Assembly: GCF_014652635.1 (NCBI RefSeq)
Contig: NZ_BMZE01000003.1
Span: forward strand, 372,001-436,000
Direction of reading: 5' to 3'
Length of the DNA: 64,000 bases
Origin: Devosia pacifica
GTDB lineage: Bacteria > Pseudomonadota > Alphaproteobacteria > Rhizobiales > Devosiaceae
This document shows, one piece after another, positions 1-64,000 of this stretch. Positions within the stretch are counted from its first letter, which is position 1, and the number at the start of each line of letters is the position of its first letter. A program made the position numbers and the translations under genes. The notes beneath the pieces are model-generated. The model had not been told where the DNA came from. It did not search any database and worked only from the letters and a program-made list of their open reading frames with translations.

Positions 1-2420
1 TCGCCGAAGATCGGCTCCTTGCCGATATCGAGCATGACCGGTACCGCAAGCGGCGAGATTCGGTCCAGTGGCTTGTGGATCACATGCTGGCGAATGCGCC
101 GCAGGCACTGGCCGAGGCGTTCGATGTCGAGCAGTCCCCGCGCTGCGTCGTGCCGCGTCGCCTGAATGAGGATATGGTCTGGCTCGTGCTGATAAAGGAC
201 GTCATAGATGATGTCCGCCGACATCGTCACCTGCCGGCCGGTTTTTTCCTTGCCCGGATGCCGCCGCTCGATCAGGCCCGAAATGATCGCGCAATTTCGG
301 AAGGTGCGCTTCATCAGCGCCGACTCATCGAGCCATGCTTCGAGGTCATCGCCAAGCATGTCTTCGGAAAACAACTCGTCGAGCGATAGCCTGCCGGTGC
401 GGATCAAGCCGGAAAGATCGGCCAGTCCCCATATCGCCAGTGCATATTCCGAGGCTACAAACCCCAGGGGCCGCGCCCGGGAACGTTCGAGACGCCGGGT
501 GAGGAGCATGCCGAGGGTCTGGTGTGCGAGGCGGCCTTCGAACGGGTAGCATACGAGGTAGTGCTGGTTGCCACGTGGAAAGGTCTCGACGAGAAGGCTG
601 TCCGCGCCCGGCAGTACCGAGACATCGTGCTGCAGGCGCAACCAGTCCGCTGTCTGATCCGGCAGGTGCGACCAATTCATCGGATCTGCGAGGATCGCCC
701 GCACCCTTTCGGCGAGATAGGTCGAAAGCGGGAACCTGCCGCCCATATAGGACGGGATTTTGGGATCTGCAGCCTGCGCTCTGCTGACGAACGCCTCGTT
801 CTCGTGCATGCCCTCGAAGGCGACGACCTCGCCGCCGAACATGAAGGTGTCACCTGGCACGATCGTCGTGAAGAAATACTCTTCCATCTCTCCGAGTACG
901 CGACCGCCGCGCGCGATCGGTCCGGTGGTGCGTCCCTTGCGGAAGCCCCGCCCCCTGACGAGCCGCACCTTGACCATCGGTTCTTCGATGATGGTGCCGA
1001 CGTTAAGCCGGTATTGCTGGGCAACTTGCGGGTTGGCGATGCGCCACAGCCCCTCCTCGGTGCGCTTCAACCGAGCGTAGCGTTCATAGGCGCGCAGCGC
1101 GTACCCACCGGTGGCAACGAAATCGAGCACCCGCTCGAACTGAGGTCGCGACAGATTCCTGTATGGCCAGGCTCGGATAATTTCGGCGTAAAGCTCCTCC
1201 GGATCGAACGGTGCTGCACAAGCGCAGCCCAGAACGTGCTGCGCCAATACATCGAGCCCGCCTTCGGTGGGCGTCTCACTATCCTGATGGTTTGCCGAGA
1301 CGGCATCCACTGCTGCCTCGCATTCAAGCACCTCGAAGCGATTGGAGGGGACCAATATGGCGCGCGAAGGTTCGTCGAGCCGGTGGTTCGCGCGACCGAT
1401 GCGCTGCAGCATGCGTGACGACCCTTTCGGCGCACCCACCTGCACGACGAGATCGACATCGCCCCAATCGATCCCGAGGTCGAGTGTCGAAGTGCACACG
1501 ACGGCCCGTAGCGCGCCACCGACCATTGCGCTTTCGACCTTGCGGCGTTGCTCGACTGACAAGGAGCCGTGATGGAGGGCGATCGGCAGCATCTCATCGT
1601 TGACGCTCCATAGCCCCTGGAACAGCATCTCCGCCTGGGAGCGCGTGTTGACGAACAAAAGCGTCGTCTTGTGTTGGCGGATTGTCTCGTAGAGCTGGCC
1701 CACCGCATATGACGAGGAATGTCCGGCCCATGGAACGCGGTCGTCGGATTTCAGAATGCTGAGTTCCGGAGGCGCCCCGCCATCCGCCTTTATAAGATGT
1801 GTCGGCCCGTTGGGGACAGGACGGGCGATCCAGTCACGCAGGGTTTCCGGCTGGGCGACCGTAGCGCTCAGCGCGGTCAGCCGCATCTGGGGCGCCATGG
1901 TCGCGAGCCGCGCGATCGCCAGCGCCAGAAGCTCGCCACGCTTTGAGGTGACGAGGGCATGCAGCTCATCGAGAACGATGCGCTTGAGCGAGCCGAAGAG
2001 ACGTGCCGCATCCGGGTGGCTGAGCAGCAAGGCGATCTGTTCCGGGGTGGTCAGCAGGACATGCGGTGGATCAAAACGTTGACGCTGCCGGCGGCTGGAG
2101 GGCGTGTCGCCGGTTCTCGTCTCCACCTTGATCTTGAGGCCCATCTCGGTAATCGGCGTTGTGAGATTGCGCGCGACATCGACCGCCAGCGCCTTCAGCG
2201 GGGAGATGTAGAGTGTGTGGAGACCTTGATGGGAGTTCCGCGCCAGATCATCGAGCGTCGGCAGAAAGCCCGCCATGGTCTTGCCTGCGCCGGTCGGCGC
2301 GATCAGCAAAGCTGAGGCGCCGGCCTGCCAACTCGCGAGCACATCGCGCTGGTGCTGCCGCGGCTGCCACTTGCGTGCGGCAAACCATTCGGCGATGACT
2401 GGATCAATCTCGGTGTTCAA
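1..2420 (-). CDS. Ligase-associated Lhr-type DEXH-box helicase (3' end off the left edge)
   Basis: The visible 806 residues form a superfamily 2 helicase of the Lhr / ligase-associated DNA damage response type. Walker A PTGAGKT is at 42-48, the DELH box at 151-154, and motif VI is seen as QRIGRANH; a long Lhr-type region follows. In this family the gene usually sits with an ATP-dependent DNA ligase, an MBL-fold exonuclease and the phosphoesterase PdeM, which would lie beyond the left edge. I chose TTG at 2420 because the family begins only a few residues before the WFAAR...W..R..HQ motif seen at 12-24, and no ATG or GTG fits. The Shine-Dalgarno is weak. It is divergent from the DUF6460 gene. 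Confidence 0.88.
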   Translation of the reverse strand, partial: MNTEIDPVIAEWFAARKWQPRQHQRDVLASWQAGASALLIAPTGAGKTMAGFLPTLDDLARNSHQGLHTLYISPLKALAVDVARNLTTPITEMGLKIKVETRTGDTPSSRRQRQRFDPPHVLLTTPEQIALLLSHPDAARLFGSLKRIVLDELHALVTSKRGELLALAIARLATMAPQMRLTALSATVAQPETLRDWIARPVPNGPTHLIKADGGAPPELSILKSDDRVPWAGHSSSYAVGQLYETIRQHKTTLLFVNTRSQAEMLFQGLWSVNDEMLPIALHHGSLSVEQRRKVESAMVGGALRAVVCTSTLDLGIDWGDVDLVVQVGAPKGSSRMLQRIGRANHRLDEPSRAILVPSNRFEVLECEAAVDAVSANHQDSETPTEGGLDVLAQHVLGCACAAPFDPEELYAEIIRAWPYRNLSRPQFERVLDFVATGGYALRAYERYARLKRTEEGLWRIANPQVAQQYRLNVGTIIEEPMVKVRLVRGRGFRKGRTTGPIARGGRVLGEMEEYFFTTIVPGDTFMFGGEVVAFEGMHENEAFVSRAQAADPKIPSYMGGRFPLSTYLAERVRAILADPMNWSHLPDQTADWLRLQHDVSVLPGADSLLVETFPRGNQHYLVCYPFEGRLAHQTLGMLLTRRLERSRARPLGFVASEYALAIWGLADLSGLIRTGRLSLDELFSEDMLGDDLEAWLDESALMKRTFRNCAIISGLIERRHPGKEKTGRQVTMSADIIYDVLYQHEPDHILIQATRHDAARGLLDIERLGQCLRRIRQHVIHKPLDRISPLAVPVMLDIGKEPIFG

Positions 2421-2503
2421 AAGAGTGGCGGGGCCCTTAGGATATCGAGGTGAAAGCCTATATGATTGTGCAGCAACACCAAAGCTGGCACGGAGGACGA
2501 TTG

Positions 2504-2800
2504 ATGCAGGATGAGGCGAGAATTGAACGGCGCCGCCCGAGCACGCTCGAACGTGTTTTCGGCGGCAATCCGCTGAGCGTTTGCGTCCGCCTCGCTGTGG
2601 TCTCGGTCCTTGTCGGCTTTGTGCTGACCATGCTTGGCCTCGATGCCGAATCGGTCTTCCGCGGTGCTGCGGAGTTCATCGCCGAGACCATCCGCGACAG
2701 CGGCGGGCTGATCCGCACCATCGGCACCTATTTGCTGACCGGCGCAGCGCTGGTCATCCCGATCTGGATCTTCATGCGCCTGACGATGTCGCGCAAATGA
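2504..2800 (+). CDS. DUF6460 domain-containing small membrane protein
   Basis: A 98-residue protein with two predicted membrane segments, roughly residues 24-47 and 70-92, and a charged N-terminus. The pattern of an NPL..CVRL segment, a first hydrophobic helix, a glycine-bearing second helix and a terminal FMRL matches the DUF6460 family common in Hyphomicrobiales, which has no assigned function. An upstream in-frame GTG exists at 2450, but ATG at 2504 has a good GGAGG about eight bases before it and starts just before the conserved part. Its stop overlaps the next start (ATGA), so it is probably co-transcribed with the kinase and the MATE gene. Confidence 0.75.
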   Translation: MQDEARIERRRPSTLERVFGGNPLSVCVRLAVVSVLVGFVLTMLGLDAESVFRGAAEFIAETIRDSGGLIRTIGTYLLTGAALVIPIWIFMRLTMSRK

Positions 2801-3462
2801 ATGAGGTTGCTCTGACGCCGGAACAGGCGCTGTCGCGTCTTGTCGCTCATATCATGCAGCTCGCCTCCGAGATGGACGGGCGGGTGATGATCGGGATCGC
2901 TGGTGGTCCGGGTGTTGGCAAGTCCACGATGGCGGGCGGGTTGCAAACAATGCTGAATGCGCTGCATCCCGGCCAGGCGGCAATGGTGCCGATGGATGGC
3001 TTTCACGTTCGTCACGCCATTCTCGAAGAGCGTGGACATACCGAGCGCAAAGGCGCTCCACACACGTTCGAGGGCGAAGCGTTCTACAATTTTCTCGCCC
3101 ACCTCAAGGCTGCCCGCGATCCCGTGAAGGTGCCGGGTTACAGCCGAGAGATCGAGGACGTCGTCGACGACGCGTTCGCGGTGCCGCCTGAGGTGCGCAT
3201 CGTGATTGTCGAGGGCAATTACCTGCTGCTACCGGATCCACCGTTTTCGGGCATCAAGCCTTTGCTTGATTATGCTGTGTATCTCGATGTTCCCTGGGAC
3301 AAGGTGGAACAGCGCCTGATGCATAGGCATGCCGAGCACGGCCTGTTCACGGACGAGCGTAACCGCGCGCATATCAACCGAAACGACCTGCCCAACTACG
3401 ATCTGGTGCGCGAACACCGCTCCCGCGCCGATCTGATCATCAGCCTTATCACCGAGAGTTAA
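2797..3462 (+). CDS. P-loop nucleoside/fructose kinase-like protein (uridine kinase/PRK fold)
   Basis: A 221-residue P-loop kinase with Walker A GGPGVGKST at 36-44, followed by MDGFH and a later IVIVEGNYLLL strand. These are marks of the phosphoribulokinase/uridine kinase/pantothenate kinase superfamily, and of the subgroup annotated as nucleoside/nucleotide kinase family or fructose transport kinase FrcK-like. The substrate cannot be told from sequence. The start overlaps the stop of the upstream gene by four bases, and the MATE gene follows after five bases, so the three probably form an operon. Confidence 0.75.
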   Translation: MNEVALTPEQALSRLVAHIMQLASEMDGRVMIGIAGGPGVGKSTMAGGLQTMLNALHPGQAAMVPMDGFHVRHAILEERGHTERKGAPHTFEGEAFYNFLAHLKAARDPVKVPGYSREIEDVVDDAFAVPPEVRIVIVEGNYLLLPDPPFSGIKPLLDYAVYLDVPWDKVEQRLMHRHAEHGLFTDERNRAHINRNDLPNYDLVREHRSRADLIISLITES

Positions 3463-3467
3463 GCATT

Positions 3468-4826
3468 GTGAGTGCAGTCGCGGAGGCCATGCGGCCGCAA
3501 TATCCCTTCCGGGTGCGGCATGCGGATGTCTGGCGTATTGCTCTACCCGCCTGCATCGCTTTCATCACCGAACCACTGGCCGGGCTCGTAGACATGACGG
3601 TGATCGGCCGGCTCGGCGATGCCAGCTTGCTGGGTGGCGTGGTGCTCGGGGCGCTGGTGTTCAACATCATTTTGTCGCTCGCCTATTTTCTGCGGATCGG
3701 AACTGCAGGGCTGACCGCGCAGGCGATTGGCGCGCGTGATCCGGCGGACGGGTTGCTGCATGCGGTGCGTGCGCTGCTGGTCGGCGGCCTGATCGGCATT
3801 GGCATGATCGTCTTGGCGGTACCGCTGCTGATGCTGTCGGGTTGGCTGCTCGCTCCCGGTGACGGCGTGCGTGAGGCCCTGGCGGACTATTTCTACATCA
3901 GAGTATGGGGTGCGCCATTCTCGCTCATTAACTTCGCGCTGCTTGGCTGGTTTTACGGTCGGGCCGAAGCGACAACCGGAATGATCCTTCAGTTCATCAT
4001 TCACGGTATCAACATCGCCGGCAGCATCGTTCTGGTGCAGGGGCTGGGTCTTGGTGTTGAGGGGGCGGCACTCGGCACCGTTCTCGGACAGATCGGCGCC
4101 AGCATCATTGGCCTGATGCTGATGTTGGGGCATTACGGCGGTCTCGGCCAGATCGTAGACCGCGTGCGTCTTGGCGAGCTTTTTCAGCGCGTGGCGCTGA
4201 AACGCATGTTCGGGCTCAGCCGGGACCTGATGATACGCTCGATCGCACTTCAGGCGACCTACGCCTATTTCGCTGCGCAAGGCTCACGCATGGGCGACAT
4301 AGAGCTTGCGGCCAACGCAATACTGCTCAACCTGCTGTTCATCATTGGCTTTTTCATGGATGGCATCGCCCAGGCGGCAGAACAGCTCAGCGGCAAAGCG
4401 CTGGGGGCGAACTGGCAGCCGGCTTTCGAGGAGGCCTACAGGCTCAGCATGATCTGGGGGCTGATCATCGCCATCGTCATGGGCTTCGGCTGGTATTTCT
4501 TTGGCCCCTATATTATCTCGCTGATGACGACGCGCGCGCCAGTCCAGGCTTATGCCGTGCAGTTTCTGGGGCTCGCAGCGCTGTGCTCCCTGACGTTCAT
4601 GCCAGCCTTCGTCTTTGATGGCATTCTCGTCGGGACGACCCAGAACGTCGTGATGCGCAACGGCATGATCGCATCGCTGGTCGTCTTCGTGGGCGTTGCC
4701 TGGCTGGCGCAGCCGCTTTACGGCAATACCGGCCTCTGGTTGGCGCTTCATGCGTGGTTCATCGCGCGCGGCATCATCTATTGGTGGGCTCTGCGGCGCA
4801 TTCGCAGCCGCATGTTCGCACAATAG
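3468..4826 (+). CDS. MATE family (DinF-like) multidrug efflux transporter
   Basis: A 452-residue polytopic membrane protein with about twelve hydrophobic helices arranged as two halves. It contains the typical N-terminal stretch with EPLAGLVDMTVIGRLGD and a second half with a similar layout, which identifies the multidrug and toxin extrusion family, DinF-like branch. These inner-membrane antiporters use H+ or Na+ gradients to export cationic or amphipathic compounds; the substrate here is unknown. It starts with GTG five bases after the kinase stop and ends four bases before the convergent pyrD, with no room for a separate terminator. Confidence 0.88.
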   Translation: MSAVAEAMRPQYPFRVRHADVWRIALPACIAFITEPLAGLVDMTVIGRLGDASLLGGVVLGALVFNIILSLAYFLRIGTAGLTAQAIGARDPADGLLHAVRALLVGGLIGIGMIVLAVPLLMLSGWLLAPGDGVREALADYFYIRVWGAPFSLINFALLGWFYGRAEATTGMILQFIIHGINIAGSIVLVQGLGLGVEGAALGTVLGQIGASIIGLMLMLGHYGGLGQIVDRVRLGELFQRVALKRMFGLSRDLMIRSIALQATYAYFAAQGSRMGDIELAANAILLNLLFIIGFFMDGIAQAAEQLSGKALGANWQPAFEEAYRLSMIWGLIIAIVMGFGWYFFGPYIISLMTTRAPVQAYAVQFLGLAALCSLTFMPAFVFDGILVGTTQNVVMRNGMIASLVVFVGVAWLAQPLYGNTGLWLALHAWFIARGIIYWWALRRIRSRMFAQ

Positions 4827-4829
4827 GGA

Positions 4830-5936
4830 TTAGTTCGCCGTGCCGGCGGCCCACTCGTCAGTGCGTGAGCCGACGCACTGGGCAATGCTGGTGTGTCCCG
4901 CCATGCGCAGGCGCTCGGTCAACCCGGACTTGATGTCGTCCAGTAGATCGACGCCCCCGAAAACAAGGGCGGAATAGAGCTGAATGGCATTCGCACCAGC
5001 CTCAAACTTGGCATAGGCGGTCTCGGCGTCATGCACGCCCCCAACGCCGATGATCGGCAACTCGCCCACCCGCTGGCGCATCTGAGCAAGCCGTCTTGTG
5101 GCCAACGCAAAGAGCGGCCGACCGGACAATCCGCCGGTCTCGTCAGAATGGGCCAGACCCGCGACCGTATCGCGCCCGATCGTCGTATTGGAGACGATCA
5201 AGCCATCAAGGTCGGTTTCCGCAACGACGGCTGCGATGGCATCGAGCGCCGCTTCGTCGAGATCCGGGGCCAGCTTGAGGAACACCGGCACACGCACCGA
5301 TGCCTTGCTGCGCGTCGAAAGCACCGCCCCCAGCAGCCGCCTCAACGCCTCATCGGTCTGCAGATCCCTCAGACCTGGGGTATTGGGAGACGAGATATTG
5401 ACGGTCAGGTAATCGGCAAGTTCGGCGAAGCGCGTTACGCCCAGGACGTAATCCGCGACGAAATCCGGGCTGTTCTTGTTCGCACCTATGTTGACGCCGA
5501 GTGCCGCGGGAACGCGATTATTCTTCAGCCTCTCGAAGATCGCGGCGTGCCCATCATTGTTGAACCCCATGCGGTTGATGACGCCCTCTGCCTCCGGCAG
5601 CCGGAACAGCCTCGGGCGCGGATTTCCCGATTGCGGGCGCGGGGTGACAGTGCCGATTTCGACCATGCCGAAGCCCATCTCGGCGAGCGGCCGGGCGACC
5701 TCGGCATTCTTGTCGAATCCCGCAGCGATCCCGACCGGGTTTGCAAGCGAAAGGCCCGCTATTTCCGTCGCCAGTTCCGGGGCATCAGGCCCATCGGGGC
5801 GCGGCGCGAGCCCCAGCCGCAATGCCGAGATGGTCGCGAGATGAGCCGTTTCCGGCTCGAGCTTGAGCAAAGTATCGCGGCTGAGCGTGCGCAGCGCGCC
5901 AAGCTTGAGCAACGGAGACAGACGCGACAGGATCAT
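4830..5936 (-). CDS. pyrD: Dihydroorotate dehydrogenase (quinone), class 2
   Basis: A 368-residue class 2 enzyme that oxidises dihydroorotate to orotate in pyrimidine synthesis, passing electrons to membrane quinone. The FMN-site motif AGFDKN is at 72-77, NRMGFNN at 121-127, and the SSPNTPG segment at 182-188 holds the catalytic serine of the class 2 family (class 1 has cysteine). The N-terminal helix pair around residues 1-40 is the membrane/quinone-binding extension of class 2. The start overlaps the end of the DUF952 gene (ATGA), so the two are translationally coupled, as is common in alphaproteobacteria. Confidence 0.95.
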   Translation of the reverse strand: MILSRLSPLLKLGALRTLSRDTLLKLEPETAHLATISALRLGLAPRPDGPDAPELATEIAGLSLANPVGIAAGFDKNAEVARPLAEMGFGMVEIGTVTPRPQSGNPRPRLFRLPEAEGVINRMGFNNDGHAAIFERLKNNRVPAALGVNIGANKNSPDFVADYVLGVTRFAELADYLTVNISSPNTPGLRDLQTDEALRRLLGAVLSTRSKASVRVPVFLKLAPDLDEAALDAIAAVVAETDLDGLIVSNTTIGRDTVAGLAHSDETGGLSGRPLFALATRRLAQMRQRVGELPIIGVGGVHDAETAYAKFEAGANAIQLYSALVFGGVDLLDDIKSGLTERLRMAGHTSIAQCVGSRTDEWAAGTAN

Positions 5937-6289
5937 TGCACTGCCTCCGGAAGATCAACGTTGCCATCTTTGCTGACGGATATCTCCTCGCTCCAGACGA
6001 CAGCCGACAAAGGAAGCGGACCATAAAGATGCGGGAACAACGCGCCGCCGCGGGAGGGCTCCCAGCGTAGAACCTGCGCCACCGTTGACGTCTTGACCGC
6101 AAGCAGACGCAGGTCCGACTGGCCGGCGAAGTGTCGCCTGAGCGTCTCGGCTAATTGCTCTGCCGTCGAGAAGTGTATGTACCCATCATCGAGATCGACT
6201 GGCATGCCGATGAACGAATTCCCCTCGGCTACCTCTGACAGCGCCTCGTTGGTCACGACCTTGTAAATGAATTCCGGTGCCTGCTGCAT
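5933..6289 (-). CDS. DUF952 domain-containing protein
   Basis: A 118-residue soluble protein matching the DUF952 family: a VVTNEAL-like N-terminus, then DDGYIHFSTAEQL and a later FPHLYGPLPL segment. The fold is thought to be related to ADP-ribosyl transferase-like or glutathione S-transferase-associated domains, but no biochemical role is established. It lies directly upstream of pyrD with a four-base overlap, an arrangement seen in many Hyphomicrobiales, so it is probably expressed with pyrD. Confidence 0.8.
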   Translation of the reverse strand: MQQAPEFIYKVVTNEALSEVAEGNSFIGMPVDLDDGYIHFSTAEQLAETLRRHFAGQSDLRLLAVKTSTVAQVLRWEPSRGGALFPHLYGPLPLSAVVWSEEISVSKDGNVDLPEAVQ

Positions 6290-6429
6290 GCCGGGACCCT
6301 AGAGCGGGCGCCGGGCCGCCGCAAGAGCCGAGACGGTGCACTTACGTGCGGCTTTACATGGGCATTCGACGTGATTAAATTAGGACAAGTTTCCGCGCGA
6401 TATGATCCTTTTCCTTTTGCAGGACGTCC

Positions 6430-7071
6430 ATGCTGACACATCAGGCGATCTGGGCCGGCATCGATGCCCTCGCGAAGCGGCATGGTCTCAGCGCTTCTGC
6501 GCTTGCGCGCACGGCGGGGCTTGATGCGACTGCCTTCAATCCCTCGAAGCGGATCAGCCGGGATGGCCGGGAGCGATGGCCGTCAACGGAAAGTCTCGCC
6601 AAGATTCTGGATGTGACAGGCGAAAGCCTCAGCCAGTTTCTGCATGATACTGGCAGTTTCGAGCAGACGGGGCGTGCCCCTTCCAGCCGCACGGTGCCCT
6701 TGCTGGGACTGGCGCAGGCCGGCGGGGGCGGTTATTTCGACAGCTCCGGCTTTCCCGCCGGCCAAGGCTGGGACGAAGTGGCATTGCCGGTGGCTGGCGA
6801 TAAGACCGTTTACGCACTTGAAGTGCAGGGCGACTCCATGGAGCCGCTCTATCGCGAAGGCGACAGAATCATCGTTTCGCCGACTGAACAGGTACGCAGG
6901 GGCGATCGCGTTGTGGTTCGCACGCGCGGTGGCGAGGTGATGGCCAAAATTCTCCACCGCCAGACGGCGCGCCAGATTGAGCTTCACTCGGTCAATCCGC
7001 GTTACGAACCGCGCATACTTGATGTGCAGGATGTAGATTGGATGGCCCGCATCATATGGGCGAGCCAGTAA
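6430..7071 (+). CDS. LexA-like HTH / S24 peptidase transcriptional regulator
   Basis: A 213-residue regulator with an N-terminal helix-turn-helix (about residues 10-70, including GLSASALARTAGLD) and a C-terminal S24 LexA/CI-type peptidase domain. The serine lies in GDSMEPLY and the lysine in the later EVMAKILHR segment; a possible Ala-Gly scissile bond lies in AQAGGG near the linker. S24 regulators of this build self-cleave or act as non-cleaving repressors. There are no phage genes nearby, so it is a resident regulator rather than a prophage CI. It is followed by an acetyltransferase gene that overlaps its end. Confidence 0.85.
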   Translation: MLTHQAIWAGIDALAKRHGLSASALARTAGLDATAFNPSKRISRDGRERWPSTESLAKILDVTGESLSQFLHDTGSFEQTGRAPSSRTVPLLGLAQAGGGGYFDSSGFPAGQGWDEVALPVAGDKTVYALEVQGDSMEPLYREGDRIIVSPTEQVRRGDRVVVRTRGGEVMAKILHRQTARQIELHSVNPRYEPRILDVQDVDWMARIIWASQ

Positions 7072-7559
7072 AAGGCCGGACACACTTGGACACCAGCACC
7101 GCACATGTCGAAGTCCGCCCAGCTGCAGCAGCAGACTTGCTGGCCTGGGCCGATATGCGCGCGGCACTATGGCCCGACACGTCCGCTGACGACCACCGCT
7201 TGGAGATCGAAGCAATCGTGACGAGAGGGCATGAGCAGGCCATCTGCTTGCTGGCGCTTGTCGAGGGAGCTCATCGCGGCTTTGCCGAAGTTTCGCTGCG
7301 GCATGATTACGTCAATGGCTGCGATACGACGCCGGTCGCGTTTCTCGAAGGAATATACGTTGCCCCAGAGGCGCGTGGGCGTGGCGCAGCCCGTGCGCTG
7401 GTGGCAGCGGCTGAAGCCTGGGCGGGCGGGCGAAATTGCAGAGAGTTCGCGTCAGACGTTTCGATCGAAAACACCGCCAGCGCGGCAATGCACATGGCGT
7501 TGGGCTTTGAAGAAACCGAACGCGTGGTGTTTTTCGTAAAGAAGCTTTGCGCAGATTAG
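7056..7559 (+). CDS. AAC(6')-like aminoglycoside N-acetyltransferase family protein (GNAT)
   Basis: A GNAT acetyltransferase of about 157-167 residues that closely follows the aminoglycoside 6'-N-acetyltransferase AAC(6')-I layout: VRPA at the start, MRAALWPD, then FAEVSLRHDYVNG, TPVAFLEGIYV, the acetyl-CoA loop RGRGAAR, EFASDVSIEN and the C-terminal ALGFEETERVVFF segment. These match what I recall of Acinetobacter-type AAC(6') enzymes. Such enzymes acetylate the 6'-amino group of aminoglycosides, but chromosomal homologues may have another native amine substrate. ATG at 7056 overlaps the end of the S24 gene; TTG at 7086 with AAAAGG upstream is an equally good start. Confidence 0.75.
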   Translation: MGEPVKGRTHLDTSTAHVEVRPAAAADLLAWADMRAALWPDTSADDHRLEIEAIVTRGHEQAICLLALVEGAHRGFAEVSLRHDYVNGCDTTPVAFLEGIYVAPEARGRGAARALVAAAEAWAGGRNCREFASDVSIENTASAAMHMALGFEETERVVFFVKKLCAD

Positions 7560-7587
7560 GCCGTGCGCCGCGTGGCAGGCATCGGAA

Positions 7588-8079
7588 TTAGCGCGGAAGC
7601 GGAAGATGCATCAGTACTTCTTCGTCAAACCGTTCGGCCCCGAGACTGCGATAAAACAGTTCGGCGGTGCTGTTCTGCCGCCAGACCGTCCACATCATAC
7701 GTCCCGCCCCCTGCGAAATCCCGATCTTGCGCGCTTCGGCCATCATCGCACTGCCGATACCCGAGCCGTGACGTGCGGTTTCAACGAAGAGATCGGCAAC
7801 ATGCAGGCAAGGCGCGAGGTCATCCATCCAGACGCCCATGTAGTAGACTAGGTAGCCGACCGCTTCGCCATCGAGTTCAGCGAGCAGGACGCGGCACAGC
7901 GGTGTCTCTCCGAATGCCAATTCCTCGAACCGGTCAAACGCCTTGCGTTCCACCGGCTCGGGATCGGCGATGGCATTGAGCCACGCTTCGAAGGCCGACC
8001 ATAGCTCGGCTAGAACCGGCAGATCCGCGGGCGAGGCCTCGCGAACAACGAGTCCCGCGATGGGTTCTACCGGTACCAT
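7588..8079 (-). CDS. GNAT family N-acetyltransferase
   Basis: A 163-residue acetyltransferase with the GNAT pattern: a VVREASPADLPVL start, the AVGYLVYY strand, LFVETARHGSGIGSAM as acetyl-CoA loop and FYRSLGAERFDE near the end. It resembles the diamine acetyltransferase/Eis-unrelated small GNATs; the substrate is unknown. The longer reading frame begins at 8127, but ATG at 8079 places the start four bases after the lysK stop and matches the family N-terminus. It is probably co-transcribed with lysK. Confidence 0.72.
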   Translation of the reverse strand: MVPVEPIAGLVVREASPADLPVLAELWSAFEAWLNAIADPEPVERKAFDRFEELAFGETPLCRVLLAELDGEAVGYLVYYMGVWMDDLAPCLHVADLFVETARHGSGIGSAMMAEARKIGISQGAGRMMWTVWRQNSTAELFYRSLGAERFDEEVLMHLPLPR

Positions 8080-8083
8080 GGTG

Positions 8084-9757
8084 TCATGCTGCTTTTGCAG
8101 CGAGTTCACCGGCCAGCGCCTCGCCAATCAACCGCCGTGTCTCCTCAACGCCATAGAGTGCGATGAAGGAGCCGAAACGGGGGCCCTGATCCTGTCCGAG
8201 CAGTACCTGATAAAGAGCCTTGAACCAGTCCCGCAGCGGCTCGAACCCATGTGCCTTGCCAACTTCGAACACGATGTTCTGCAGTGCCTCGGCATCGGTC
8301 GAGCCGGTATGGTCCGCCAGTTGATCCGACAGATCCTGCATCGCTGCGCGCTCTTTGTCGTCGGGCAAACGAAAGCTCTTGGTGGGCTTCACCATGTCGT
8401 TGAAGTAGGCCACGGCATAGCCGGCGAGCCGATCGAGCTCGGGATAGCTCTGCGGCGTCGCGCCATCCACATAGCGTGAGATAAAGCCCCACAACACTGT
8501 CTTGTCTTCGGCATTGGCAGCCGACACCAGATTCAGCAACAGCCCGAAGGTGATCGGCATCGCCGCTTCCGGAGGATTGCCAGTGTGGATGTGGAATACC
8601 GGGTTTTCCAGGCGCTGTTCCGCGCTCTGGCCCTGATAGGCGTTGACGAACTGATAGTAGTCGTCGACAGCGCGCGGAATGACATCGAAATGGAGCCGCT
8701 TGGCCGCACGCGGCTTGCCGAACATGTACTGCGACAGACTCTCCGGGCTGGCATAGGTCAGCCACTCGTTGATGGTCAGGCCGTTGCCCTTGGACTTCGA
8801 GATCTTCTGGCCGTTCTCATCGAGGAACAGCTCATAATTGAAGCCTTCTGGCGGGTTGCCGCCGAGCGCCTTGACGATCCGACCAGCGAGACGCACGGAA
8901 TCGATGAGATCCTTGCCGGCCATTTCGTAATCGACGCCGAGCGCAAACCAGCGCAGCGCCCAGTCAGGTTTCCACTGGCACTTGACCGCACCGCCTGTTA
9001 CCGCGGTTTCGTACTTCTCGCCATCTTCAGGATCGACATAGACAATTGTGCCAGCCGAGACATCGCGCTCGATGACCGGCACCTGAAGAACGTTGCCGTT
9101 GACCTTCGAGATCGGCAGGAACGGCGAGTAGGTCTCGCGGCGCTCCGGGCCGAGGGTCGGAAGCATGATGTCCATGACGGCATCGTAGCATTCCAGCATC
9201 CGCAGCAAGGCTTCGTCGAACCGCCCTGACGAATAGTAGTCCGTCGAAGAGGCAAACTCGTACGAGAACCCGAAACTATCTAGAAACGCCCGCAACTTGG
9301 CGTTGTTGGCCGCCGCGAACGAAGAATATTCGTTCGAAAACGGATCAGGCACCCGCGACAGCGGCTTGCCGAGAAAGCTCGCCATCATCTCCTGATTGGG
9401 GATGTTGGTCGGAACCTTGCGGAAACCGTCCATGTCGTCGGAGAAGGCCAGAAGACGCGTAGGCACCTCGTCGCGGGTCAACAGCCGAAAGGCCGTTCGG
9501 ACCATGCTGGTGCGGGCGACCTCACCGAATGTGCCGATATGCGGCAAGCCGGATGGGCCGTAACCGGTCTCGAACAAGACTTCACGCGCGCCGGTTTTCT
9601 CGAGCCGCGCAACCAACCGTTTTGCTTCTTCGAAGGGCCAGGCACGGGCGGACTGGGCGGCTTCGAAAAATGCCGGATCGAATTGTGGCAACGAGGCGGG
9701 GGACACGGCGAACTTGCCTTTCTTGGCTGAAGTGTTCTGAGCCGGACTGTGTTGCAT
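8084..9757 (-). CDS. lysK: Lysyl-tRNA synthetase, class I
   Basis: A 557-residue class I lysine-tRNA ligase, the archaeal/alphaproteobacterial form unrelated in fold to class II LysS. It charges tRNA-Lys with lysine. The HIGH signature appears as PHIG within [13 protein letters not shown] near residue 70, and the KMSKS signature as KISKSKGN. The C-terminal helical domain is complete. An in-frame GTG two codons upstream (9763) is possible, but ATG at 9757 fits family N-termini. It is divergent from the TerB-like gene, with a 95-base shared intergenic region. Confidence 0.93.
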
Positions 9758-9852
9758 CCCCACACCGTGCCGTCAATGCTCGTACAGTGGCTTGCGCGAG
9801 CCGGCACGCGACCCTAGGTAGGTCGAAACGAAACCATAGCCGCGAGTTCGAC

Positions 9853-10266
9853 ATGGCCCTGCCCGCCCAAGACGCACTAATCGATCTGATGATCATGGCC
9901 GCTTCCTCGGACATGATGATGACCGAGGCCGAGTTGCGCCGCATAGAGGGGCTGGTGCAGCGGCTTCCGGTTTTCGAGGGCTTCGACGGCGACCGGCTTG
10001 CGGAGGTCGCCAATGAGTGCGTGGACCGGCTGAACGCCGGCCAGATGCTCGAGGATGCGGTGCGTGAAGCATTGGCCGCTGTTCCTGAGCGGCTGCAAGA
10101 TACGGCCTATGCACTTGCTGTCGATGTCATTGCGTTCGATCTGAAGACCAGCCAGGAGGAATTGCGGTTCCTCGAGCTCTTGCGTGATCTGATGCCGCTT
10201 GACCGGCTGACGACCGCCGCGATCGAGGCGGCGGCACGTGCGCGGCATCGGCGGCTTCCCGACTAG
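9853..10266 (+). CDS. TerB-like / DUF533-type helical protein
   Basis: A 137-residue all-helical acidic protein. The repeated DALIDLMIMAASSD...TEAELRRIEGLV and a second ALAVDVIAFD...QEELRFLELL segment are typical of the tellurite-resistance TerB superfamily fold, with two pseudo-repeats bearing acidic residues that may bind metal. Many stand-alone alphaproteobacterial members exist with no link to tellurite, and no ter genes are near. The start is ATG in a short leader after the divergent lysK; the stop is one base from the convergent BenE stop. Confidence 0.75.
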   Translation: MALPAQDALIDLMIMAASSDMMMTEAELRRIEGLVQRLPVFEGFDGDRLAEVANECVDRLNAGQMLEDAVREALAAVPERLQDTAYALAVDVIAFDLKTSQEELRFLELLRDLMPLDRLTTAAIEAAARARHRRLPD

Positions 10267-10267
10267 G

Positions 10268-11452
10268 CTAGTGCGGCTCAGATCTGCGCGTGCGCAAATG
10301 GACCTGACGCAGCGCGAGTATCGAAAAGCCAATCAGCAGCCCCCAGAATGCCGAGCCGATACCCCAAAGCGATACGCCCGAAGCGGTGGCGGCAAAGGTA
10401 AGGATCGCCGCCTCGCGATGCTCGGTAGCTTGCAGCATTGAGTGCAGAGCATTTCCGAACGGGCTGATCAGCGCCACGCCGGCAATTGCCGCGATCGTTG
10501 TGGCCGGCATCGCCAGAAAAAGCGCGACAAGCGGCGCGGAGAACAGCGCCAGCAGCAGGTAGATTGCTGCATAGATGATGCCGACCTGCCAGCGCCTGCT
10601 CTTGTCCGGATGCGCCTCGGGGCTGGTACAGAGCGCAGCGGTAATCGCCGCAAGGTTGACGCCGAACGCGCCAAAGGGCGCGAAGCCGAGCGTTGCAAGC
10701 CCGGTCACGGACAGGATCGGCCCTGGTGGCGCTTCGTATCCAGATGTGCGCAGCACGACGAGCCCGGGAAGGTTCTGAGAGGCGAGTGTCACGAGGAACA
10801 GCGGGATGCCGATACTCGCCATGCTCTGCAGGTCGAAGCGCGGCATAGTCGGCTCAAGCGCGCCGAACAATTGCGGGGCGTTCATCTGCGCAATGTCTCC
10901 GCGCAGCAGCACGAGCATGAAAGCGACGGCCAGAACCGTCAGCATGGCGTATAGCGGCAGCCACTGCCGGGCCAGCACGTAGCTGACAAGTATAATTCCG
11001 GCGAACAGCAGGTCGCTGCCGAGCGTCTGGAACAGGGCTAGGCAGAACGGCAGAAGCACGCCGGCCAGCATGGCCGATGCGACCGCTGGCGGTATCCTGG
11101 CAGCGAGCCTGCCAAGGGCCGGTACCAGTCCAAGAACGATCATCAAAGTTGAAGCAGCTATGAAGGCGCCGATCGCGGTTGCCCAGTCGAGATGCAGGGC
11201 GCTGGCCCCGAGCAGCGCCGCTCCGGGGGTGGACCATGCCAGAACGATCGGCATGCGCATCACCAAGCTAAGGATTCCACCGGCCAGCCCGATTCCGAGG
11301 CACAGCGCGGTGACGGTCGAGATCGTCTGCCCTGTGGTCGCTCCCATCGCCTGCGATGCCTGAACCACCAATGCAACCGTGCCGCCAAACCCAATCATCG
11401 CCGCAATGAAGGCGGAGGCGAACGCGGTCGTGGGGGGAACCATACGGGGCAC
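10268..11452 (-). CDS. benE: BenE family benzoate/H+ symporter-like transporter
   Basis: A 394-residue membrane protein with about twelve hydrophobic helices and the glycine-rich, proline-bearing helices of the BenE family (a UraA/NCS2-like fold), for example TPGAALLGASA and FGAFGVNLAAITAALC. BenE of Acinetobacter imports benzoate by proton symport. No benzoate-degradation gene is nearby, so the substrate here may be another carboxylate; the symbol follows the family. It ends one base from the convergent TerB-like stop. Confidence 0.82.
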   Translation of the reverse strand: MPRMVPPTTAFASAFIAAMIGFGGTVALVVQASQAMGATTGQTISTVTALCLGIGLAGGILSLVMRMPIVLAWSTPGAALLGASALHLDWATAIGAFIAASTLMIVLGLVPALGRLAARIPPAVASAMLAGVLLPFCLALFQTLGSDLLFAGIILVSYVLARQWLPLYAMLTVLAVAFMLVLLRGDIAQMNAPQLFGALEPTMPRFDLQSMASIGIPLFLVTLASQNLPGLVVLRTSGYEAPPGPILSVTGLATLGFAPFGAFGVNLAAITAALCTSPEAHPDKSRRWQVGIIYAAIYLLLALFSAPLVALFLAMPATTIAAIAGVALISPFGNALHSMLQATEHREAAILTFAATASGVSLWGIGSAFWGLLIGFSILALRQVHLRTRRSEPH

Positions 11453-11555
11453 TGGCAGCTTGCACTCCGAACTAGGACGCGCGGACAGCAGAGCTTGTGG
11501 CTCGCAGCCGAGAGTGATGACAGTTTGATGACAGTGCTGCTAGATTAGGGCTGAC

Positions 11556-12098
11556 ATGCTGTTCCCCGACGCACACCACTCTCTAACAACGGATTTACGG
11601 CTGCACCTGGAACGGATGCCGGATCAGTCGCCGCGTGTCGTAGACCAGATTGTCGACAGCCGCCAGTCGATTGGCCGGCTCTTCACGCCCTATCGCGCTA
11701 CCGCGCGCCGCGTAGAGCGCCCCCTTGCCGATCCGTTCGCGCATCCAATGCGCGTCGAAGAGGTGGTGGCGCGGCTTAATGAATTCCCGCAAGCGAACCA
11801 GCAAGCCTTCGAGCGCGCGATGGCGGATTTTCGCGACGAACGACACATCGAGCTGGTGGTGCCAGCCTATGCGCTCGAGAATGGCGACTATCTGCTTCTC
11901 GACGGCAATCATCGCGTTTGCGCGCTTTTCGCCCTTGATGCTTCAGCCACCGTGCGGCTCAGAACACTCGTCGGCCCGATCGACCGCCGGATTCTCATCG
12001 ACCTCAAGCATTGGGACGGAGGTTACAAGCGGTTCATTAATAGAATCCGACGGGGAACCAGCGCAGGTAAAGCTCATCAAGCGCGCCGTTCTCCTTGA
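11556..12098 (+). CDS. ParB/sulfiredoxin-fold orphan protein with DGNHR motif
   Basis: A 180-residue protein that I cannot assign to a named family. Residues about 105-140 hold ENGDYLLLDGNHR followed by VCALFAL, the signature of the ParB N-terminal/sulfiredoxin fold, in which the G-x-x-R element binds a nucleotide (CTP in ParB, ATP in sulfiredoxin, free ADP kinases such as SerK). There is no HTH, so it is not a partition protein. The last 62 bases overlap the 3' end of the convergent binding-protein gene, giving a basic, possibly disordered tail. It has its own intergenic region upstream, shared with benE. Confidence 0.55.
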   Translation: MLFPDAHHSLTTDLRLHLERMPDQSPRVVDQIVDSRQSIGRLFTPYRATARRVERPLADPFAHPMRVEEVVARLNEFPQANQQAFERAMADFRDERHIELVVPAYALENGDYLLLDGNHRVCALFALDASATVRLRTLVGPIDRRILIDLKHWDGGYKRFINRIRRGTSAGKAHQARRSP

Positions 12099-12855
12099 GG
12101 CGCACCAGTGCCCAGTTCAATGCCTGCCGCACTTCATCGTCGCCCGCGGGGACGGCAATGCTCATTCCCTTGCCGAAAAGCTCCGGCCGAAAGTAGGGCT
12201 CGCCCGCAAAGCTGCAACAGGCCGTGTTCTCGTTAAGCCAAAACGACGCGCGCATGGCATCGCCAAAGTAAGCGTCCGCCTCACCGGCCTTCACTGCCTC
12301 GAGCGCAGCAATTTCGTCAGGAAACTCCTGGCGTGAAAGCCCAGGCAAATAGCGTTGGAGAAACTCTTCGTGACTGGTCCCCGCGCGCACTGCGACGGGC
12401 CCGGTGAGTGTTGACGGCTCGAACCCCGCTGCCGCTTCGGCACGGGTCACGAAACGCCCTGGCAGCATCAGGTAGACCGACGAAAAGTCGAAACGCTCGC
12501 CGTTGTCCACTGACATCTCGATGCCAGCGAGAAGTGCGTCCCCCTGGTTATCCGCCAGCGCATCGGCAGCCTGGCTCCATGGCCATGCCTGAAGCGTGCA
12601 AGGCACATCGACAAGACCGCAGATGCGCCGTGCCAGGTCGATATTGAACCCGATCAGATCACCCGACGGATCGCGAAAGCTGAAGGGCGGGAAATCCGAC
12701 GTCGTCAGGAACCGGATCGCCGGCACGCTTTCCTCTCCCAACAGGATTTCGCGCGCGCTCGGATCCACATGATTTGGCAGGCTTTGCGCTACCGACGGCA
12801 GTGCCAGCGCCGTAAACAGCGCCAGCACCCAACCGAAGCGCGATACGCCGGCCAT
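12037..12855 (-). CDS. Periplasmic solute-binding protein (amino-acid ABC / SBP_bac_3-like), orphan
   Basis: About 272 residues with a Sec signal peptide (hydrophobic FGWVLALFTALALP, then VAQS) and the SBP_bac_3 pattern: RFLTTSDFPPFSF, LIGFNIDLARRIC, a VAVRAGTSHEEFLQ hinge and GEADAYFGD. Such proteins bind small polar solutes in the periplasm. No permease or ATPase gene lies beside it, so it is an orphan. A start at 12879 would overlap metZ by 20 bases; ATG at 12855 begins directly before the signal peptide and is preferred. It may ride on the metZ transcript and so be under the SAM riboswitch. Confidence 0.75.
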   Translation of the reverse strand: MAGVSRFGWVLALFTALALPSVAQSLPNHVDPSAREILLGEESVPAIRFLTTSDFPPFSFRDPSGDLIGFNIDLARRICGLVDVPCTLQAWPWSQAADALADNQGDALLAGIEMSVDNGERFDFSSVYLMLPGRFVTRAEAAAGFEPSTLTGPVAVRAGTSHEEFLQRYLPGLSRQEFPDEIAALEAVKAGEADAYFGDAMRASFWLNENTACCSFAGEPYFRPELFGKGMSIAVPAGDDEVRQALNWALVRLKENGALDELYLRWFPVGFY

Positions 12856-12859
12856 GCTG

Positions 12860-14065
12860 TCAAACCTGATCGAGCGCATACATAAGATCGGCGATCAAAT
12901 CCTCGGGATCCTCGAGGCCGACAGACAGGCGCAAGAGGCCGGGACGGATGCCCATATCCAGCCGCACTTCTTCATCGAAACGCTGATGCGTTGTCGTTGT
13001 CGGATGCGTGATAATCGACTTCGCATCGCCGAGATTGTTGGAAATCAGGATGACCGCCAGCGCATCGGAGACCGCGAACGCATTCGCCTGTCCGCCCTTG
13101 ACTTCGAAAGCCACAAGGGTCGAGCCGGTTTTCATCTGCCGTTGCCCGAGATCGACCTGCGGATGATCTTTGTGGTGAGGATAGAAAACCCGCTCGACCT
13201 TTTTGTGCTGCGCCAGAGCTTCAGCAATTTGCGCGGCGCTGCGGCTTTGCTTTTCGACGCGCAGTTCGAGCGTCTCCAACCCCTTGAGGAGGGTCCAGGC
13301 ATTGAACGGGCTCATCGAGGGGCCGGTCTGGCGGATGAAAGTATGGATATCACCGCCGATCAGTTCCTGACTGCCGAGAATGACCCCGCCAAGCACCCTG
13401 CCCTGACCATCGATGTGCTTGGTTGCGGAATAGACGACGAGATCGGCCCCAAGCTCGAGCGGCGACTGGTTCATCGCCGTGGCAAAGACATTATCGATGA
13501 TGACCTTGGCGCCATGCGCATGCGCGATCTCGGAAACGGCTGCAATATCGACAAGCTCGAGCGTCGGGTTGGTCGGCGACTCGAAAAACACCACCTTTGT
13601 TTCAGGCCGCATCGCATCGGCGAAATTCTGCGGGTCGCGGCCATCAACGAGCGTCGAGGTCACGCCCCAGCGCGGCAGATATTCCTCGATGACGTAGCGG
13701 CATGACCCGAATAGCGCCCGCGCCGCGACCACGTGGTCGCCGGCCCTGACCTGGCTCATCAATGCCGTAGTGACCGCTGCCATGCCGGTGGCGAGGCCGC
13801 GGGCCGCCTCGGCGCCTTCGATCAGCGCCATGCGGTTCTGGAACATCTCGACGGTCGGGTTGGAGAAGCGACCGTAAATATGGCCCGGCTGCCGGTTCTT
13901 GAACCGTGCCTCCGCATCGGCGGAGGTTTCATATACGAAGCCCGAATTGACGAACATCGCTTCCGAGGTTTCCCCGTGCTGGCTGCGCTCGGTACCACCA
14001 TGCACCATCTGCGTTGACGCAGCGCGCCGTTTCGGATCGAAGAGCGGATTGTTCGACTTTGTCAT
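12860..14065 (-). CDS. metZ: O-succinylhomoserine sulfhydrylase
   Basis: A 401-residue PLP enzyme of the cystathionine gamma-synthase family. It makes homocysteine from O-succinylhomoserine and sulfide, the direct sulfhydrylation route to methionine. The PLP lysine is K216 in YSATKHIDG, with GHIYGRFSNPT near 61-71 and the FFESPTNP strand at 160-167. Length and motifs fit MetZ better than MetB/MetC, though these relatives are hard to split by eye. A SAM-II riboswitch, an intrinsic terminator and a promoter are all visible upstream (14083-14231), which supports the methionine assignment strongly. ATG has a GAGGG Shine-Dalgarno. Confidence 0.92.
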   Translation of the reverse strand: MTKSNNPLFDPKRRAASTQMVHGGTERSQHGETSEAMFVNSGFVYETSADAEARFKNRQPGHIYGRFSNPTVEMFQNRMALIEGAEAARGLATGMAAVTTALMSQVRAGDHVVAARALFGSCRYVIEEYLPRWGVTSTLVDGRDPQNFADAMRPETKVVFFESPTNPTLELVDIAAVSEIAHAHGAKVIIDNVFATAMNQSPLELGADLVVYSATKHIDGQGRVLGGVILGSQELIGGDIHTFIRQTGPSMSPFNAWTLLKGLETLELRVEKQSRSAAQIAEALAQHKKVERVFYPHHKDHPQVDLGQRQMKTGSTLVAFEVKGGQANAFAVSDALAVILISNNLGDAKSIITHPTTTTHQRFDEEVRLDMGIRPGLLRLSVGLEDPEDLIADLMYALDQV

Positions 14066-14082
14066 CGGGGACCCTCACAAAC

Positions 14083-14109
14083 AAAAAAACCGGCGCGAAG
14101 TGGCCGGTT
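14083..14109 (-). terminator. Intrinsic terminator/attenuator in the metZ leader
   Basis: On the minus strand ACCGGC and GCCGGT pair around an eight-base loop and are followed by seven U residues, ending 18 bases before the metZ ATG. Its position directly after the riboswitch suggests that SAM binding controls transcription read-through. The 5' arm shares sequence with the GGCC segment of the aptamer, so mutually exclusive pairing is possible. Confidence 0.8.
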
Positions 14110-14112
14110 CTT

Positions 14113-14200
14113 CGGTCGTTTAGCACTTTGGGCATGTGCCCACTCCGCCAAAGCGGAGCCGGATGGCTGCAATCTGACCGGCCAACTCACCATCCAAGCG
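14113..14200 (-). ncRNA. SAM-II (metA/SAM-alpha) riboswitch
   Basis: Read on the minus strand, P1 is GGATGG (14195-14190) with CCATCC (14166-14161). The loop holds the conserved GGTGA-TTGGCC stretch and TTGCAG just before the P1 3' arm. The pseudoknot segment GCTAAACGACC (about 14124-14114) can pair its GACC with GGTC of the loop. These are the SAM-II signatures known from alphaproteobacterial metA/metX/metZ leaders. Between P1 and GCTAAA, where the usual aptamer has a short A-rich linker, two extra hairpins are present: CTCCGC/GCGGAG and TGGGCA/TGCCCA. Confidence 0.82.
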
Positions 14201-14201
14201 C

Positions 14202-14231
14202 GATCTACGACCATTTCCAGCTTGGCGTCAA
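14202..14231 (-). promoter_or_regulatory. Predicted housekeeping promoter of metZ
   Basis: TTGACG (-35, 14231-14226), an 18-base spacer and TAGATC (-10, 14207-14202) on the minus strand. Transcription would start about where the SAM-II P1 stem begins, so the aptamer would be at the very 5' end of the RNA. Confidence 0.6.
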
Positions 14232-14273
14232 TTGTGTGGGTTGGTATCGGAGGCAGGCTGAAAGGGGCAATGC

Positions 14274-15380
14274 ATGAGCAATGACGGCTGGCCGAGCGGT
14301 CTTTATCCATCGCAGTTGATTGAAAGGCTGTTCGAGGAGGGCGCGATCACTGCCGCTTCGTCCCGCGACGATGACCAGATACAGCCGGCGAGCCTCGACC
14401 TGCGGCTCGGTGATATCGCCTATCGTGTGCGCTCGAGCTTCCTTCCCGGGCCACATCACTCGGTCAAGGACCGGATCGATGATCTCCGGCTGCACGAGAT
14501 CCCGCTTGGACGGGGTGCCGTACTCGAGCGCGGGTGCGTCTATATCGTGCCGCTGCAGGAAGGTCTGCACTTGCCTCCCAATGTCAGTGCCTCAACGAAT
14601 CCCAAGAGTTCCACGGGCCGGCTCGACGTCTTCACCCGCGTGATCGGCGATTTTGCGCGCAGCTTCGATCAATTGCCCGCGGGCTATGACGGCCCTCTTT
14701 ATCTCGAGATCAGCCCCCGCACCTTTCCGGTGCTCGTACGCACCGGCTCTCGCCTCAGCCAGATCCGGTTCCGTTCGGGCCACAGCACCCTCGATATCGA
14801 GGCACACAGGACGCTGCATGCGGAGCAGGTTCTCGTCACCAACGCGACCCAGGAAGTCGGCAACGGCGTTTCGCTGTCCATCGATCTACACGGAAACGGG
14901 CGCGACGGATTGGTCGGCTTTCGTTCGAAGCGGCACACGGCCGTTGTCGATGTCGACAGGAAAGCGGCGCTCGACGTGCTCGACTTCTGGGATCCAATCA
15001 TTACCCGCGGCCACGATGAACTCATCCTCGATCCCGACGAGTTCTACATTCTGGTGAGCCACGAGGCCGTTCACGTACCACCGGACCATGCAGCGGAAAT
15101 GGTGCCGATCGATCCGCTGGTGGGAGAGTTCCGTGTGCATTACGCCGGGTTCTTCGATCCCGGTTTTGGGCACTCCGAAGCCGGAGGCTCGGGCAGTCGT
15201 GCAGTTCTTGAAGTGCGAAGCCGCGAGGTGCCGTTCCTGCTCAGTCATGGGCAGACTATCGGCCGGCTCGTTTATGAACGCCTGGCTGAACGCCCCCAAA
15301 CGCTCTATGGATCGTCGCTCGGCTCGAACTATCAGGCCCAAAGCCTGAAGCTGTCGAAGCACTTCAAACCATATCCATAG
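14274..15380 (+). CDS. dcd: 2'-deoxycytidine 5'-triphosphate deaminase (long two-domain form)
   Basis: A 368-residue protein of the long alphaproteobacterial dCTP deaminase type, built of two tandem dUTPase/DCD-like beta-barrel domains (about 1-190 and 195-368). It supplies dUTP, and hence dUMP for thymidylate synthesis. Visible family marks include QPASLDLRLGD near residue 35, LPPNVSASTNPKSSTGRLDVFTR in the first half (split here only for description) and GSRLSQIRF. Standard Dcd is about 190 residues, so this is the duplicated variant. The gene is divergent from metZ across the riboswitch region. Confidence 0.85.
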   Translation: MSNDGWPSGLYPSQLIERLFEEGAITAASSRDDDQIQPASLDLRLGDIAYRVRSSFLPGPHHSVKDRIDDLRLHEIPLGRGAVLERGCVYIVPLQEGLHLPPNVSASTNPKSSTGRLDVFTRVIGDFARSFDQLPAGYDGPLYLEISPRTFPVLVRTGSRLSQIRFRSGHSTLDIEAHRTLHAEQVLVTNATQEVGNGVSLSIDLHGNGRDGLVGFRSKRHTAVVDVDRKAALDVLDFWDPIITRGHDELILDPDEFYILVSHEAVHVPPDHAAEMVPIDPLVGEFRVHYAGFFDPGFGHSEAGGSGSRAVLEVRSREVPFLLSHGQTIGRLVYERLAERPQTLYGSSLGSNYQAQSLKLSKHFKPYP

Positions 15381-15468
15381 CCGCGCCGGCAAAGGTGGCG
15401 TTTGAGATCGCCGCCGGAAGTTTGCGCTTGCGATAAAGCGAGACGCAATGGTAATCGAGACGACGCAG

Positions 15469-15542
15469 GCGGGTGTAGCTCAATGGTAGAGCAGAAGCTT
15501 CCCAAGCTTACGACGAGGGTTCGATTCCCTTCACCCGCTCCA
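15469..15542 (+). tRNA. tRNA-Gly (anticodon CCC)
   Basis: A 74-base cloverleaf: acceptor GCGGGTG with CACCCGC, D stem GCTC/GAGC, anticodon loop TTCCCAA, variable CGAC, T stem GAGGG/CCCTT with loop TTCGATT, discriminator T and an encoded CCA. The anticodon stem has four Watson-Crick pairs; position 27-43 is G opposite A. It decodes GGG. No direct repeat of its 3' end is seen nearby, so I see no sign of an integration site. Confidence 0.95.
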
Positions 15543-15679
15543 CTCTGCTTTCTCCTATACTTTCCAGCGCGCGAAAGTTCACTGGTCGCGCACTGATGCT
15601 GCTTGGGGTAAAAGAGCCCGCTCAAAGCCGGGGGCGTGTATTAGCCCTTCGTTAGGGTGGAATCCCTAAGTCTGAGAGC

Positions 15680-16924
15680 ATGGCATGGATTGTTCCCAAA
15701 GAGATTGCGGCGCCGCCGCTCAGCATTGACCCGCAGCGTCTGGCTGCGCTTGAAGCGCTCGATATTATGGACACCCCGCCGGAACCTGAATTCGATCAGG
15801 TTACTGCGCTGCTCAAGATGATTTTCGACGTCGAGGTAGCGTTCGTTTCGATGATCGATGCGCACCGCGTCTGGTACAAATCGATCGATGGGGCGAGTGT
15901 TTCCGAGGCAGCCCTTGACGGAACGTTCTGCAGGGCGACCCTCGAGAGCGATGCCCCGGTGATTGTGCCGGATGTCGAGAAGGACTCCCGGTTCGAATGG
16001 TCCGAGAGTGCAGCAAAGGCTACCGACTTTCGATTTTATGCGGGCGTGCCCGTGAGGAGCGACGACGGACATATCGTCGGGACCCTGTGTGCGCTCGATA
16101 CACAGCCACGTGCGTTCAGTGAGCGCGACCTAGACGTGCTGATACAGCTTTCGGGGCTCTTGACGCGCATCCTGCACCTCCGTCAGTTCGCGACGACCGA
16201 TGCTCTTACCGGAGCGCTAAATCGGCGCGCCTTTCGTGAAGATGCAGTCAAGCAGATCGCTTTGGCGCGTCGCCACCGCCAGCCTCTGAGCTGCGTTTCG
16301 ATCGATCTCGACCACTTCAAGACCATCAACGACACCTATGGCCACGCAGCAGGCGATCACGTTCTGGCTGGCACTGCCTCCTGTCTCAAGGCGGGCTTGA
16401 GGGAAACCGATCTGCTGGCGCGGATGGGTGGTGAGGAGTTTGTGGCGCTCCTTCCGCAGACCGATTCCTCGACAGCGCTCGAGGTGGCCAACAGGCTGCG
16501 CACGAGCATTGCCCGGCTTGGCTTTCCCGGCAGCCGTCCGCCCATTGCAGTTACGGCATCGTTCGGCACGGCGGGTTTAAGCGATGGCGAGGATCTCGAT
16601 GGACTGCTCATGCGGGTCGATCAGGCGCTTTACGAAGCCAAACGCACCGGACGCAACCGGGCCTGCATTGCAGCTAACCCTGGCAACGCCAACCAGGTTC
16701 GGCGCCGCGTTCTCAAAGCTGCAACCATCGTCCTCGACAATGGGCGCTCGACGCTGGACTGCACGGTACGGCGCCTCTGGGATGGCGGTGCGGAACTGAC
16801 GTTGCCGCTGCCAACCAGCGTTCCGGATAGTTTTCGGCTGGTCTTCAAGTCGAGCGATGAGAGCTATCCTTGCAGATTGACGGCGCGCTCCGCCGGAGCG
16901 ATCGAAGCGACATTTGTCAGCTGA
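15680..16924 (+). CDS. Diguanylate cyclase: GAF - GGDEF - degenerate PilZ-like domain
   Basis: A 414-residue soluble protein. Residues about 25-160 form a GAF sensor of the FRAT-associated type (LDGTFCRATLES, FYAGVPV, GTLCALD). Residues 165-330 form a GGDEF domain with active-site GGEEF at 250-254 and an intact inhibitory site RETD at 241-244, five residues before it, so it should make cyclic di-GMP with product inhibition. Residues about 340-414 resemble an alphaproteobacterial PilZ domain (RRRVLKA, CTVRRLWDGGAEL, FRLVF), but the binding motif [D/N]xSxxG reads RLWDGG, so ligand binding is doubtful. It converges on the XagB-like gene six bases away. Confidence 0.85.
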   Translation: MAWIVPKEIAAPPLSIDPQRLAALEALDIMDTPPEPEFDQVTALLKMIFDVEVAFVSMIDAHRVWYKSIDGASVSEAALDGTFCRATLESDAPVIVPDVEKDSRFEWSESAAKATDFRFYAGVPVRSDDGHIVGTLCALDTQPRAFSERDLDVLIQLSGLLTRILHLRQFATTDALTGALNRRAFREDAVKQIALARRHRQPLSCVSIDLDHFKTINDTYGHAAGDHVLAGTASCLKAGLRETDLLARMGGEEFVALLPQTDSSTALEVANRLRTSIARLGFPGSRPPIAVTASFGTAGLSDGEDLDGLLMRVDQALYEAKRTGRNRACIAANPGNANQVRRRVLKAATIVLDNGRSTLDCTVRRLWDGGAELTLPLPTSVPDSFRLVFKSSDESYPCRLTARSAGAIEATFVS

Positions 16925-16930
16925 GTTGTC

Positions 16931-18619
16931 TTAAAAACCCTCGGCTGGGGTGACGCCGCTCAAGGCTCCGTCTCTGGTCGATACCGACGAGACGGGGGTG
17001 TGGTCCGACTTTGCCCAGTGGAATGGGTCAAAAAGCAATTCGCCCAGTGCGCGCAGAGTGGCCAGCGCCAGCAACAACCAGTAAAGCGGCAACGTCAATT
17101 GTACCCATAAAAGGCTGAAGCGCCGCAATCGCGAGAGCCCGGTAAACTGCGCGACGACGGCTGCGACATTGCCGAGTACGAAGAGCACGAAATAGCCCAC
17201 CGCCCACAGCCATGCACTCGGCGAGACCAATGGCATATCGAGTGCGAGGCGCAGCACTGCCGTGCTGAAAAAGAAGACGTGCAGGATGGGTGCCAAGATC
17301 ATGCCGAGCACAACAAGTTCGAAGAACAAGAAGCTACGCCAACCGAGATCACGCAGCAGAGCGCGCGGGCGCCGGTTGTGAACGATGAACGTCAGCATCC
17401 AGCCCTTGATCCAGCGTCCGCGCTGCGCCATCCACCCTTCGAGATCCGATGGAGCCGCTTCGAGCGTTCTGGTGATCAGGGTTTCGACGCGCATACCCTT
17501 GCGCGCCATACGAACCCCAAGATCGGCATCTTCGGTGACATTGAAGGCGTCCCAGCCGCCGATCTCGATTAGGCTCGAAACGCGGAAATGGTTCGACGTT
17601 CCGCCCAGCGGCACCGGCACACGCCAGCGCGCATGCGCCGGAAGGACGATGCCGAAGAGGGCTGCGTATTCGCCGGCAAACATCGCCGTCAGCCAATTGT
17701 CCTCGCCATTGTCGATCACAAGTTCGGCCTGGAGGCAGGCCAATTGCGGGTTGTCGCGAAACCGCAGCGCCGCGCGCCACAACTGATCAGATTGCGGACG
17801 ATCCTCGGCATCAAAGACAACCAGATGCTCGCCAGTGACGAACGGCAGCGCGTAATTCATCGCCTTGGGCTTGGTGCGCGGCAAAGAATCCGGCACCACG
17901 ATGAGCTCGAAACGCGGATCACGCAGGTAGGGCCGTACAGCCGCGATGGTCTCGGCAGAAGCCGACTCAACGAGAAACTTCACCTCGAGCTTTTCGGGCG
18001 GGTACTCCAGCCGAGAGATTGCGGAATAGAGCTGCGGGATCATCGAAGCCTCGTCCCGCAAGGGTAGCAGCACGCTGTAGCGCGGCAGCTCCGCGGCGTC
18101 CGGGCAGCGCCCGGCGGCGGCTTCGGCCTTGGGAACCTGTTGGAGGGCGAAAAGCCTGATAGCGGCGGGAGCGGCGACAATCATTAAGGCGACACCGCCG
18201 AGCAGCGGCTGCGAGACGAATGGGGCGAACGAGACGCCAAAGATCAGCGCCACCAGGAACACTGCGAACGACCATCGCACGAGGCCGCTCAATTCGAGAT
18301 GCGCGCTGGCGTGCGGCCATTTTCGCGCGAGACGTTGCCGCGCCTCAAGCGTCAGCCTGCTTGCCGCCTGCTCAGCCATCGCCTCGCGCAGCTGGGCCGG
18401 CGGCATGATGCAAAAACGGTCCTTGAGGTATCCGGCGCCAGCCTCGACGCGCTTGCGCAAATTTAGCAATGTCTCGAAGTCGGGGGCGCAGACGTGAAAC
18501 GTTCCGTCGGCCACATTGACGCGAAGCGCGGCACGGCGACCCAAATCCTCCAGATAGACGTGGTCGACCCCGCACGCAACGATGGCGGCACCCGCGCCAG
18601 AAAGCTCATGCCTACCCAT
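16931..18619 (-). CDS. XagB-like processive GT2 glycosyltransferase, main reading frame (N-terminus in another frame)
   Basis: This 562-residue frame holds a family 2 glycosyltransferase with membrane segments at about 112-160 and several from 425 on. Motifs are DAED at 270-273, TEDAD at 362-366 and QRGRW at 399-403, the D,D,D,QxxRW set of processive cellulose synthase-like enzymes; the GspE-N-like N-terminus and this order match XagB, an exopolysaccharide synthase. Residues before about 17 are not natural: homology to the N-terminal domain continues upstream in another frame, joined at a GGGG run at 18568-18571. Adding one base would give one 619-residue protein starting at 18789. A real internal start at 18619 (ATG) lacks a clear Shine-Dalgarno. 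Confidence 0.75.
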   Translation of the reverse strand: MGRHELSGAGAAIVACGVDHVYLEDLGRRAALRVNVADGTFHVCAPDFETLLNLRKRVEAGAGYLKDRFCIMPPAQLREAMAEQAASRLTLEARQRLARKWPHASAHLELSGLVRWSFAVFLVALIFGVSFAPFVSQPLLGGVALMIVAAPAAIRLFALQQVPKAEAAAGRCPDAAELPRYSVLLPLRDEASMIPQLYSAISRLEYPPEKLEVKFLVESASAETIAAVRPYLRDPRFELIVVPDSLPRTKPKAMNYALPFVTGEHLVVFDAEDRPQSDQLWRAALRFRDNPQLACLQAELVIDNGEDNWLTAMFAGEYAALFGIVLPAHARWRVPVPLGGTSNHFRVSSLIEIGGWDAFNVTEDADLGVRMARKGMRVETLITRTLEAAPSDLEGWMAQRGRWIKGWMLTFIVHNRRPRALLRDLGWRSFLFFELVVLGMILAPILHVFFFSTAVLRLALDMPLVSPSAWLWAVGYFVLFVLGNVAAVVAQFTGLSRLRRFSLLWVQLTLPLYWLLLALATLRALGELLFDPFHWAKSDHTPVSSVSTRDGALSGVTPAEGF

Positions 18620-18789
18620 TCAGCGGCCCGCTCCCAAACAATCTCGGGCGCAAGGCCCCGGCGGTGAATGCAGTACTCAAGCGGGTCGATCTCGAGCAGC
18701 AGCGCCGCCTCGAGGGCGTGACGCGCACCAGCGTCGTCAAGCTCCTCCTCACGAAGAATGACGCGGATCAGATCCAAAGCAGTCGACAT
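18568..18789 (-). pseudogene. N-terminal fragment of the XagB-like gene (frameshifted)
   Basis: Starting at ATG 18789 with a strong GGGGGG Shine-Dalgarno, 74 codons encode the first part of a GspE-N/XagB N-terminal domain (EEELDDAGARHALEAALLL, then the RRGLAPE...AAEWVGMSF turn). At GCG GGG TCG the frame leaves the family; the continuation VDHVYLEDLG is found in the -1 frame. Either the gene carries a one-base deletion, the ribosome slips back on GGG (G-G-G re-pairs exactly one base earlier), or the base call is wrong. Confidence 0.7.
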
Positions 18790-18895
18790 CGTGCCCCCCG
18801 ACCGGTCAGCCGGAACTCTGGGCAGGCCTAGACCTTGACCGGTTCCGGCGCGCCACGGAGCCCCCTCCGTGGCAGCCAGCATAGGCACACTTTAT
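18790..18895 (-). promoter_or_regulatory. Structured 5' leader of the XagB-like gene
   Basis: The minus strand holds a perfect nine-pair hairpin, GCCACGGAG with CTCCGTGGC (18873-18865 and 18860-18852) around four G residues. Downstream, CCGGAAC and GTTCCGG form a second possible stem before the GGGGGG ribosome site. The first hairpin has no U tract on either strand, so it does not look like a terminator. No GEMM cyclic di-GMP riboswitch motif is seen. Confidence 0.45.
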
Positions 18896-18927
18896 CGCAA
18901 TGAGCTGATAATGGTGAAAAAAATCGC

Positions 18928-19920
18928 CTAGTTCGGCTCAAACCGGTGCGGATCGAACTCGTAGTGCGTGGAGCAGAATTCACACGTCACTTCGATTTTT
19001 CCGTCAACGACCATATCGTCACGCTCCTCCTTGGAGAAGCTGTTGGCCAGCATCCCCTCGATCCGCTCGGCTGAGCAGGTGCATCTCTCCTCGATCGTGA
19101 GAGGATCGAAAACCCGTACACCCGTCTCGTGGTAGAGCCTGTAGAGCATGCGTTCCGGTGACAGATCGGGGTCTGCCAGTTCAGAATCCTCAAGAGTCGC
19201 GAGCAGGGTCTTGGCACGTGTCCAATGGTCTGCCTCGACAAAGTCCGGATCAACCATGTCCGGGTTGTCGAAGTCGCCGTCGCCCGGCAGGTCCGGCATG
19301 GTATGGCCGCCATGATCCGGCAGATGCTGGATCAGCACGCCGCCAGCCCGCCACCGCGGTGTCGGGTCCCCACGCTGGCTGAGTTCGCCAACGGCAATCC
19401 GCACCAGGGTCGGGATCTGTTCCGACTGCATGAAGTAAGTGTGGGCGACCTCTTCGAGCGATTCACCCTCCAGCGCAACGATGCCCTGGTAGCGCTCCAT
19501 ATGCTCGCCCTGATCGATGGTCATCGCCAGATGGCCATGCCCAAGCAACTCGCCCGGACTGGTGCGCCCCGCCGCCATTGCGACATCGAGATCGGCCTGC
19601 TCGAAGCGGGCGTAGCCGCGCACACCGTCGGGCGCGTCGAAATCGACGACCAAGAGGTTCACCGGCCCATCGGTCTGTGTCTGCAGAATAAATCGGCCCT
19701 GGAACTTCAAGGAGGAGCCGACCAGCGACGCGAGCACAACCGCCTCGCCCAGCACACGCGCTACGGGCTCGGGATAGGCATGGCGCTTGAGGATGCGATC
19801 GAGCGCATCCCCGAGCCTGATGGCACGCCCACGTGTATCAAGCCCGTCCAGGGTGAACGGGACAACGGCGTCATCGCCGGTTTCGGCTCTGTCGAGGCCA
19901 AGGCTCGGGGTCTCTACCAT
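18928..19920 (-). CDS. hslO: Hsp33 family redox-regulated chaperone
   Basis: A 330-residue cytosolic holdase chaperone that is activated by oxidation and unfolding. The zinc/redox centre is seen as C280-x-C282 and C313-x2-C316 near the C-terminus, the expected CxC...CxxC. The length fits the alphaproteobacterial form. It follows argF by 59 bases on the same strand, after argD, so the order argD-argF-hslO may be an operon, a grouping common in Hyphomicrobiales. Confidence 0.93.
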   Translation of the reverse strand: MVETPSLGLDRAETGDDAVVPFTLDGLDTRGRAIRLGDALDRILKRHAYPEPVARVLGEAVVLASLVGSSLKFQGRFILQTQTDGPVNLLVVDFDAPDGVRGYARFEQADLDVAMAAGRTSPGELLGHGHLAMTIDQGEHMERYQGIVALEGESLEEVAHTYFMQSEQIPTLVRIAVGELSQRGDPTPRWRAGGVLIQHLPDHGGHTMPDLPGDGDFDNPDMVDPDFVEADHWTRAKTLLATLEDSELADPDLSPERMLYRLYHETGVRVFDPLTIEERCTCSAERIEGMLANSFSKEERDDMVVDGKIEVTCEFCSTHYEFDPHRFEPN

Positions 19921-19979
19921 AGTGTGCTCTCAAGGCTGGCACCCCCACGGCCAGCAACAGGCCGCACCGGAAGTGCGAT

Positions 19980-20906
19980 TCAGAGGGATTCAATCCCGAA
20001 CGCCCATGCCAGGATGGCCTTTTGGGCATGCAGACGGTTTTCCGCCTCATCGAGCACCACCGATTGCGGCCCGTCGATGACCTCGTCGGTCACCTCGTCG
20101 CCGCGATGCGCGGGCAGGCAGTGCATGAAGAGAGCGTCGGGATCGGCTTTGGACATTAGTTTGGTGTCAACGCGGTACGGTTTCAAGACCCGGCGGCGCT
20201 CGGCTGCATCCGTGTCGCCCATCGATACCCAGGTGTCCGTGATCACCAGATCCGCGCCGCTCACGGCTTCGTTCGGATCATTGATCAGTCGGGCATTATC
20301 GCCGGCCTTGGTGATGTCGTCCATCAGGTCCTTTTCGGGACTGTATTCTTCCGGAACCGCGATGGTCAGGTCACAGCCGAACAGTTCTGCAGCATTGACC
20401 CAAGAGTGCAGCACGTTGTTGCTGTCGCCGACCCATGCCACTTTCTTGCCTTCAATCGAGCCACGATGCTCCTCATAAGTCATGAGGTCCGCCATGACCT
20501 GGCAAGGATGGGCGCGACGCGTCAGCCCATTGATGACAGGAACACTTGCGCCGCCGGCCAGTTCAACGAGGTCCGCGTGGCTGAGAATGCGGATCATGAT
20601 GGCATCGACGTAACGCGACATCACCCGCCCTGTGTCCTCGAGCGTCTCCTCGCGGGCCAACTGCATCTCATTGCCGGACAGCATGATGGTTTCGCCACCA
20701 AGCTGGCGCATGCCGACGTCGAACGAAACGCGGGTGCGCGTCGACTGGCGCTCGAAGATCATCGCCAGCACCTTGTCCTTCAACAATTGCGGCCGATTGC
20801 CTTGCTTGAGACGGCTCTTGAGCGCGTGCGCCATGTCCAGCATGCCGCGCAGCTGCTCGTGGGTGAAATCATCAAGATTGAGAAAATGTCTAGGCGTGCC
20901 GGTCAT
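19980..20906 (-). CDS. argF: Ornithine carbamoyltransferase
   Basis: A 308-residue cytosolic enzyme that joins carbamoyl phosphate and ornithine to give citrulline in arginine synthesis. The carbamoyl phosphate motif STRTR is at 55-59, HPCQ at 133-136 and the ornithine-side HCLP at 262-265. It follows argD by 40 bases on the same strand. Confidence 0.95.
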
Positions 20907-20946
20907 GGCTGTAATCTTCCTGTGACGCTTCAGGGCCGGGAGGCGA

Positions 20947-22146
20947 TCAGTCGGCAGCGATTGTGCCGTCGGCTTCCCGATCTATGGCGGTGAAAGCCTC
21001 GGCCAGCTTTTCGATCGCCTGCTTGATATCATCTTCGGAGATGATGAGGGGCGGCAGCAAACGCAGGACGTTATCGCCGGCCCCAATCGCCAGAAGATGA
21101 TGATCATCACGCAACCGCACGACGAAGTCTTTCACCGGCGGCTTGATCTTGATGCCGGCGAGAAGGCCCTTGCCGCGCACCTCGGTGATGTGGTGCGGAA
21201 ACCGCTGCGCAAGCTGGCGCAGGTGCCAGTGAAGGCTTTGGCCGGCATTGTTGACGCTCTCGATGAAGCCCGGTGCAAGAATACGATCGAGCACGGCATT
21301 TCCGACAGCGCAGGCAAGCGGGTTGCCACCATAAGTCGAGCCGTGCGTGCCTGGCACCATCGCGGCCGCCACTTCGGCTGTCGCCAGGCAGGCTCCAAGG
21401 GGAAAGCCTGCTCCAATACCTTTTGCCACGGCCATGATGTCTGGCGTAATGCCGCTCCATTCATGGGCGAAGAACATGCCCGTACGGCCATAGCCGCACT
21501 GCACCTCATCAAGGATCAACAACATGCCGTGCTCGTCGCACAGCCGCCGCAGGCCCTGCATGAATTCCGGGGTCATCGCGGTGACGCCGCCCTCTCCCTG
21601 AACCGGTTCGATCAGGATGGCGCAGCTTTGCGGGCCAATCGCTGCCTTGACCGCATCGAGGTCACCTGGCGCGAGATGCTTGAAGCCCTCGAGCGGCGGG
21701 CCGAACCCTTCGAGATAACCGGGATTACCGCCGGCAGCGATGGCGCCCATGGTGCGGCCGTGGAACGAGCCATTGAACGCGATGATCTCGTAGCGATCCG
21801 CTTCGCCCTTCGCATAAAAGTGCCGCCGCGCTGTCTTGATGGCGCACTCGATCGCTTCTGTGCCCGAGTTGGTGAAGAACACCGCGTCAGCGAACGTGGC
21901 TTCGCATAGCCGACTGGCGAGCTTTTCCTGCTCGGGGATGGTGAAGGTGTTGGAGGTGTGCCAGACCTTTTCGGCAGCAGACTTTATTGCCGTCACAATG
22001 TGCGGATCGGCGTGGCCGAGCGCGTTCACCGCGATTCCGGAATGAAAGTCGAGATACTCAGTACCGTCCTGCGCGAACAGTCGCACGCCCTCGCCCCGCT
22101 CGAAAGCGAGTTCGGACCGGGCATACGTGCCATAAAGCGCAGACAT
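20947..22146 (-). CDS. argD: Acetylornithine / aspartate-family aminotransferase
   Basis: A 399-residue class III PLP aminotransferase. The cofactor lysine is K242 in [17 protein letters not shown] is at 213-216 and TNSGTEAIE at 92-100. The position just upstream of argF supports N-acetylornithine as substrate; ArgD enzymes often also use succinyl-diaminopimelate, which matters because dapD and dapE are in the same window. ATG at 22146 has AGAAGG upstream and matches family N-termini; an upstream in-frame ATG at 22191 would run into the leader. A terminator-like hairpin lies in the leader. Confidence 0.9.
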
Positions 22147-22218
22147 TTTGAGTTCACCTTCTTCGGGTCGAGTGTTGCAAGGATGACTCACACAGCAAAA
22201 ACCAGCGATGCAGCCACC

Positions 22219-22254
22219 AAAAAATCAAAAACGCGCTACCCTTTGGCGGCGCGT
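22219..22254 (-). terminator. Terminator-like hairpin in the argD leader
   Basis: On the minus strand ACGCGC (22254-22249) pairs with GCGCGT (22236-22231) around a 12-base loop and is followed by TTTT-GA-TTTTTT. It stands 73 bases before the argD start and directly at the predicted transcription start, so it may attenuate argD-argF-hslO. I see no arginine-rich leader peptide. Confidence 0.6.
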
Positions 22255-22264
22255 CCACGCCCTG

Positions 22265-22293
22265 AATAAGGGGGAATTTGCGCAAAAAGTCAA
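22265..22293 (-). promoter_or_regulatory. Predicted promoter of argD
   Basis: TTGACT (22293-22288), a 17-base spacer and CTTATT (22270-22265) on the minus strand. It would start RNA at about 22258, right before the terminator-like hairpin. The promoter lies in the argD/gcrA divergent region, which has no protein-coding gene from 22147 to 22543. Confidence 0.5.
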
Positions 22294-22377
22294 TCTGGGG
22301 CGCAGCAAGTGCCTGAAGTGACTCTGGAATTTTTAACGCCGTTTTAACCATGGGTTTTCCCCGCCAAATTCGGCCCC

Positions 22378-22442
22378 GACTCTTGATCCCGATTCCGTCG
22401 GTAGCGTACTATTGAACTCGTTGGGGGCGCGATATATCGCGC
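22378..22442 (+). promoter_or_regulatory. gcrA promoter region with GANTC sites and a 16-base palindrome
   Basis: TTGATC (22383-22388), 18 bases and TACTAT (22407-22412) form a promoter facing gcrA. GANTC sites, the target of the cell-cycle methylase CcrM, are at 22378-22382 and 22391-22395, flanking the -35; three more are at 22185, 22320 and 22510. A perfect palindrome GCGCGATATATCGCGC is at 22427-22442, just after the predicted start. In Caulobacter the gcrA promoter is controlled by GANTC methylation, and this arrangement is consistent with that. Confidence 0.5.
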
Positions 22443-22543
22443 GGCGGACCCCTGTAACACACGATATGTAGCTATCCGGGCTGCCGTGTCTGCGCGCAGC
22501 GCGAAGAAGGATTCTGTTTGCGATGGTTTCAGGAGCACAACCA

Positions 22544-23101
22544 ATGGGCTGGACGGACGAACGCGTCGAACTCCTCAAGAGGCTCTGGATGGAAGGCCTC
22601 AGCGCCAGCCAGATCGCGGCAGAACTGGGCGATGGCGTCACGCGCAATGCCGTGATCGGCAAGGTCCACCGGCTCAAGCTTTCCGCACGGGCAAAGCCGA
22701 CGAGTTCGACGCAGCGTTCGCGTCCGACACCGCGCGCCTCGGCACCGCGTCGATCCTCTGGGGTATCATCCTCCAGCGGCGCTGGCAGCACGGCGTCAAT
22801 GGCCAATCGCCCGACACCGCGGCAGAGCATCATGCGCACCCACACGGTTGGCGCGACAGCCCTCGCCGCCACCCCCGAGGCCGAACCCGAGACATATCGG
22901 GCGCCGGTTCAGGAAATGCAGGTGCCGGAAGGCCAGCGCCTGTCTTTGCTCGAACTGAACGAACACACCTGCAAATGGCCGATCGGCGATCCGCTGAGCA
23001 AGGATTTCTACTTCTGCGGCCAGCATTCTGGCGAGGGTCAGCCTTACTGTGAGTTCCACTCGCGCCGGGCCTACCACCAGATGGAAAAGAAGAAGCGCTA
23101 A
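22544..23101 (+). CDS. gcrA: GcrA cell-cycle regulator
   Basis: A 185-residue global transcription factor of alphaproteobacteria. GcrA binds the housekeeping sigma factor and acts at promoters bearing CcrM-methylated GANTC sites. The N-terminal WTDERVELLKRLW...LSASQIAAELG and TRNAVIGKVHRL form the DNA-binding domain (about 1-46); after a basic linker, the C-terminal sigma-binding part holds CKWPIGDP and FCGQ...YCEFHSRRAY. ATG at 22544 has AGGAG nine bases before it; the longer ATG at 22523 lacks one. Confidence 0.95.
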   Translation: MGWTDERVELLKRLWMEGLSASQIAAELGDGVTRNAVIGKVHRLKLSARAKPTSSTQRSRPTPRASAPRRSSGVSSSSGAGSTASMANRPTPRQSIMRTHTVGATALAATPEAEPETYRAPVQEMQVPEGQRLSLLELNEHTCKWPIGDPLSKDFYFCGQHSGEGQPYCEFHSRRAYHQMEKKKR

Positions 23102-23124
23102 GCCGCTTCGCACCACCGGACTTG

Positions 23125-23155
23125 AATAAGGGGCGATGCATCATCGCCCCTTATT
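23125..23155. terminator. Bidirectional terminator between gcrA and the RND permease gene
   Basis: A perfect 14-base inverted repeat, AATAAGGGGCGATG and its complement, around a CAT loop. The outer A/T pairs give a U-rich tail on either strand. It sits between the convergent gcrA and RND permease stops. Confidence 0.85.
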
Positions 23156-23165
23156 CTTTGCGCAT

Positions 23166-26100
23166 CTATTCAGCCGGCGCTGTGTACTCCGCGTCGTCGG
23201 GCGCCTTTGGCATGAAGCGACCGACGAACCGACCAAACTGATCGATATAGGTCAGCATAACCGGCACCACGACCAGGGTCAGCGCCGTCGAGCTCAGCAA
23301 GCCGCCAATAACAGCGTGTGCCATCGGCGCATTCTGGCCCGTACCCTCGTGGATGCTGAGCGCCAGTGGCAGCATGCCGAAGATCATCGCCGTCGTGGTC
23401 ATGATGATAGGGCGGAAGCGGATCGAGCCGGCTTCGACCAGCGCATCATAGAGGTTCATGCCGTCCCCGACGTGCTGATTGGCATTGTCGACCAGCAGGA
23501 TGGCGTTTTTCACCACGAGGCCCATCAGCATGATGAAGCCGATCATCGAGAACATATTGAGTGTCGAGCCGCCGACCAGCAGCCCGAGCATCACGCCGAT
23601 GAGGGCGAGCGGCAGCGACGCCATGATGGCGATGGGCTGCAGGAAGCTGCCAAACTGGCTGGCCAGGACCAGATAGATGAAGATGACCGCGAGCAGCAGG
23701 GCCGAGCCTGCAGCACCCGCTGTCTCGGCAAGCTGCTCGGCGTCGCCGCCCGACCCCGCCCGATAGCCCGGTGGCATATCGAGACTGTCGATAGCCGCCT
23801 GTACATCTCCGGTTACCGCCCCGAGTTCCACGCCATCAAGATTAGCGGTCACCGTCACCTGACGAGACAGATTTTCTCTCAGGATTTCGCCAGGGCCGGT
23901 CGACGGCACGATCTGGGCGACCTGATCGAGACGCACCATTTCGCTCGACCCCGTCACACCCGATTGGGTGATCGGAAGGGAGCCCAGCGCTGAGGCATCT
24001 TCTCTTGCCCACTCCGGCAACCGCACGGAGACCGTGTAGCTTTGCCCGTTGGGCGTCGTCCACTCCGTGACCTCTTCGCCACCGAGCATGGGCCCGAGAG
24101 TCGCTCCGATCTGGGTCAAGCTTACGCCAAGGTCGCTTGCCTGATCGCGGTCAATGCGAACGCCGATAACCGGTTGGGCGGCATCGAGGCTCGACTCCAC
24201 ATCAACGAGCCCCTCGACATCATCAAGCCGAGCGACGAGTTGGTCGGCATAGCGCTCGAGCGTGTTGAAATCATCGCCATAGAGCGTCACCGAAATGGGC
24301 GCTGCGACACCCTGGCCGAGCCCACCGGCTGCACCGACATTGTATTCGGCTCCAGGGATCGACGCGAGCATGCGCCGGACGGGCTGCGTCATGTCCTGCG
24401 GCGTGCGGGTGCGCTCTTCCGGCGGCACCATCGAGACCACGATGGTGGCCCGGTTGTCGCCCGTGGTGGTGCCGGCATTCAGTGTGGCGTAAGTGCCCTC
24501 GACTTCCGGCAAGCTTTGCAACAGGGCATCGACCTGGCGCACCTTGCTCGCGGTGTAGTCGATCGAAGAGCCTTGCGGCGTCTCAAGATCGACCTGGAAC
24601 TCGCTCGTATCCGTTGCCGGCACGAACTCCACACCGACCAGCGGGAATACGAAGAACGTGCCGATGAACGACAACAATGCGACCGCCAGCGTCGACTTGC
24701 GGTGCTTGAGGCACCAGCGCAGCAATCCGCGATAGCCATGCGCGATCCGTTCGAACAACCGATCAAATTGGGCAACAGCGCGGCCGATTGGGCCTCGCTT
24801 CTTGCCGGGATGCGCATCCGGATCATACCACACGCTCGACATCATCGGGTCGAGCGTGAACGCCACGAACAGCGAGATCAGCACTGCAACTGAAACCGTA
24901 ACGCCGAACTGCAGAAAAAACCGCCCGAGAATGCCTTCCATGAAGGCAACCGGCAGGAACACGGCAACGATGGACAATGTGGTGGCGAGAACCGCTAGGC
25001 CGATTTCATTAGTGCCTTCAAGCGCTGCCTGGCGGTGCGTCTTGCCCATATGCAAATGGCGCATGATGTTCTCGCGCACCACGATGGCATCGTCGATGAG
25101 GATACCGACCGCCAGAGACAACGCCATCAGCGTCATCATGTTGAGCGTGAAGCCGAGGAAGTAGAGGACGATCATCGTGCCGATGATCGAGATCGGCAGG
25201 GTTAGCCCGGTGATCACCGTCGAGCGCCACGAATTGAGGAAGACGAAGACGATCACCACCGCCAGGATGGCGCCTTCGATCAGCATGTTCTGGACGGCGT
25301 GGAACGAGTCCTCGACCGGCACCGCGTTGTCGCGAACAATTTCAAGCCGGACCGTCTCGGGCAGCTCTTCTGCCATCAGCTCATCGACGACGGCGCGGAT
25401 CTCTTCAGCGACAGCGACGGTATTCGCACCCTGAGTCTTGACCACATCGATCGCCAGCGCCCGCTGACCATTGAGAATTGCCAGACTATCGGCTTCCGCC
25501 TGTCCATCCTCGATGATAGCGACGTCGCGCAGATAAACGGGTGCACCGCCCTGGCGGGAGACGACAATATCCAGGAACTCGTCCGCATCGGCGATCCGTC
25601 CCTCGATCTGGATGGACTGGACCTGCGTTCCCTCGGTGATCGAGCCTGCAGGAAGGTTCTGGTTCTCCTGACGCAGCGCATCGATCACCTGGCCCACACC
25701 AACGTTGAAGGCATTGAGGCGGTCCGGATCAATCAAGACGTTCAACTGGCGTGGCACACCGCCGACAACCGTTGCCCGGCCCACGCCAGCGATGTTGGAC
25801 AGCCTGCTGACAATCACGTCTTCGGTCAGCGTCGTGAGATTGCGGGCCGTCATGGTGTCTGAACTGACCGCAAGCGAGACAACAGGAAGTTCTGCCGGAT
25901 CGAAGCGGAGAACCTGCGGATCTCCGGCATTGTCCGGCAACGAAGCCTCGACAGTCGCCAGGCGGTCGCGCACGTCCTGGGCGGCAACGGCGGAGTCGAC
26001 GTCCATGTCGAACAGGATGATCACCATGGCCTGGCCGGCCTGCGACGTCGATTGAATGGTATCGAGGCCGCTAAGCGTGTTCACCGCCTCTTCAATCGGC

Positions 26101-26294
26101 TCGACAACATCGCTTTCAACAGCCTCTGGCGATGCGCCAGGATAACTGACGACAACTGCGACGACGGGAAAATCCACATCGGGCAATTGTTCAATCGGAA
26201 GCCGTTGATAGGAATAAATGCCGAAAACCAGCAATGCCACCATGATCATGGTGGCAAAGACTGGATGATTTACACTGATACGCGTCAGAAACAT
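23166..26294 (-). CDS. RND efflux permease (HAE1/AcrB-type)
   Basis: A 1042-residue inner-membrane resistance-nodulation-division pump with the usual two halves of six membrane helices and two large periplasmic loops. The proton-relay pair is seen in [10 protein letters not shown] of helix 4 and the lysine in [10 protein letters not shown] of helix 10. It belongs to the hydrophobe/amphiphile exporter branch; its drug range cannot be read from sequence. Its start follows the adaptor stop by three bases. No outer-membrane TolC gene is adjacent, so it must use one encoded elsewhere. Confidence 0.92.
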
Positions 26295-26297
26295 GGA

Positions 26298-27494
26298 TCA
26301 GGGCTCCATTACTTCGACCGGATCGCCCGGTTCGACCTGGGCAAGCGGCGCGGTCACCACGCGATCCCCAGCAGAAAGACCGGCAGTGACGGCAACAAGA
26401 TTGCCCTGGTTCCACTCGCCGCCAGTCTCCACCGACTGACGCTCAACCACATTCTCGACGAGCTTGAGAACATAAAGCCCCTGCGCATCTTCGCGCACAG
26501 CGTCGGGCGGCACGGCGATGGCCTCATCCAGCGTCTCGACGATAATCTGGCCGGTTGCGAACATCCCGCCGCGCAGCAGACCATCCTCGTTGTTGAGTTC
26601 AATATAAACGGGGATCGACCGCGTACCGGCCGTGGCCACCGGATTCAGCCGTTCGACAGTGCCGACGAACGTGCGGGCCAGCCCTTCGACTGAAACGTTG
26701 ACGCGCTGTCCGGATCTGATCCGCGTGCTCTGGCCGACGGGAGCGGAGCCCTCAAGTTGCACGGTGTCGAGATCCACGAGGGTCAACAAAGGGCTGCCCG
26801 GCTGGACCACCTGTCCCGGCTCGACGGCTCTATCCGAGATCGTACCGGTAAAGGGCGCGCGCACCGTCGCATTGTCGATAGCGATCTCGGCGGCCGCTAC
26901 CTGAGCCTCAAGCGCTGCCAGATTGGCCTGCTGGGCATCGACACTCGACTGCGCCTCGTCGAGACCGGACGTCGGCGACAGACCGCGCTCGATCAGGTTT
27001 TGCGTACGCTCAAGCTGGCTCTGCGCCAACTGCAGCTGAACGCGTGTTGCGGCCGCAGTGCTTGTCGCCTGCTCAAGCTGGTTCTCGAGCGTACGCGTCT
27101 GCATCTGAACGAGCGTATCGCCCTGCTGCACTTCATCGCCGGGCCGGGCAAGCACCGCGACGACGGGCGCCGACACCTGCGACGACAATTGCGTCTGGCG
27201 CTCAGGGTTGAGTGAACCAGTGACCTTGATCGTGTGTTCGAGCGTCATCGGCTCCAGTTCGGTCACTTCCTGCGGCAGCAATTGCAGGGCCAATGCGGCC
27301 GTATCTTCGACCGGCTGAGCCTCTTCCGCGGGTTGCTGGCCTGCAATGACAACGCCTGCGATGATTGCCGCCAACACGATAAGGACCAGCACGATCCAGG
27401 GCCAGCGACGGCGCCGCGGCTTCTCGCCTGCGGCGACACGCGCCGCGTTTTCCTTCTCACGCTTCGACTTTGCCCATTCCGGCTTGTTGCTCAT
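26298..27494 (-). CDS. RND efflux periplasmic adaptor (membrane fusion protein)
   Basis: A 398-residue adaptor with a basic cytoplasmic N-terminus, one membrane anchor at about residues 30-50, a barrel-sandwich/lipoyl segment (PVVAVLARPGDEVQQGD), a coiled-coil hairpin around 120-190 and a beta-barrel region. It bridges the permease and an outer-membrane channel. It is the middle gene of a regulator-adaptor-permease operon; its ATG overlaps the regulator stop (TAATG). Confidence 0.9.
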   Translation of the reverse strand: MSNKPEWAKSKREKENAARVAAGEKPRRRRWPWIVLVLIVLAAIIAGVVIAGQQPAEEAQPVEDTAALALQLLPQEVTELEPMTLEHTIKVTGSLNPERQTQLSSQVSAPVVAVLARPGDEVQQGDTLVQMQTRTLENQLEQATSTAAATRVQLQLAQSQLERTQNLIERGLSPTSGLDEAQSSVDAQQANLAALEAQVAAAEIAIDNATVRAPFTGTISDRAVEPGQVVQPGSPLLTLVDLDTVQLEGSAPVGQSTRIRSGQRVNVSVEGLARTFVGTVERLNPVATAGTRSIPVYIELNNEDGLLRGGMFATGQIIVETLDEAIAVPPDAVREDAQGLYVLKLVENVVERQSVETGGEWNQGNLVAVTAGLSAGDRVVTAPLAQVEPGDPVEVMEP

Positions 27495-28000
27495 TATTTT
27501 CCGCCGCCATTCTGGTTTGCCAAGACGTCCGTGTCCTCGTTCTCGTCATCGAGATGCGCGGCCCAGCGCCTCATGAGTTTCGTTGAACTCGCATAGAACC
27601 GGCGCAACTCCTCGACACGGGCCCGCCCCTCGGGATCCTCGTCGCCAAACTGCTCACTGACCTGCCCGATCTGCTCGGCGGCGCGGTGCATGCGGCCGGT
27701 TATTGTTTCCAGCATGTTCTTGAAGGGGTCGGGGCCGATCTCGTAGTAGTCCTGCCGATCACCAGGCTTGGTGGTGAGCCGCAATATGCCCGAACTCAAC
27801 AGTTGGCGCGCATTCGTGCTGGCGCTGGCCTTGCTGATCTGCAGGCGTGCAGCGATGGCATTGAGCGTGAAGGGTTGGCGCTCGATGATCATCAGCCCAA
27901 CCATTCGGCCAGCAATGCGCGGCCCACCGTCGGCCTGAACAATCAGACCCATGGTCTCAATAAAGTTCTCGCGTGGCGTGATACCGTCGTCCGTCATCAT
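27494..28000 (-). CDS. GbsR/MarR family transcriptional regulator of the RND operon
   Basis: A 168-residue winged-helix regulator of the GbsR branch of MarR. The HTH is visible as FTLNAIAARLQISKASASTN followed by a wing (KPGDRQDYYEI), and a long C-terminal helix region gives dimerisation. It is the first gene of the efflux operon, and a perfect palindrome lies 22-41 bases upstream of its start, which suggests autoregulated repression of the pump. The start could be the first or second Met (28000 or 27997). Confidence 0.85.
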   Translation of the reverse strand: MMTDDGITPRENFIETMGLIVQADGGPRIAGRMVGLMIIERQPFTLNAIAARLQISKASASTNARQLLSSGILRLTTKPGDRQDYYEIGPDPFKNMLETITGRMHRAAEQIGQVSEQFGDEDPEGRARVEELRRFYASSTKLMRRWAAHLDDENEDTDVLANQNGGGK

Positions 28001-28021
28001 GCGGACTTAAGCAAAACGCAT

Positions 28022-28041
28022 CGTTCAGTCAATACTGAACG
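28022..28041. promoter_or_regulatory. Palindromic operator upstream of the GbsR-type regulator
   Basis: CGTTCAGT-CAAT-ACTGAACG, a perfect eight-base inverted repeat with a four-base spacer. Its place directly before the regulator-efflux operon makes it the likely binding site of the regulator. Confidence 0.7.
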
Positions 28042-28060
28042 TACCTAACGCGGTTAACGA

Positions 28061-28765
28061 TCAGCGTGCCGGCTTTTGAAATCTCTCGTCGAACGCGTAG
28101 CCGGCGCCCCGCACGGTGCGGATCGGATCGCTTACACGGCCCCGATTTATTGCCTTGCGGAGGCGCCCGACATGCACATCGACCGTACGCTCATCGACGT
28201 AGACATCGCTGCCCCAGACGCCATCGAGAAGCTGTTCGCGTGAGTAGACGCGACCGGGATGACGCATCAGATACTCCAGCAGGCGGTATTCCGTCGGGCC
28301 GAGGTGGACCTCCCTGCCCGAGCGGCGCACGCGATGGCTGGTGCGATCAAGCTCGAGATCACCGGCCTTCAGCACAGCGGTGACAAGTTGCGGACTCGAG
28401 CGGCGAAGCAATGCGTGAATACGCGCCATCAGTTCGGGGATGGAAAACGGCTTGACGACGTAGTCGTCGGCACCGGTCGCGAGGCCGCGGACGCGCTCTT
28501 CTTCCTCGCCGCGCGCCGTGATCATGATGATTGGCACGCGGCTCGTCTCTTCGCGCGCGCGCCAGCGACGGCACAGTTCGATGCCGGACAGTCCCGGCAG
28601 CATCCAATCGAGCAGGATGAGGTCGGGAACGCTTTCCTTGAGCAGTTCAGCCGCCTCGTCACCGCTTTCGGCTGATTGCACCTCGAACCCCTCGGCCTCG
28701 AGGTTGTACCGCATGAGGACGGACAGATCGGCCTCGTCCTCCACCACAAGGATAGTCGCAGGCAT
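28061..28765 (-). CDS. phoB: Phosphate regulon response regulator
   Basis: A 234-residue OmpR-type response regulator. The receiver has acidic residues E9-D10-E11, phosphoacceptor D53 (LLDWMLPG), T83 and K105; the C-terminal winged helix contains the LGPTEYRLLEYLMRHPGRV-like DNA-binding segment. When phosphorylated by PhoR under phosphate limitation it binds Pho boxes and activates pst and related genes. It is the last gene of the pst-phoU-phoB run, 22 bases after phoU, the normal alphaproteobacterial order. Confidence 0.95.
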   Translation of the reverse strand: MPATILVVEDEADLSVLMRYNLEAEGFEVQSAESGDEAAELLKESVPDLILLDWMLPGLSGIELCRRWRAREETSRVPIIMITARGEEEERVRGLATGADDYVVKPFSIPELMARIHALLRRSSPQLVTAVLKAGDLELDRTSHRVRRSGREVHLGPTEYRLLEYLMRHPGRVYSREQLLDGVWGSDVYVDERTVDVHVGRLRKAINRGRVSDPIRTVRGAGYAFDERFQKPAR

Positions 28766-28787
28766 AGTCTATCAACTCCTCGAACGC

Positions 28788-29489
28788 TCAGACCCGGATC
28801 TGGGTGCGCTGCAGTTCCTCGACGTCTTCGGAAAGCTGCTTGCCGGTCTGCAGGTAATAGGCACGCTCAGCGATGTTGGTGGCGTGGTCGCCAATACGCT
28901 CGAGGCTCTTGGCGCAGAATAGAAGGTGGGTGCACGGCGTGATGTTGCGCGGGTCTTCCATCATGTAGGTCAGCAATTCGCGGAACAGCGAGGTGTACAT
29001 CGCGTCGACCTCGTCATCGCGGTTACACACCTCGATGGCTTCCTCCGCATTGCGGGCGGCATAGGCATCCAGCGCGTCCTTGAGCTGGCTCATCACCAGC
29101 GCCGTCAGGTTTTTCACACCGTTGTAGAACCCGGGCTGCAGGTTCAGCCCCTCGATCTTGAGCGAGCGCCGGGCCAATTGCTTGGCCATGTCGCCGACAC
29201 GCTCCAGATCGGAGGCGACGTGGATCGACGTGACGATGGCGCGCAGATCGGATGCCATCGGCTGGCGACGCGCGATCATAGAGACAGCCATCTCGTCGAT
29301 CTGGCGCTGCATCCCATCTATGCGGCGGTCGGCTTCCACGGTCTTGTCGGCCAGCTCGCGATCGAGCTTTAGAAGAGCCGCAGTGCCATCCTCGATGGCG
29401 ACCTCGACCTGTCCGCCCATGCGGGCGATTGTCTCAGCGAGTTGAATCAGTTCATCGCTGTAGGAACTGACGATATGATCGCTTGGCAT
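28788..29489 (-). CDS. phoU: Phosphate signalling protein PhoU
   Basis: A 233-residue all-helical protein with two PhoU three-helix repeats (for example AVSMIARRQPMASDLR and the second DEVDAMY...LERIGDHATNIAE, with E/D-rich metal-binding motifs). It links the Pst transporter to PhoR and represses signalling when phosphate is plentiful. ATG at 29489 has AAGGA upstream and gives the family N-terminus; the longer frame to 29531 does not. It lies between pstB and phoB. Confidence 0.95.
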   Translation of the reverse strand: MPSDHIVSSYSDELIQLAETIARMGGQVEVAIEDGTAALLKLDRELADKTVEADRRIDGMQRQIDEMAVSMIARRQPMASDLRAIVTSIHVASDLERVGDMAKQLARRSLKIEGLNLQPGFYNGVKNLTALVMSQLKDALDAYAARNAEEAIEVCNRDDEVDAMYTSLFRELLTYMMEDPRNITPCTHLLFCAKSLERIGDHATNIAERAYYLQTGKQLSEDVEELQRTQIRV

Positions 29490-29536
29490 GACACGAATCC
29501 TTGCGTTGCAGCGGATCTGGATGGCGGGCAATGCGC

Positions 29537-30346
29537 CTAGCCGATCCGTCCCATGATGTAATCCTGGGTCTGCTTGTGAACCGGGTTGGTGAAGATCTGC
29601 TCGGTCGGGCCTTCTTCGATCAGCTTGCCGAGATGGAAGAACGCGGTCTTCTGACTGACGCGGGCCGCCTGCTGCATCGAGTGCGTGACGATGACAATCG
29701 TGAAGTTCTCGCGCAGTTCGTCGATCAGTTCCTCGATCACCGCAGTGGCGATCGGGTCAAGCGCGGAGCACGGCTCATCCATGAGGATGACTTCCGGGCC
29801 GACTGCAATCGCACGCGCAATACACAGGCGCTGCTGCTGGCCGCCCGAAAGCCCGGTTCCTGGCTCGTGCAGGCGATCCTTCACCTCTTCAAACAAACCG
29901 GCCTTGCGCAAGGAAGAGACGACAATCTCGTCAAGGTCTGATTTCGAATTCGCCAGGCCGTGGATCTTGGGGCCGTAGGCAATGTTCTCGTAGACCGACT
30001 TCGGAAACGGATTGGGCTTTTGAAAGACCATGCCGATGCGCGACCGCAATTCCACGACATCCAGCGAAGGATCGTAGACATCGTCGCCGTCGAGGTCGAT
30101 CTTGCCGGTCACCCGTGCGCCCTCGATCGTGTCATTCATGCGGTTGATGCAGCGCAGGAACGTGGACTTGCCGCAGCCGGAGGGACCGATGAAGGATGTG
30201 ACCGCACGATCCGGCACATCGATCGAGACGTCGTAGAGAGCTTGTTTCTCGCCATAAAACACACAGACGTCGCGGGTCGACACCCGTACGCGACGGTCTG
30301 AAAGTGTATCGACCTTCGCGGCCTTGTCAGTGTTCTGTTCTGCCAT
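29537..30346 (-). CDS. pstB: Phosphate ABC transporter ATP-binding protein
   Basis: A 269-residue ATPase of the high-affinity phosphate importer. Walker A GPSGCGKS is at 54-61, the signature [12 protein letters not shown] and Walker B VILMDEP follow in order. ATG at 30346 has AGAGG five bases before it and is preferred to the first in-frame ATG at 30373. It couples ATP hydrolysis to PstA/PstC in the inner membrane and is followed by phoU. Confidence 0.95.
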
Positions 30347-30402
30347 GTTACCTCTGCCGGCAATCATATCCATTGGTCATGCTCCAAATCATCTGACGGG
30401 CG

Positions 30403-31767
30403 TTAGCCACGGCGTTCAAGACGGGTGCGCAGGAAAATCGCGATTGCGTTCAGCACCAGCATCAGGCCGAGCAGCACGATAATGGCAGCAGACGTGCGCG
30501 CTTCGAAGAAATTGCGATTCTCGTTGCCCTGCCAAAGATAGACCTGCACAGGCAACGCTGTTGCCTGGTCGAGCGGGCTGGCGGGCACCGATGCCACGAA
30601 GGCGTTCATGCCGATCAACAGCAGTGGAGCGGTTTCTCCCAATGCCTGCGCAACGCCGATGATCGTCGCGGTGAGGATCGAGGGAAACGTCACCGGCAGA
30701 ACATGCTGGAACACCATCTGCGTCTTGGAGGCGCCGAGGCCAAGGGCGGCCTGGCGCAGTGAGGGCGACACCGCCTTGAGCGCCGCACGGGTCGCAATGA
30801 TGATCGTCGGCAGTGTCATCAGTGTCAGAACCAGGCCGCCGACGAGGGGCGCCGAGATCGGAAGGTGGAAGTAGTTGATGAAGACGGCAGCGCCAAGGAG
30901 GCCGAAGACGATCGAGGGCACGGCGGCCAGATTGTTGATGTTCACCTCGATCAGATCGGTAATGCGGTTCTGCGGCGCAAACTCTTCGAGATAAATCGCA
31001 CTCGCCACCCCGATCGGCACCGCCAGGACGATAACGATCAGCATCATGTAGAGCGATCCCATGAAGGCGCCGGCGAGACCTGCCGATGCCGGCGCGGTAC
31101 GGGAGTCCACATTGGTGAAGAGGTGCCACGCAAAGTCCATCGTGATCACGTCGTCGGCGCGCAGCTCGTCTAGCAAGTTGCGGGTGTCGGCCGACAATTG
31201 CTGGCGCTCGTCCGGCAAGTCACGGTCAATCGTGCCCTTCAGCCAGTTGTCGCCATTGGCGGATACCAGCAGATCCATCGGTACGGTCTGTCCGAGCAGA
31301 TCCGGGTTGTCCTGGAAACGGCTGCGCAGCACGAGTCCGGCATTGTTATCGACGAGCGCACGGACATCGCCGCCGTCGATCTCAGTACCTGAGACATCCC
31401 GGATGGCGTTCGCGATCAGCTCGTTCCAATTGACGAGCGCAAGAGCACGGCGCCAATCGAGATAGGCTTCTTCATACTCAGCCGGTGAAAGGCCTGACCC
31501 TGCCTCGGGTGCCGGACCGACCTCCACCACCTCGGGATCGAAGGTGATATCGAGGTGAAGAGTAGACTGGAACAGCGACGGCGTGCCCTTCGAGAACACC
31601 TGCCAGAACAGGGTGCCGACCAGCGCCAGCGCGAGCACGATGGCAGCGATCCCAAGACCCTTGAAGATTGCTTCGGCGCGGTGCCGGCGTGACAGACTCG
31701 CCCGAATGATCTCGAGGCGCTTGCGGCTCGCTTCGGAGCCTGTCTGCTGCATGTTGATATCGGTCAT
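30403..31767 (-). CDS. pstA: Phosphate ABC transporter permease PstA (long form)
   Basis: A 454-residue inner-membrane permease. After one N-terminal helix near residues 35-57 comes a periplasmic insert of about 170 residues (including the repeated-looking SRFQDNPDLL region), then the six-helix MetI-type core with the EAA-like loop RAALKAVSPSLRQAALGLGA. E. coli PstA is about 296 residues; the long form is usual in Hyphomicrobiales. The ATG overlaps the pstC stop (TAATG). Confidence 0.93.
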   Translation of the reverse strand: MTDINMQQTGSEASRKRLEIIRASLSRRHRAEAIFKGLGIAAIVLALALVGTLFWQVFSKGTPSLFQSTLHLDITFDPEVVEVGPAPEAGSGLSPAEYEEAYLDWRRALALVNWNELIANAIRDVSGTEIDGGDVRALVDNNAGLVLRSRFQDNPDLLGQTVPMDLLVSANGDNWLKGTIDRDLPDERQQLSADTRNLLDELRADDVITMDFAWHLFTNVDSRTAPASAGLAGAFMGSLYMMLIVIVLAVPIGVASAIYLEEFAPQNRITDLIEVNINNLAAVPSIVFGLLGAAVFINYFHLPISAPLVGGLVLTLMTLPTIIIATRAALKAVSPSLRQAALGLGASKTQMVFQHVLPVTFPSILTATIIGVAQALGETAPLLLIGMNAFVASVPASPLDQATALPVQVYLWQGNENRNFFEARTSAAIIVLLGLMLVLNAIAIFLRTRLERRG

Positions 31768-33146
31768 TATTCGTACTGCTCCCGAAACCGCCGCACGATG
31801 AGCAGCGCAGCAACATTGAGGACGAGCGTCATGGCAAACAGCGTGAGGCCGAGCGCGAAGGCAACCAGTGATTGCGGGCCGGCGAAATCAGTGTCGCCAG
31901 TCAGCTGATTGACGATGGTGACGGTGACGGTCGACGTGGGCTCGAACGGATTGAGCCGCAGGATCGGGCTGTTGCCGGCAGCAAGCACCACGATCATCGT
32001 CTCGCCGATGGCCCGCGAAATAGCGAGAAGAAAGGCGCCGACAATGCCCGGCAATGCCGCCGGCAGGATGACCTTACGGATGGTTTCGGAGCGCGTCGCC
32101 CCAAGGCCCAGCGAACCGTCGCGCAGCGATTTCGGGACCTGACGCAGGATGTCGTCCGACAGCGAGGAAATGAACGGGATGATCATGATCCCCATCACGA
32201 GACCAGCCGTGGCGGCGCTGGTCGCCCGGATATCGAGGCCAACCGCATTGCCGATACCGGACAGGAATGGGCCGACGGTGACCAGGGCAAAAAAGCCGTA
32301 GACGATGGTCGGAATGCCAGCCAGCACCTCGATAATGGGTTTAACGGTGCTGCGCAGGCGCGGATGGGCGTATTGAGACAGGTAGATCGCGGACATCAGG
32401 CCAACAGGCACCGCAACGAACATGGCGATGAACGCCACCATAACCGTGCCCCAGAGCAGCGGGATGAGGCCGTAATCGCCCTCGCCGCCAGTCCCCGTAG
32501 TGGAAAAGCGCGGATTCCAGACCGTGCCGAAGAAGAAGTCGACAGGGCTGATGAAGGTGAAAAACCGGATGGCCTCGAACAGCAGCGAGACGACAATGCC
32601 GATGGTGGTCAGGATCGCCACCGCCGAACATGCGACGAGCAGCGCGTTGACCACGGCTTCCACCTGATTGCGGGCGCGCAATGCCGGCGTAATACGACGG
32701 CGCGCAGCAAACAGCGCCAGAACCCCGAGACCTGCGGCTGCCGCAATGACGATGAGAAAACTAATGAGCTGAAACTGGCGTAGCGCCTGGCCGGCCTGGT
32801 TCTCGAATGGCTGAGGCTCTCCAAGCACGCCGTAGCCGGAGGCGATTGAGCGAATGCGCGCCATTGCGTTGTTCAGTTGCGCGGGCTCAAGACTGGCGGC
32901 CACGTCGGCGGGGATCTGAGAGCGAATGTAGCTGTCGGTGACGCCGGGGCCGAACAGCGCCCAGAGGCCGAGCACGAGAGCCACAGGCACAAGTACCCAG
33001 ATTGCGGCAAGCGTTCCGTGATATGCGGGCCGCGAATGCAGGCGACGATCCGCGCCAACTGCGACCGTGCGGCTGCGCGACCAGCCAACCTGATAGGCAA
33101 GGCCCAAAAGGACCAGCAGTACAGCAGCCACCACCAGGGAATTCAT
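31767..33146 (-). CDS. pstC: Phosphate ABC transporter permease PstC (long form)
   Basis: A 459-residue permease partner of PstA. Two N-terminal helices flank a periplasmic segment, then the core contains the conserved loop KSLRDGSLGLGATRSETIRK (a standard EAA motif) and GIPTIVYGFFALV. E. coli PstC is about 319 residues; the N-terminal extension is typical here. It lies 121 bases after pstS, in which GC-rich stem-loops but no U-tract terminator are seen, so differential expression may come from RNA processing. Confidence 0.93.
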   Translation of the reverse strand: MNSLVVAAVLLVLLGLAYQVGWSRSRTVAVGADRRLHSRPAYHGTLAAIWVLVPVALVLGLWALFGPGVTDSYIRSQIPADVAASLEPAQLNNAMARIRSIASGYGVLGEPQPFENQAGQALRQFQLISFLIVIAAAAGLGVLALFAARRRITPALRARNQVEAVVNALLVACSAVAILTTIGIVVSLLFEAIRFFTFISPVDFFFGTVWNPRFSTTGTGGEGDYGLIPLLWGTVMVAFIAMFVAVPVGLMSAIYLSQYAHPRLRSTVKPIIEVLAGIPTIVYGFFALVTVGPFLSGIGNAVGLDIRATSAATAGLVMGIMIIPFISSLSDDILRQVPKSLRDGSLGLGATRSETIRKVILPAALPGIVGAFLLAISRAIGETMIVVLAAGNSPILRLNPFEPTSTVTVTIVNQLTGDTDFAGPQSLVAFALGLTLFAMTLVLNVAALLIVRRFREQYE

Positions 33147-33267
33147 GTGCGCGCCCTCTTTTGGCCGGGGGATCGGCCCTGTGCCACAAGACGGCGCCCG
33201 GACTTATCGCCCGGAGGCCGGATTACAGAGCAGCAGGCGCAAGAGGCGCCCACTGCCGGCTAATGCC

Positions 33268-34305
33268 TTACTCAGCCGAAGCTTCGAACTGGGTGCCGTC
33301 CATGAAGTCGGAAACTTCGGTGGAACGGAATTCTTCCGAAGCCGGGATCAGGCCAGCTTCTTCAAGACGACCACCAGCACCGGCGATCTGGTCCGAAAGG
33401 AAGAACTGCACATACTCCTCGAGGCCAGGGATCACGCCGATATGGGCGCCCTTGACGTAGAACTGCAGCGGACGAGAAACCGGATAGTCACCGGCTGCAA
33501 TGCTGTCCATGGTCGGCTCGACGCCAGAGACCGTTGCAACCTTCAGGGTGTCGCGGTTCTGGTCGTAGAAGGACAGACCGAAAACGCCCATGGTCGAAGG
33601 GTTAGCTTCGAGGCGAGCGAGGGTCTCGGTATAGTCACCGGCGATCTCGGTCACGACATCCTGACGGAAGTTCAGGCAGGCTGCTTCCATCTCGTCTTCG
33701 TTCATCTCGGGCAGCTCGGCAGCTTCACAGCCCGGCAGCACGACGTTCTCTTCAAAGACTTCACGAGTGCCGTGGTTAGAGGCAGGGATCGCAAGAGCGA
33801 TGTCCTGATCCGGAAGCGAGGAGTCGATTTCCGACCAGTTGGTGTAGGGGTTGTCGACCATTTCGCCGTCCTGCGGGACCTGAGCGGCGAGAGCCTTGTA
33901 GACGTGGATCGGCTCGAGAGCGAAATCGCCCTGATCAGCACCAACGGCGAAAACAATGCCGTCATAGCCGATGACGATCTCACGGATGTCTTCAACGCCG
34001 GCTTCGGCACAGGCTTCGACTTCGCCAGCGCGCATCTTGCGCGAAGCATTGGCGATATCGATGGTGTTCTCGCCGACGCCTTCGCAGAACTGGCGCAGAC
34101 CGCCCGAGGAGCCACCCGAACCGACGACCGGGGTGTTGAACTCCGGATATGCGGCGCCGAACTCTTCAGCAACGATCGATGCGAACGGCAGAACCGTCGA
34201 GGATCCGGCGATCTGGATGGTATCGCGGGACTGAGCCACGGCAGCAGTGGTGCCGAGGGCCGCAATGGTCAGCGCGGCTACGCTGGTAACAAGAGCGAAT
34301 TTCAT
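33268..34305 (-). CDS. pstS: Phosphate-binding periplasmic protein
   Basis: A 345-residue PstS family protein with a signal peptide (MKFALVTSVAALTIAALG, then AVAQS) and the phosphate-site motifs AGSSTVLPFA and GSGGSSGGLRQFC. It binds phosphate in the periplasm and delivers it to PstCA. The start has a GAAAGGG ribosome site. The 248-base upstream region holds a candidate Pho box at 34426-34454 and a GC-rich hairpin in the leader at 34379-34398. Confidence 0.93.
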   Translation of the reverse strand: MKFALVTSVAALTIAALGTTAAVAQSRDTIQIAGSSTVLPFASIVAEEFGAAYPEFNTPVVGSGGSSGGLRQFCEGVGENTIDIANASRKMRAGEVEACAEAGVEDIREIVIGYDGIVFAVGADQGDFALEPIHVYKALAAQVPQDGEMVDNPYTNWSEIDSSLPDQDIALAIPASNHGTREVFEENVVLPGCEAAELPEMNEDEMEAACLNFRQDVVTEIAGDYTETLARLEANPSTMGVFGLSFYDQNRDTLKVATVSGVEPTMDSIAAGDYPVSRPLQFYVKGAHIGVIPGLEEYVQFFLSDQIAGAGGRLEEAGLIPASEEFRSTEVSDFMDGTQFEASAE

Positions 34306-34425
34306 GATGGTTTCCCTTTCGGAGATCTTTCAGATCGGTACGGTCATTCTCTTCATGACCTGGAGACCGGCTGGACCCGCCCCCTGTCTGACGGGGGCAC
34401 CCTATGACTCGTTAATTGGGGTTTT

Positions 34426-34454
34426 ATGTCACTTGAGCTACACTTATGTGACAG
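34426..34454 (-). promoter_or_regulatory. Candidate Pho box upstream of pstS
   Basis: On the minus strand three seven-base units at 11-base spacing resemble the Pho half-site CTGTCAT: CTGTCAC (6/7), GTGTAGC (3/7) and GTGACAT (5/7), followed at once by a CATAAA -10-like element. The outer units also form an inverted repeat (TGTCAC...GTGACA), so another regulator is possible. Confidence 0.5.
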
Positions 34455-34553
34455 CGCAACCGCCTATAAAATAACGATTTTCTGAAAAGCACCCTGCAAT
34501 GATGTCGATTCCGCCGCGATGCCTGTAATGGTTACGGAGCGACGTTTGCGGAT

Positions 34554-35840
34554 TCAACCGGGAAGCTGCACGTCGATCCTCAGGCCCTCGCCGGGCCGGC
34601 TCTTAATGGTCATCAGCCCGCGGTGCCGCTGGACGATATGCTTGACGATGGCAAGCCCCAGACCGGTACTCTTCTTGCGCCTGCTGGCTTCGACATCCAG
34701 CCGATAGAACCGCTCTGTCAGGCGCGGCACCTGATCTTCCGGGACGCCAGGGCCATAATCGATGACGCTGGCCGTATAGGCGTAGTTCTGCCGGTTCGAT
34801 GGCCGCAGGATCATGTCCACGCGCTTGCCCGAGGCTCCATACTTTATGGCATTGTCGACGAGGTTCTCGAACACCTCGTAGAGCTGCTCGCGGTCCGCCG
34901 TGACCTTATGCGTCCCAGCAGGCACCTCGAGGCCGAGAACAATGCCGGCCTCTTCGGCGCGGACCTGCAGCCCCTCACGCACCTCTGCGAGCAGCACGGC
35001 GAGATCAACGCACCCCGTCGGGCGAACGTGCTGGTACATTTCGATGCGCGACAGTGACAACAGGTCGTCAACGAGGTTCGACATCCGCCGAGCCTGCGAC
35101 TGCATGATATCGAGAAACTTCACCCGTGCCGCGGCGTCACGCGCCGCCGGGCCCTGCAAGGTTTCGATGAAGCCGAGCAGCGATGCCAGTGGCGTTCGCA
35201 ACTCGTGGCTGGCATTGGCGATGAAGTCGCTGCGCATGGCATCGACGCGCTTGAGTTCGGTGAGGCTGGAGAAGGTGATTACCAGCATGCGCTGCGGATC
35301 CTCGAACCACTCGTGTTCCGGCAGATGAAGCGGTGTGATCAGCACCCGGTGCCAACTCTCGGACGGCAGGGTTTCGTGCAGTTCCACCATTTGTGGGCGC
35401 GCCGTGGCGAAGACGGCATCGACCGCACGCAGCAGGTCCGGGTTGCGCATTGAGAACGAAATCGGATTGCCGGCCTGCACACTAGGGTACTGGCGCGCAG
35501 CAGCATGGTTGCGATGAATGACACGGCCGCTTCGTCCGAGCAAAAGGCACGGCTCGTTCAGCGCGTCCGCGAATGCAAAGACGTCGTCCATGCCGCCGCT
35601 TCGGATCGGGAGAGCCTCGCTGGCAAGCTCTGCATCCGCGCCCTCCCGAGCCGTTAACAGGGTAACGGCTGCAATTCCCGCAAATCCGGCGATTGCCCAC
35701 ACCGGTGACAACTCGCCGACAATCAGCAGCCCGGCAAAGACGAGACCACTCACAAGGAGTATGAGGCTAGTCCGCGTCACGACGCTTTGCCAGCGCTGGC
35801 GCGAATCCATTGATCGTCGAGAAAGTGGGAGTTCCGTCAT
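34554..35840 (-). CDS. phoR: Phosphate regulon sensor histidine kinase
   Basis: About 428 residues: N-terminal membrane segment pair (about 20-65), a PAS-like region, then HisKA with phosphoacceptor H212 in NASHELRTPL and an HATPase domain with N (FENLVDNAIKYG) and G boxes (DYGPGVPE, GLGLAIVKH). It phosphorylates PhoB. It is transcribed toward pstS, 248 bases away. ATG at 35840 was chosen; an in-frame TTG at 35861 is possible. Neither has a strong Shine-Dalgarno. Confidence 0.9.
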   Translation of the reverse strand: MTELPLSRRSMDSRQRWQSVVTRTSLILLVSGLVFAGLLIVGELSPVWAIAGFAGIAAVTLLTAREGADAELASEALPIRSGGMDDVFAFADALNEPCLLLGRSGRVIHRNHAAARQYPSVQAGNPISFSMRNPDLLRAVDAVFATARPQMVELHETLPSESWHRVLITPLHLPEHEWFEDPQRMLVITFSSLTELKRVDAMRSDFIANASHELRTPLASLLGFIETLQGPAARDAAARVKFLDIMQSQARRMSNLVDDLLSLSRIEMYQHVRPTGCVDLAVLLAEVREGLQVRAEEAGIVLGLEVPAGTHKVTADREQLYEVFENLVDNAIKYGASGKRVDMILRPSNRQNYAYTASVIDYGPGVPEDQVPRLTERFYRLDVEASRRKKSTGLGLAIVKHIVQRHRGLMTIKSRPGEGLRIDVQLPG

Positions 35841-35871
35841 AGAACAGTCGCAGTGTGTCAAACTCGTTGAA

Positions 35872-35889
35872 CTGTCATAGTTCTAGCAC
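35872..35889 (+). promoter_or_regulatory. Candidate Pho box between phoR and ppk2
   Basis: CTGTCAT-AGTT-CTAGCAC matches 11 of 14 informative positions of the alphaproteobacterial Pho box (CTGTCAT, four bases, CTGTCAT); the first half-site is perfect. It is 28 bases before the ppk2 start and also lies upstream of phoR on the other strand. Confidence 0.55.
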
Positions 35890-35916
35890 GTTCGATACGA
35901 CAAAGGAGCGACACTC

Positions 35917-36774
35917 ATGAGCGACTTGCTTTCAACGTTCGACATAGACGATCCGGAGTTGCCGGAAGCAATCGACAAGGTGGCGCTCCAGTCGGGCGGG
36001 TACCCCTATGATGAGAAGCTCGACAGCAAGCGCTACAAGCGCGAACTTGAGGCGCTGAACCGTCAGCTTGTCCTGCTGCAGGCCGACATGGCAGCTACCG
36101 GACGCCGCATTGTCGTGATTTTTGAGGGGCGCGATGCCGCCGGAAAGGGTGGCACCATCCGGCGGTATCTGCGCCATCTCAATCCACGCTACAACTATAT
36201 CGCGGCCCTGCCAAAGCCCAACAGCCGTGAAGAGACACAGTGGTATTTCCAGCGATACGTGCAGTGGCTACCAGCGGGAGGCGAACAGGTTCTGTTCGAT
36301 CGATCCTGGTATAACCGTGCCGGCGTCGAGCCGGTGATGGGTTTTGCAACGCCGGCAGAAACGGACCTTTTTCTTGAAGAGGCGCCGGAGTTCGAGAAGC
36401 GCCTGACGCGCGATGGTATTGAGATCTTCAAGATCTGGCTCTCCATCGGGCGCGAAATGCAGCTCAAGCGATTTCACGCGCGCCGGCATGATCCATTGAA
36501 GCAGTGGAAGCTTTCACCGGTCGATCTCGCGGCGCTGGCAAAATGGCATGACTATTCAGCTGCACGTGATGAAATGCTGCGCCGCACCGATACGGAACAT
36601 GCGCCATGGACCATCGTCCTGGCCAATGACAAGCGGCGCGCGCGGCTCAATGCCATCCGCAGCGTCTTGACCCGGTTGGCTTATGAGGGCAAGGACCTCG
36701 CTGAGATCGGCGAGATCGACACCAAGATCGTGATGAGCGGACCGGAATTCCTTGAATGGAATACGTTGCAGTAG
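35917..36774 (+). CDS. ppk2: Polyphosphate kinase 2
   Basis: A 285-residue PPK2 family enzyme that transfers phosphate between polyphosphate and nucleoside diphosphates. Walker A GRDAAGKGG is at 71-79 and Walker B/lid DRSWYNRAG at 128-136. Class I members (which prefer ADP/GDP) have this length. It is divergent from phoR, has an AAAGGAG ribosome site and a candidate Pho box, so it may be induced by phosphate starvation to use stored polyphosphate. Confidence 0.93.
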   Translation: MSDLLSTFDIDDPELPEAIDKVALQSGGYPYDEKLDSKRYKRELEALNRQLVLLQADMAATGRRIVVIFEGRDAAGKGGTIRRYLRHLNPRYNYIAALPKPNSREETQWYFQRYVQWLPAGGEQVLFDRSWYNRAGVEPVMGFATPAETDLFLEEAPEFEKRLTRDGIEIFKIWLSIGREMQLKRFHARRHDPLKQWKLSPVDLAALAKWHDYSAARDEMLRRTDTEHAPWTIVLANDKRRARLNAIRSVLTRLAYEGKDLAEIGEIDTKIVMSGPEFLEWNTLQ

Positions 36775-37526
36775 ACAGTGAAGAACCGGCCTTTCGGGTT
36801 GGCAACCCGGAGGGGGCCTCCCCTTTCGTAATCGTCTGCGATCATGCATCGAACCGCATACCTGATCGGTATGGAAACCTCGGGCTTTCGCTGGCCGAAA
36901 GACTGACACACATCGCGTGGGATCCCGGCGCGCTCTCCGTCAGCCGCCGCATCGCTAACAGGCTCGATGCACCATTGGTCTCATCCACGGTGTCCCGTCT
37001 GGTGATAGACACGAATCGGGATCTCGATGCACCTGACCTGATCTGGACGCTTTCCGAATCCACGCGGATCGAGGCGAACGAGAATCTGTCCGATGATGAG
37101 CGCCAGTTCCGTATCGATAATTACCACGAACCCTTCCACCAGGCCCTGGGCGAGCTTCTCGATCAACGCCTGATGCGCGATCAGGAGACGATCCTGGTAT
37201 GCGTCCATTCATTCACGCCGGTTTTTCATGGGGTGGAGCGCCCCTGGCCGATCGGCATACTTCACGGCCTCGACGACAGGTTCAGCGACGCCGTGCGCCA
37301 GCATATCCAGTATGAGGACCCGAACCTGCTGATCGGCTGGAACCAACCCTATGCCGCGATGGCCGGCGTAACCCTGACCATGGAACGGCACGGCGACGGA
37401 CGTGGGTTGACCAACACGATGATCGAACTGCGCAACAACGAGATTCTCGACGAGTATGGTGCGCAATTATGGGCCGACCGCCTGGTCAGGGGCCTGTCCA
37501 CGGCGCGGATCAATCTTCGCGATTGA
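36756..37526 (+). CDS. N-formylglutamate amidohydrolase family protein
   Basis: A 256-residue metal-dependent hydrolase of the HutG/N-formylglutamate amidohydrolase family; VCDHASNRIP near residue 28 and VCVHSFTPVF near 148 carry the metal-binding Asp/His residues. The family releases glutamate from N-formylglutamate in histidine breakdown, but no hut gene is near, so the substrate is uncertain. The start lies 19 bases inside the ppk2 end, which suggests translational coupling. Confidence 0.8.
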   Translation: MEYVAVDSEEPAFRVGNPEGASPFVIVCDHASNRIPDRYGNLGLSLAERLTHIAWDPGALSVSRRIANRLDAPLVSSTVSRLVIDTNRDLDAPDLIWTLSESTRIEANENLSDDERQFRIDNYHEPFHQALGELLDQRLMRDQETILVCVHSFTPVFHGVERPWPIGILHGLDDRFSDAVRQHIQYEDPNLLIGWNQPYAAMAGVTLTMERHGDGRGLTNTMIELRNNEILDEYGAQLWADRLVRGLSTARINLRD

Positions 37527-37529
37527 TCC
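37507..37529. terminator. Inverted repeat at the end of the amidohydrolase gene
   Basis: GGATCAATC-TTCGC-GATTGATCC, a perfect nine-base stem with a stable UUCG-like loop. It covers the stop codon and lies between convergent genes. No U tract follows, so it is a weak terminator call. Confidence 0.4.
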
Positions 37530-37546
37530 ACGCCGGTGATGATCGC

Positions 37547-39025
37547 TCAGTCGTCCTCCTCGATAAGATCGGCAACCGTCGCCGCAGCGCCTTTTTCGAA
37601 GAGATTGGCGAGGTGTTGAACGACCACCTCGCGGAAGGCCGCATTGCGTGCCAGATCGGCAGCGAAGATCTCATTGATACCAACGAGCCCGTCGAACAGG
37701 GCCTCGGGATCGCGCCCGGCCTCATCTGCGATAGCGCGCAGTCGATCTGACAGTGGATCCTTGACGTCGATAGCGTTGCCATTTTCGTCAACGCCCGTCA
37801 CGTAGCGCATCCACGCCGCAACACCGAGTGCCAGACCATCGAAAACGAGCTTCGCCTCGATGCGATCGCGGATGGTTCCGAGCAGACGCTGCGGCAGCTT
37901 CTGACTGCCATCCATCGCGATCTGCCAGGTGCGATGCTTGAGGGCCGGGTTCTCGAAACGCGCCAGCAACTCGTCGCGATAGGCGTAAAAGTCGACATCG
38001 AGGGACGGCAGCGTGGGGACGATTTCCCCGGTCTGCATCCCTGAGATCATCATGCGGAATGCTGGATCGGCCATCGCGTCCGAGACATGCTCGTGACCCG
38101 CGAGATATCCGAGATAAGCAAGGGTCGAGTGCGCGCCGTTGAGCATGCGCAGCTTCATCAGTTCATACGGCTCGACATCTTCGACGACCTGCACACCGAC
38201 AGATTCAAAAGGCGGGCGGCCGTCACAGAACGTGTCCTCTATAACCCACTGGGTGAAGGGTTCCGTCATGATCGGCCAAGCGTCCTCGAGGCCCAGCAGA
38301 TCGCTGACACCTTGGCGGTCGGCATCGGTAGTCGCCGGCACAATGCGGTCGACCATCGTGGAGGGGAAGGCCACATGCTCTTTCACCCAAGAACCCAGGT
38401 CCGGATCTCGCAGTTCAGCGAATTTCGCGACGATCCGGGCTGTCGTCTTGCCGTTGGCGGGCAGATTATCGCAACTCATCACCGTGAACGGCTCGATACC
38501 GGCTGCCTTGCGCCGCGCCAGCGCTTCAACGATGAGGCCGGGCGCGCTGCGCGGAGTGCCGGGCTCTTCAAGGTCATGGACAATGTCAGGGTGATCTTCG
38601 TCGAGATCGCCGGTGGATGGATCGTGGCAGTATCCTTTTTCGGTCACCGTCAACGAGACGATGCGGATCTTCACGTCGGCCATCAGGGCCAGCAACTCCT
38701 CGCGTTGAGCATTGGCATCCATGACCTCTAGCACGGAGCCGATTATACGCGGCTTGGTGCCGGAAGCATCGCGGACGGCGATCGAATAGAGCCCGTCTTG
38801 TGGCTCCAGCGCCTCCTTGGTGTCGGGCCGGCGCAGGCTTGCACCGACAATCCCCCAATCGGGGTGGCTTGCCAGCAGATCATCGACATAGACGGCCATA
38901 TGTGCGCGATGAAAAGCACCAATACCAAGATGCACGATGCCGGGCGTCACACGCGCACGATCATAGCCTGGGCGCGCGATATCGGTGGACAGGTCGGACA
39001 AGGCGGCATTGCTCAAGCGTGTCAT
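37547..39025 (-). CDS. Mannitol dehydrogenase family protein (polyol or fructuronate oxidoreductase)
   Basis: A 492-residue NAD-dependent long-chain dehydrogenase. The Rossmann start IVHLGIGAFHRAH, the MSCDNLPANG strand and the catalytic KLRMLNGAHS segment are family hallmarks. Members oxidise D-mannitol or D-arabinitol (MtlK-like) or reduce fructuronate (UxuB-like); I cannot choose from the sequence. The divergent KDG-type kinase favours a uronate or sugar-acid route, but no uxuA or uxaC is present. ATG at 39025 was chosen because the longer frame lacks homology. Confidence 0.85.
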   Translation of the reverse strand: MTRLSNAALSDLSTDIARPGYDRARVTPGIVHLGIGAFHRAHMAVYVDDLLASHPDWGIVGASLRRPDTKEALEPQDGLYSIAVRDASGTKPRIIGSVLEVMDANAQREELLALMADVKIRIVSLTVTEKGYCHDPSTGDLDEDHPDIVHDLEEPGTPRSAPGLIVEALARRKAAGIEPFTVMSCDNLPANGKTTARIVAKFAELRDPDLGSWVKEHVAFPSTMVDRIVPATTDADRQGVSDLLGLEDAWPIMTEPFTQWVIEDTFCDGRPPFESVGVQVVEDVEPYELMKLRMLNGAHSTLAYLGYLAGHEHVSDAMADPAFRMMISGMQTGEIVPTLPSLDVDFYAYRDELLARFENPALKHRTWQIAMDGSQKLPQRLLGTIRDRIEAKLVFDGLALGVAAWMRYVTGVDENGNAIDVKDPLSDRLRAIADEAGRDPEALFDGLVGINEIFAADLARNAAFREVVVQHLANLFEKGAAATVADLIEEDD

Positions 39026-39060
39026 GGGGATGCTTCGTCTCCTCAAAAATCCGGGCGACC

Positions 39061-39075
39061 ATAGTGGTTCACTAT
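39061..39075. promoter_or_regulatory. Palindromic operator candidate between the dehydrogenase and the sugar kinase
   Basis: ATAGTG-GTT-CACTAT, a perfect six-base inverted repeat with a three-base spacer, in the 153-base divergent region. The size and symmetry fit a GntR or LacI/IclR-type regulator site, but no regulator gene is adjacent. Confidence 0.45.
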
Positions 39076-39178
39076 CTTGTATGGAAGGGCGATTCGCGCC
39101 ATTCAGCCGGTGAAGAGCCAATCTTGCCAATTCGCCGGGCGATCCGCATAAGCGGGGCAAGGGAACGGGAGAGTGATT

Positions 39179-40093
39179 GTGGCCGCAAAACGCTTCGTGA
39201 GCATCGGCGAATGCATGATCGAGATGTCCGGCGGCGAGGAGCGCCAATACCGGCTAGGTTATGCCGGAGACACGCTGAATACCGCCTGGTACATGCGGGC
39301 TCTCTTGGGTGATGACTGGCAGGTGGACTACTGTACGGCGCTCGGGAGTGACCGGTACTCAGCCGATATCCGGAACTTTCTCGAGGCCAACCATATAGGC
39401 ACCACGCATATCCAGACGATCGAGAGTCGGCGCCCCGGGCTTTATCTGATCCATCAGGAAGCAGGCGACCGCCATTTTACTTACTGGCGCGATAATTCGG
39501 CGGCAAAGCTGCTGGCTGACGATCGCGATGCGTTGTCGCGTGCGCTTCATGGCGCCGATATCGTCTATTTTTCCGGCATCACCATGGCGATCCTCGCACC
39601 ACGGGCTCGTGGCCGGTTGATCGGCGCGATTGTTGCAGCGCGCGACGCCGGTGCGCGGATCGTTTTCGACCCGAATATCCGCCCTGCCCTATGGTCGTCG
39701 CAGCGCGTCATGGGATCGATTCTCACGGCTGCAGCTACGATCGCCGACATTGTGCTGCCAACTCATAGCGACGAAGTTCCAGTCTTCGGCGACAAGAACG
39801 CGGAGCAAACTGCCGAGCGATATCTAGAGCTGGGCGTGGAGGAAGTTGTGGTCAAGGACGGGTCTGGGCCGGCTCTGGCGGTAAGCCATAGCGGGAGAAG
39901 TGAGGTCCCGGCAGAAAAGGTGGAGACCGTTGTCGATGCGACTGGTGCCGGAGACTCTTTTAACGCGGCTTATCTCGCTTCTCGCGTCGCTGGAGCCAGC
40001 CTTGAAGACGCTCTCAAATCAGCTCACGCCATGGCGTCAATTGTCATCGGAGAGCGCGGAGCCCTGATCGACCCCGCCCGCCTTAAACGCTGA
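39179..40093 (+). CDS. kdgK: PfkB family sugar kinase, 2-dehydro-3-deoxygluconokinase-like
   Basis: A 304-residue ribokinase-fold kinase. The N-terminal FVSIGECMIEM and GGEERQYRLGYAGDTLNTA are KDG-kinase-like, the middle has FDPNIRPALW, and the C-terminal PfkB signature DATGAGDSFNAAYL carries the catalytic Asp. The likely reaction is KDG to KDPG, feeding the Entner-Doudoroff aldolase. GTG at 39179 has GGGAG seven bases upstream; a GTG at 39173 is too close to it. Confidence 0.82.
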   Translation: MAAKRFVSIGECMIEMSGGEERQYRLGYAGDTLNTAWYMRALLGDDWQVDYCTALGSDRYSADIRNFLEANHIGTTHIQTIESRRPGLYLIHQEAGDRHFTYWRDNSAAKLLADDRDALSRALHGADIVYFSGITMAILAPRARGRLIGAIVAARDAGARIVFDPNIRPALWSSQRVMGSILTAAATIADIVLPTHSDEVPVFGDKNAEQTAERYLELGVEEVVVKDGSGPALAVSHSGRSEVPAEKVETVVDATGAGDSFNAAYLASRVAGASLEDALKSAHAMASIVIGERGALIDPARLKR

Positions 40094-40098
40094 AGGTC

Positions 40099-40272
40099 TC
40101 AGCGCTCCTGATCTTCCTTGCGATACTCCTCATGCACTCCGGCTTCAGTGCGCGCTTTCTCCTGCGGCGTACGCTGGCTTGATCGGCGCATGCCCCAGGC
40201 AATGGCGAGTCCTAGAATAATTGCTCCGCCAAGCGTAGCGATCAGCCATCCATAGGGACCGAGAAATTCCAT
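40099..40272 (-). CDS. Small single-pass membrane protein
   Basis: A 57-residue protein with one membrane helix (about residues 9-28) and a charged, basic then acidic C-terminal tail (RRSSQRTPQEKA...EEYRKEDQE). ATG at 40272 has a very good AAAGGAG ribosome site, which supports it being real. I know no function; similar small proteins are widespread in Hyphomicrobiales. A short stem CGCTGA/TCAGCG at 40088-40104 overlaps its end and that of the convergent kinase gene. Confidence 0.65.
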   Translation of the reverse strand: MEFLGPYGWLIATLGGAIILGLAIAWGMRRSSQRTPQEKARTEAGVHEEYRKEDQER

Positions 40273-40319
40273 CGTCAAACTCCTTTGCACTCACAACGTC
40301 TGGGCAATCCGGGAGTTGC

Positions 40320-41099
40320 TCAAACAACCAGTGACTGCGCACCATCGATCCACACAGGGGTTCCGGTGATGTGGCTTGAGCGATCTGACACAAGGAAGCT
40401 GACAAGATCAGCGACCTGCTCGCTTTTGCCCTTTGCTTCGCCGGTCAGCGGGATCTTGCCCTCGGGGTATTCGACGGGGAACTTGGCCTCATCCTGATCC
40501 CGTGTCTGGGTGTTCTCCGAAATCTCGCTTTCGATCGCGCCAGGGCAGATGACGTTGATACGGATCTTGTGCGGCGCCAATTCGACTGCGAGCATCTGCG
40601 CCATCGCCACCTGCCCAGCCTTGGTGGTCGAGTAGGCGGTCGCGCCTGGAGTGGTAAAGGTGCGCGTGCCGTTGATCGAGGCGGTGATGACGATCGCGCC
40701 CCCATTGCGCTTGAGCATCGGCACGGCATAGTGCAGCGTCAGATATGTGCCGCGCAGGTTGACGGCGATGGTTTTATCCCACTCTTCCGGCTTCAACTCG
40801 TCAATAGGCGCCCACATGCCATTAATGCCAGCATTGGCGAAGACGATATCCAGCCGACCGAACTTTTCCTCGATCGCCTTGAAGACCTTGCCCATATCGT
40901 CTTCACTCGAGGTGTCTGCAGCGACGGGCAGCGCCTGCCGGCCACCTTTGCCGATCAGATCCGCCACTTCGTCGAGTTCACTCTGGGTGCGGCTGACGAG
41001 AACGACATCTGCACCTTCTTCCGCCATGCGGATGGCGGAAGCGCGGCCAAGCCCCGAACCTGCGCCGGTTACCAGCGCGACTTTGTTGGAAAGGTCCAT
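40320..41099 (-). CDS. SDR family NAD(P)-dependent oxidoreductase
   Basis: A 259-residue classical short-chain dehydrogenase: cofactor motif TGAGSGLG near residue 11, NAG at 90-92, catalytic Ser in ITASING and YSTTK as the Tyr-Lys pair, and the C-terminal IDGAQSLVV end. The substrate is unknown; neighbours in sugar-acid and polyol metabolism make a sugar or polyol substrate likely. It is followed by the DUF924 gene in the opposite transcription order (upstream on this strand), with a 51-base gap. Confidence 0.88.
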   Translation of the reverse strand: MDLSNKVALVTGAGSGLGRASAIRMAEEGADVVLVSRTQSELDEVADLIGKGGRQALPVAADTSSEDDMGKVFKAIEEKFGRLDIVFANAGINGMWAPIDELKPEEWDKTIAVNLRGTYLTLHYAVPMLKRNGGAIVITASINGTRTFTTPGATAYSTTKAGQVAMAQMLAVELAPHKIRINVICPGAIESEISENTQTRDQDEAKFPVEYPEGKIPLTGEAKGKSEQVADLVSFLVSDRSSHITGTPVWIDGAQSLVV

Positions 41100-41150
41100 C
41101 GATCAACTCCATGATTCATGGAGGCAATGCGATGCTGGAGAGGCGGTTCC

Positions 41151-41696
41151 CTAGAACACCCGATCGGCGTGTTCCTTCATATAGGCAAGCTCTTCCTCGC
41201 TCGACGACCGTCCCAGCGCCTCGTTGCGGAAGGGATAGCGCCCGAACCGGCTTATAACGTCGCGGTGGCCCTCTTCGAACTTGAGCACCTCAGGATCGCC
41301 GAGCGACGTGAAGAGCTGCATGGCCTGCTCGTGCACCACGAGGGATTCTGAATGCATGTAAGGCATATACAGAAACATGCGTCGCTGCGCTTCAAACGCT
41401 TGGTCGAGGCCGCGCGCAACTGCTTCCTGTGCCAGCGCCAGAGCCATCGGATCCTGAGCAAAAGCGCGTGCTTCGCCTCTATGCAACTGACGCGAGAACT
41501 GATCGAGGACGATGATCTCGGCTAACCGTCCGTCCGCCGAGGTTCGCCACTCATAGGCTTCGCCCATGGCGACCCGACGATGGATATCGGCGAAGCGCTC
41601 CGCAATGGCGCGGTCGAACGCCTCGTCACCGGCGAACCAGTCGTCCTTGTCGTGCTCCACAAACCAGAAGTTGAGGATCTGCGCGTAGTCGTGCAT
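41151..41696 (-). CDS. DUF924 family protein
   Basis: A 181-residue all-helical protein of the DUF924 (TPR-like) family: ILNFWFVE at the start, FDRAIAERF, LAEIIVLDQFSRQLHR and the MFLYMPYMHSES motif are characteristic. No reaction is known. ATG at 41696 was chosen because the family begins just before FWF; the upstream gene stop is eight bases away, so it is probably co-transcribed with the Zn-dependent dehydrogenase. Confidence 0.85.
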   Translation of the reverse strand: MHDYAQILNFWFVEHDKDDWFAGDEAFDRAIAERFADIHRRVAMGEAYEWRTSADGRLAEIIVLDQFSRQLHRGEARAFAQDPMALALAQEAVARGLDQAFEAQRRMFLYMPYMHSESLVVHEQAMQLFTSLGDPEVLKFEEGHRDVISRFGRYPFRNEALGRSSSEEELAYMKEHADRVF

Positions 41697-41704
41697 GGGA
41701 TCTC

Positions 41705-42706
41705 CTAGACGGCGATGATCGCCTTGATCAGGCCTTCGCGTTGTGTTGCCCACCTTGCCAGATCGGCGGGCACCTGATCGAGGCCCGTGCTGTGCGTCGC
41801 AATGCGCTCGGTCGGCACTTCGCCGCGGCGCATCGCCGCCATGACATGCTCGAAATCTTCGCGCGTGGCATTGCGCGACGCCCTGATGGTCAATTCACGC
41901 CGATGGACCTCGGAATCGGACAGGACGAGATCATCGTTGATTACGCCGACAAGCGTGTAGTCGCCGCCATTGCGGACGTGCAGAAAGCTGCGGTTCATGG
42001 CAGCGATGGAGCCAGTCGCATCAAGCACAGCATCAAAACCAGTCCTGCGGCGCGCTGCGAAGGCTTCACTTTCAAGATCATCGAGGCCGAACGCCGCAAA
42101 TCCGAACTCTTCCGCTGCAGCCCTCTTATCGGCAGCGGCATCGAGAACGCTGACATCAGCGCCCGCCACGCGTGCAAAAATCGCGACCCCGAGGCCGATC
42201 GGCCCACCGCCAACCACCAGCACCCGCTCGCCGCCCTTAAGGCCGGTGCGGCGAACTGCATGCGCGCCAATCGCCAGAAACTCGACCATTGCCGCATCAC
42301 GCGGCGAGAGCCCCTCCGCCTTATAGCAATTGGCTTCCGGCAGGGCGAGCCGCTCGGTCATGCCGCCATCCGAATGGACGCCGAGAACCGAAAGATGCTC
42401 GCAGCAATTGGTCCTGCCCTCCAGGCAGGCCGGGCACGCATAGCAGGGCAGATAAGGGTTGATGGTGACGGTGTCGCCCTTAGCCAGAGTGTCGCTGCCA
42501 TTGGCGTCGAGCACGGTGGCGCTGAGCTCATGCCCGAGAATGCGCGGATAAGCGAGGAACGGGTGTTTGCCTTCGTAGATATGGTAGTCTGTCCCACAAA
42601 TGCCGATATGCGTGATGGCAAGCAGCACCTTACCCTGCTCGAGCGCGGGTTCGGGCACATCAATTATGGCCAGTTCACCCGGTGCATTGCACGATACTGC
42701 ACGCAT
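41705..42706 (-). CDS. Zinc-binding MDR alcohol dehydrogenase (RspB/sugar-acid dehydrogenase type)
   Basis: A 333-residue medium-chain dehydrogenase. Catalytic-zinc residues are in GICGTDYHIYEG and GHE; the structural-zinc cluster is C-x2-C-x2-C-x7-C in CYACPACLEGRTNC; the cofactor motif is VVGGGPIGLG. It resembles RspB and L-galactonate/L-gulonate 5-dehydrogenases more than ethanol dehydrogenases. With the KDG kinase and mannitol dehydrogenase family gene nearby, a role in sugar-acid oxidation is a reasonable inference. Confidence 0.85.
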   Translation of the reverse strand: MRAVSCNAPGELAIIDVPEPALEQGKVLLAITHIGICGTDYHIYEGKHPFLAYPRILGHELSATVLDANGSDTLAKGDTVTINPYLPCYACPACLEGRTNCCEHLSVLGVHSDGGMTERLALPEANCYKAEGLSPRDAAMVEFLAIGAHAVRRTGLKGGERVLVVGGGPIGLGVAIFARVAGADVSVLDAAADKRAAAEEFGFAAFGLDDLESEAFAARRRTGFDAVLDATGSIAAMNRSFLHVRNGGDYTLVGVINDDLVLSDSEVHRRELTIRASRNATREDFEHVMAAMRRGEVPTERIATHSTGLDQVPADLARWATQREGLIKAIIAV

Positions 42707-42760
42707 AGAAATCTCCTCCCATCGACGGCGCGAGAGTTAACACGCGGGTAACGCGGCGGT

Positions 42761-43678
42761 CTAGTGAAGCACAAGGCGCAAATGGTTGCCGTCGGGATCG
42801 CGCACTAGCACCGCATCTGCAGAACGCTCGTATTGATGGTTTCCTTTCGCGAGACGGTCAATGACTGCCTCCAGAGCGGCCTTTTCGGGCAGCGCGATTG
42901 TGAACCAGCGCAATCCCGAGGCGTCAGCCAAGGGCTGTTTTGCATGGGGGCCGGCCCATGTATTGAAGGCAATGGTGTGCGGCATATAGTCGAGCCCCAC
43001 ATCACCCATGCAGAAGGATCTGATCAGCAGAAAACCGCCAAAGCCGAGCGCATCGCGATAAAACGCCATCGAACGGTCGAGATCGGTAACGTGCAAATGA
43101 ACGTGTCCGATGCGTGTCCCTTCCGGAAGGCCATTCCGGATAGCGTGGTCGCCGTCAAGTTCAGCGAACAGGCTCTCGAGATCGATCGGCTCGCGCCCCG
43201 AATGCGGTCGGCCGTCCGAGGTGGTGGCGTAGTGGCCTTCGTCTGGGTTCGCCAGGGATCCACGCCACGGCGTTTCGTACGTGATCTCGATGCCATTGCC
43301 ATCAGGGTCCCACAGATACGCAGCTTCAGAGACCAGATGATCAGTCGGTGCCACGCGCACGCCCTGCTGGAGCGCACGGCCGACCACCGCGGCAAGATCA
43401 CGGCGCTGCGGCACATGAAGCGCGAGGTGATAAAGCCCGAGACTGGCCGGCTGCACTGGTGCACGCGCCCCGGTTTCCAGAATGACGAGTGGCAAGAGGC
43501 CGGCGCCGAGCGTAATTTCGTTCTCGGCCTCGTGCAGCAGTTCCAGCCCGACTATATCACGCCAGATGGCCAGCGCACGGTCCCGCTGGGTCACGCCAAG
43601 GCGTACCGGGCCAAGCGTCGTCGAAAGCGGCAGCAATGGCTGGCTGCTGACGTCGGTCTTATTTCGCGCGTCGATCAT
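42761..43678 (-). CDS. Two-domain VOC family protein (CatE-like extradiol dioxygenase/glyoxalase fold)
   Basis: A 305-residue protein with two vicinal-oxygen-chelate modules, about 18-140 and 180-305. Metal-ligand candidates are His in LYHLALHV, His in GHVHLHV and Glu near the end; the DPDGN motif occurs in both halves (WDPDGNGIEI and RDPDGNHLRL). The Bacillus CatE/YfiE-type ring-cleaving dioxygenases have this build. The substrate is unknown and no aromatic pathway is adjacent. Confidence 0.8.
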   Translation of the reverse strand: MIDARNKTDVSSQPLLPLSTTLGPVRLGVTQRDRALAIWRDIVGLELLHEAENEITLGAGLLPLVILETGARAPVQPASLGLYHLALHVPQRRDLAAVVGRALQQGVRVAPTDHLVSEAAYLWDPDGNGIEITYETPWRGSLANPDEGHYATTSDGRPHSGREPIDLESLFAELDGDHAIRNGLPEGTRIGHVHLHVTDLDRSMAFYRDALGFGGFLLIRSFCMGDVGLDYMPHTIAFNTWAGPHAKQPLADASGLRWFTIALPEKAALEAVIDRLAKGNHQYERSADAVLVRDPDGNHLRLVLH

Positions 43679-43883
43679 CGGTCGCTCCTTTTGTGCTCAA
43701 GCTAGGCAGGTCGCAGCCGCAAGATAAGTTCATCACTGTCGAAGGCAGTGTTCACCGGCAGACGCTCCGGCACTGGTCCGCCGCATCGAGATGTGGTCAA
43801 TTCGCCGGCGCGTCGGGCCTGGCACCTCATGAGGAGCGGGAACCTCGGCGTGTGACGCACATTGTGGCAAATCGGCTCGCACG

Positions 43884-45677
43884 GTGAGCCGTTCGACCTG
43901 GGGGCCGCCTATCACATACGAACAGATTACGCTTTTCAGCCTGCTGGCATTGGTCCTCGGGCTGCTGATGTGGGGCAAGTTCAGATTTGACCTTGTCTCG
44001 TTCGCCGCACTGGTTGCCGCCGTGGTACTTGGTGTGGTGCCTGCCGACCGGGCATTTTCCGGCTTTTCCAATGATGCGACGATCATCGTCATCCTCGTTC
44101 TGGTTGTCAGTTTCGGCCTGACACGGTCGGGGGCGGTGGAGCTCATCACGCGCCCGCTTGTCAATTCGCCGCGGCCTGTTCCGGTGCATCTCGGCATGCT
44201 TGGCGGCATTGCCGCCGTTCTTTCAGCCTTCATGAACAACGTCGCCTCGCTGGCCCTGACAATGCCCGTCGACATCCAGGCGGCGCAGAAAGCGGGCCGA
44301 TCACCTTCGCTAACGCTGATGCCGCTGGCGGCCGCCACCATTCTCGGCGGGCTGGTGACGCTGATCGGCACGCCACCGAACATTCTCATCGCCTCCTACC
44401 GCGAGCAGGCGACGGGCGAGGCGTTCAGGATGTTCGACTATGCACCAGTGGGGCTGAGCGTGGCGATTGCCGGCCTGATCTTCACCGCGCTCGTCGGTTG
44501 GCGGATCATCCCCGTACGCGCATCCAACGCTATCGCCGAGCTCGCAGCCATCGAGAACTATGTCAGCGAGCTTGTGGTCAAGGCGAAGTCACAGGCGATC
44601 GGCCAGAAGGTCGCAGATCTCGACAAGATAGCGGAAGAAAACGATACGCAGATCCTCGGGCTGGTTCGCAAGGCCCGGCGGCTCCCCGGCCGGGCACGCA
44701 CCGAAACCATTACTGAAGGCGATTTGCTGGTCGTCGAGGGGAGCCCCGAGGCGCTTAACAGCTTTTCCGCGGCACTCGGGCTGAGCTTTCAGGGCAAGTC
44801 CGGCGAAAAAGCCGATCTCGGTGCAAACCAGGGCTTTATCGAGGCTGTCGTCAACCGCGAGAGCCGGCTGGTGGGGCGCTCCGCCAACGAAGTGCAGATG
44901 CTGCGCGGGTATGGCGTTTCGCTGCTCGGTATTTCCAGGCGCGGCCGCACGGTGCGCGAGCGGGTTCGCAGAACACCGCTGCAGGCGGGGGACGTTCTGC
45001 TGCTCCTCGGTGCACGCGAAAACATGGAAGATGTGCTGGCACGGCTCGACTGCCTGCCCCTGGCGCATACGCCAGCGCTGACCCGTTATGACAAGGCGGT
45101 GCTCGCGATCGTCCTGTTTGCCTCTGCCATCGCGCTATCGGTCTTCGGATTGCTGCCTCTGACGATCGGGTTGTCGATCGTGGTCATAGCGTTCGTTTTG
45201 GCCGACATCGTGCCGATCCGCGAGCTCTACGAGGCCATCGAGTGGCCGATCATTGTTCTTTTGGGAGCGTTGATCCCGATCGGTGAGGCGCTGGAAAGCT
45301 CCGGCGGCACGCTATTGCTCGCAAATGGCATTGCGATGTTCACGCAGGCGTTGCCGGCCTGGATCGCGCTTACAGCGATGCTTGTCGTGACAATGTTCCT
45401 CTCGGACATTCTCAACAACGCCGCGACTGCTGTTATCGCCGCACCCATCGCCTATGGGCTCGCCACGGCGATGCAGGTCAATCCGGATGCTTTTCTGATG
45501 GCTGTGGCAATCGGTGCGAGCTGTGCGTTCCTGACGCCGATCGGGCACCAGAACAATCTGTTGATCATGGGACCGGGCGGCTACCAGTTCTCGGACTACT
45601 GGAAGTTCGGCCTGCCGCTCGAAGTCGTTTGCACCGTGGTGGCGGTGCCGATGATTATTCTTGTGTGGGGCCTGTAG
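43884..45677 (+). CDS. SLC13 family permease with two TrkA-C (RCK_C) domains
   Basis: A 597-residue divalent anion:Na+ symporter family membrane protein. Helices in both halves flank a cytosolic region at about 210-385 with two TrkA-C domains. The SNT-like motifs are visible as NNVASLALTMP and TLIGTPPNILIA in the first half and LNNAATAVIAAP and TPIGHQNN in the second. Members move sulfate, dicarboxylates or other anions. GTG at 43884 has no strong ribosome site and the true start may be a little later. The 205 bases upstream hold no gene. Confidence 0.88.
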   Translation: MSRSTWGPPITYEQITLFSLLALVLGLLMWGKFRFDLVSFAALVAAVVLGVVPADRAFSGFSNDATIIVILVLVVSFGLTRSGAVELITRPLVNSPRPVPVHLGMLGGIAAVLSAFMNNVASLALTMPVDIQAAQKAGRSPSLTLMPLAAATILGGLVTLIGTPPNILIASYREQATGEAFRMFDYAPVGLSVAIAGLIFTALVGWRIIPVRASNAIAELAAIENYVSELVVKAKSQAIGQKVADLDKIAEENDTQILGLVRKARRLPGRARTETITEGDLLVVEGSPEALNSFSAALGLSFQGKSGEKADLGANQGFIEAVVNRESRLVGRSANEVQMLRGYGVSLLGISRRGRTVRERVRRTPLQAGDVLLLLGARENMEDVLARLDCLPLAHTPALTRYDKAVLAIVLFASAIALSVFGLLPLTIGLSIVVIAFVLADIVPIRELYEAIEWPIIVLLGALIPIGEALESSGGTLLLANGIAMFTQALPAWIALTAMLVVTMFLSDILNNAATAVIAAPIAYGLATAMQVNPDAFLMAVAIGASCAFLTPIGHQNNLLIMGPGGYQFSDYWKFGLPLEVVCTVVAVPMIILVWGL

Positions 45678-45688
45678 AAGCGTGTGAG

Positions 45689-45718
45689 CGGGATGGGCGC
45701 CATAAGGTACCCATCCCG
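45689..45718. terminator. Bidirectional hairpin between the SLC13 and ABC exporter genes
   Basis: A perfect nine-base inverted repeat, CGGGATGGG and CCCATCCCG, with a 12-base loop, between convergent stops. The flanks are only mildly U-rich (TGATTTAT on one side). Confidence 0.6.
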
Positions 45719-45725
45719 TGATTTA

Positions 45726-47540
45726 TCAGGCGACGTTGAGGTTGAGCCCTCGTGTCAGTTCAAGCGCCTGGCGCTCGAACAGGCGCCGGTAGATGCCGCC
45801 CTCAAGACCGATCAGCGACCTATGATCGCCTTCCTCGACAATCCTGCCACGATCGAACACCAGAAGCCTATCGAGCGATTTCACCGTCGACAGCCGGTGC
45901 GCAATCACGAGCGTCGTGCGGCCGATCATAAGCCGTTCCATCGCCTGCTGGATCAGCACCTCGCTTTCCGAGTCGAGGCTGGATGTCGCCTCGTCGAGGA
46001 TCAGTATCGGTGCATTTGCAAGGAACGCCCTCGCGATTGCAACGCGTTGACGCTCACCCCCCGATAGCTTCACGCCGCGCTCGCCAACAAGGGTTTCGTA
46101 CCCTTTGGGCAAGGTTGAGATGAAATCATGCGCACTGGCGAGTGAGGCCGCATGCTCAATCTCTGCGCGGGTCGCGCTCGGCCGGGCATAGGCGATGTTC
46201 TCCGCCAGGGTCCGGTGAAACAGGATCGGCTCCTGCTGCACGATGGCGATCTGGCTGCGCAGCGAAGACTGCAACACGTCGGCGATATTCTGCCCGTCGA
46301 TCAGGATCTGGCCGTCCGTGACGTCATAAAGCCTTTGAATCAGCTTGACGAATGTCGTCTTTCCGGAGCCCGAGTGCCCGACCAGCCCGACGCGCTCCCC
46401 GGCCCTGATGGCGACCGAGAAATCCTCATAGAGCGGCCGGACATGCGAGCCGTACCGGAAGGTGACGTTGCGGAAGGCGATCGCGCCAGCCCCGATCCGG
46501 ATCGGCTTTGCCCCTGCCCGGTCATCGATGCCGATCGGCTGGGCATGCAGATCGACCAGTTCTTCCATGTCGTTCACCGACTTTTGCAGATTGCGGATAT
46601 GCATGCCGACATCGCGCAGATGCCCCTGAAGCATGAAGAACATGGTCAAGACGAAGGTGATGTCGCCGGCAGAGGCCGCACCCTGGGTCCAAAGCATCAG
46701 CGCCACCCCGAGAATCGAGGTTTGCATCACCACCATCAGCACGCCCTGAACGGCCCCGTTCAGCGTTCCGCGCTTCCAGGTACGGCGGGTACGGTTGCGC
46801 CATTTCCCGACGACCTGCCCGAGGCGGCTTTCCTCGCGCGTTTCGGCGCCAAACGCCTTGACCACGGCATTGCAGCCAACGGCATCGGCCAGCGCGCCGC
46901 CGACGCGCGTGTCCCAGGCATTGGAAAGTGTCGCGGCCGGCGCCACGTAGCCGACCGACAGGGCGACCGTGACACCGACATAGATCAGCGACGCCACGCC
47001 AACGACGAGGCCCATGACCGGCCAGACAGACCCGAGCACAATTGTCGCGCCGACCAGCATCACAAACGAAGGCAGCAGTGCGACCAGCAGCGTGTCATTG
47101 AGCAGATCGAGCGCCCACATGCCGCGCGTGACCTTGCGTACCGTCGATCCGGCAAAGCTGTTTGCGTGCCAATCTGTCGAGAAGCGCTGGACCCTGACGA
47201 AGGCGTCACCGGCGATTTCGCTCATCATCTTCAACGTCAGCGTGATCAGGTTGACGAAGGTGAAGGTGCGCATCACCACAGAGGCCAGATACAGCAGCGC
47301 CAACAACCAGAAAGCCATCAGCGCGGCACCAAATGCGCTCTCCTGGCTGGCCGGTCCCGAGGCGATCGCATCGACCAGACGCCCGGCAAAAATCGGGGTC
47401 AGAACCTCTGCAATCGTTGCGCCCATGACAAGCGCGATGATGATGCCGATGCGTCCCGGCTGCTTGCGCCAGTGACGGAAGGTGAAGCCGAGGACGTTGG
47501 AAAACGCCTCGGAGCGGAAATCGAGCTTCTTGCGAGCCAT
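45726..47540 (-). CDS. ABC exporter, fused permease and ATPase (MsbA/ABCB-like)
   Basis: A 604-residue half-transporter: six membrane helices in about 30-320, then an ATPase with Walker A GHSGSGKTT, signature LSGGERQR and Walker B ILILDEATS. It dimerises to export lipids, peptides or drugs; the cargo is unknown. ATG at 47540 is not preceded by a Shine-Dalgarno, and the same frame is open to 47654 and contains, above a TAG, another ATG with a strong ribosome site, so the true start or leader is unclear. Confidence 0.85.
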   Translation of the reverse strand: MARKKLDFRSEAFSNVLGFTFRHWRKQPGRIGIIIALVMGATIAEVLTPIFAGRLVDAIASGPASQESAFGAALMAFWLLALLYLASVVMRTFTFVNLITLTLKMMSEIAGDAFVRVQRFSTDWHANSFAGSTVRKVTRGMWALDLLNDTLLVALLPSFVMLVGATIVLGSVWPVMGLVVGVASLIYVGVTVALSVGYVAPAATLSNAWDTRVGGALADAVGCNAVVKAFGAETREESRLGQVVGKWRNRTRRTWKRGTLNGAVQGVLMVVMQTSILGVALMLWTQGAASAGDITFVLTMFFMLQGHLRDVGMHIRNLQKSVNDMEELVDLHAQPIGIDDRAGAKPIRIGAGAIAFRNVTFRYGSHVRPLYEDFSVAIRAGERVGLVGHSGSGKTTFVKLIQRLYDVTDGQILIDGQNIADVLQSSLRSQIAIVQQEPILFHRTLAENIAYARPSATRAEIEHAASLASAHDFISTLPKGYETLVGERGVKLSGGERQRVAIARAFLANAPILILDEATSSLDSESEVLIQQAMERLMIGRTTLVIAHRLSTVKSLDRLLVFDRGRIVEEGDHRSLIGLEGGIYRRLFERQALELTRGLNLNVA

Positions 47541-47656
47541 TATAGTATCCGGCCACGTTGACCGCGCACCGGTCCTGAAAAGGAGAAGAATCAAAGGCCA
47601 CAGCGGGAGGCAGAAAGCGCTCCGAAATATGAACATGCTGTGGAAAGCGAACACGA

Positions 47657-47674
47657 GCGACCCAGGTGGGTCGC
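47657..47674. repeat. Perfect inverted repeat in the ABC exporter leader
   Basis: GCGACCCA directly joined through GG to TGGGTCGC. On the minus strand it would form a hairpin just after the 15-codon reading frame. There is no U tract, so it is not a standard terminator. Confidence 0.5.
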
Positions 47675-47687
47675 GGGGGAGACAGGC

Positions 47688-47735
47688 CTATCGGCGTGTC
47701 GGCCCGTGGGAAGAAACGAACTGTGCTGCTGCCAT
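47688..47735 (-). CDS. Candidate 15-codon leader peptide upstream of the ABC exporter
   Basis: ATG at 47735 follows GGGGAGG by six bases, one of the best ribosome sites in the window, and encodes MAAAQFVSSHGPTRR before TAG. It is in the same reading frame as the ABC exporter, whose frame reopens after the TAG. No run of one regulatory codon is evident. It could be a leader peptide, the start of a longer protein broken by a point mutation, or chance. Confidence 0.35.
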   Translation of the reverse strand: MAAAQFVSSHGPTRR

Positions 47736-47953
47736 GTAACGCCTCCCCGTGGTTCGTGTGGTGCGAAGCTTGCTCTTAGCCGACCGCATGCGGCCTGCCA
47801 AGCCGCACTGCGACACCCGGTCACAGGATGTTGCTGATCCGCCACAGTAATTCAGAGCCAAACCTGAAGGTGATCGGCAATCTGGCGTTTCGGCACTGGT
47901 CGAGAGCGATCACGCCAAGTAGGTTCGCGCCAAACCAACTGAGAGTGGACGCG

Positions 47954-49192
47954 ATGACACAATCCCCCATCGATCCGGTCAAGCTCGACCGCCTGGCAGA
48001 GGTAGCGATCAAGGTGGGCCTCAGGCTTGAGCCGGGCCAAGACCTGCTGATGACTGCACCAATGACGGCTGCACCGCTGGCACGCCGCATCACCGAAGCC
48101 GCCTACAAGGCCGGCGCGGGCCTCGTGACCACTATTTATTCGGACGAAGAGGCAACGCTCGCGCGCTACCGGTATGCACCGGACGAGAGTTTCGATCGCG
48201 CGCCAGGCTGGCTCTATCAAGGCATGGCAGACGCCTTCAAAGCGAACACGGCACGGCTGGCGATTGCCGGCGACAATCCGATGATGCTGGCAGGCCAGGA
48301 CGCGGAAAAGGTCTCGCGCGCCAACCGTGCCAACTCGACGGCCTACCGGCCAGCGATCGAGTTGATCACCGGCTTCGACATCAACTGGAACATCGTCTCC
48401 TACCCAAGTGCCGCGTGGGCAAAGCTGGTGTTTCCGAACGATGCCGAGGACGTTGCGGTCAACAAGCTGGCTGACGCCATCTTCAGCGCCAGCCGCGTCG
48501 ACGTCGATGACCCGATCGCCGCCTGGGAAGAGCACAACGCGAATCTGCGCAAGCGCCACAGCTGGCTGAACGAGAAGAAGTTCTCGGCCCTGCATTACAC
48601 CGGCCCTGGCACCGATCTGACGATCGGGCTCGCGGACGGGCACAAGTGGAAGGGCGGTGCGTCGGAAGCCAAGAACGGCATAACCTGCAATCCCAACATC
48701 CCGACCGAAGAGGTTTTCACCACGCCGCACAAGGATCGTGTCTCGGGGCATGTCCGCTCGACCAAGCCGCTGTCACACAACGGCACGCTGATCGAGAACA
48801 TCGAGGTACGGTTCGAGGACGGCAAGATTGTCGAGGCACGCGCATCGAAAGGCGGCGACGTCTTCAACAAGCTGATCGATACCGATGAGGGCGCGCGCCG
48901 GCTGGGCGAGGTGGCGCTGGTGCCGCACTCCTCACCGATCTCGGCTTCAGGGCTGTTGTTCTACAACACGCTCTACGATGAGAACGCGGCCTGCCATATC
49001 GCGCTCGGCCAGTGCTATTCGGATTGCTTCGAAGGCGGCACCAGTCTTTCCCGGGAGCAAATTTCTACGCAAGGCGGCAATACCAGCCTGATTCACGTCG
49101 ACTGGATGATCGGGTCCGACCAGATCGACATCGATGGTGTTCATGCCGATGGCTCGCGCGAGCCGGTGATGCGCAAGGGCGAGTGGGCCTGA
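47954..49192 (+). CDS. M29 family (AmpS/PepS-like) aminopeptidase
   Basis: A 412-residue metallo-aminopeptidase of the M29 thermophilic aminopeptidase family. The N-terminal LAEVAIKVGLRLEPGQDLLM is characteristic, as are NIPTEEVFTTPHKD and HIALGQCYSDC, and IDIDGVHADGS near the end; these carry the Glu, His and Asp metal ligands. It removes N-terminal residues from peptides in the cytosol. ATG at 47954 matches the family start. It is followed after a few bases by the YdcF gene. Confidence 0.9.
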   Translation: MTQSPIDPVKLDRLAEVAIKVGLRLEPGQDLLMTAPMTAAPLARRITEAAYKAGAGLVTTIYSDEEATLARYRYAPDESFDRAPGWLYQGMADAFKANTARLAIAGDNPMMLAGQDAEKVSRANRANSTAYRPAIELITGFDINWNIVSYPSAAWAKLVFPNDAEDVAVNKLADAIFSASRVDVDDPIAAWEEHNANLRKRHSWLNEKKFSALHYTGPGTDLTIGLADGHKWKGGASEAKNGITCNPNIPTEEVFTTPHKDRVSGHVRSTKPLSHNGTLIENIEVRFEDGKIVEARASKGGDVFNKLIDTDEGARRLGEVALVPHSSPISASGLLFYNTLYDENAACHIALGQCYSDCFEGGTSLSREQISTQGGNTSLIHVDWMIGSDQIDIDGVHADGSREPVMRKGEWA

Positions 49193-49196
49193 GACA

Positions 49197-49799
49197 TTGG
49201 TGCGGCTGCTGCACTGGCTGGAGAGCGCGCTGGCGCTCGTGGTGTGGCTGGCCGCCCTCTGCTCATTGGTGATCGCGGCTGACGTCGCACGATTTGGCAA
49301 TGTCGAGATGGAAACCGACGCGCAGGCCGACGCTGCGATGGTGCTAGGGGCCGCCGTTCTCTGGGACCGGCCCTCGCCGGTCTTCGAGGAGCGGCTACGG
49401 CACGCGGTGACGCTTTACGAACAGGGCCGCGTGCAAACAATCGTCATCACCGGGGGGCTGAGCCCGGAAGACGAGTTGACGGAAGCGGAGGCCGGGCGGC
49501 GCTGGGTGATGGCGCAAGGGGTGCCGGATGCCGACATCCTGATCGAGCCGCAATCGCGCACGACGCTCGAGAACTTCCTGTTCGCGCGCACCATTCTGGC
49601 CGAGAACGACATCGCGACGGTGCTGGTGGTGTCGGACCCGTTTCACATGCGCCGCGCCATGGCGATCGCCAACCGCGCCGGCATCTCGGCAGTCCCCGCA
49701 CCCACGCCAACTTCGCGCTTTGTAAGCCTCGAGACGCAATTGCCGTTTCTTGCGCGCGAAACATGGTTCATGACACAGCATCTGCTTGGCTTTGACTAG
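49197..49799 (+). CDS. YdcF family (DUF218) membrane-anchored protein
   Basis: About 199 residues with one N-terminal membrane helix (roughly 8-28) and a DUF218 domain: AAMVLGAAV, RLRHAVTLYEQG, IVITGGLSPED, LIEPQSRTTLENFLF and VVSDPFHMRRA are typical. YdcF/SanA-like proteins are linked to envelope functions, and YdcF of E. coli binds S-adenosylmethionine. TTG at 49197 or GTG at 49200 is the start; both lie right after the aminopeptidase stop. Confidence 0.82.
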   Translation: MVRLLHWLESALALVVWLAALCSLVIAADVARFGNVEMETDAQADAAMVLGAAVLWDRPSPVFEERLRHAVTLYEQGRVQTIVITGGLSPEDELTEAEAGRRWVMAQGVPDADILIEPQSRTTLENFLFARTILAENDIATVLVVSDPFHMRRAMAIANRAGISAVPAPTPTSRFVSLETQLPFLARETWFMTQHLLGFD

Positions 49800-49812
49800 G
49801 AGTCGACCCGCC

Positions 49813-50640
49813 ATGAGTACCGATCGCATTGCCGTATCCAGCTGGTCCCTGCATCGCAGGCTTGGCGTGACCTTTCCGCATGATCTCGATACGCGGGCGG
49901 TCGGGCCGCGACAGGAGACGTTCGGTGCGCCTGCGATTGCGCTTGTCGAACTGCCGCAGGAGGTTGCCAGGCACGAAATCCAGCGGCTGGAATTGTGTTC
50001 GTTTCACCTTGCGGAACGTGGTGCCGGCTATCTGGACGATTTGAGGGGTGCTCTTGCCGATGCGGGTGTAGCGCTACAAACGCTGCTGATCGAAGCCGGC
50101 GACATCAGCGATGCCAACACGACGCGCCGCGACCGGCGCTGGATCACCGACTGGGTGGAGACCGCAGTGATGCTCGGGGCGGAGAATGCCCGGGTGATTG
50201 CCGGCAAGCAGAAGGCCGGGCCCGACACCCTAGCGCGCTCGGCGGAAGCGCTTCTGGAAATCGCGAACAATCATGCCGGCGCACCGATCAACATCGTCAC
50301 GGAGAACTGGTTCGACCTGCTTGCGACGCCGTCCGACGTCCTCGACCTGCTTGATCGCACAGAGGGACAGATAGGCCTCAACGCCGATTTCGGCAACTGG
50401 CAGGGTGCCGGCAAATACGACGACCTGGCGGAAATCTTCGGGCGTGCGAGCCTTTGTCATGCAAAGGCGTATTTCGCGGGGGGCAAGCTCGATGAGCGCG
50501 ATTACGGACGGTGCATCGAGGTCGCCGAAGAAGCCGGATATACCGGCCCCTATACGCTGATCTTTGACTCCGAAAGCCCGGCGGAATGGGACGGCGTCAT
50601 CCGCGAGAAGGAATTCGTCCTCAGCCAGCTCGGCGCCTAG
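49813..50640 (+). CDS. Sugar phosphate isomerase/epimerase (AP endonuclease 2 TIM-barrel family)
   Basis: A 275-residue TIM-barrel protein of the xylose isomerase-like family: IAVSSWSLHR at the first strand, a LELCSFHL strand, ENW(F) with a metal-ligand Glu, GLNADFGNW with Asp, and a CHAKAYF His. Such proteins are cytosolic divalent-metal sugar or inositol isomerases; the substrate is unknown. It is the last gene of the aminopeptidase-YdcF run and overlaps the convergent oxidoreductase by four bases. Confidence 0.78.
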   Translation: MSTDRIAVSSWSLHRRLGVTFPHDLDTRAVGPRQETFGAPAIALVELPQEVARHEIQRLELCSFHLAERGAGYLDDLRGALADAGVALQTLLIEAGDISDANTTRRDRRWITDWVETAVMLGAENARVIAGKQKAGPDTLARSAEALLEIANNHAGAPINIVTENWFDLLATPSDVLDLLDRTEGQIGLNADFGNWQGAGKYDDLAEIFGRASLCHAKAYFAGGKLDERDYGRCIEVAEEAGYTGPYTLIFDSESPAEWDGVIREKEFVLSQLGA

Positions 50641-52019
50641 CTGGAGAGTGGTTCGAGCTTGCCGAGGAGCGTCGGCAGCAGTTCGGTGACAGTCGGGTGG
50701 ATTTGCATGGTTTGGGTCAGGACCGTGTAAGGAACGTCGCTGGCCATATAGGCCAACAGGGTCTGCACCACTTCGTCGCCTTCGATTCCGAGAATGGACG
50801 CGCCAATGATGCGCTTGCTATTGGCATCCACCACGACTTTCATCAGACCTTGCGTTTCGCTGCGTTCCTTGGCGCGCGATACCTGCGACATAGGCATCGA
50901 TGCGACAAGCACCTCGCGGCCCTGTTCTCGCGCCTGGGTCTCGTTTAGACCGGCACGACCGAGCGGCGGGTCGATATACATTGCATAGGTCATGATCCGG
51001 CCGGCGAGTGACCGATTGCCGCCCGAAAGCAAATTGTCCTTCACGATTTCATACTCGTTGTAGGAGGTGTGGGTGAAGGCTCCGCGCCCGTTGACGTCGC
51101 CGAGCGCGAAGATGCCCGGGACATTGGTGCGCAGGTGCTCGTCCGCCGGAATATGACCGGATTTGTCCATTTCGATGCCGGCCGCCTCCGGGTCGAGCGC
51201 GTCGGTGTTGGGAACCCGACCGATGGCGAGCAGCAGGTGCGAGCCTTCGAGCTGGCGTTCTGCACCGCCCACCTTCAGCGTGAGCGTGAAGCCGGTGCCG
51301 GATGGTTGGAGCGAAATATCCGAGGTGTCGTAGAGCACCTCGATATCCTCGTTGGCGACAATATCAGCGATGGCGCTCGAGATATCCGGGTCTTCCTTCT
51401 TCGCCAACCGATTACCGTGCTCGATTACCGTGACCTCCGAGCCGAACCGTCGAAACATCTGAGCAAACTCGAGCCCGACATAGTTGCCGCCGACGACAAC
51501 GAGATGCTCGGGCAGTTCATCGAGGTCCATTATCGAGGTATTGGTCAGATAAGGGATGGTCTCGATCCCTGCCCAATCGGGAATGCGGGCTCGGGCACCG
51601 GTATTGATGAAAATCTTCTCGGCCGTCAGCGTCTCACCATTCACCGTGATCTGCTTGGTGCCAGTGAATTTGGCTTCGCCCTCGATGAGCGTCAGGTTTT
51701 CGGGGCCGCCGAGCCAGTTCGACAAGGAGGTCACAGAGGCGTTGACCACTTCGTCCTTGCGACGTTTCACAGCTTTCATGTCGACAGATATCGGCCCCGG
51801 CACGTTCACGCCGAAATCACCGCCGCGCCGCGCCAGATGCGCTGCCCGCGCGGAGGCGACCATCGTCTTGGTCGGCGTGCAACCATCGTTGACGCAAGTT
51901 CCACCAAGATGCGCCCGCTCGATCAGGGCGACCTTGTGTCCTGCATTGGCAAAATCGGCGGCCAGAAACGGGCCCGACTGGCCGGCGCCGATAAAGATCG
52001 CGTCGAAGGTTTTGCTCAT
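50637..52019 (-). CDS. FAD-containing pyridine nucleotide-disulfide oxidoreductase (mercuric reductase-like)
   Basis: A 460-residue flavoprotein disulfide reductase: FAD motif IFIGAGQSGP, redox disulfide C42-x4-C47 (CVNDGCTPTK), an internal NAD(P) motif VVGGNYVGLEFA and a C-terminal HPT near 443. It resembles mercuric reductase and dihydrolipoyl dehydrogenase, but lacks a heavy-metal domain and the C-terminal Cys pair of MerA, and no mer or lipoyl-complex gene is near. The physiological substrate is unknown. ATG at 52019 begins directly before the FAD motif. Confidence 0.85.
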   Translation of the reverse strand: MSKTFDAIFIGAGQSGPFLAADFANAGHKVALIERAHLGGTCVNDGCTPTKTMVASARAAHLARRGGDFGVNVPGPISVDMKAVKRRKDEVVNASVTSLSNWLGGPENLTLIEGEAKFTGTKQITVNGETLTAEKIFINTGARARIPDWAGIETIPYLTNTSIMDLDELPEHLVVVGGNYVGLEFAQMFRRFGSEVTVIEHGNRLAKKEDPDISSAIADIVANEDIEVLYDTSDISLQPSGTGFTLTLKVGGAERQLEGSHLLLAIGRVPNTDALDPEAAGIEMDKSGHIPADEHLRTNVPGIFALGDVNGRGAFTHTSYNEYEIVKDNLLSGGNRSLAGRIMTYAMYIDPPLGRAGLNETQAREQGREVLVASMPMSQVSRAKERSETQGLMKVVVDANSKRIIGASILGIEGDEVVQTLLAYMASDVPYTVLTQTMQIHPTVTELLPTLLGKLEPLSS

Positions 52020-52133
52020 GCTCGGCTCCAATCAGGACTTTAACTGAACACAGTGTTGCACGCTGCGCTGCTTGCTGGGGAGATGAAACTACCCAAATGT
52101 ATAGGCAGTCGTTTTGTTTCGAGGATGATTCCT

Positions 52134-53060
52134 ATGTCCTGGGTACCAGATCGCGACCCGATACTCGGCGATGCCGAGAGTACCGATGCGATAGAACTCG
52201 TAGTCGTCCCTCGCGTTCGCGATCTCGGCGATGGTTTCGCCGTGCGACGGGCCCTGCCGCATGGCAAACGGCAGATGGTCGGGCCGTTCATCTTCTTTGA
52301 CCATTTCGGGCCTATGCAGTTCATTGCAGGGCAAGGCATGGACATCAAACCGCATCCGCATATCGGCCTTGCGACGGTCAGCTATCTGTTCGATGGCAGC
52401 ATCACCCACCGTGACAGCGAAGGGCATATCCAGCAGATCATGCCCGGCGCGATGAACCTGATGACTGCCGGGCGCGGCATTGCGCATTCCGAGCGTACAC
52501 CCGATGCCAACCGTGCTCGACCGCACAGCCTGGTCGGGCTGCAAAGCTGGATTGCCCTGCCGGAAGGACGCGAGGAAATCGACCCGAGCTTTCAGCATTT
52601 TTCGGCCCACGATCTGCCGCTGGTCGAGGATTCAGGCATCTCGGCGCGGGTGATCGCTGGCAGCAGCTTCGGTCGCCAATCGCCGGTCGGAACCGTGTCG
52701 GAGTGGTTCTACGCTGAGGTAAACCTGCTGGCAGGGTCGAGCGCACCGCTCGATGCAGACCATGAGGAACGCGCGATTTATATCGTTGAAGGCGAAGTCG
52801 AGATCGCCGGCGACCGGTTCGAAGGCCCAAGGCTTGTTGTGTTCCGGCCGGGGGATGCCATGCAGATCAAGGCGATCACCAAGAGCCGGATGATGTTTCT
52901 CGGCGGCACCGCGCTCGAAGGCCCGCGCTATATCTGGTGGAACTTCGTGTCCTCAAGTCGCGAGCGTATCGAACAGGCCAAGGAAGACTGGCGGCAAGCG
53001 CGGTTCGGTGAGGTGCCGGACGAGAGCGAAATCATTCCCCTGCCGGAAAAAAGCTATTGA
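52134..53060 (+). CDS. Pirin family protein
   Basis: A 308-residue bicupin. The N-terminal cupin has HPHIGLATVSYLFDG, HRDS and GRGIAHSERTP, which supply the metal-binding His and Glu residues of pirins; the C-terminal cupin follows with EERAIYIVEGEV. Bacterial pirins act as quercetinases or redox-linked regulators. ATG at 52134 has GAGGA upstream; longer in-frame starts to 52053 exist but lie in a segment without homology. Confidence 0.88.
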   Translation: MSWVPDRDPILGDAESTDAIELVVVPRVRDLGDGFAVRRALPHGKRQMVGPFIFFDHFGPMQFIAGQGMDIKPHPHIGLATVSYLFDGSITHRDSEGHIQQIMPGAMNLMTAGRGIAHSERTPDANRARPHSLVGLQSWIALPEGREEIDPSFQHFSAHDLPLVEDSGISARVIAGSSFGRQSPVGTVSEWFYAEVNLLAGSSAPLDADHEERAIYIVEGEVEIAGDRFEGPRLVVFRPGDAMQIKAITKSRMMFLGGTALEGPRYIWWNFVSSSRERIEQAKEDWRQARFGEVPDESEIIPLPEKSY

Positions 53061-54467
53061 TCACTCGGCCGCGCGGGTACGCGGCATGCGGTTCCACGCA
53101 TCGAGAGCGGCAATCTTGTAGGCTTCGGCAAGGGTTGGATAGTTGAAGGTGTTCTCGACGAAGTAATCGAGCGTACCGCCGAGGTTGAGAACAGCCTGGC
53201 CGATATGAATGAGTTCGGTTGCACCTTCGCCAACGATCGAGACGCCCAGCAACCGACGATCGTCGAGCGAGAAAATCATCTTCATCATGCCGTTCTGCAG
53301 GCCCATGATGTGGCCACGCGAGGTCTCGCGGAACCGGGCGATCCCGGTTTCATAATGAAGCCCCTGCTCGCGCACTTCCTGTTCCGACAGGCCAACCGTC
53401 GAGATCTCCGGCACGGCATAGATTCCATAGGGAAAGAACTGCGGGGCCGGCGGCATGGACGAGCCGAAGGCATGTAGCGCGGCAATGCGGCCCTGCTCCA
53501 TCGACGTCGAGGCGAGCGATGGGAAGCCGATAACGTCGCCAGCGGCATAGATGTGCGGAACCGACGTCTGGAAGGTCACAGGATCAACCTTCAGCCGTCC
53601 GCGCTCGTCGGCAACGATGCCGCAATTCTCGAGCCCGAGTTCAGCCGTGGCGCCGACGCGGCCGGCGGCGTATAGCAGCATTTCCGAGCGAATCTGGCGG
53701 CCATCGCTGAGCGTTGAGATGGTCCAGCCCTGATTGTCGAGATGAACCTTATCGACAGTGGCACCGAGCCGCATTGTCATGCCACGCTTGCGCAGCTCGT
53801 GCGTAAACTCTTCGATGATCTCACGATCGATGAACTCAAGAAACCGCTCGCGCGGTTCGACCAGGGTGACCGGCACATCCAGCGCCGAGAAGATCGTTGC
53901 GTATTCGACGCCGATAACGCCCGCCCCGACGACAGTGAGGCTTCGCGGCACACGCGGCTCACTCACGACGCCATCGCTGTCAACGACGGCATGATCGTCG
54001 AACGGGATGTGCTTCGGACGGTAGGGCGTCGTCCCCACGGCAATGATCGCCTTTTCGAAGCCGATGCGTTCGGCATCGCCATCAGGCGTTTCGACGATGA
54101 GGTGCGAGGACCCGACAAACCGGGCCTTGCCGGCCATTGTGCGCACGCCATTGCGGGCGAACTGGTGCTCAAGGACATCGATTTCATGATCGAGTGTCAT
54201 GCGCAAACGCGCGCCAAGGTCCTTGCCGCCAATGTCCTTCTTGACCCTGTAGGCCAGGCCGTAAAACCCCCGCTCGCGCCAACCAGACAGATTGAGAACC
54301 GTCTCGCGCAGGGTCTTCGAGGGGATAGTGCCTGTGTGAACCGAAACCCCGCCGACCCTCAACCTGCTCTCAACTACCAGAACAGAATGTCCGAGCTTTG
54401 CCGCCTGGATGGCTGCACGCCGGCCGGAGGGGCCTGAACCGATTACGACAAGGTCATAGGTATCCAT
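53061..54467 (-). CDS. sthA: Soluble pyridine nucleotide transhydrogenase
   Basis: A 468-residue flavoprotein disulfide-reductase-fold enzyme that moves hydride between NADPH and NAD+. The usual redox CxxxxC is replaced by GTIPSK at 46-51, which is diagnostic of SthA. FAD motif VVIGSGPSGR is near residue 8 and the NAD motif VVGAGVIGVEYA lies in the middle. It is separate from the neighbouring CVNDGC oxidoreductase, though both share the fold. Confidence 0.93.
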   Translation of the reverse strand: MDTYDLVVIGSGPSGRRAAIQAAKLGHSVLVVESRLRVGGVSVHTGTIPSKTLRETVLNLSGWRERGFYGLAYRVKKDIGGKDLGARLRMTLDHEIDVLEHQFARNGVRTMAGKARFVGSSHLIVETPDGDAERIGFEKAIIAVGTTPYRPKHIPFDDHAVVDSDGVVSEPRVPRSLTVVGAGVIGVEYATIFSALDVPVTLVEPRERFLEFIDREIIEEFTHELRKRGMTMRLGATVDKVHLDNQGWTISTLSDGRQIRSEMLLYAAGRVGATAELGLENCGIVADERGRLKVDPVTFQTSVPHIYAAGDVIGFPSLASTSMEQGRIAALHAFGSSMPPAPQFFPYGIYAVPEISTVGLSEQEVREQGLHYETGIARFRETSRGHIMGLQNGMMKMIFSLDDRRLLGVSIVGEGATELIHIGQAVLNLGGTLDYFVENTFNYPTLAEAYKIAALDAWNRMPRTRAAE

Positions 54468-54617
54468 GCATTCTCCTGGATTGCGCCGCTTGGGGCCAAC
54501 TCTCGACGAGCCCTAGGGTTCGCAATCGGCTATAGCAGTCGCGGCGTTAATCTCATGTGACACCCGCCCGGCTCGCAAAGCAACGCCCCGAGCCGCAAAG
54601 CGCCCATGCGCGGCGCA

Positions 54618-55475
54618 TCATTCGGCATCCTCAAGAACAACTTCCGGCAAGTTGTAGGCCTTGCGGACAACCGCCCAACCCTCTTCTGCGCTATCGACGA
54701 TGGTGAACAGATCCGGATCCGTGGGGGCGATGGTTCCAGCCTCTGCAAGCGCTTCGAGATTGATGACCTTGCCCCAGAATTCTGCCCCGAACAGCAGGAC
54801 CGGGATCCGATCCATACGTCCTGTCTGGATAAGCGTAAGCGTTTCGAAGAATTCATCAAGCGTGCCGAAGCCGCCGGGAAAGATCGCCACCACCCGGGCG
54901 CGCAGCAAGAAATGGATCTTGCGCGTTGCGAAATAGTGGAAGTTGAAGCTGAGTTCGGGCGTGACATAGATGTTCGGTGCCTGCTCATGCGGCAGGACGA
55001 TATTGAGCCCGATGCTCGGCGCCTCGACATCCATGGCGCCGCGATTGCCGGCCTCCATGACCCCGGGCCCGCCGCCGGTGACGACGACAAAATCAGTATT
55101 GTCCGTGGCCTTTGACGTCAGCGAGGCATATTGGGCGAAGCGGCGCGCTTCAGTGTAATATCTAGATGCGGCCTCGAGGTTTCGTTTCTGGGTCTCGTTC
55201 TTTGCCGCCCAAGCGGGCTTTCCCGGTTCGGGAATGCGCGCGCCGCCGAACAGCACCACAGTCGAGTTGATCCCGCGCTCGCGCAGGTGAAACTCCGGCT
55301 TCAGATATTCCAGCTGGAAGCGGACACCGCGGATGTCCTCGCTGGTCATGAACTCGGCATCAGCAAAGGCTAGCTGGTAAGTGGATGACTGGGTCTGCGG
55401 CGTTTCCGGCGCGCGGCGGGCGGCATCGACGTCCTCAACGGATGTACGCAGCGGTGTGTGACGACGTTTGGCCAT
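54618..55475 (-). CDS. LOG family (TIGR00730) Rossmann-fold protein
   Basis: A 285-residue member of the lysine decarboxylase-like/LOG family with GGGPGVMEA at 134-142 and PGGFGTLDE at 200-208. LOG proteins are cytokinin-activating or nucleotide 5'-monophosphate phosphoribohydrolases that release a base from an NMP. This longer class has an N-terminal extension of about 70 residues. ATG at 55475 fits the family; the reading frame continues without homology to 55664. Confidence 0.88.
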   Translation of the reverse strand: MAKRRHTPLRTSVEDVDAARRAPETPQTQSSTYQLAFADAEFMTSEDIRGVRFQLEYLKPEFHLRERGINSTVVLFGGARIPEPGKPAWAAKNETQKRNLEAASRYYTEARRFAQYASLTSKATDNTDFVVVTGGGPGVMEAGNRGAMDVEAPSIGLNIVLPHEQAPNIYVTPELSFNFHYFATRKIHFLLRARVVAIFPGGFGTLDEFFETLTLIQTGRMDRIPVLLFGAEFWGKVINLEALAEAGTIAPTDPDLFTIVDSAEEGWAVVRKAYNLPEVVLEDAE

Positions 55476-55643
55476 ACAAACTTTCCTTCGAATCTCTTCT
55501 AACACTCGCAGAGACGACGCGCCGCGCAAGTCCTTAGCGTGCCCGACAGCCGCAGATGCGTGCAACGCGCGAACAATTGACAGCCGGCCCGGCCCGGCTA
55601 TGGTCCCGGCCAAGCTCCAGATGACCTGAGGACCCGTTTGCCA

Positions 55644-56489
55644 ATGACCGATGCCGCGCTGCAATCAACCATCGAGACCGCTTTCGAGAACCGCGCCGAT
55701 ATCGGCTTCAAGACGGGCGGGGAGGTGCGCGAGGCAGTCGATACGGCGCTGGACCTGCTCGACCGTGGCGAAGCGCGCGTTGCAGAAAAGGATGCCGACG
55801 GTTCGTGGCGCGTCAATGAATGGCTGAAGAAGGCCGTGCTGCTGAGCTTCAGGCTCAACGACATGACGACGATCTCCGGTGGTCCGGGCGGCGCCTCATG
55901 GTGGGACAAGGTGCCCTCGAAGTTCGATGGCTGGGGCGAGAACCGGTTCCGCGAGGCCGGGTTTCGTGCCGTGCCAGGCGCGATTGTTCGCCGGTCCGCG
56001 CATATCGGGCGCGGTGTCGTGCTGATGCCGAGCTTTGTCAATCTCGGCGCCTATGTCGATGAAGGGGGGATGGTTGATACCTGGACCACCGTCGGTAGTT
56101 GCGCGCAGATCGGCAAGAATGTTCACCTGTCGGGCGGGGTCGGCATTGGCGGTGTGCTGGAGCCGCTACAGGCGGGTCCTGTGATCATCGAGGACGATTG
56201 CTTCATCGGCGCCCGCTCGGAGATCGTCGAGGGTGTGCTGGTGGGCCAAGGCTCGGTGATCTCGATGGGCGTGTTCATCGGCGCCTCGACAAAGATCGTC
56301 GACCGCAATACCGGCGAGATCCACATCGGTCGGGTGCCGCCCTACTCTGTCGTGGTTTCCGGCAGCCTGCCCGGCAAGCCGCTGCCGGACGGCACTCCCG
56401 GGCCGAATCTCTACTGCGCCGTCATCGTCAAGACAGTGGATGCGCAGACCCGCTCGAAGACGGGCATAAATGATCTGCTGCGCGACTAG
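55644..56489 (+). CDS. dapD: Tetrahydrodipicolinate N-succinyltransferase
   Basis: A 281-residue enzyme that succinylates tetrahydrodipicolinate in lysine/diaminopimelate synthesis. An N-terminal helical domain (about 1-100) is followed by left-handed beta-helix hexapeptide repeats, seen as [30 protein letters not shown] and [15 protein letters not shown]. dapE follows about 870 bases later on the same strand. A strong terminator stands just after the stop, so it ends its own transcript. Confidence 0.95.
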
Positions 56490-56496
56490 GCAATAT

Positions 56497-56521
56497 GGCG
56501 GGGCAGAGCGCCCCGCCTTTT
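56497..56521. terminator. Intrinsic terminator after dapD
   Basis: GGCGGGGC and GCCCCGCC form a perfect eight-base stem around AGAGC, followed by TTTT on the plus strand. It also lies just past the stop of the convergent DUF805 gene. Confidence 0.9.
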
Positions 56522-56525
56522 CACT

Positions 56526-57212
56526 TCAGGTGACGTGCTTCGGCGGCGGGCCGTACTTGTTTTCCTCCGGCTTGGTATCGATCACGCCGATAACAATGAC
56601 CGCTATGCTGCTGAGGAAGCCGAGATAGGGGATGAGTCCCAGAATCACGATGATCAGTACCAGCCAGCCGGACTGACCGATGTCGTGCAGACGCCGGACC
56701 AGCAGGGCGAGGCTGGGCAGCAATGACGCAAGAATGAAGATGCCGCCGAGAATGAAGCCGATCATCACCAATGGCGCCGAGGACAAGTCACCGGCCTCAA
56801 GGGCCACCGGGTCGGCGGTGGCGGCACCTGCTGCCACGATGATGCCGATAATGATCAATGCGATCGTGTAAAAGAGATAAAAGCCCCAGTATTCCTTGCG
56901 GCGCGCCCGGCCCTTGAAGTTCGCGTAGTTGGCGGTGAACGTGCGCATGAAGTATTCGAACAGTCCGCGGTCCGGCTCGACGGGGCCAGTGTAGCGCTTT
57001 GGCCCTGAGTCATAGGCGGGACGCGCGGCATCATTGACCACGTAGATGTCGTGCGCCGCCTTACCCTCGAAATCGAAATCCACCTCCGTGCCGTCGCCGA
57101 TCGGCACGAGTTGCTTCAAGTCGGCGCGCGTAAAGTTGTAGCGAATACCATCATCGCCGGAGATCTGACCGACGCCCGACTTGTCGTCGTAATGTAGAAC
57201 TTGACCCTTCAT
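56526..57212 (-). CDS. DUF805 membrane protein with a cold-shock-like N-terminal domain
   Basis: A 228-residue protein. Residues 1-60 look like a cold-shock/OB fold (KGQVLHYDDKSGVGQISGDDG, then YNFTRADL), which usually binds nucleic acid. A charged linker leads to a DUF805 domain with RRKEYWGFYLF, LVRRLHDIGQSGW and three to four membrane helices. The function is unknown. ATG at 57212 was chosen because the N-terminal fold begins there; the frame above it has no homology. Confidence 0.85.
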   Translation of the reverse strand: MKGQVLHYDDKSGVGQISGDDGIRYNFTRADLKQLVPIGDGTEVDFDFEGKAAHDIYVVNDAARPAYDSGPKRYTGPVEPDRGLFEYFMRTFTANYANFKGRARRKEYWGFYLFYTIALIIIGIIVAAGAATADPVALEAGDLSSAPLVMIGFILGGIFILASLLPSLALLVRRLHDIGQSGWLVLIIVILGLIPYLGFLSSIAVIVIGVIDTKPEENKYGPPPKHVT

Positions 57213-57354
57213 TGTCCTGCCCCTCACAAAACATGCATTTTTTATAAGAGGCTGGTGCAGTGCTGGCAACCACCGCAAATGACGGGGTTGCATTGCTGCC
57301 GAGAGCGCGCAACAAGGCGCAGTTGCGTTGCCTTTATTCAAACGAGACCCCAGC

Positions 57355-58527
57355 ATGGCGAGCAGCCGAGCGATCTCAATCCTCTCGCGTCTGATCGATT
57401 GCCCGTCGGTAACACCCGCAAATTCGGACGTGCTCGATCTTGTCGAAGAGGTTCTCACACCGCTCGGCTTTGAGATTACGCGCAAGGTTTTCGAGGGTGG
57501 CGGCTCCTATCCGGTCGAGAATCTCTTCGCCTATCGCCGGCGCGGGCCGCGCTGCCTGCTGTTTTGCGGGCATACCGATGTGGTGCCTCCCGGCGATCCC
57601 GATAGCTGGACCTCCGATCCGTTCAAAACGAGAATTGCCGATGGGCGCGTTTACGGGCGCGGTGCCGCCGACATGAAGAGCGGCGTTGCGGCGATGCTCG
57701 CAGCGGTTGAGGCGGCCATTGCGCAAGGGGATGCAGAGACGGCAAGCATCGCGGTTGCGATCACCAATGACGAGGAGGCCGACTCGATCAACGGCATAGA
57801 CCGTTTGATGGCCTGGGCGGCCGATGAGGGCTATCGCTTCGATTTCGCGATTGTCGGTGAGCCGAGCGCGACGACGACGCTTGGCGACAGCATCAAGATC
57901 GGACGGCGTGGTTCACTGTCAGGCCGCATTACTGTCAACGGCAAGCAGGGCCATTCCGCCTACCCGGAGCGGGCACTCAATCCGCTGCCGATTCTCACCG
58001 AGATTGCCAATGCGCTGGTGGCGGAACCGATCGATGCCGGCAGCGCGCATTTTCCGGCAAGCAATCTCGAACTGACCACGATCGATGTCGGAAACACCGC
58101 CACCAATGTCATCCCGCGCCAGGGACGGATGGTGTTCAACATTCGCTACAATGATCTGTGGACGCCGGAAAGCCTCAAGGATTGGGTGCAGCAGAGAGTG
58201 CAAGCCGTCGATCCGCGTGGCGCGACCGTTGCGTTTGAAGTCCTCGGGCGGCCATCGCGGTCGTTCCTGTCGCCGCCCAGCCCCTATCTCGATCTTCTCG
58301 ACGCGGTGATTGAAGAGGTGACTGGCAAGACGCCGGTTCATGCAACATTTGGCGGCACGTCGGATGCGCGGTTCATTGCGCAATATTGTCCCGTGGTCGA
58401 ATGCGGCCTTTATGGCCCGACGATGCACCAGGTCGACGAGAACGTTTCGGTGGCCGAGGTCAATGGGCTCGCGGCGCTTTATGGCCGGTATATCGCAACA
58501 TTCGGCTCGGCGGCTCGCCAGCAGTGA
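57355..58527 (+). CDS. dapE: Succinyl-diaminopimelate desuccinylase
   Basis: A 390-residue dizinc M20 peptidase-fold enzyme that removes succinate to give LL-diaminopimelate. Zinc ligands and catalytic residues are seen in CGHTDVVPPGD, YGRGAADMKSG, ITNDEEAD and the C-terminal CPVVECGLYGPTMHQVDE. Together with dapD and the argD-type aminotransferase it completes the succinylase branch. It has no strong Shine-Dalgarno; GAGA lies about nine bases before ATG. Its stop overlaps the next start (GTGA). Confidence 0.94.
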   Translation: MASSRAISILSRLIDCPSVTPANSDVLDLVEEVLTPLGFEITRKVFEGGGSYPVENLFAYRRRGPRCLLFCGHTDVVPPGDPDSWTSDPFKTRIADGRVYGRGAADMKSGVAAMLAAVEAAIAQGDAETASIAVAITNDEEADSINGIDRLMAWAADEGYRFDFAIVGEPSATTTLGDSIKIGRRGSLSGRITVNGKQGHSAYPERALNPLPILTEIANALVAEPIDAGSAHFPASNLELTTIDVGNTATNVIPRQGRMVFNIRYNDLWTPESLKDWVQQRVQAVDPRGATVAFEVLGRPSRSFLSPPSPYLDLLDAVIEEVTGKTPVHATFGGTSDARFIAQYCPVVECGLYGPTMHQVDENVSVAEVNGLAALYGRYIATFGSAARQQ

Positions 58528-59063
58528 AGCTCGCGGCAACTCTTATAGGCGCGGTACGCGGGTGGGGGGCGTTGCTCTCCAATGCGCAATGGCGGCAGCA
58601 TTTCAACCTCACGTCAGCCGGGTTCGTTGCAGCGCTCGCGATCTACTTCTTGTTCGCTTTTCTCGCATTGAGCCTTGGCGGCCTCGCAACAGGCGGCACC
58701 AGCACACATGCACTCGTCATTGGATTAGCGGTGTTTGGCCTTTACCCCTGCGCCCTGGTGATTGCGACGTTTGGGTTCCGCATCCTGTTGCGGCGCGGTG
58801 CTCCGGTGCTCGACCTGTTAGTGCCCGGGACATACGCCCTGGTATTTCACCTGCTCCTCGGCGGCCTGCTGTCGCTCGTCGGTCCGCCGCTCGTGATCAT
58901 CGCAGTGGTATTCACCGGTTTCCTGCTGGTGCGGCTTGCGCTTGCCGCGAGCGGATGGCCGGCCCCTGCGTCGGTTGGCTACGGCGTTTTCACGTGTGTT
59001 CTTCTTGTCGGCATGCCCGTGACGCTTTACATGCTGGCAGACACCTTCACAGCGTCCTTTTGA
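58524..59063 (+). CDS. Membrane protein of unknown function, paralogue 1
   Basis: A 179-residue protein with about five hydrophobic helices. I recognise no named family. Its N-terminal pattern (AVRGWGALLSNAQW...HFNL...GFV) aligns with that of the next gene, so the two look like tandem duplicates. The GTG start overlaps the dapE stop by four bases, indicating co-transcription. Position between dapE and truA is conserved in several Hyphomicrobiales, as far as I recall. Confidence 0.6.
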   Translation: MKLAATLIGAVRGWGALLSNAQWRQHFNLTSAGFVAALAIYFLFAFLALSLGGLATGGTSTHALVIGLAVFGLYPCALVIATFGFRILLRRGAPVLDLLVPGTYALVFHLLLGGLLSLVGPPLVIIAVVFTGFLLVRLALAASGWPAPASVGYGVFTCVLLVGMPVTLYMLADTFTASF

Positions 59064-59079
59064 CGGAACCCGCCTGCCC

Positions 59080-59649
59080 GTGCCCAATTCTCCAAGCCTG
59101 TTCGATGAACTGAAGGCCGCTGCCCGCGGTTTTGTCGCCCTTTTGACGGGGGATCGCCAGGCATCGGACTATTTCGATTTCTCCCAGCGCGGGCTCGTCG
59201 GCAGCTTCATTGCCCTGATCCTTGCGACGGTGACCACTTCGTTCGGCCCCGGTCTGTTTGGAGTGCCTGGTGAGGCTGGAGACGCCACGCGCTCGGTCAT
59301 TCTTGGCGCCGGTCTTTATGGCATCCAGGTCGGTGTGATCTACCTTCTGCTGCGTCAGCTGGGACGCAGCGACGGGTTTGTGCCATATCTCGTTGCCGAT
59401 AACTGGATCAGCCTTTTCATCGCGATCTTGACGCTGTTCATGGTCCTGACGTTCGGGGCCAATGAGTTCGCCATTCTCGGCATCGGACTGGTGGCGATCG
59501 TCCTCGAGGTGAACATTGCGCGCCTGATCGTCACGCTGGCCCCGATGCAGATCGTGATGTTCATCATCGCCCAGCTCGTGGCACAGTTCGTCGGGATCTT
59601 TCTTCTGGCAGCGATCGTGCCGGGAACCGGCGCCCCGCCGCCCGTCTAG
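59080..59649 (+). CDS. Membrane protein of unknown function, paralogue 2
   Basis: A 189-residue protein with about five hydrophobic helices, similar at its start to the preceding gene (AARGFVALLTGD...YFDFSQRGLV), with only about 16 bases between them. It has a GTG start and ends by overlapping the convergent truA gene by a few bases. No domain or motif that suggests a reaction is visible. Confidence 0.6.
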   Translation: MPNSPSLFDELKAAARGFVALLTGDRQASDYFDFSQRGLVGSFIALILATVTTSFGPGLFGVPGEAGDATRSVILGAGLYGIQVGVIYLLLRQLGRSDGFVPYLVADNWISLFIAILTLFMVLTFGANEFAILGIGLVAIVLEVNIARLIVTLAPMQIVMFIIAQLVAQFVGIFLLAAIVPGTGAPPPV

Positions 59650-60386
59650 GGATAGACGACCCGCGTCAGATACAGCCCGTCTGGCGGTGCCATCGGCCCG
59701 CATCTGCTGCGGTCACGCGCATCAAGCGCATCGCGCATCCGGCGTACCGGCCATTTGCCTTCGCCCACCATTTTCAGCGACCCGACCATCGAACGTACCT
59801 GATGGTGCAGGAAGCTGCGGGCCTCTGCGATTACCACCACATATTGCCCCTCGCGACGCACATCGAACCGGTCGAGTGTCTTCAGCGGTGATTTTGCCTG
59901 GCATTCCGCGGCACGAAAAGTCGTGAAGTCGTGGTGGCCGAGGATCGAGCGTGCAGCTTCGTCCATCGCTTCGCTATCGAGCGGCACGGGGACATGCCAG
60001 ACCTGATGGCGCTCGAGCGCCGAGGGCGCGCGACGGTTGAGGATACGGTACTCGTAGTGCCGCTCTATCGCCGAGAACCGCGCCTCAAAGCTCTCGTCAA
60101 CCTGCTCTGCCAGCACCACAACAACGGGCGCCGGCCGCAGATGATAGTTCAGCGCTTCGCGAATGCGGAAAGCGTCCCACTGCCGCTCGAGATCGAAGTG
60201 TACCACCTGCCCGGTGGCATGAACGCCTGTGTCGGTGCGCCCGGCTGCATGCACAACAGGCGCTTCGCTGGAAAAGCGCGCAATGGCTTCTTCAAGCGTC
60301 TGCTGGACCGTCGGCAGGTCGCGCTGGCGCTGCCAGCCCTTGAACGGCGAGCCATCATATTCAACGACCAGACGGTAGCGCGGCAC
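59646..60386 (-). CDS. truA: tRNA pseudouridine(38-40) synthase
   Basis: A 246-residue enzyme that converts uridines 38-40 of the tRNA anticodon arm to pseudouridine. The catalytic D52 is in AAGRTDTGVHATGQV (49-60 region). GTG at 60386 begins PRYRLVVEYDG, the family N-terminus, and shares one base with the fmt stop; the reading frame above it has no homology. The fmt-truA order behind def is common in alphaproteobacteria. Confidence 0.94.
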   Translation of the reverse strand: MPRYRLVVEYDGSPFKGWQRQRDLPTVQQTLEEAIARFSSEAPVVHAAGRTDTGVHATGQVVHFDLERQWDAFRIREALNYHLRPAPVVVVLAEQVDESFEARFSAIERHYEYRILNRRAPSALERHQVWHVPVPLDSEAMDEAARSILGHHDFTTFRAAECQAKSPLKTLDRFDVRREGQYVVVIAEARSFLHHQVRSMVGSLKMVGEGKWPVRRMRDALDARDRSRCGPMAPPDGLYLTRVVYP

Positions 60387-61306
60387 TAGAGAACACGGTC
60401 CGGCTTGGTGCCGACGCCACGCAGGAAGGTCTCGGCGTCCATCGGACCACGGCCTTCGCGCTGGACCTGGACGAGGCGGACAGCGCCAGTGCCACAAGCA
60501 ATCGTTAGCCCATCGAGTATGGTGCCTGGTGCAGCATCGCCGGTCGCGATCTGGGAGCGCAGCGCCTTGACCCGTACCGGCTTGCCGCCGATCCCGAGCT
60601 CGAACCAGGCGCCGGGGAAAGGTGACAGTCCGCGGATGTGATTATGCACCTCTTCGGCGGGGCGCGAGAAATCGATCCGGGTTTCGGACTTTTCGATCTT
60701 GCTGGCGTATGTCACGCCCTCTTGCTGCTGCGGCGTGAATTCAAGGCTTTGACGCTCGAGCGCTGCCAGGGCCCTCCCCATCAGATCGGCCCCAACCCGC
60801 ATCATCGCATCGTGCAACTCGCCGGTTGTCATGTCAGGACCGATCGGCATCTCGTCGACCAGTCCGACGGGTCCGGTATCGAGCCCCTCATCCATGTGCA
60901 TGACCATAACGCCGGTGCGCTCATCACCGGCCATGACCGCACGCTGGATCGGCGCTGCACCGCGCCAGCGCGGCAATAGCGAACCGTGAAGATTAAGGCA
61001 CCCCATGCGGGGTGCATCGAGAATTGGCTTGGGTAGCAACAGGCCGTAGGCGACAACCACCGCGACATCGGCCGCATGACTGGCGAAGACGTCCTGTTCG
61101 GCAATGCCCTTGAGGCTTTTTGGCGTAAAAACCGGCAGCCCCAAACTCTCCGCCTGTTCATGCACGGGCGAGCGGCGCTCCGATTTTCCACGTCCAGCGG
61201 GCTTGGGAGCGCGCGTGTAGACGGCAACAATTTCATGGCCGGCAGCCACGATCTCCGTCAGAGTCGGCACCGCGAAATCCGGTGTCCCCATGAAAATGAC
61301 GCGCAT
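60386..61306 (-). CDS. fmt: Methionyl-tRNA formyltransferase
   Basis: A 306-residue enzyme that formylates initiator Met-tRNA using 10-formyltetrahydrofolate. The [12 protein letters not shown] segment at 105-116 carries catalytic Asn and His, and the later MDEGLDTGP carries the Asp; the C-terminal OB domain is complete. It lies between def and truA, the expected def-fmt-truA order of translation initiation and tRNA genes. Confidence 0.95.
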
Positions 61307-61334
61307 GAAGGGCTCCGGGGCCGGGTGTGACAGA

Positions 61335-61850
61335 TCAGCTGGCGGCGCGCTTGGCGGCCTTCTCGAACTTCTTGATGACGCGATCGCGCTTCAAACGAGA
61401 CAGGTAATCGATGTAGAGAACGCCATCGAGGTGGTCGAGCTCATGCTGCACGCAGATCGACAACCGGTCATCGGCTTCCCGTTCGACCGTCTTGCCGTCG
61501 AGGTCGGTATAGCGCACCGTTACCTTGGCCGGGCGTTCGACATCGTAATAGAGTTCCGGGATCGACAGGCACCCTTCCTCGGTCACAACCGTTTCGTCGG
61601 ACATTTCGAGGATTTCCGGGTTGATCAGCACCATCGGGGCGGCCTCTTCGCCTTCCTTGGCGAGGTCCATCACCACGACGCGCTTCATCACACCGATCTG
61701 AGGCGCCGCAAGCCCGATGCCCGGTGCGTCGTACATGGTCTCGAGCATGTCGTTGGCGAGCTGGCGAATATCATCGTCCACCTGATCGACAGGATCGGCA
61801 ACGGCACGCAGCCGTGGATCTGGAATGACGAGGATGGGGCGAATGGCCAT
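61335..61850 (-). CDS. def: Peptide deformylase
   Basis: A 171-residue metallohydrolase that removes the formyl group from new proteins. The three signatures are present: GIGLAAPQ at 44-51, EGCLSIP at 92-98 and HELDH at 136-140; the cysteine and two histidines bind iron or zinc. ATG at 61850 was chosen because the family starts at M-x-x-R-P-I; the frame above it is not conserved. fmt follows 28 bases later. Confidence 0.95.
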
Positions 61851-61968
61851 CGCGATCTGTCCTTGGAAACTGTTTGGCTCTCGATATGGTATTTCCGCTT
61901 GGCGGGTCAACTGCTGCACGAGCCGGCGCTGGATGAGACGCTGAACACATTGCGAGGACACAGGGGTT

Positions 61969-62352
61969 ATGGACAAGATCTACGAAGGCGGCTGCCGCTG
62001 CGGCGCAGTACGCTACAAGGTTGAAGGGGCGCCGCAGATTGTCGGCCTCTGTCATTGCGCCGAGTGCCGCAAGGAGACAGGTAGCGCGTTTCTTCACTAT
62101 GCCGACTGGCCGATGGATCGATTTTCCGTCGAAGGCCGCTATGAGACCTACGACGGCCGGAGTTTCTGTCCCCGATGCGGTGGGACGCTGTTTCATCTCA
62201 GCGAGGAAGAGAGCCGGGCAGAGATTGCAATCGCCTCGCTTGATGCGGCGCCGAGCGCCTTTACCCCGCACCGCGAAGGCTGGATCAAGCGTCGGGAAAG
62301 CTGGCTGACCGCTTGTCCAGAAGCAGAGCAGTTCAAGGAAGATCCCGTCTGA
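61969..62352 (+). CDS. GFA family (glutathione-dependent formaldehyde-activating enzyme-like) protein
   Basis: A 127-residue zinc protein with the GFA/CENP-V fold: GGCRCGAVRY, CHCAECRK and FCPRCGG provide the zinc cysteines. Gfa of Paracoccus was described as aiding S-hydroxymethyl-glutathione formation, but most family members have unknown roles. It is divergent from def, with its own short leader, and lies upstream of rmuC on the same strand. Confidence 0.88.
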   Translation: MDKIYEGGCRCGAVRYKVEGAPQIVGLCHCAECRKETGSAFLHYADWPMDRFSVEGRYETYDGRSFCPRCGGTLFHLSEEESRAEIAIASLDAAPSAFTPHREGWIKRRESWLTACPEAEQFKEDPV

Positions 62353-62403
62353 CCCACCAGAACATTAGGTGAACTGGTTTAGCGAATCGTCTAGTGTTGG
62401 CAG

Positions 62404-63825
62404 ATGGATACCGTTTTGTTCATCGCTGGCGGCACACCAATCACCTTGGGCCTCGCGCTCATGGCCGGCTGCATCCTGCTTTTTCTTGTTGCCTGCGGGG
62501 TCTTAATCCAGACCATCAGGGCGAATGCCCGCCAGTCTGTTGCTGCCGCGGAAGCCTATACACAAAGGCTGCGGGAAAGCTTTGATGAACGCCTGGCGGA
62601 ACGCGATGCACGCATCCAGGATCTCGACGCCCAACTCTATCGCCAGCGCGAGGCCAATTCCGACCTGATGGCCGAGGCCGCAGGGCTGAAAGCGCGAATG
62701 GGCGAGCAGACCCGCCAATACGAACTGAGCCTCAAGCGCTTCGAGGGCGCCCGCCAGCAGATGACCGATGAGTTCAAAGCGGTTGCCGGAGATATTCTCA
62801 AGAGCCAGAGCGAAACCTTCTCGCGCCAGAACCGCGAGCAGGTTGACGTTCTGCTCAAGCCTTTGCGCGAGAAGATCGTCGAATTCCAGACCGGAATGGT
62901 GGCGGACCGCTCGGCAATGCGTGAGCAGATCCGCGCGCTTGCAGAGAGCAATCTGCAAATCACCACTGAGGCCAACAACCTCACCCGCGCGCTCAAGGGA
63001 AACTCACAGACCCAGGGGGCCTGGGGCGAGATGATCCTGTCGAGCATTCTCGAGCGATCTGGCCTGCGAGAGGGCGAGCAATACCTGACCCAGCAGACCC
63101 ATAGCGGCGATGACCGCGCGCGGCTCCGCACCGACATCGAGATCCTGATGCCGAATGCCGACCGTATCGTCATCGACTCCAAAGTCTCCCTGACCGGCTT
63201 TGAGGCCTATGTAAACTGCGAGGACGAGGAGGAGCGTGCCCGCCATCTGCAGGCGCATCTGACGTCCATCCGCACCCACATCAAGACGCTTGGCGAGAAG
63301 GATTATCATCGTCACGCGCGCAGCAGCCTCGACTATGTGTTGATGTTCGTGCCGATCGAATCCGCGCTATCGGCGGCAGTCAATGCCGACAGCAGCTTGT
63401 TCGAATACGCCATGGGACGCGGCGTGATGCTGACGACGCCAACGACACTGATGACGATCCTGCGGACAGTGCGCAACATCTGGGACATCGAGAAGCGGCA
63501 CCAGAATGCCGAGGAGATCGCGGAACGCGCCGGCAGCCTCTATGACAAGGTTGTGGGGTTTGTCGGCAATCTCGACAAGCTGGGAACGCATCTCGACCGC
63601 GCTCAGCAAAGCTTCGGCGAAGCCAAGACTCAGCTTACCTCGGGACGCGGCAACGTAATGCGCCAGGTGGAAATGTTGAGGGAGCTCGGTGCCAAGACGG
63701 GCAAGCAGATGCCAAGTGGCTGGGAAAGCTCGGAGGTCGAGCCGCGCTCAATCGGGCAGCGCGAGACGGGCATGCTGAACTTCGATGAAGAAGAGACTGC
63801 GCCGCAGCGCCTGGCAGGCGAGTGA
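62404..63825 (+). CDS. rmuC: DNA recombination protein RmuC
   Basis: A 473-residue protein with an N-terminal membrane helix (about 13-38), a long coiled coil (about 40-150) and the RmuC nuclease-like domain, marked by GAWGEMILSSILE, VIDSKVSLTGFEAY and VLMFVPIE. RmuC limits recombination between inverted repeats in E. coli; its mode of action is not settled. It converges on the HVA1 gene with adjacent stops. Confidence 0.92.
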   Translation: MDTVLFIAGGTPITLGLALMAGCILLFLVACGVLIQTIRANARQSVAAAEAYTQRLRESFDERLAERDARIQDLDAQLYRQREANSDLMAEAAGLKARMGEQTRQYELSLKRFEGARQQMTDEFKAVAGDILKSQSETFSRQNREQVDVLLKPLREKIVEFQTGMVADRSAMREQIRALAESNLQITTEANNLTRALKGNSQTQGAWGEMILSSILERSGLREGEQYLTQQTHSGDDRARLRTDIEILMPNADRIVIDSKVSLTGFEAYVNCEDEEERARHLQAHLTSIRTHIKTLGEKDYHRHARSSLDYVLMFVPIESALSAAVNADSSLFEYAMGRGVMLTTPTTLMTILRTVRNIWDIEKRHQNAEEIAERAGSLYDKVVGFVGNLDKLGTHLDRAQQSFGEAKTQLTSGRGNVMRQVEMLRELGAKTGKQMPSGWESSEVEPRSIGQRETGMLNFDEEETAPQRLAGE

Positions 63826-64000
63826 TCAGGCTTTCTTGAGTTCCGTGTGGCTCTTGAGCACACGGTCGCCATCGTCCTGCTCAATCAGGTAGGCGGGATC
63901 ATCCTCGGTCGCGTTACGGGTGATCTCTTTGCCCTTGATGGTGCGGGTGACCTTATCGGTGAAGTGATCCACCACTTTGCCGGTGCCCTCACCCTGCCCC
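63826..64000 (-). CDS. HVA1/DUF2945 TUDOR-like protein, C-terminal part (start off the right edge)
   Basis: The visible C-terminal 57 residues are strongly like the hypervirulence-associated protein TUDOR domain family (DUF2945): GTGKVVDHFTDKV, RTIKGKEITRNA, EDDPAYLIEQDDG and VLKSHTEL. Family members are about 70-80 residues, so only the first GDxVxWxxxxG segment is missing. The function is unknown. The stop is next to the rmuC stop. Confidence 0.8.
   Translation of the reverse strand, partial: GQGEGTGKVVDHFTDKVTRTIKGKEITRNATEDDPAYLIEQDDGDRVLKSHTELKKA

Follow-up and report, generated by a model that had tools for sequence, protein, structure and literature searches.

The locus lies in a window of 64,000 nucleotides (the whole stretch of DNA analysed, positions 372001-436000 of contig C3) of the Devosia pacifica genome, which comprises 4.02 Mb in 9 contigs and is 99.98% complete. 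A front frame and a back frame (Table 1) form the two parts of one glycosyltransferase, which is read in a single frame in relatives. The preliminary description of this DNA had reported such a pair of frames, and we found both where it had placed them, on the minus strand. Among the 74 other genomes of the genus, 65 match the first 73 residues of the front frame (best E value 3.5e-16), and the back frame aligns with relatives from right after the switch of frame to near the C-terminus. There is no other match to the gene in the D. pacifica genome, and a scan for promoters and terminators found nothing.

Table 1. Features of the split glycosyltransferase gene and of its surroundings (positions in the window).
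Feature	Position	Strand	Content
GAF-GGDEF (diguanylate cyclase) gene	15680..16924	+	convergent; 6 nt separate its end from that of the back frame
Back frame, 562 aa	16931..18619	-	rest of the N-terminal domain, membrane-like hydrophobic stretches (by eye), family 2 glycosyltransferase
Front frame, 108 aa	18463..18789	-	ATG 18789 to stop 18463; start of the N-terminal domain in residues 1-73 (18789-18571)
Most likely frame-switch interval	18553..18586	-	at most 3 bits below the best HMM score
GGGG, top-scoring switch point	18568..18571	-	sole homopolymer of at least 4 in 18520-18609
Gap between hsp33 and the synthase gene, 138 nt	18790..18927	-	
hsp33	18928..19920	-	conserved upstream neighbour

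We mapped the switch by scoring read-through proteins, made codon by codon, against an HMM of 25 relatives; five of the 30 relatives (L008, L017, L020, L024 and L026) were omitted, their start being misassigned or their front out of frame. The score reaches its maximum of 216.5 bits when 18571 or 18568 is the last base read in the front frame, while the front alone scores 73.7 bits and the back alone 133.2 bits, and the best net -1 switch scores 4.3 bits above the best net +2 switch. Since switches from 18586 to 18553 all score within 3 bits, the exact base is not fixed: the break at GGGG proposed at first holds as the best-scoring switch, with a net change of -1, but its place is narrowed to an interval and not to a base. 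A codon-usage scan also puts the switch at 18570; it returned about 55-59 candidates on the contig (843 kb), those elsewhere being taken to be mostly noise from adjacent genes, antisense frames and mobile regions, and it was kept out of the counts. Of 36-base windows drawn at random from the contig, 22% contain a run of at least 4 equal bases; a switch that falls on GGGG therefore says little for homopolymer slippage. Upstream of the ATG that opens the front frame lies a G-run, TCGGGGGGCACG, a plausible ribosome site but not the canonical AGGAGG; the site had been called strong, and of this its plausibility stands.

We then consider what the gene would encode. Firstly, the back frame matches PF13641 with 68.5 bits, above the cut-off of 27, and carries DAED, TED and QRGRW, which correspond to the D(x)D-type, TED and QxxRW signatures; it thus has both the domain and the signatures of a processive family 2 glycosyltransferase (BcsA/PgaC-like). 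Among proteins of solved structure, cellulose synthases give the best matches by sequence, and other glycosyltransferases come next. The cut-offs of the named synthase families (PgaC, cellulose synthase) were not reached among the matches listed, the D. geojensis protein scoring 56.5 bits where PgaC_IcaA asks for 422.3, and the same families were weakly matched in the 8 relatives scanned. The product is probably an exopolysaccharide synthase, a membrane family 2 glycosyltransferase. Secondly, Pfam gives no match to the front piece, nor a convincing one to the corresponding region of 8 intact relatives. We turned to a structural model of the N-terminal domain of D. geojensis (pLDDT 87.3), for which the Foldseek hits of ranks 1-18 are all N-terminal domains of GspE, PilB or MshE, with TM mostly about 0.5 and E values of 3.6e-4 for the best and 1.9e-3 to 0.32 for the others. 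The model superposes on MshE (5htl_B) with Z 8.7 and rmsd 3.3 over 119 aligned residues; a Z near 8 can be common, but unrelated rows begin only at 3.6. The model thus predicts a GspE-N/MshEN-type fold for the N-terminal domain. Thirdly, the MshEN receptor of c-di-GMP has two copies of a 24-residue RLGxx... motif, according to the part of the source available (PMC5013675), and strict, partial and relaxed patterns of these motifs were found in none of the first 200 residues of 30 relatives, of which 25 are a fair test since 5 fronts are faulty. Control of the synthase by a partner or by a changed ligand would be a guess by analogy with E. coli NfrB.

We surveyed 75 genomes of the genus, D. pacifica (G000) included, and took an E value of 1e-20 or better as a match. 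The synthase gene is matched in 72 of them; there is no match in G086, in G098 (91% complete) and in G105 (2.0 Mb only). By our own tally, 11 of these 72 copies are broken: 6 carry frame breaks (G000 near residue 73, G006 near residue 45, G088, G019, G082 and G025), 1 has lost about 270 codons in a large deletion (G026) and 4 have insertions at one codon (G004, G007, G015 and G048). In a further 58 of the 75 genomes the copy is apparently whole, again by our own tally and judged mostly by open-frame length, a measure by which G006 (612 aa) had passed as whole despite its front break; G038, with an odd front part but a single frame, was counted among them. Three more copies are partial and were not counted as broken, two of them probably at contig ends (G037 and G099) and one running into N (G039). 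A fusion in G039, suggested by a frame of 3,920 aa, was rejected, the stretch beyond the gene being N, and this copy was left out of the broken count for that reason.

Two control genes set the scale of this breakage, a 559-aa gene at 8084-9763 of the window and a 1042-aa RND pump gene. In genomes at least 98% complete, the synthase gene is broken in 7 of 57, versus 0 of 58 for the 559-aa control and 1 of 48 for the 1042-aa control. Over the whole survey, the 559-aa control is in pieces in 4 of the 75 genomes (G025, G082, G038 and G097), a count that does not include partial copies (G037 and G040), nine copies that carry a stop yet keep 538 aa or more open, and G083, which is unmatched. The 1042-aa control, matched in 58 of the 75 genomes at E 1e-100 with some distant paralogues among them, is fragmented in G038 and G010; in G025 it has a stop, but 997 aa are open. 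G025 and G082, in which the 559-aa control is in pieces as well, are thus unreliable as witnesses. Repeated breakage of the synthase gene in good genomes argues that the gene is dispensable and makes a real loss in D. pacifica credible; the gene appears to be dispensable in the genus, being missing or broken by unrelated events in several species.

As the preliminary description had called for, the locus was compared with that of relatives, and these were found to have single-frame orthologues that do not share the break. Among loci L002-L030, which are best matches and hence biased to whole copies, 28 of 29 have a single frame, and the remaining one (L017, from G006) has a break of its own near residue 45. 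This break of G006 is independent and occurs in a genome that is 99% complete. The D. pacifica break is shared by no relative examined and, as expected of a frameshift pseudogene, it is absent from intact orthologues. A DNA search of the genus gave about 71% at most for the gene among the matches listed, with no close match there, and plasmid records gave distant relatives only, none covering 80%.

Around the gene, argF and hsp33 are neighbours in most genomes searched. A match at the GGDEF level occurs near the gene at 7 of 50 loci, some of which come from the same genome and many of which have flanks of 1.5 kb only; the diguanylate cyclase neighbour is not consistently conserved across the loci of relatives. 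By our own count, 27 of the 75 genomes have the autoinducer synthase gene luxI (PF00765) immediately upstream of the synthase gene (for example L076:143-817), suggesting quorum control of the latter. PF00765 has no match in the D. pacifica genome. In G086, luxI follows hsp33, yet this genome is without a synthase match. Compared by eye, the absence of luxI and breakage of the synthase gene have no clear link, broken copies occurring both with luxI (G004 and G015) and without it. The titles and abstract openings examined in the literature on Devosia and quorum sensing do not mention the gene.

The four insertions form a group of their own. IS1595-family elements or their ends lie at the same synthase codon at L076 (G015), L077 (G004), L078/L079 (G007) and L080 (G048), and a PF12762 transposase is present in the first three. 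In three of the four genomes the insert is flanked by repeated words of 9-10 bases, which we read as putative 8-bp target duplications (GGACTATC, GAATTATC and CGATTATC). Two of the elements are oppositely oriented, so that at least some of the insertions are independent, and the codon is a candidate insertion hotspot. In all, 7 of the 75 genomes carry the element end. In G007 (C1 3576708-3601482), the gene halves are separated by some 16-20 kb that appear to be inverted, with a copy of the element ends on either side.

We consider that the D. pacifica locus is probably the result of a recent inactivation of a membrane family 2 glycosyltransferase gene by a small indel (net -1) about 73 codons in, most likely within GGGG. 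Translation begun at 18789 would pass out of the family frame within the N-terminal GspE-N/MshE-like domain and end at 18463, and the product would be a 108-aa fragment without the catalytic domain. We infer a genuine base change in the organism and the absence of a full-length protein. An inactivating indel was among the readings first put forward for the locus, and it is now the best supported of them, with 11 of 72 copies broken in the genus and a clean sample of the assembly. Some observations count against inactivation: the protein is otherwise almost undamaged, as it would be after an assembly error or in a gene in use, and some of the broken copies are in poor assemblies (G025 and G082, which break the 559-aa control, and G019, which is 93% complete).

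The state of the rest of the protein was measured on residues invariant over 23 relatives (L003 being omitted besides the five omitted from the HMM). The back piece keeps 127 of 133 such residues and the front piece 8 of 9, and for the intact D. geojensis protein the figure is 136 of 142; in a leave-one-out comparison the 23 others keep 95 to 100%, which places the D. pacifica and D. geojensis proteins at the low end. With so little further decay, the break is either recent or an artefact, unless the gene product remains in use. That the loss is recent, as the preliminary description had argued from the intact catalytic frame, is supported, the share of invariant residues kept by the back piece being about that of the intact D. 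geojensis protein.

An error of sequencing or assembly, in which an intact gene of the organism was misrecorded at or near GGGG, would account for the scarcity of decay and for a best switch point on a homopolymer, and some of the breaks in the genus do occur in assemblies that break the control too (G025 and G082). We examined the quality of the assembly by searching 1.64 Mb of the D. pacifica genome with 659 proteins, which had been predicted on 800 kb of sequence from two relatives; few loci were gained from a further 800 kb of contig C1. Across 143 distinct conserved loci (145,871 bases), the synthase gene is the sole accepted split, in a homology survey that can miss breaks near gene ends. 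These loci hold 182 homopolymer runs of at least 5, and the 6 such runs in the synthase gene include none at the switch. Other candidates were set aside: a second split, with stops, at C3 466,869-469,462, whose query was judged from the appearance of its sequence to be an antisense frame, and internal stops at 409,559-411,475 and 440,503-441,390, which lie near the query start, the query probably beginning, by their position, upstream of the true start. Runs of N, of 10 to 90 bases, occur at five places in the assembly and suggest short-read scaffolds, though they may instead be masked stretches. Short-read indels at a run of four are rare. The sole accepted split, the absence of longer runs at the switch, the look of short-read scaffolding and the completeness of the genome (99.98%) all speak against an error; the sequencing error raised at first is thereby weakened to an unlikely reading, and it remains the main rival of inactivation.

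Recoding and split translation are both unlikely. We judge it improbable that the locus is a two-protein arrangement, in which the back frame would be started on its own, at ATG 18619, at another internal start or by coupling, and would give an active synthase without a complete N-terminal domain. The whole catalytic part is in the back frame with its motifs intact, and ATG 18619 has GGGAG 11 nt upstream; that spacing is long, however, the residues from 18619 to the switch look unlike the family by eye, and the loci of relatives match from family residue 1, the equivalent of 18789, in 29 of 29 cases. A start of relatives at the equivalent of 18619, which the preliminary description had named as evidence against a split gene, was thus looked for at these loci and found at none. 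More doubtful again is a species-specific switch by recoding or split start, in which one mRNA would give the front fragment together with a synthase with or without its N-terminal domain, through slippage on GGGG or internal initiation, and polymer synthesis would escape its normal control, with no luxI beside the gene, unlike in many relatives.

In E. coli, according to the part of the report available, tetramers of this kind are barely shifty without a stimulator, and G_GG.G is above background with or without one, which its authors credit to low-level initiation and not to shifting (PMC4066793). The ribosomal -1 slip put forward at first is therefore a weak reading and a programmed frameshift at GCG GGG, yielding short and full-length proteins, highly improbable: after a step of one base backwards, a tRNA on GGG could again pair with GGG, and the net -1 direction fits, but the site is only a G_GG.G tetramer and no recognised slippery motif, the 87 nt downstream fold more weakly than their shuffles (z +1.94, with 198 of 200 shuffles at least as stable in pseudoknot-free folding), no Shine-Dalgarno-like stimulator is seen upstream by eye, and the site is unconserved and the break unshared, 28 of 29 loci of relatives having a single frame and the remaining one being broken elsewhere. 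Such a slip, if real, would make an unusual case of frameshifting on a G-run in a cellular polysaccharide synthase.

Taken as a recent inactivation, the single case matters little: the gene whose frame is broken encodes a polymer synthase with which the genus can apparently dispense. Across the genus, the loss or breakage by unrelated events of a gene that is often beside luxI suggests a lost need for its product, or selection against it.

The closest comparison is with the intact Devosia orthologues, which belong to the same family and occupy the same place after argF and hsp33. The D. geojensis orthologue (NZ_JZEX01000060.1, L031; 636 aa) is 57-58% identical in the back piece; it is encoded in one reading frame and has luxI directly upstream, which is absent in D. 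pacifica. The name XagB-like, taken from the preliminary description, fits loosely: Xanthomonas XagB, of the xagABCD operon, is described in the available part of its report as a putative glycosyltransferase for extracellular polysaccharide (PMC3609779), and the resemblance in this putative role comes from that description. The xag operon itself was not seen around the D. pacifica gene, whose neighbours are hsp33 and the convergent GGDEF gene, so that this part of the comparison does not hold. E. coli NfrB, as far as its source was available, joins a GT2 to a true MshEN domain and is activated by c-di-GMP (PMC8669469). The Devosia protein is likewise a GT2 with processive signatures joined to a predicted GspE-N/MshEN-type fold, with a diguanylate cyclase gene next door in D. 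pacifica, but the domain is C-terminal in NfrB and N-terminal in the Devosia protein, and c-di-GMP motifs occur in 0 of 30 fronts of relatives. Finally, in the accessible part of their report, the authors of GeneTack attribute unclustered frameshifted genes to indel mutation or sequencing error (PMC3711429); the D. pacifica gene is like these singletons, with no notable difference, in having a frame break without recoding signals that relatives do not share.
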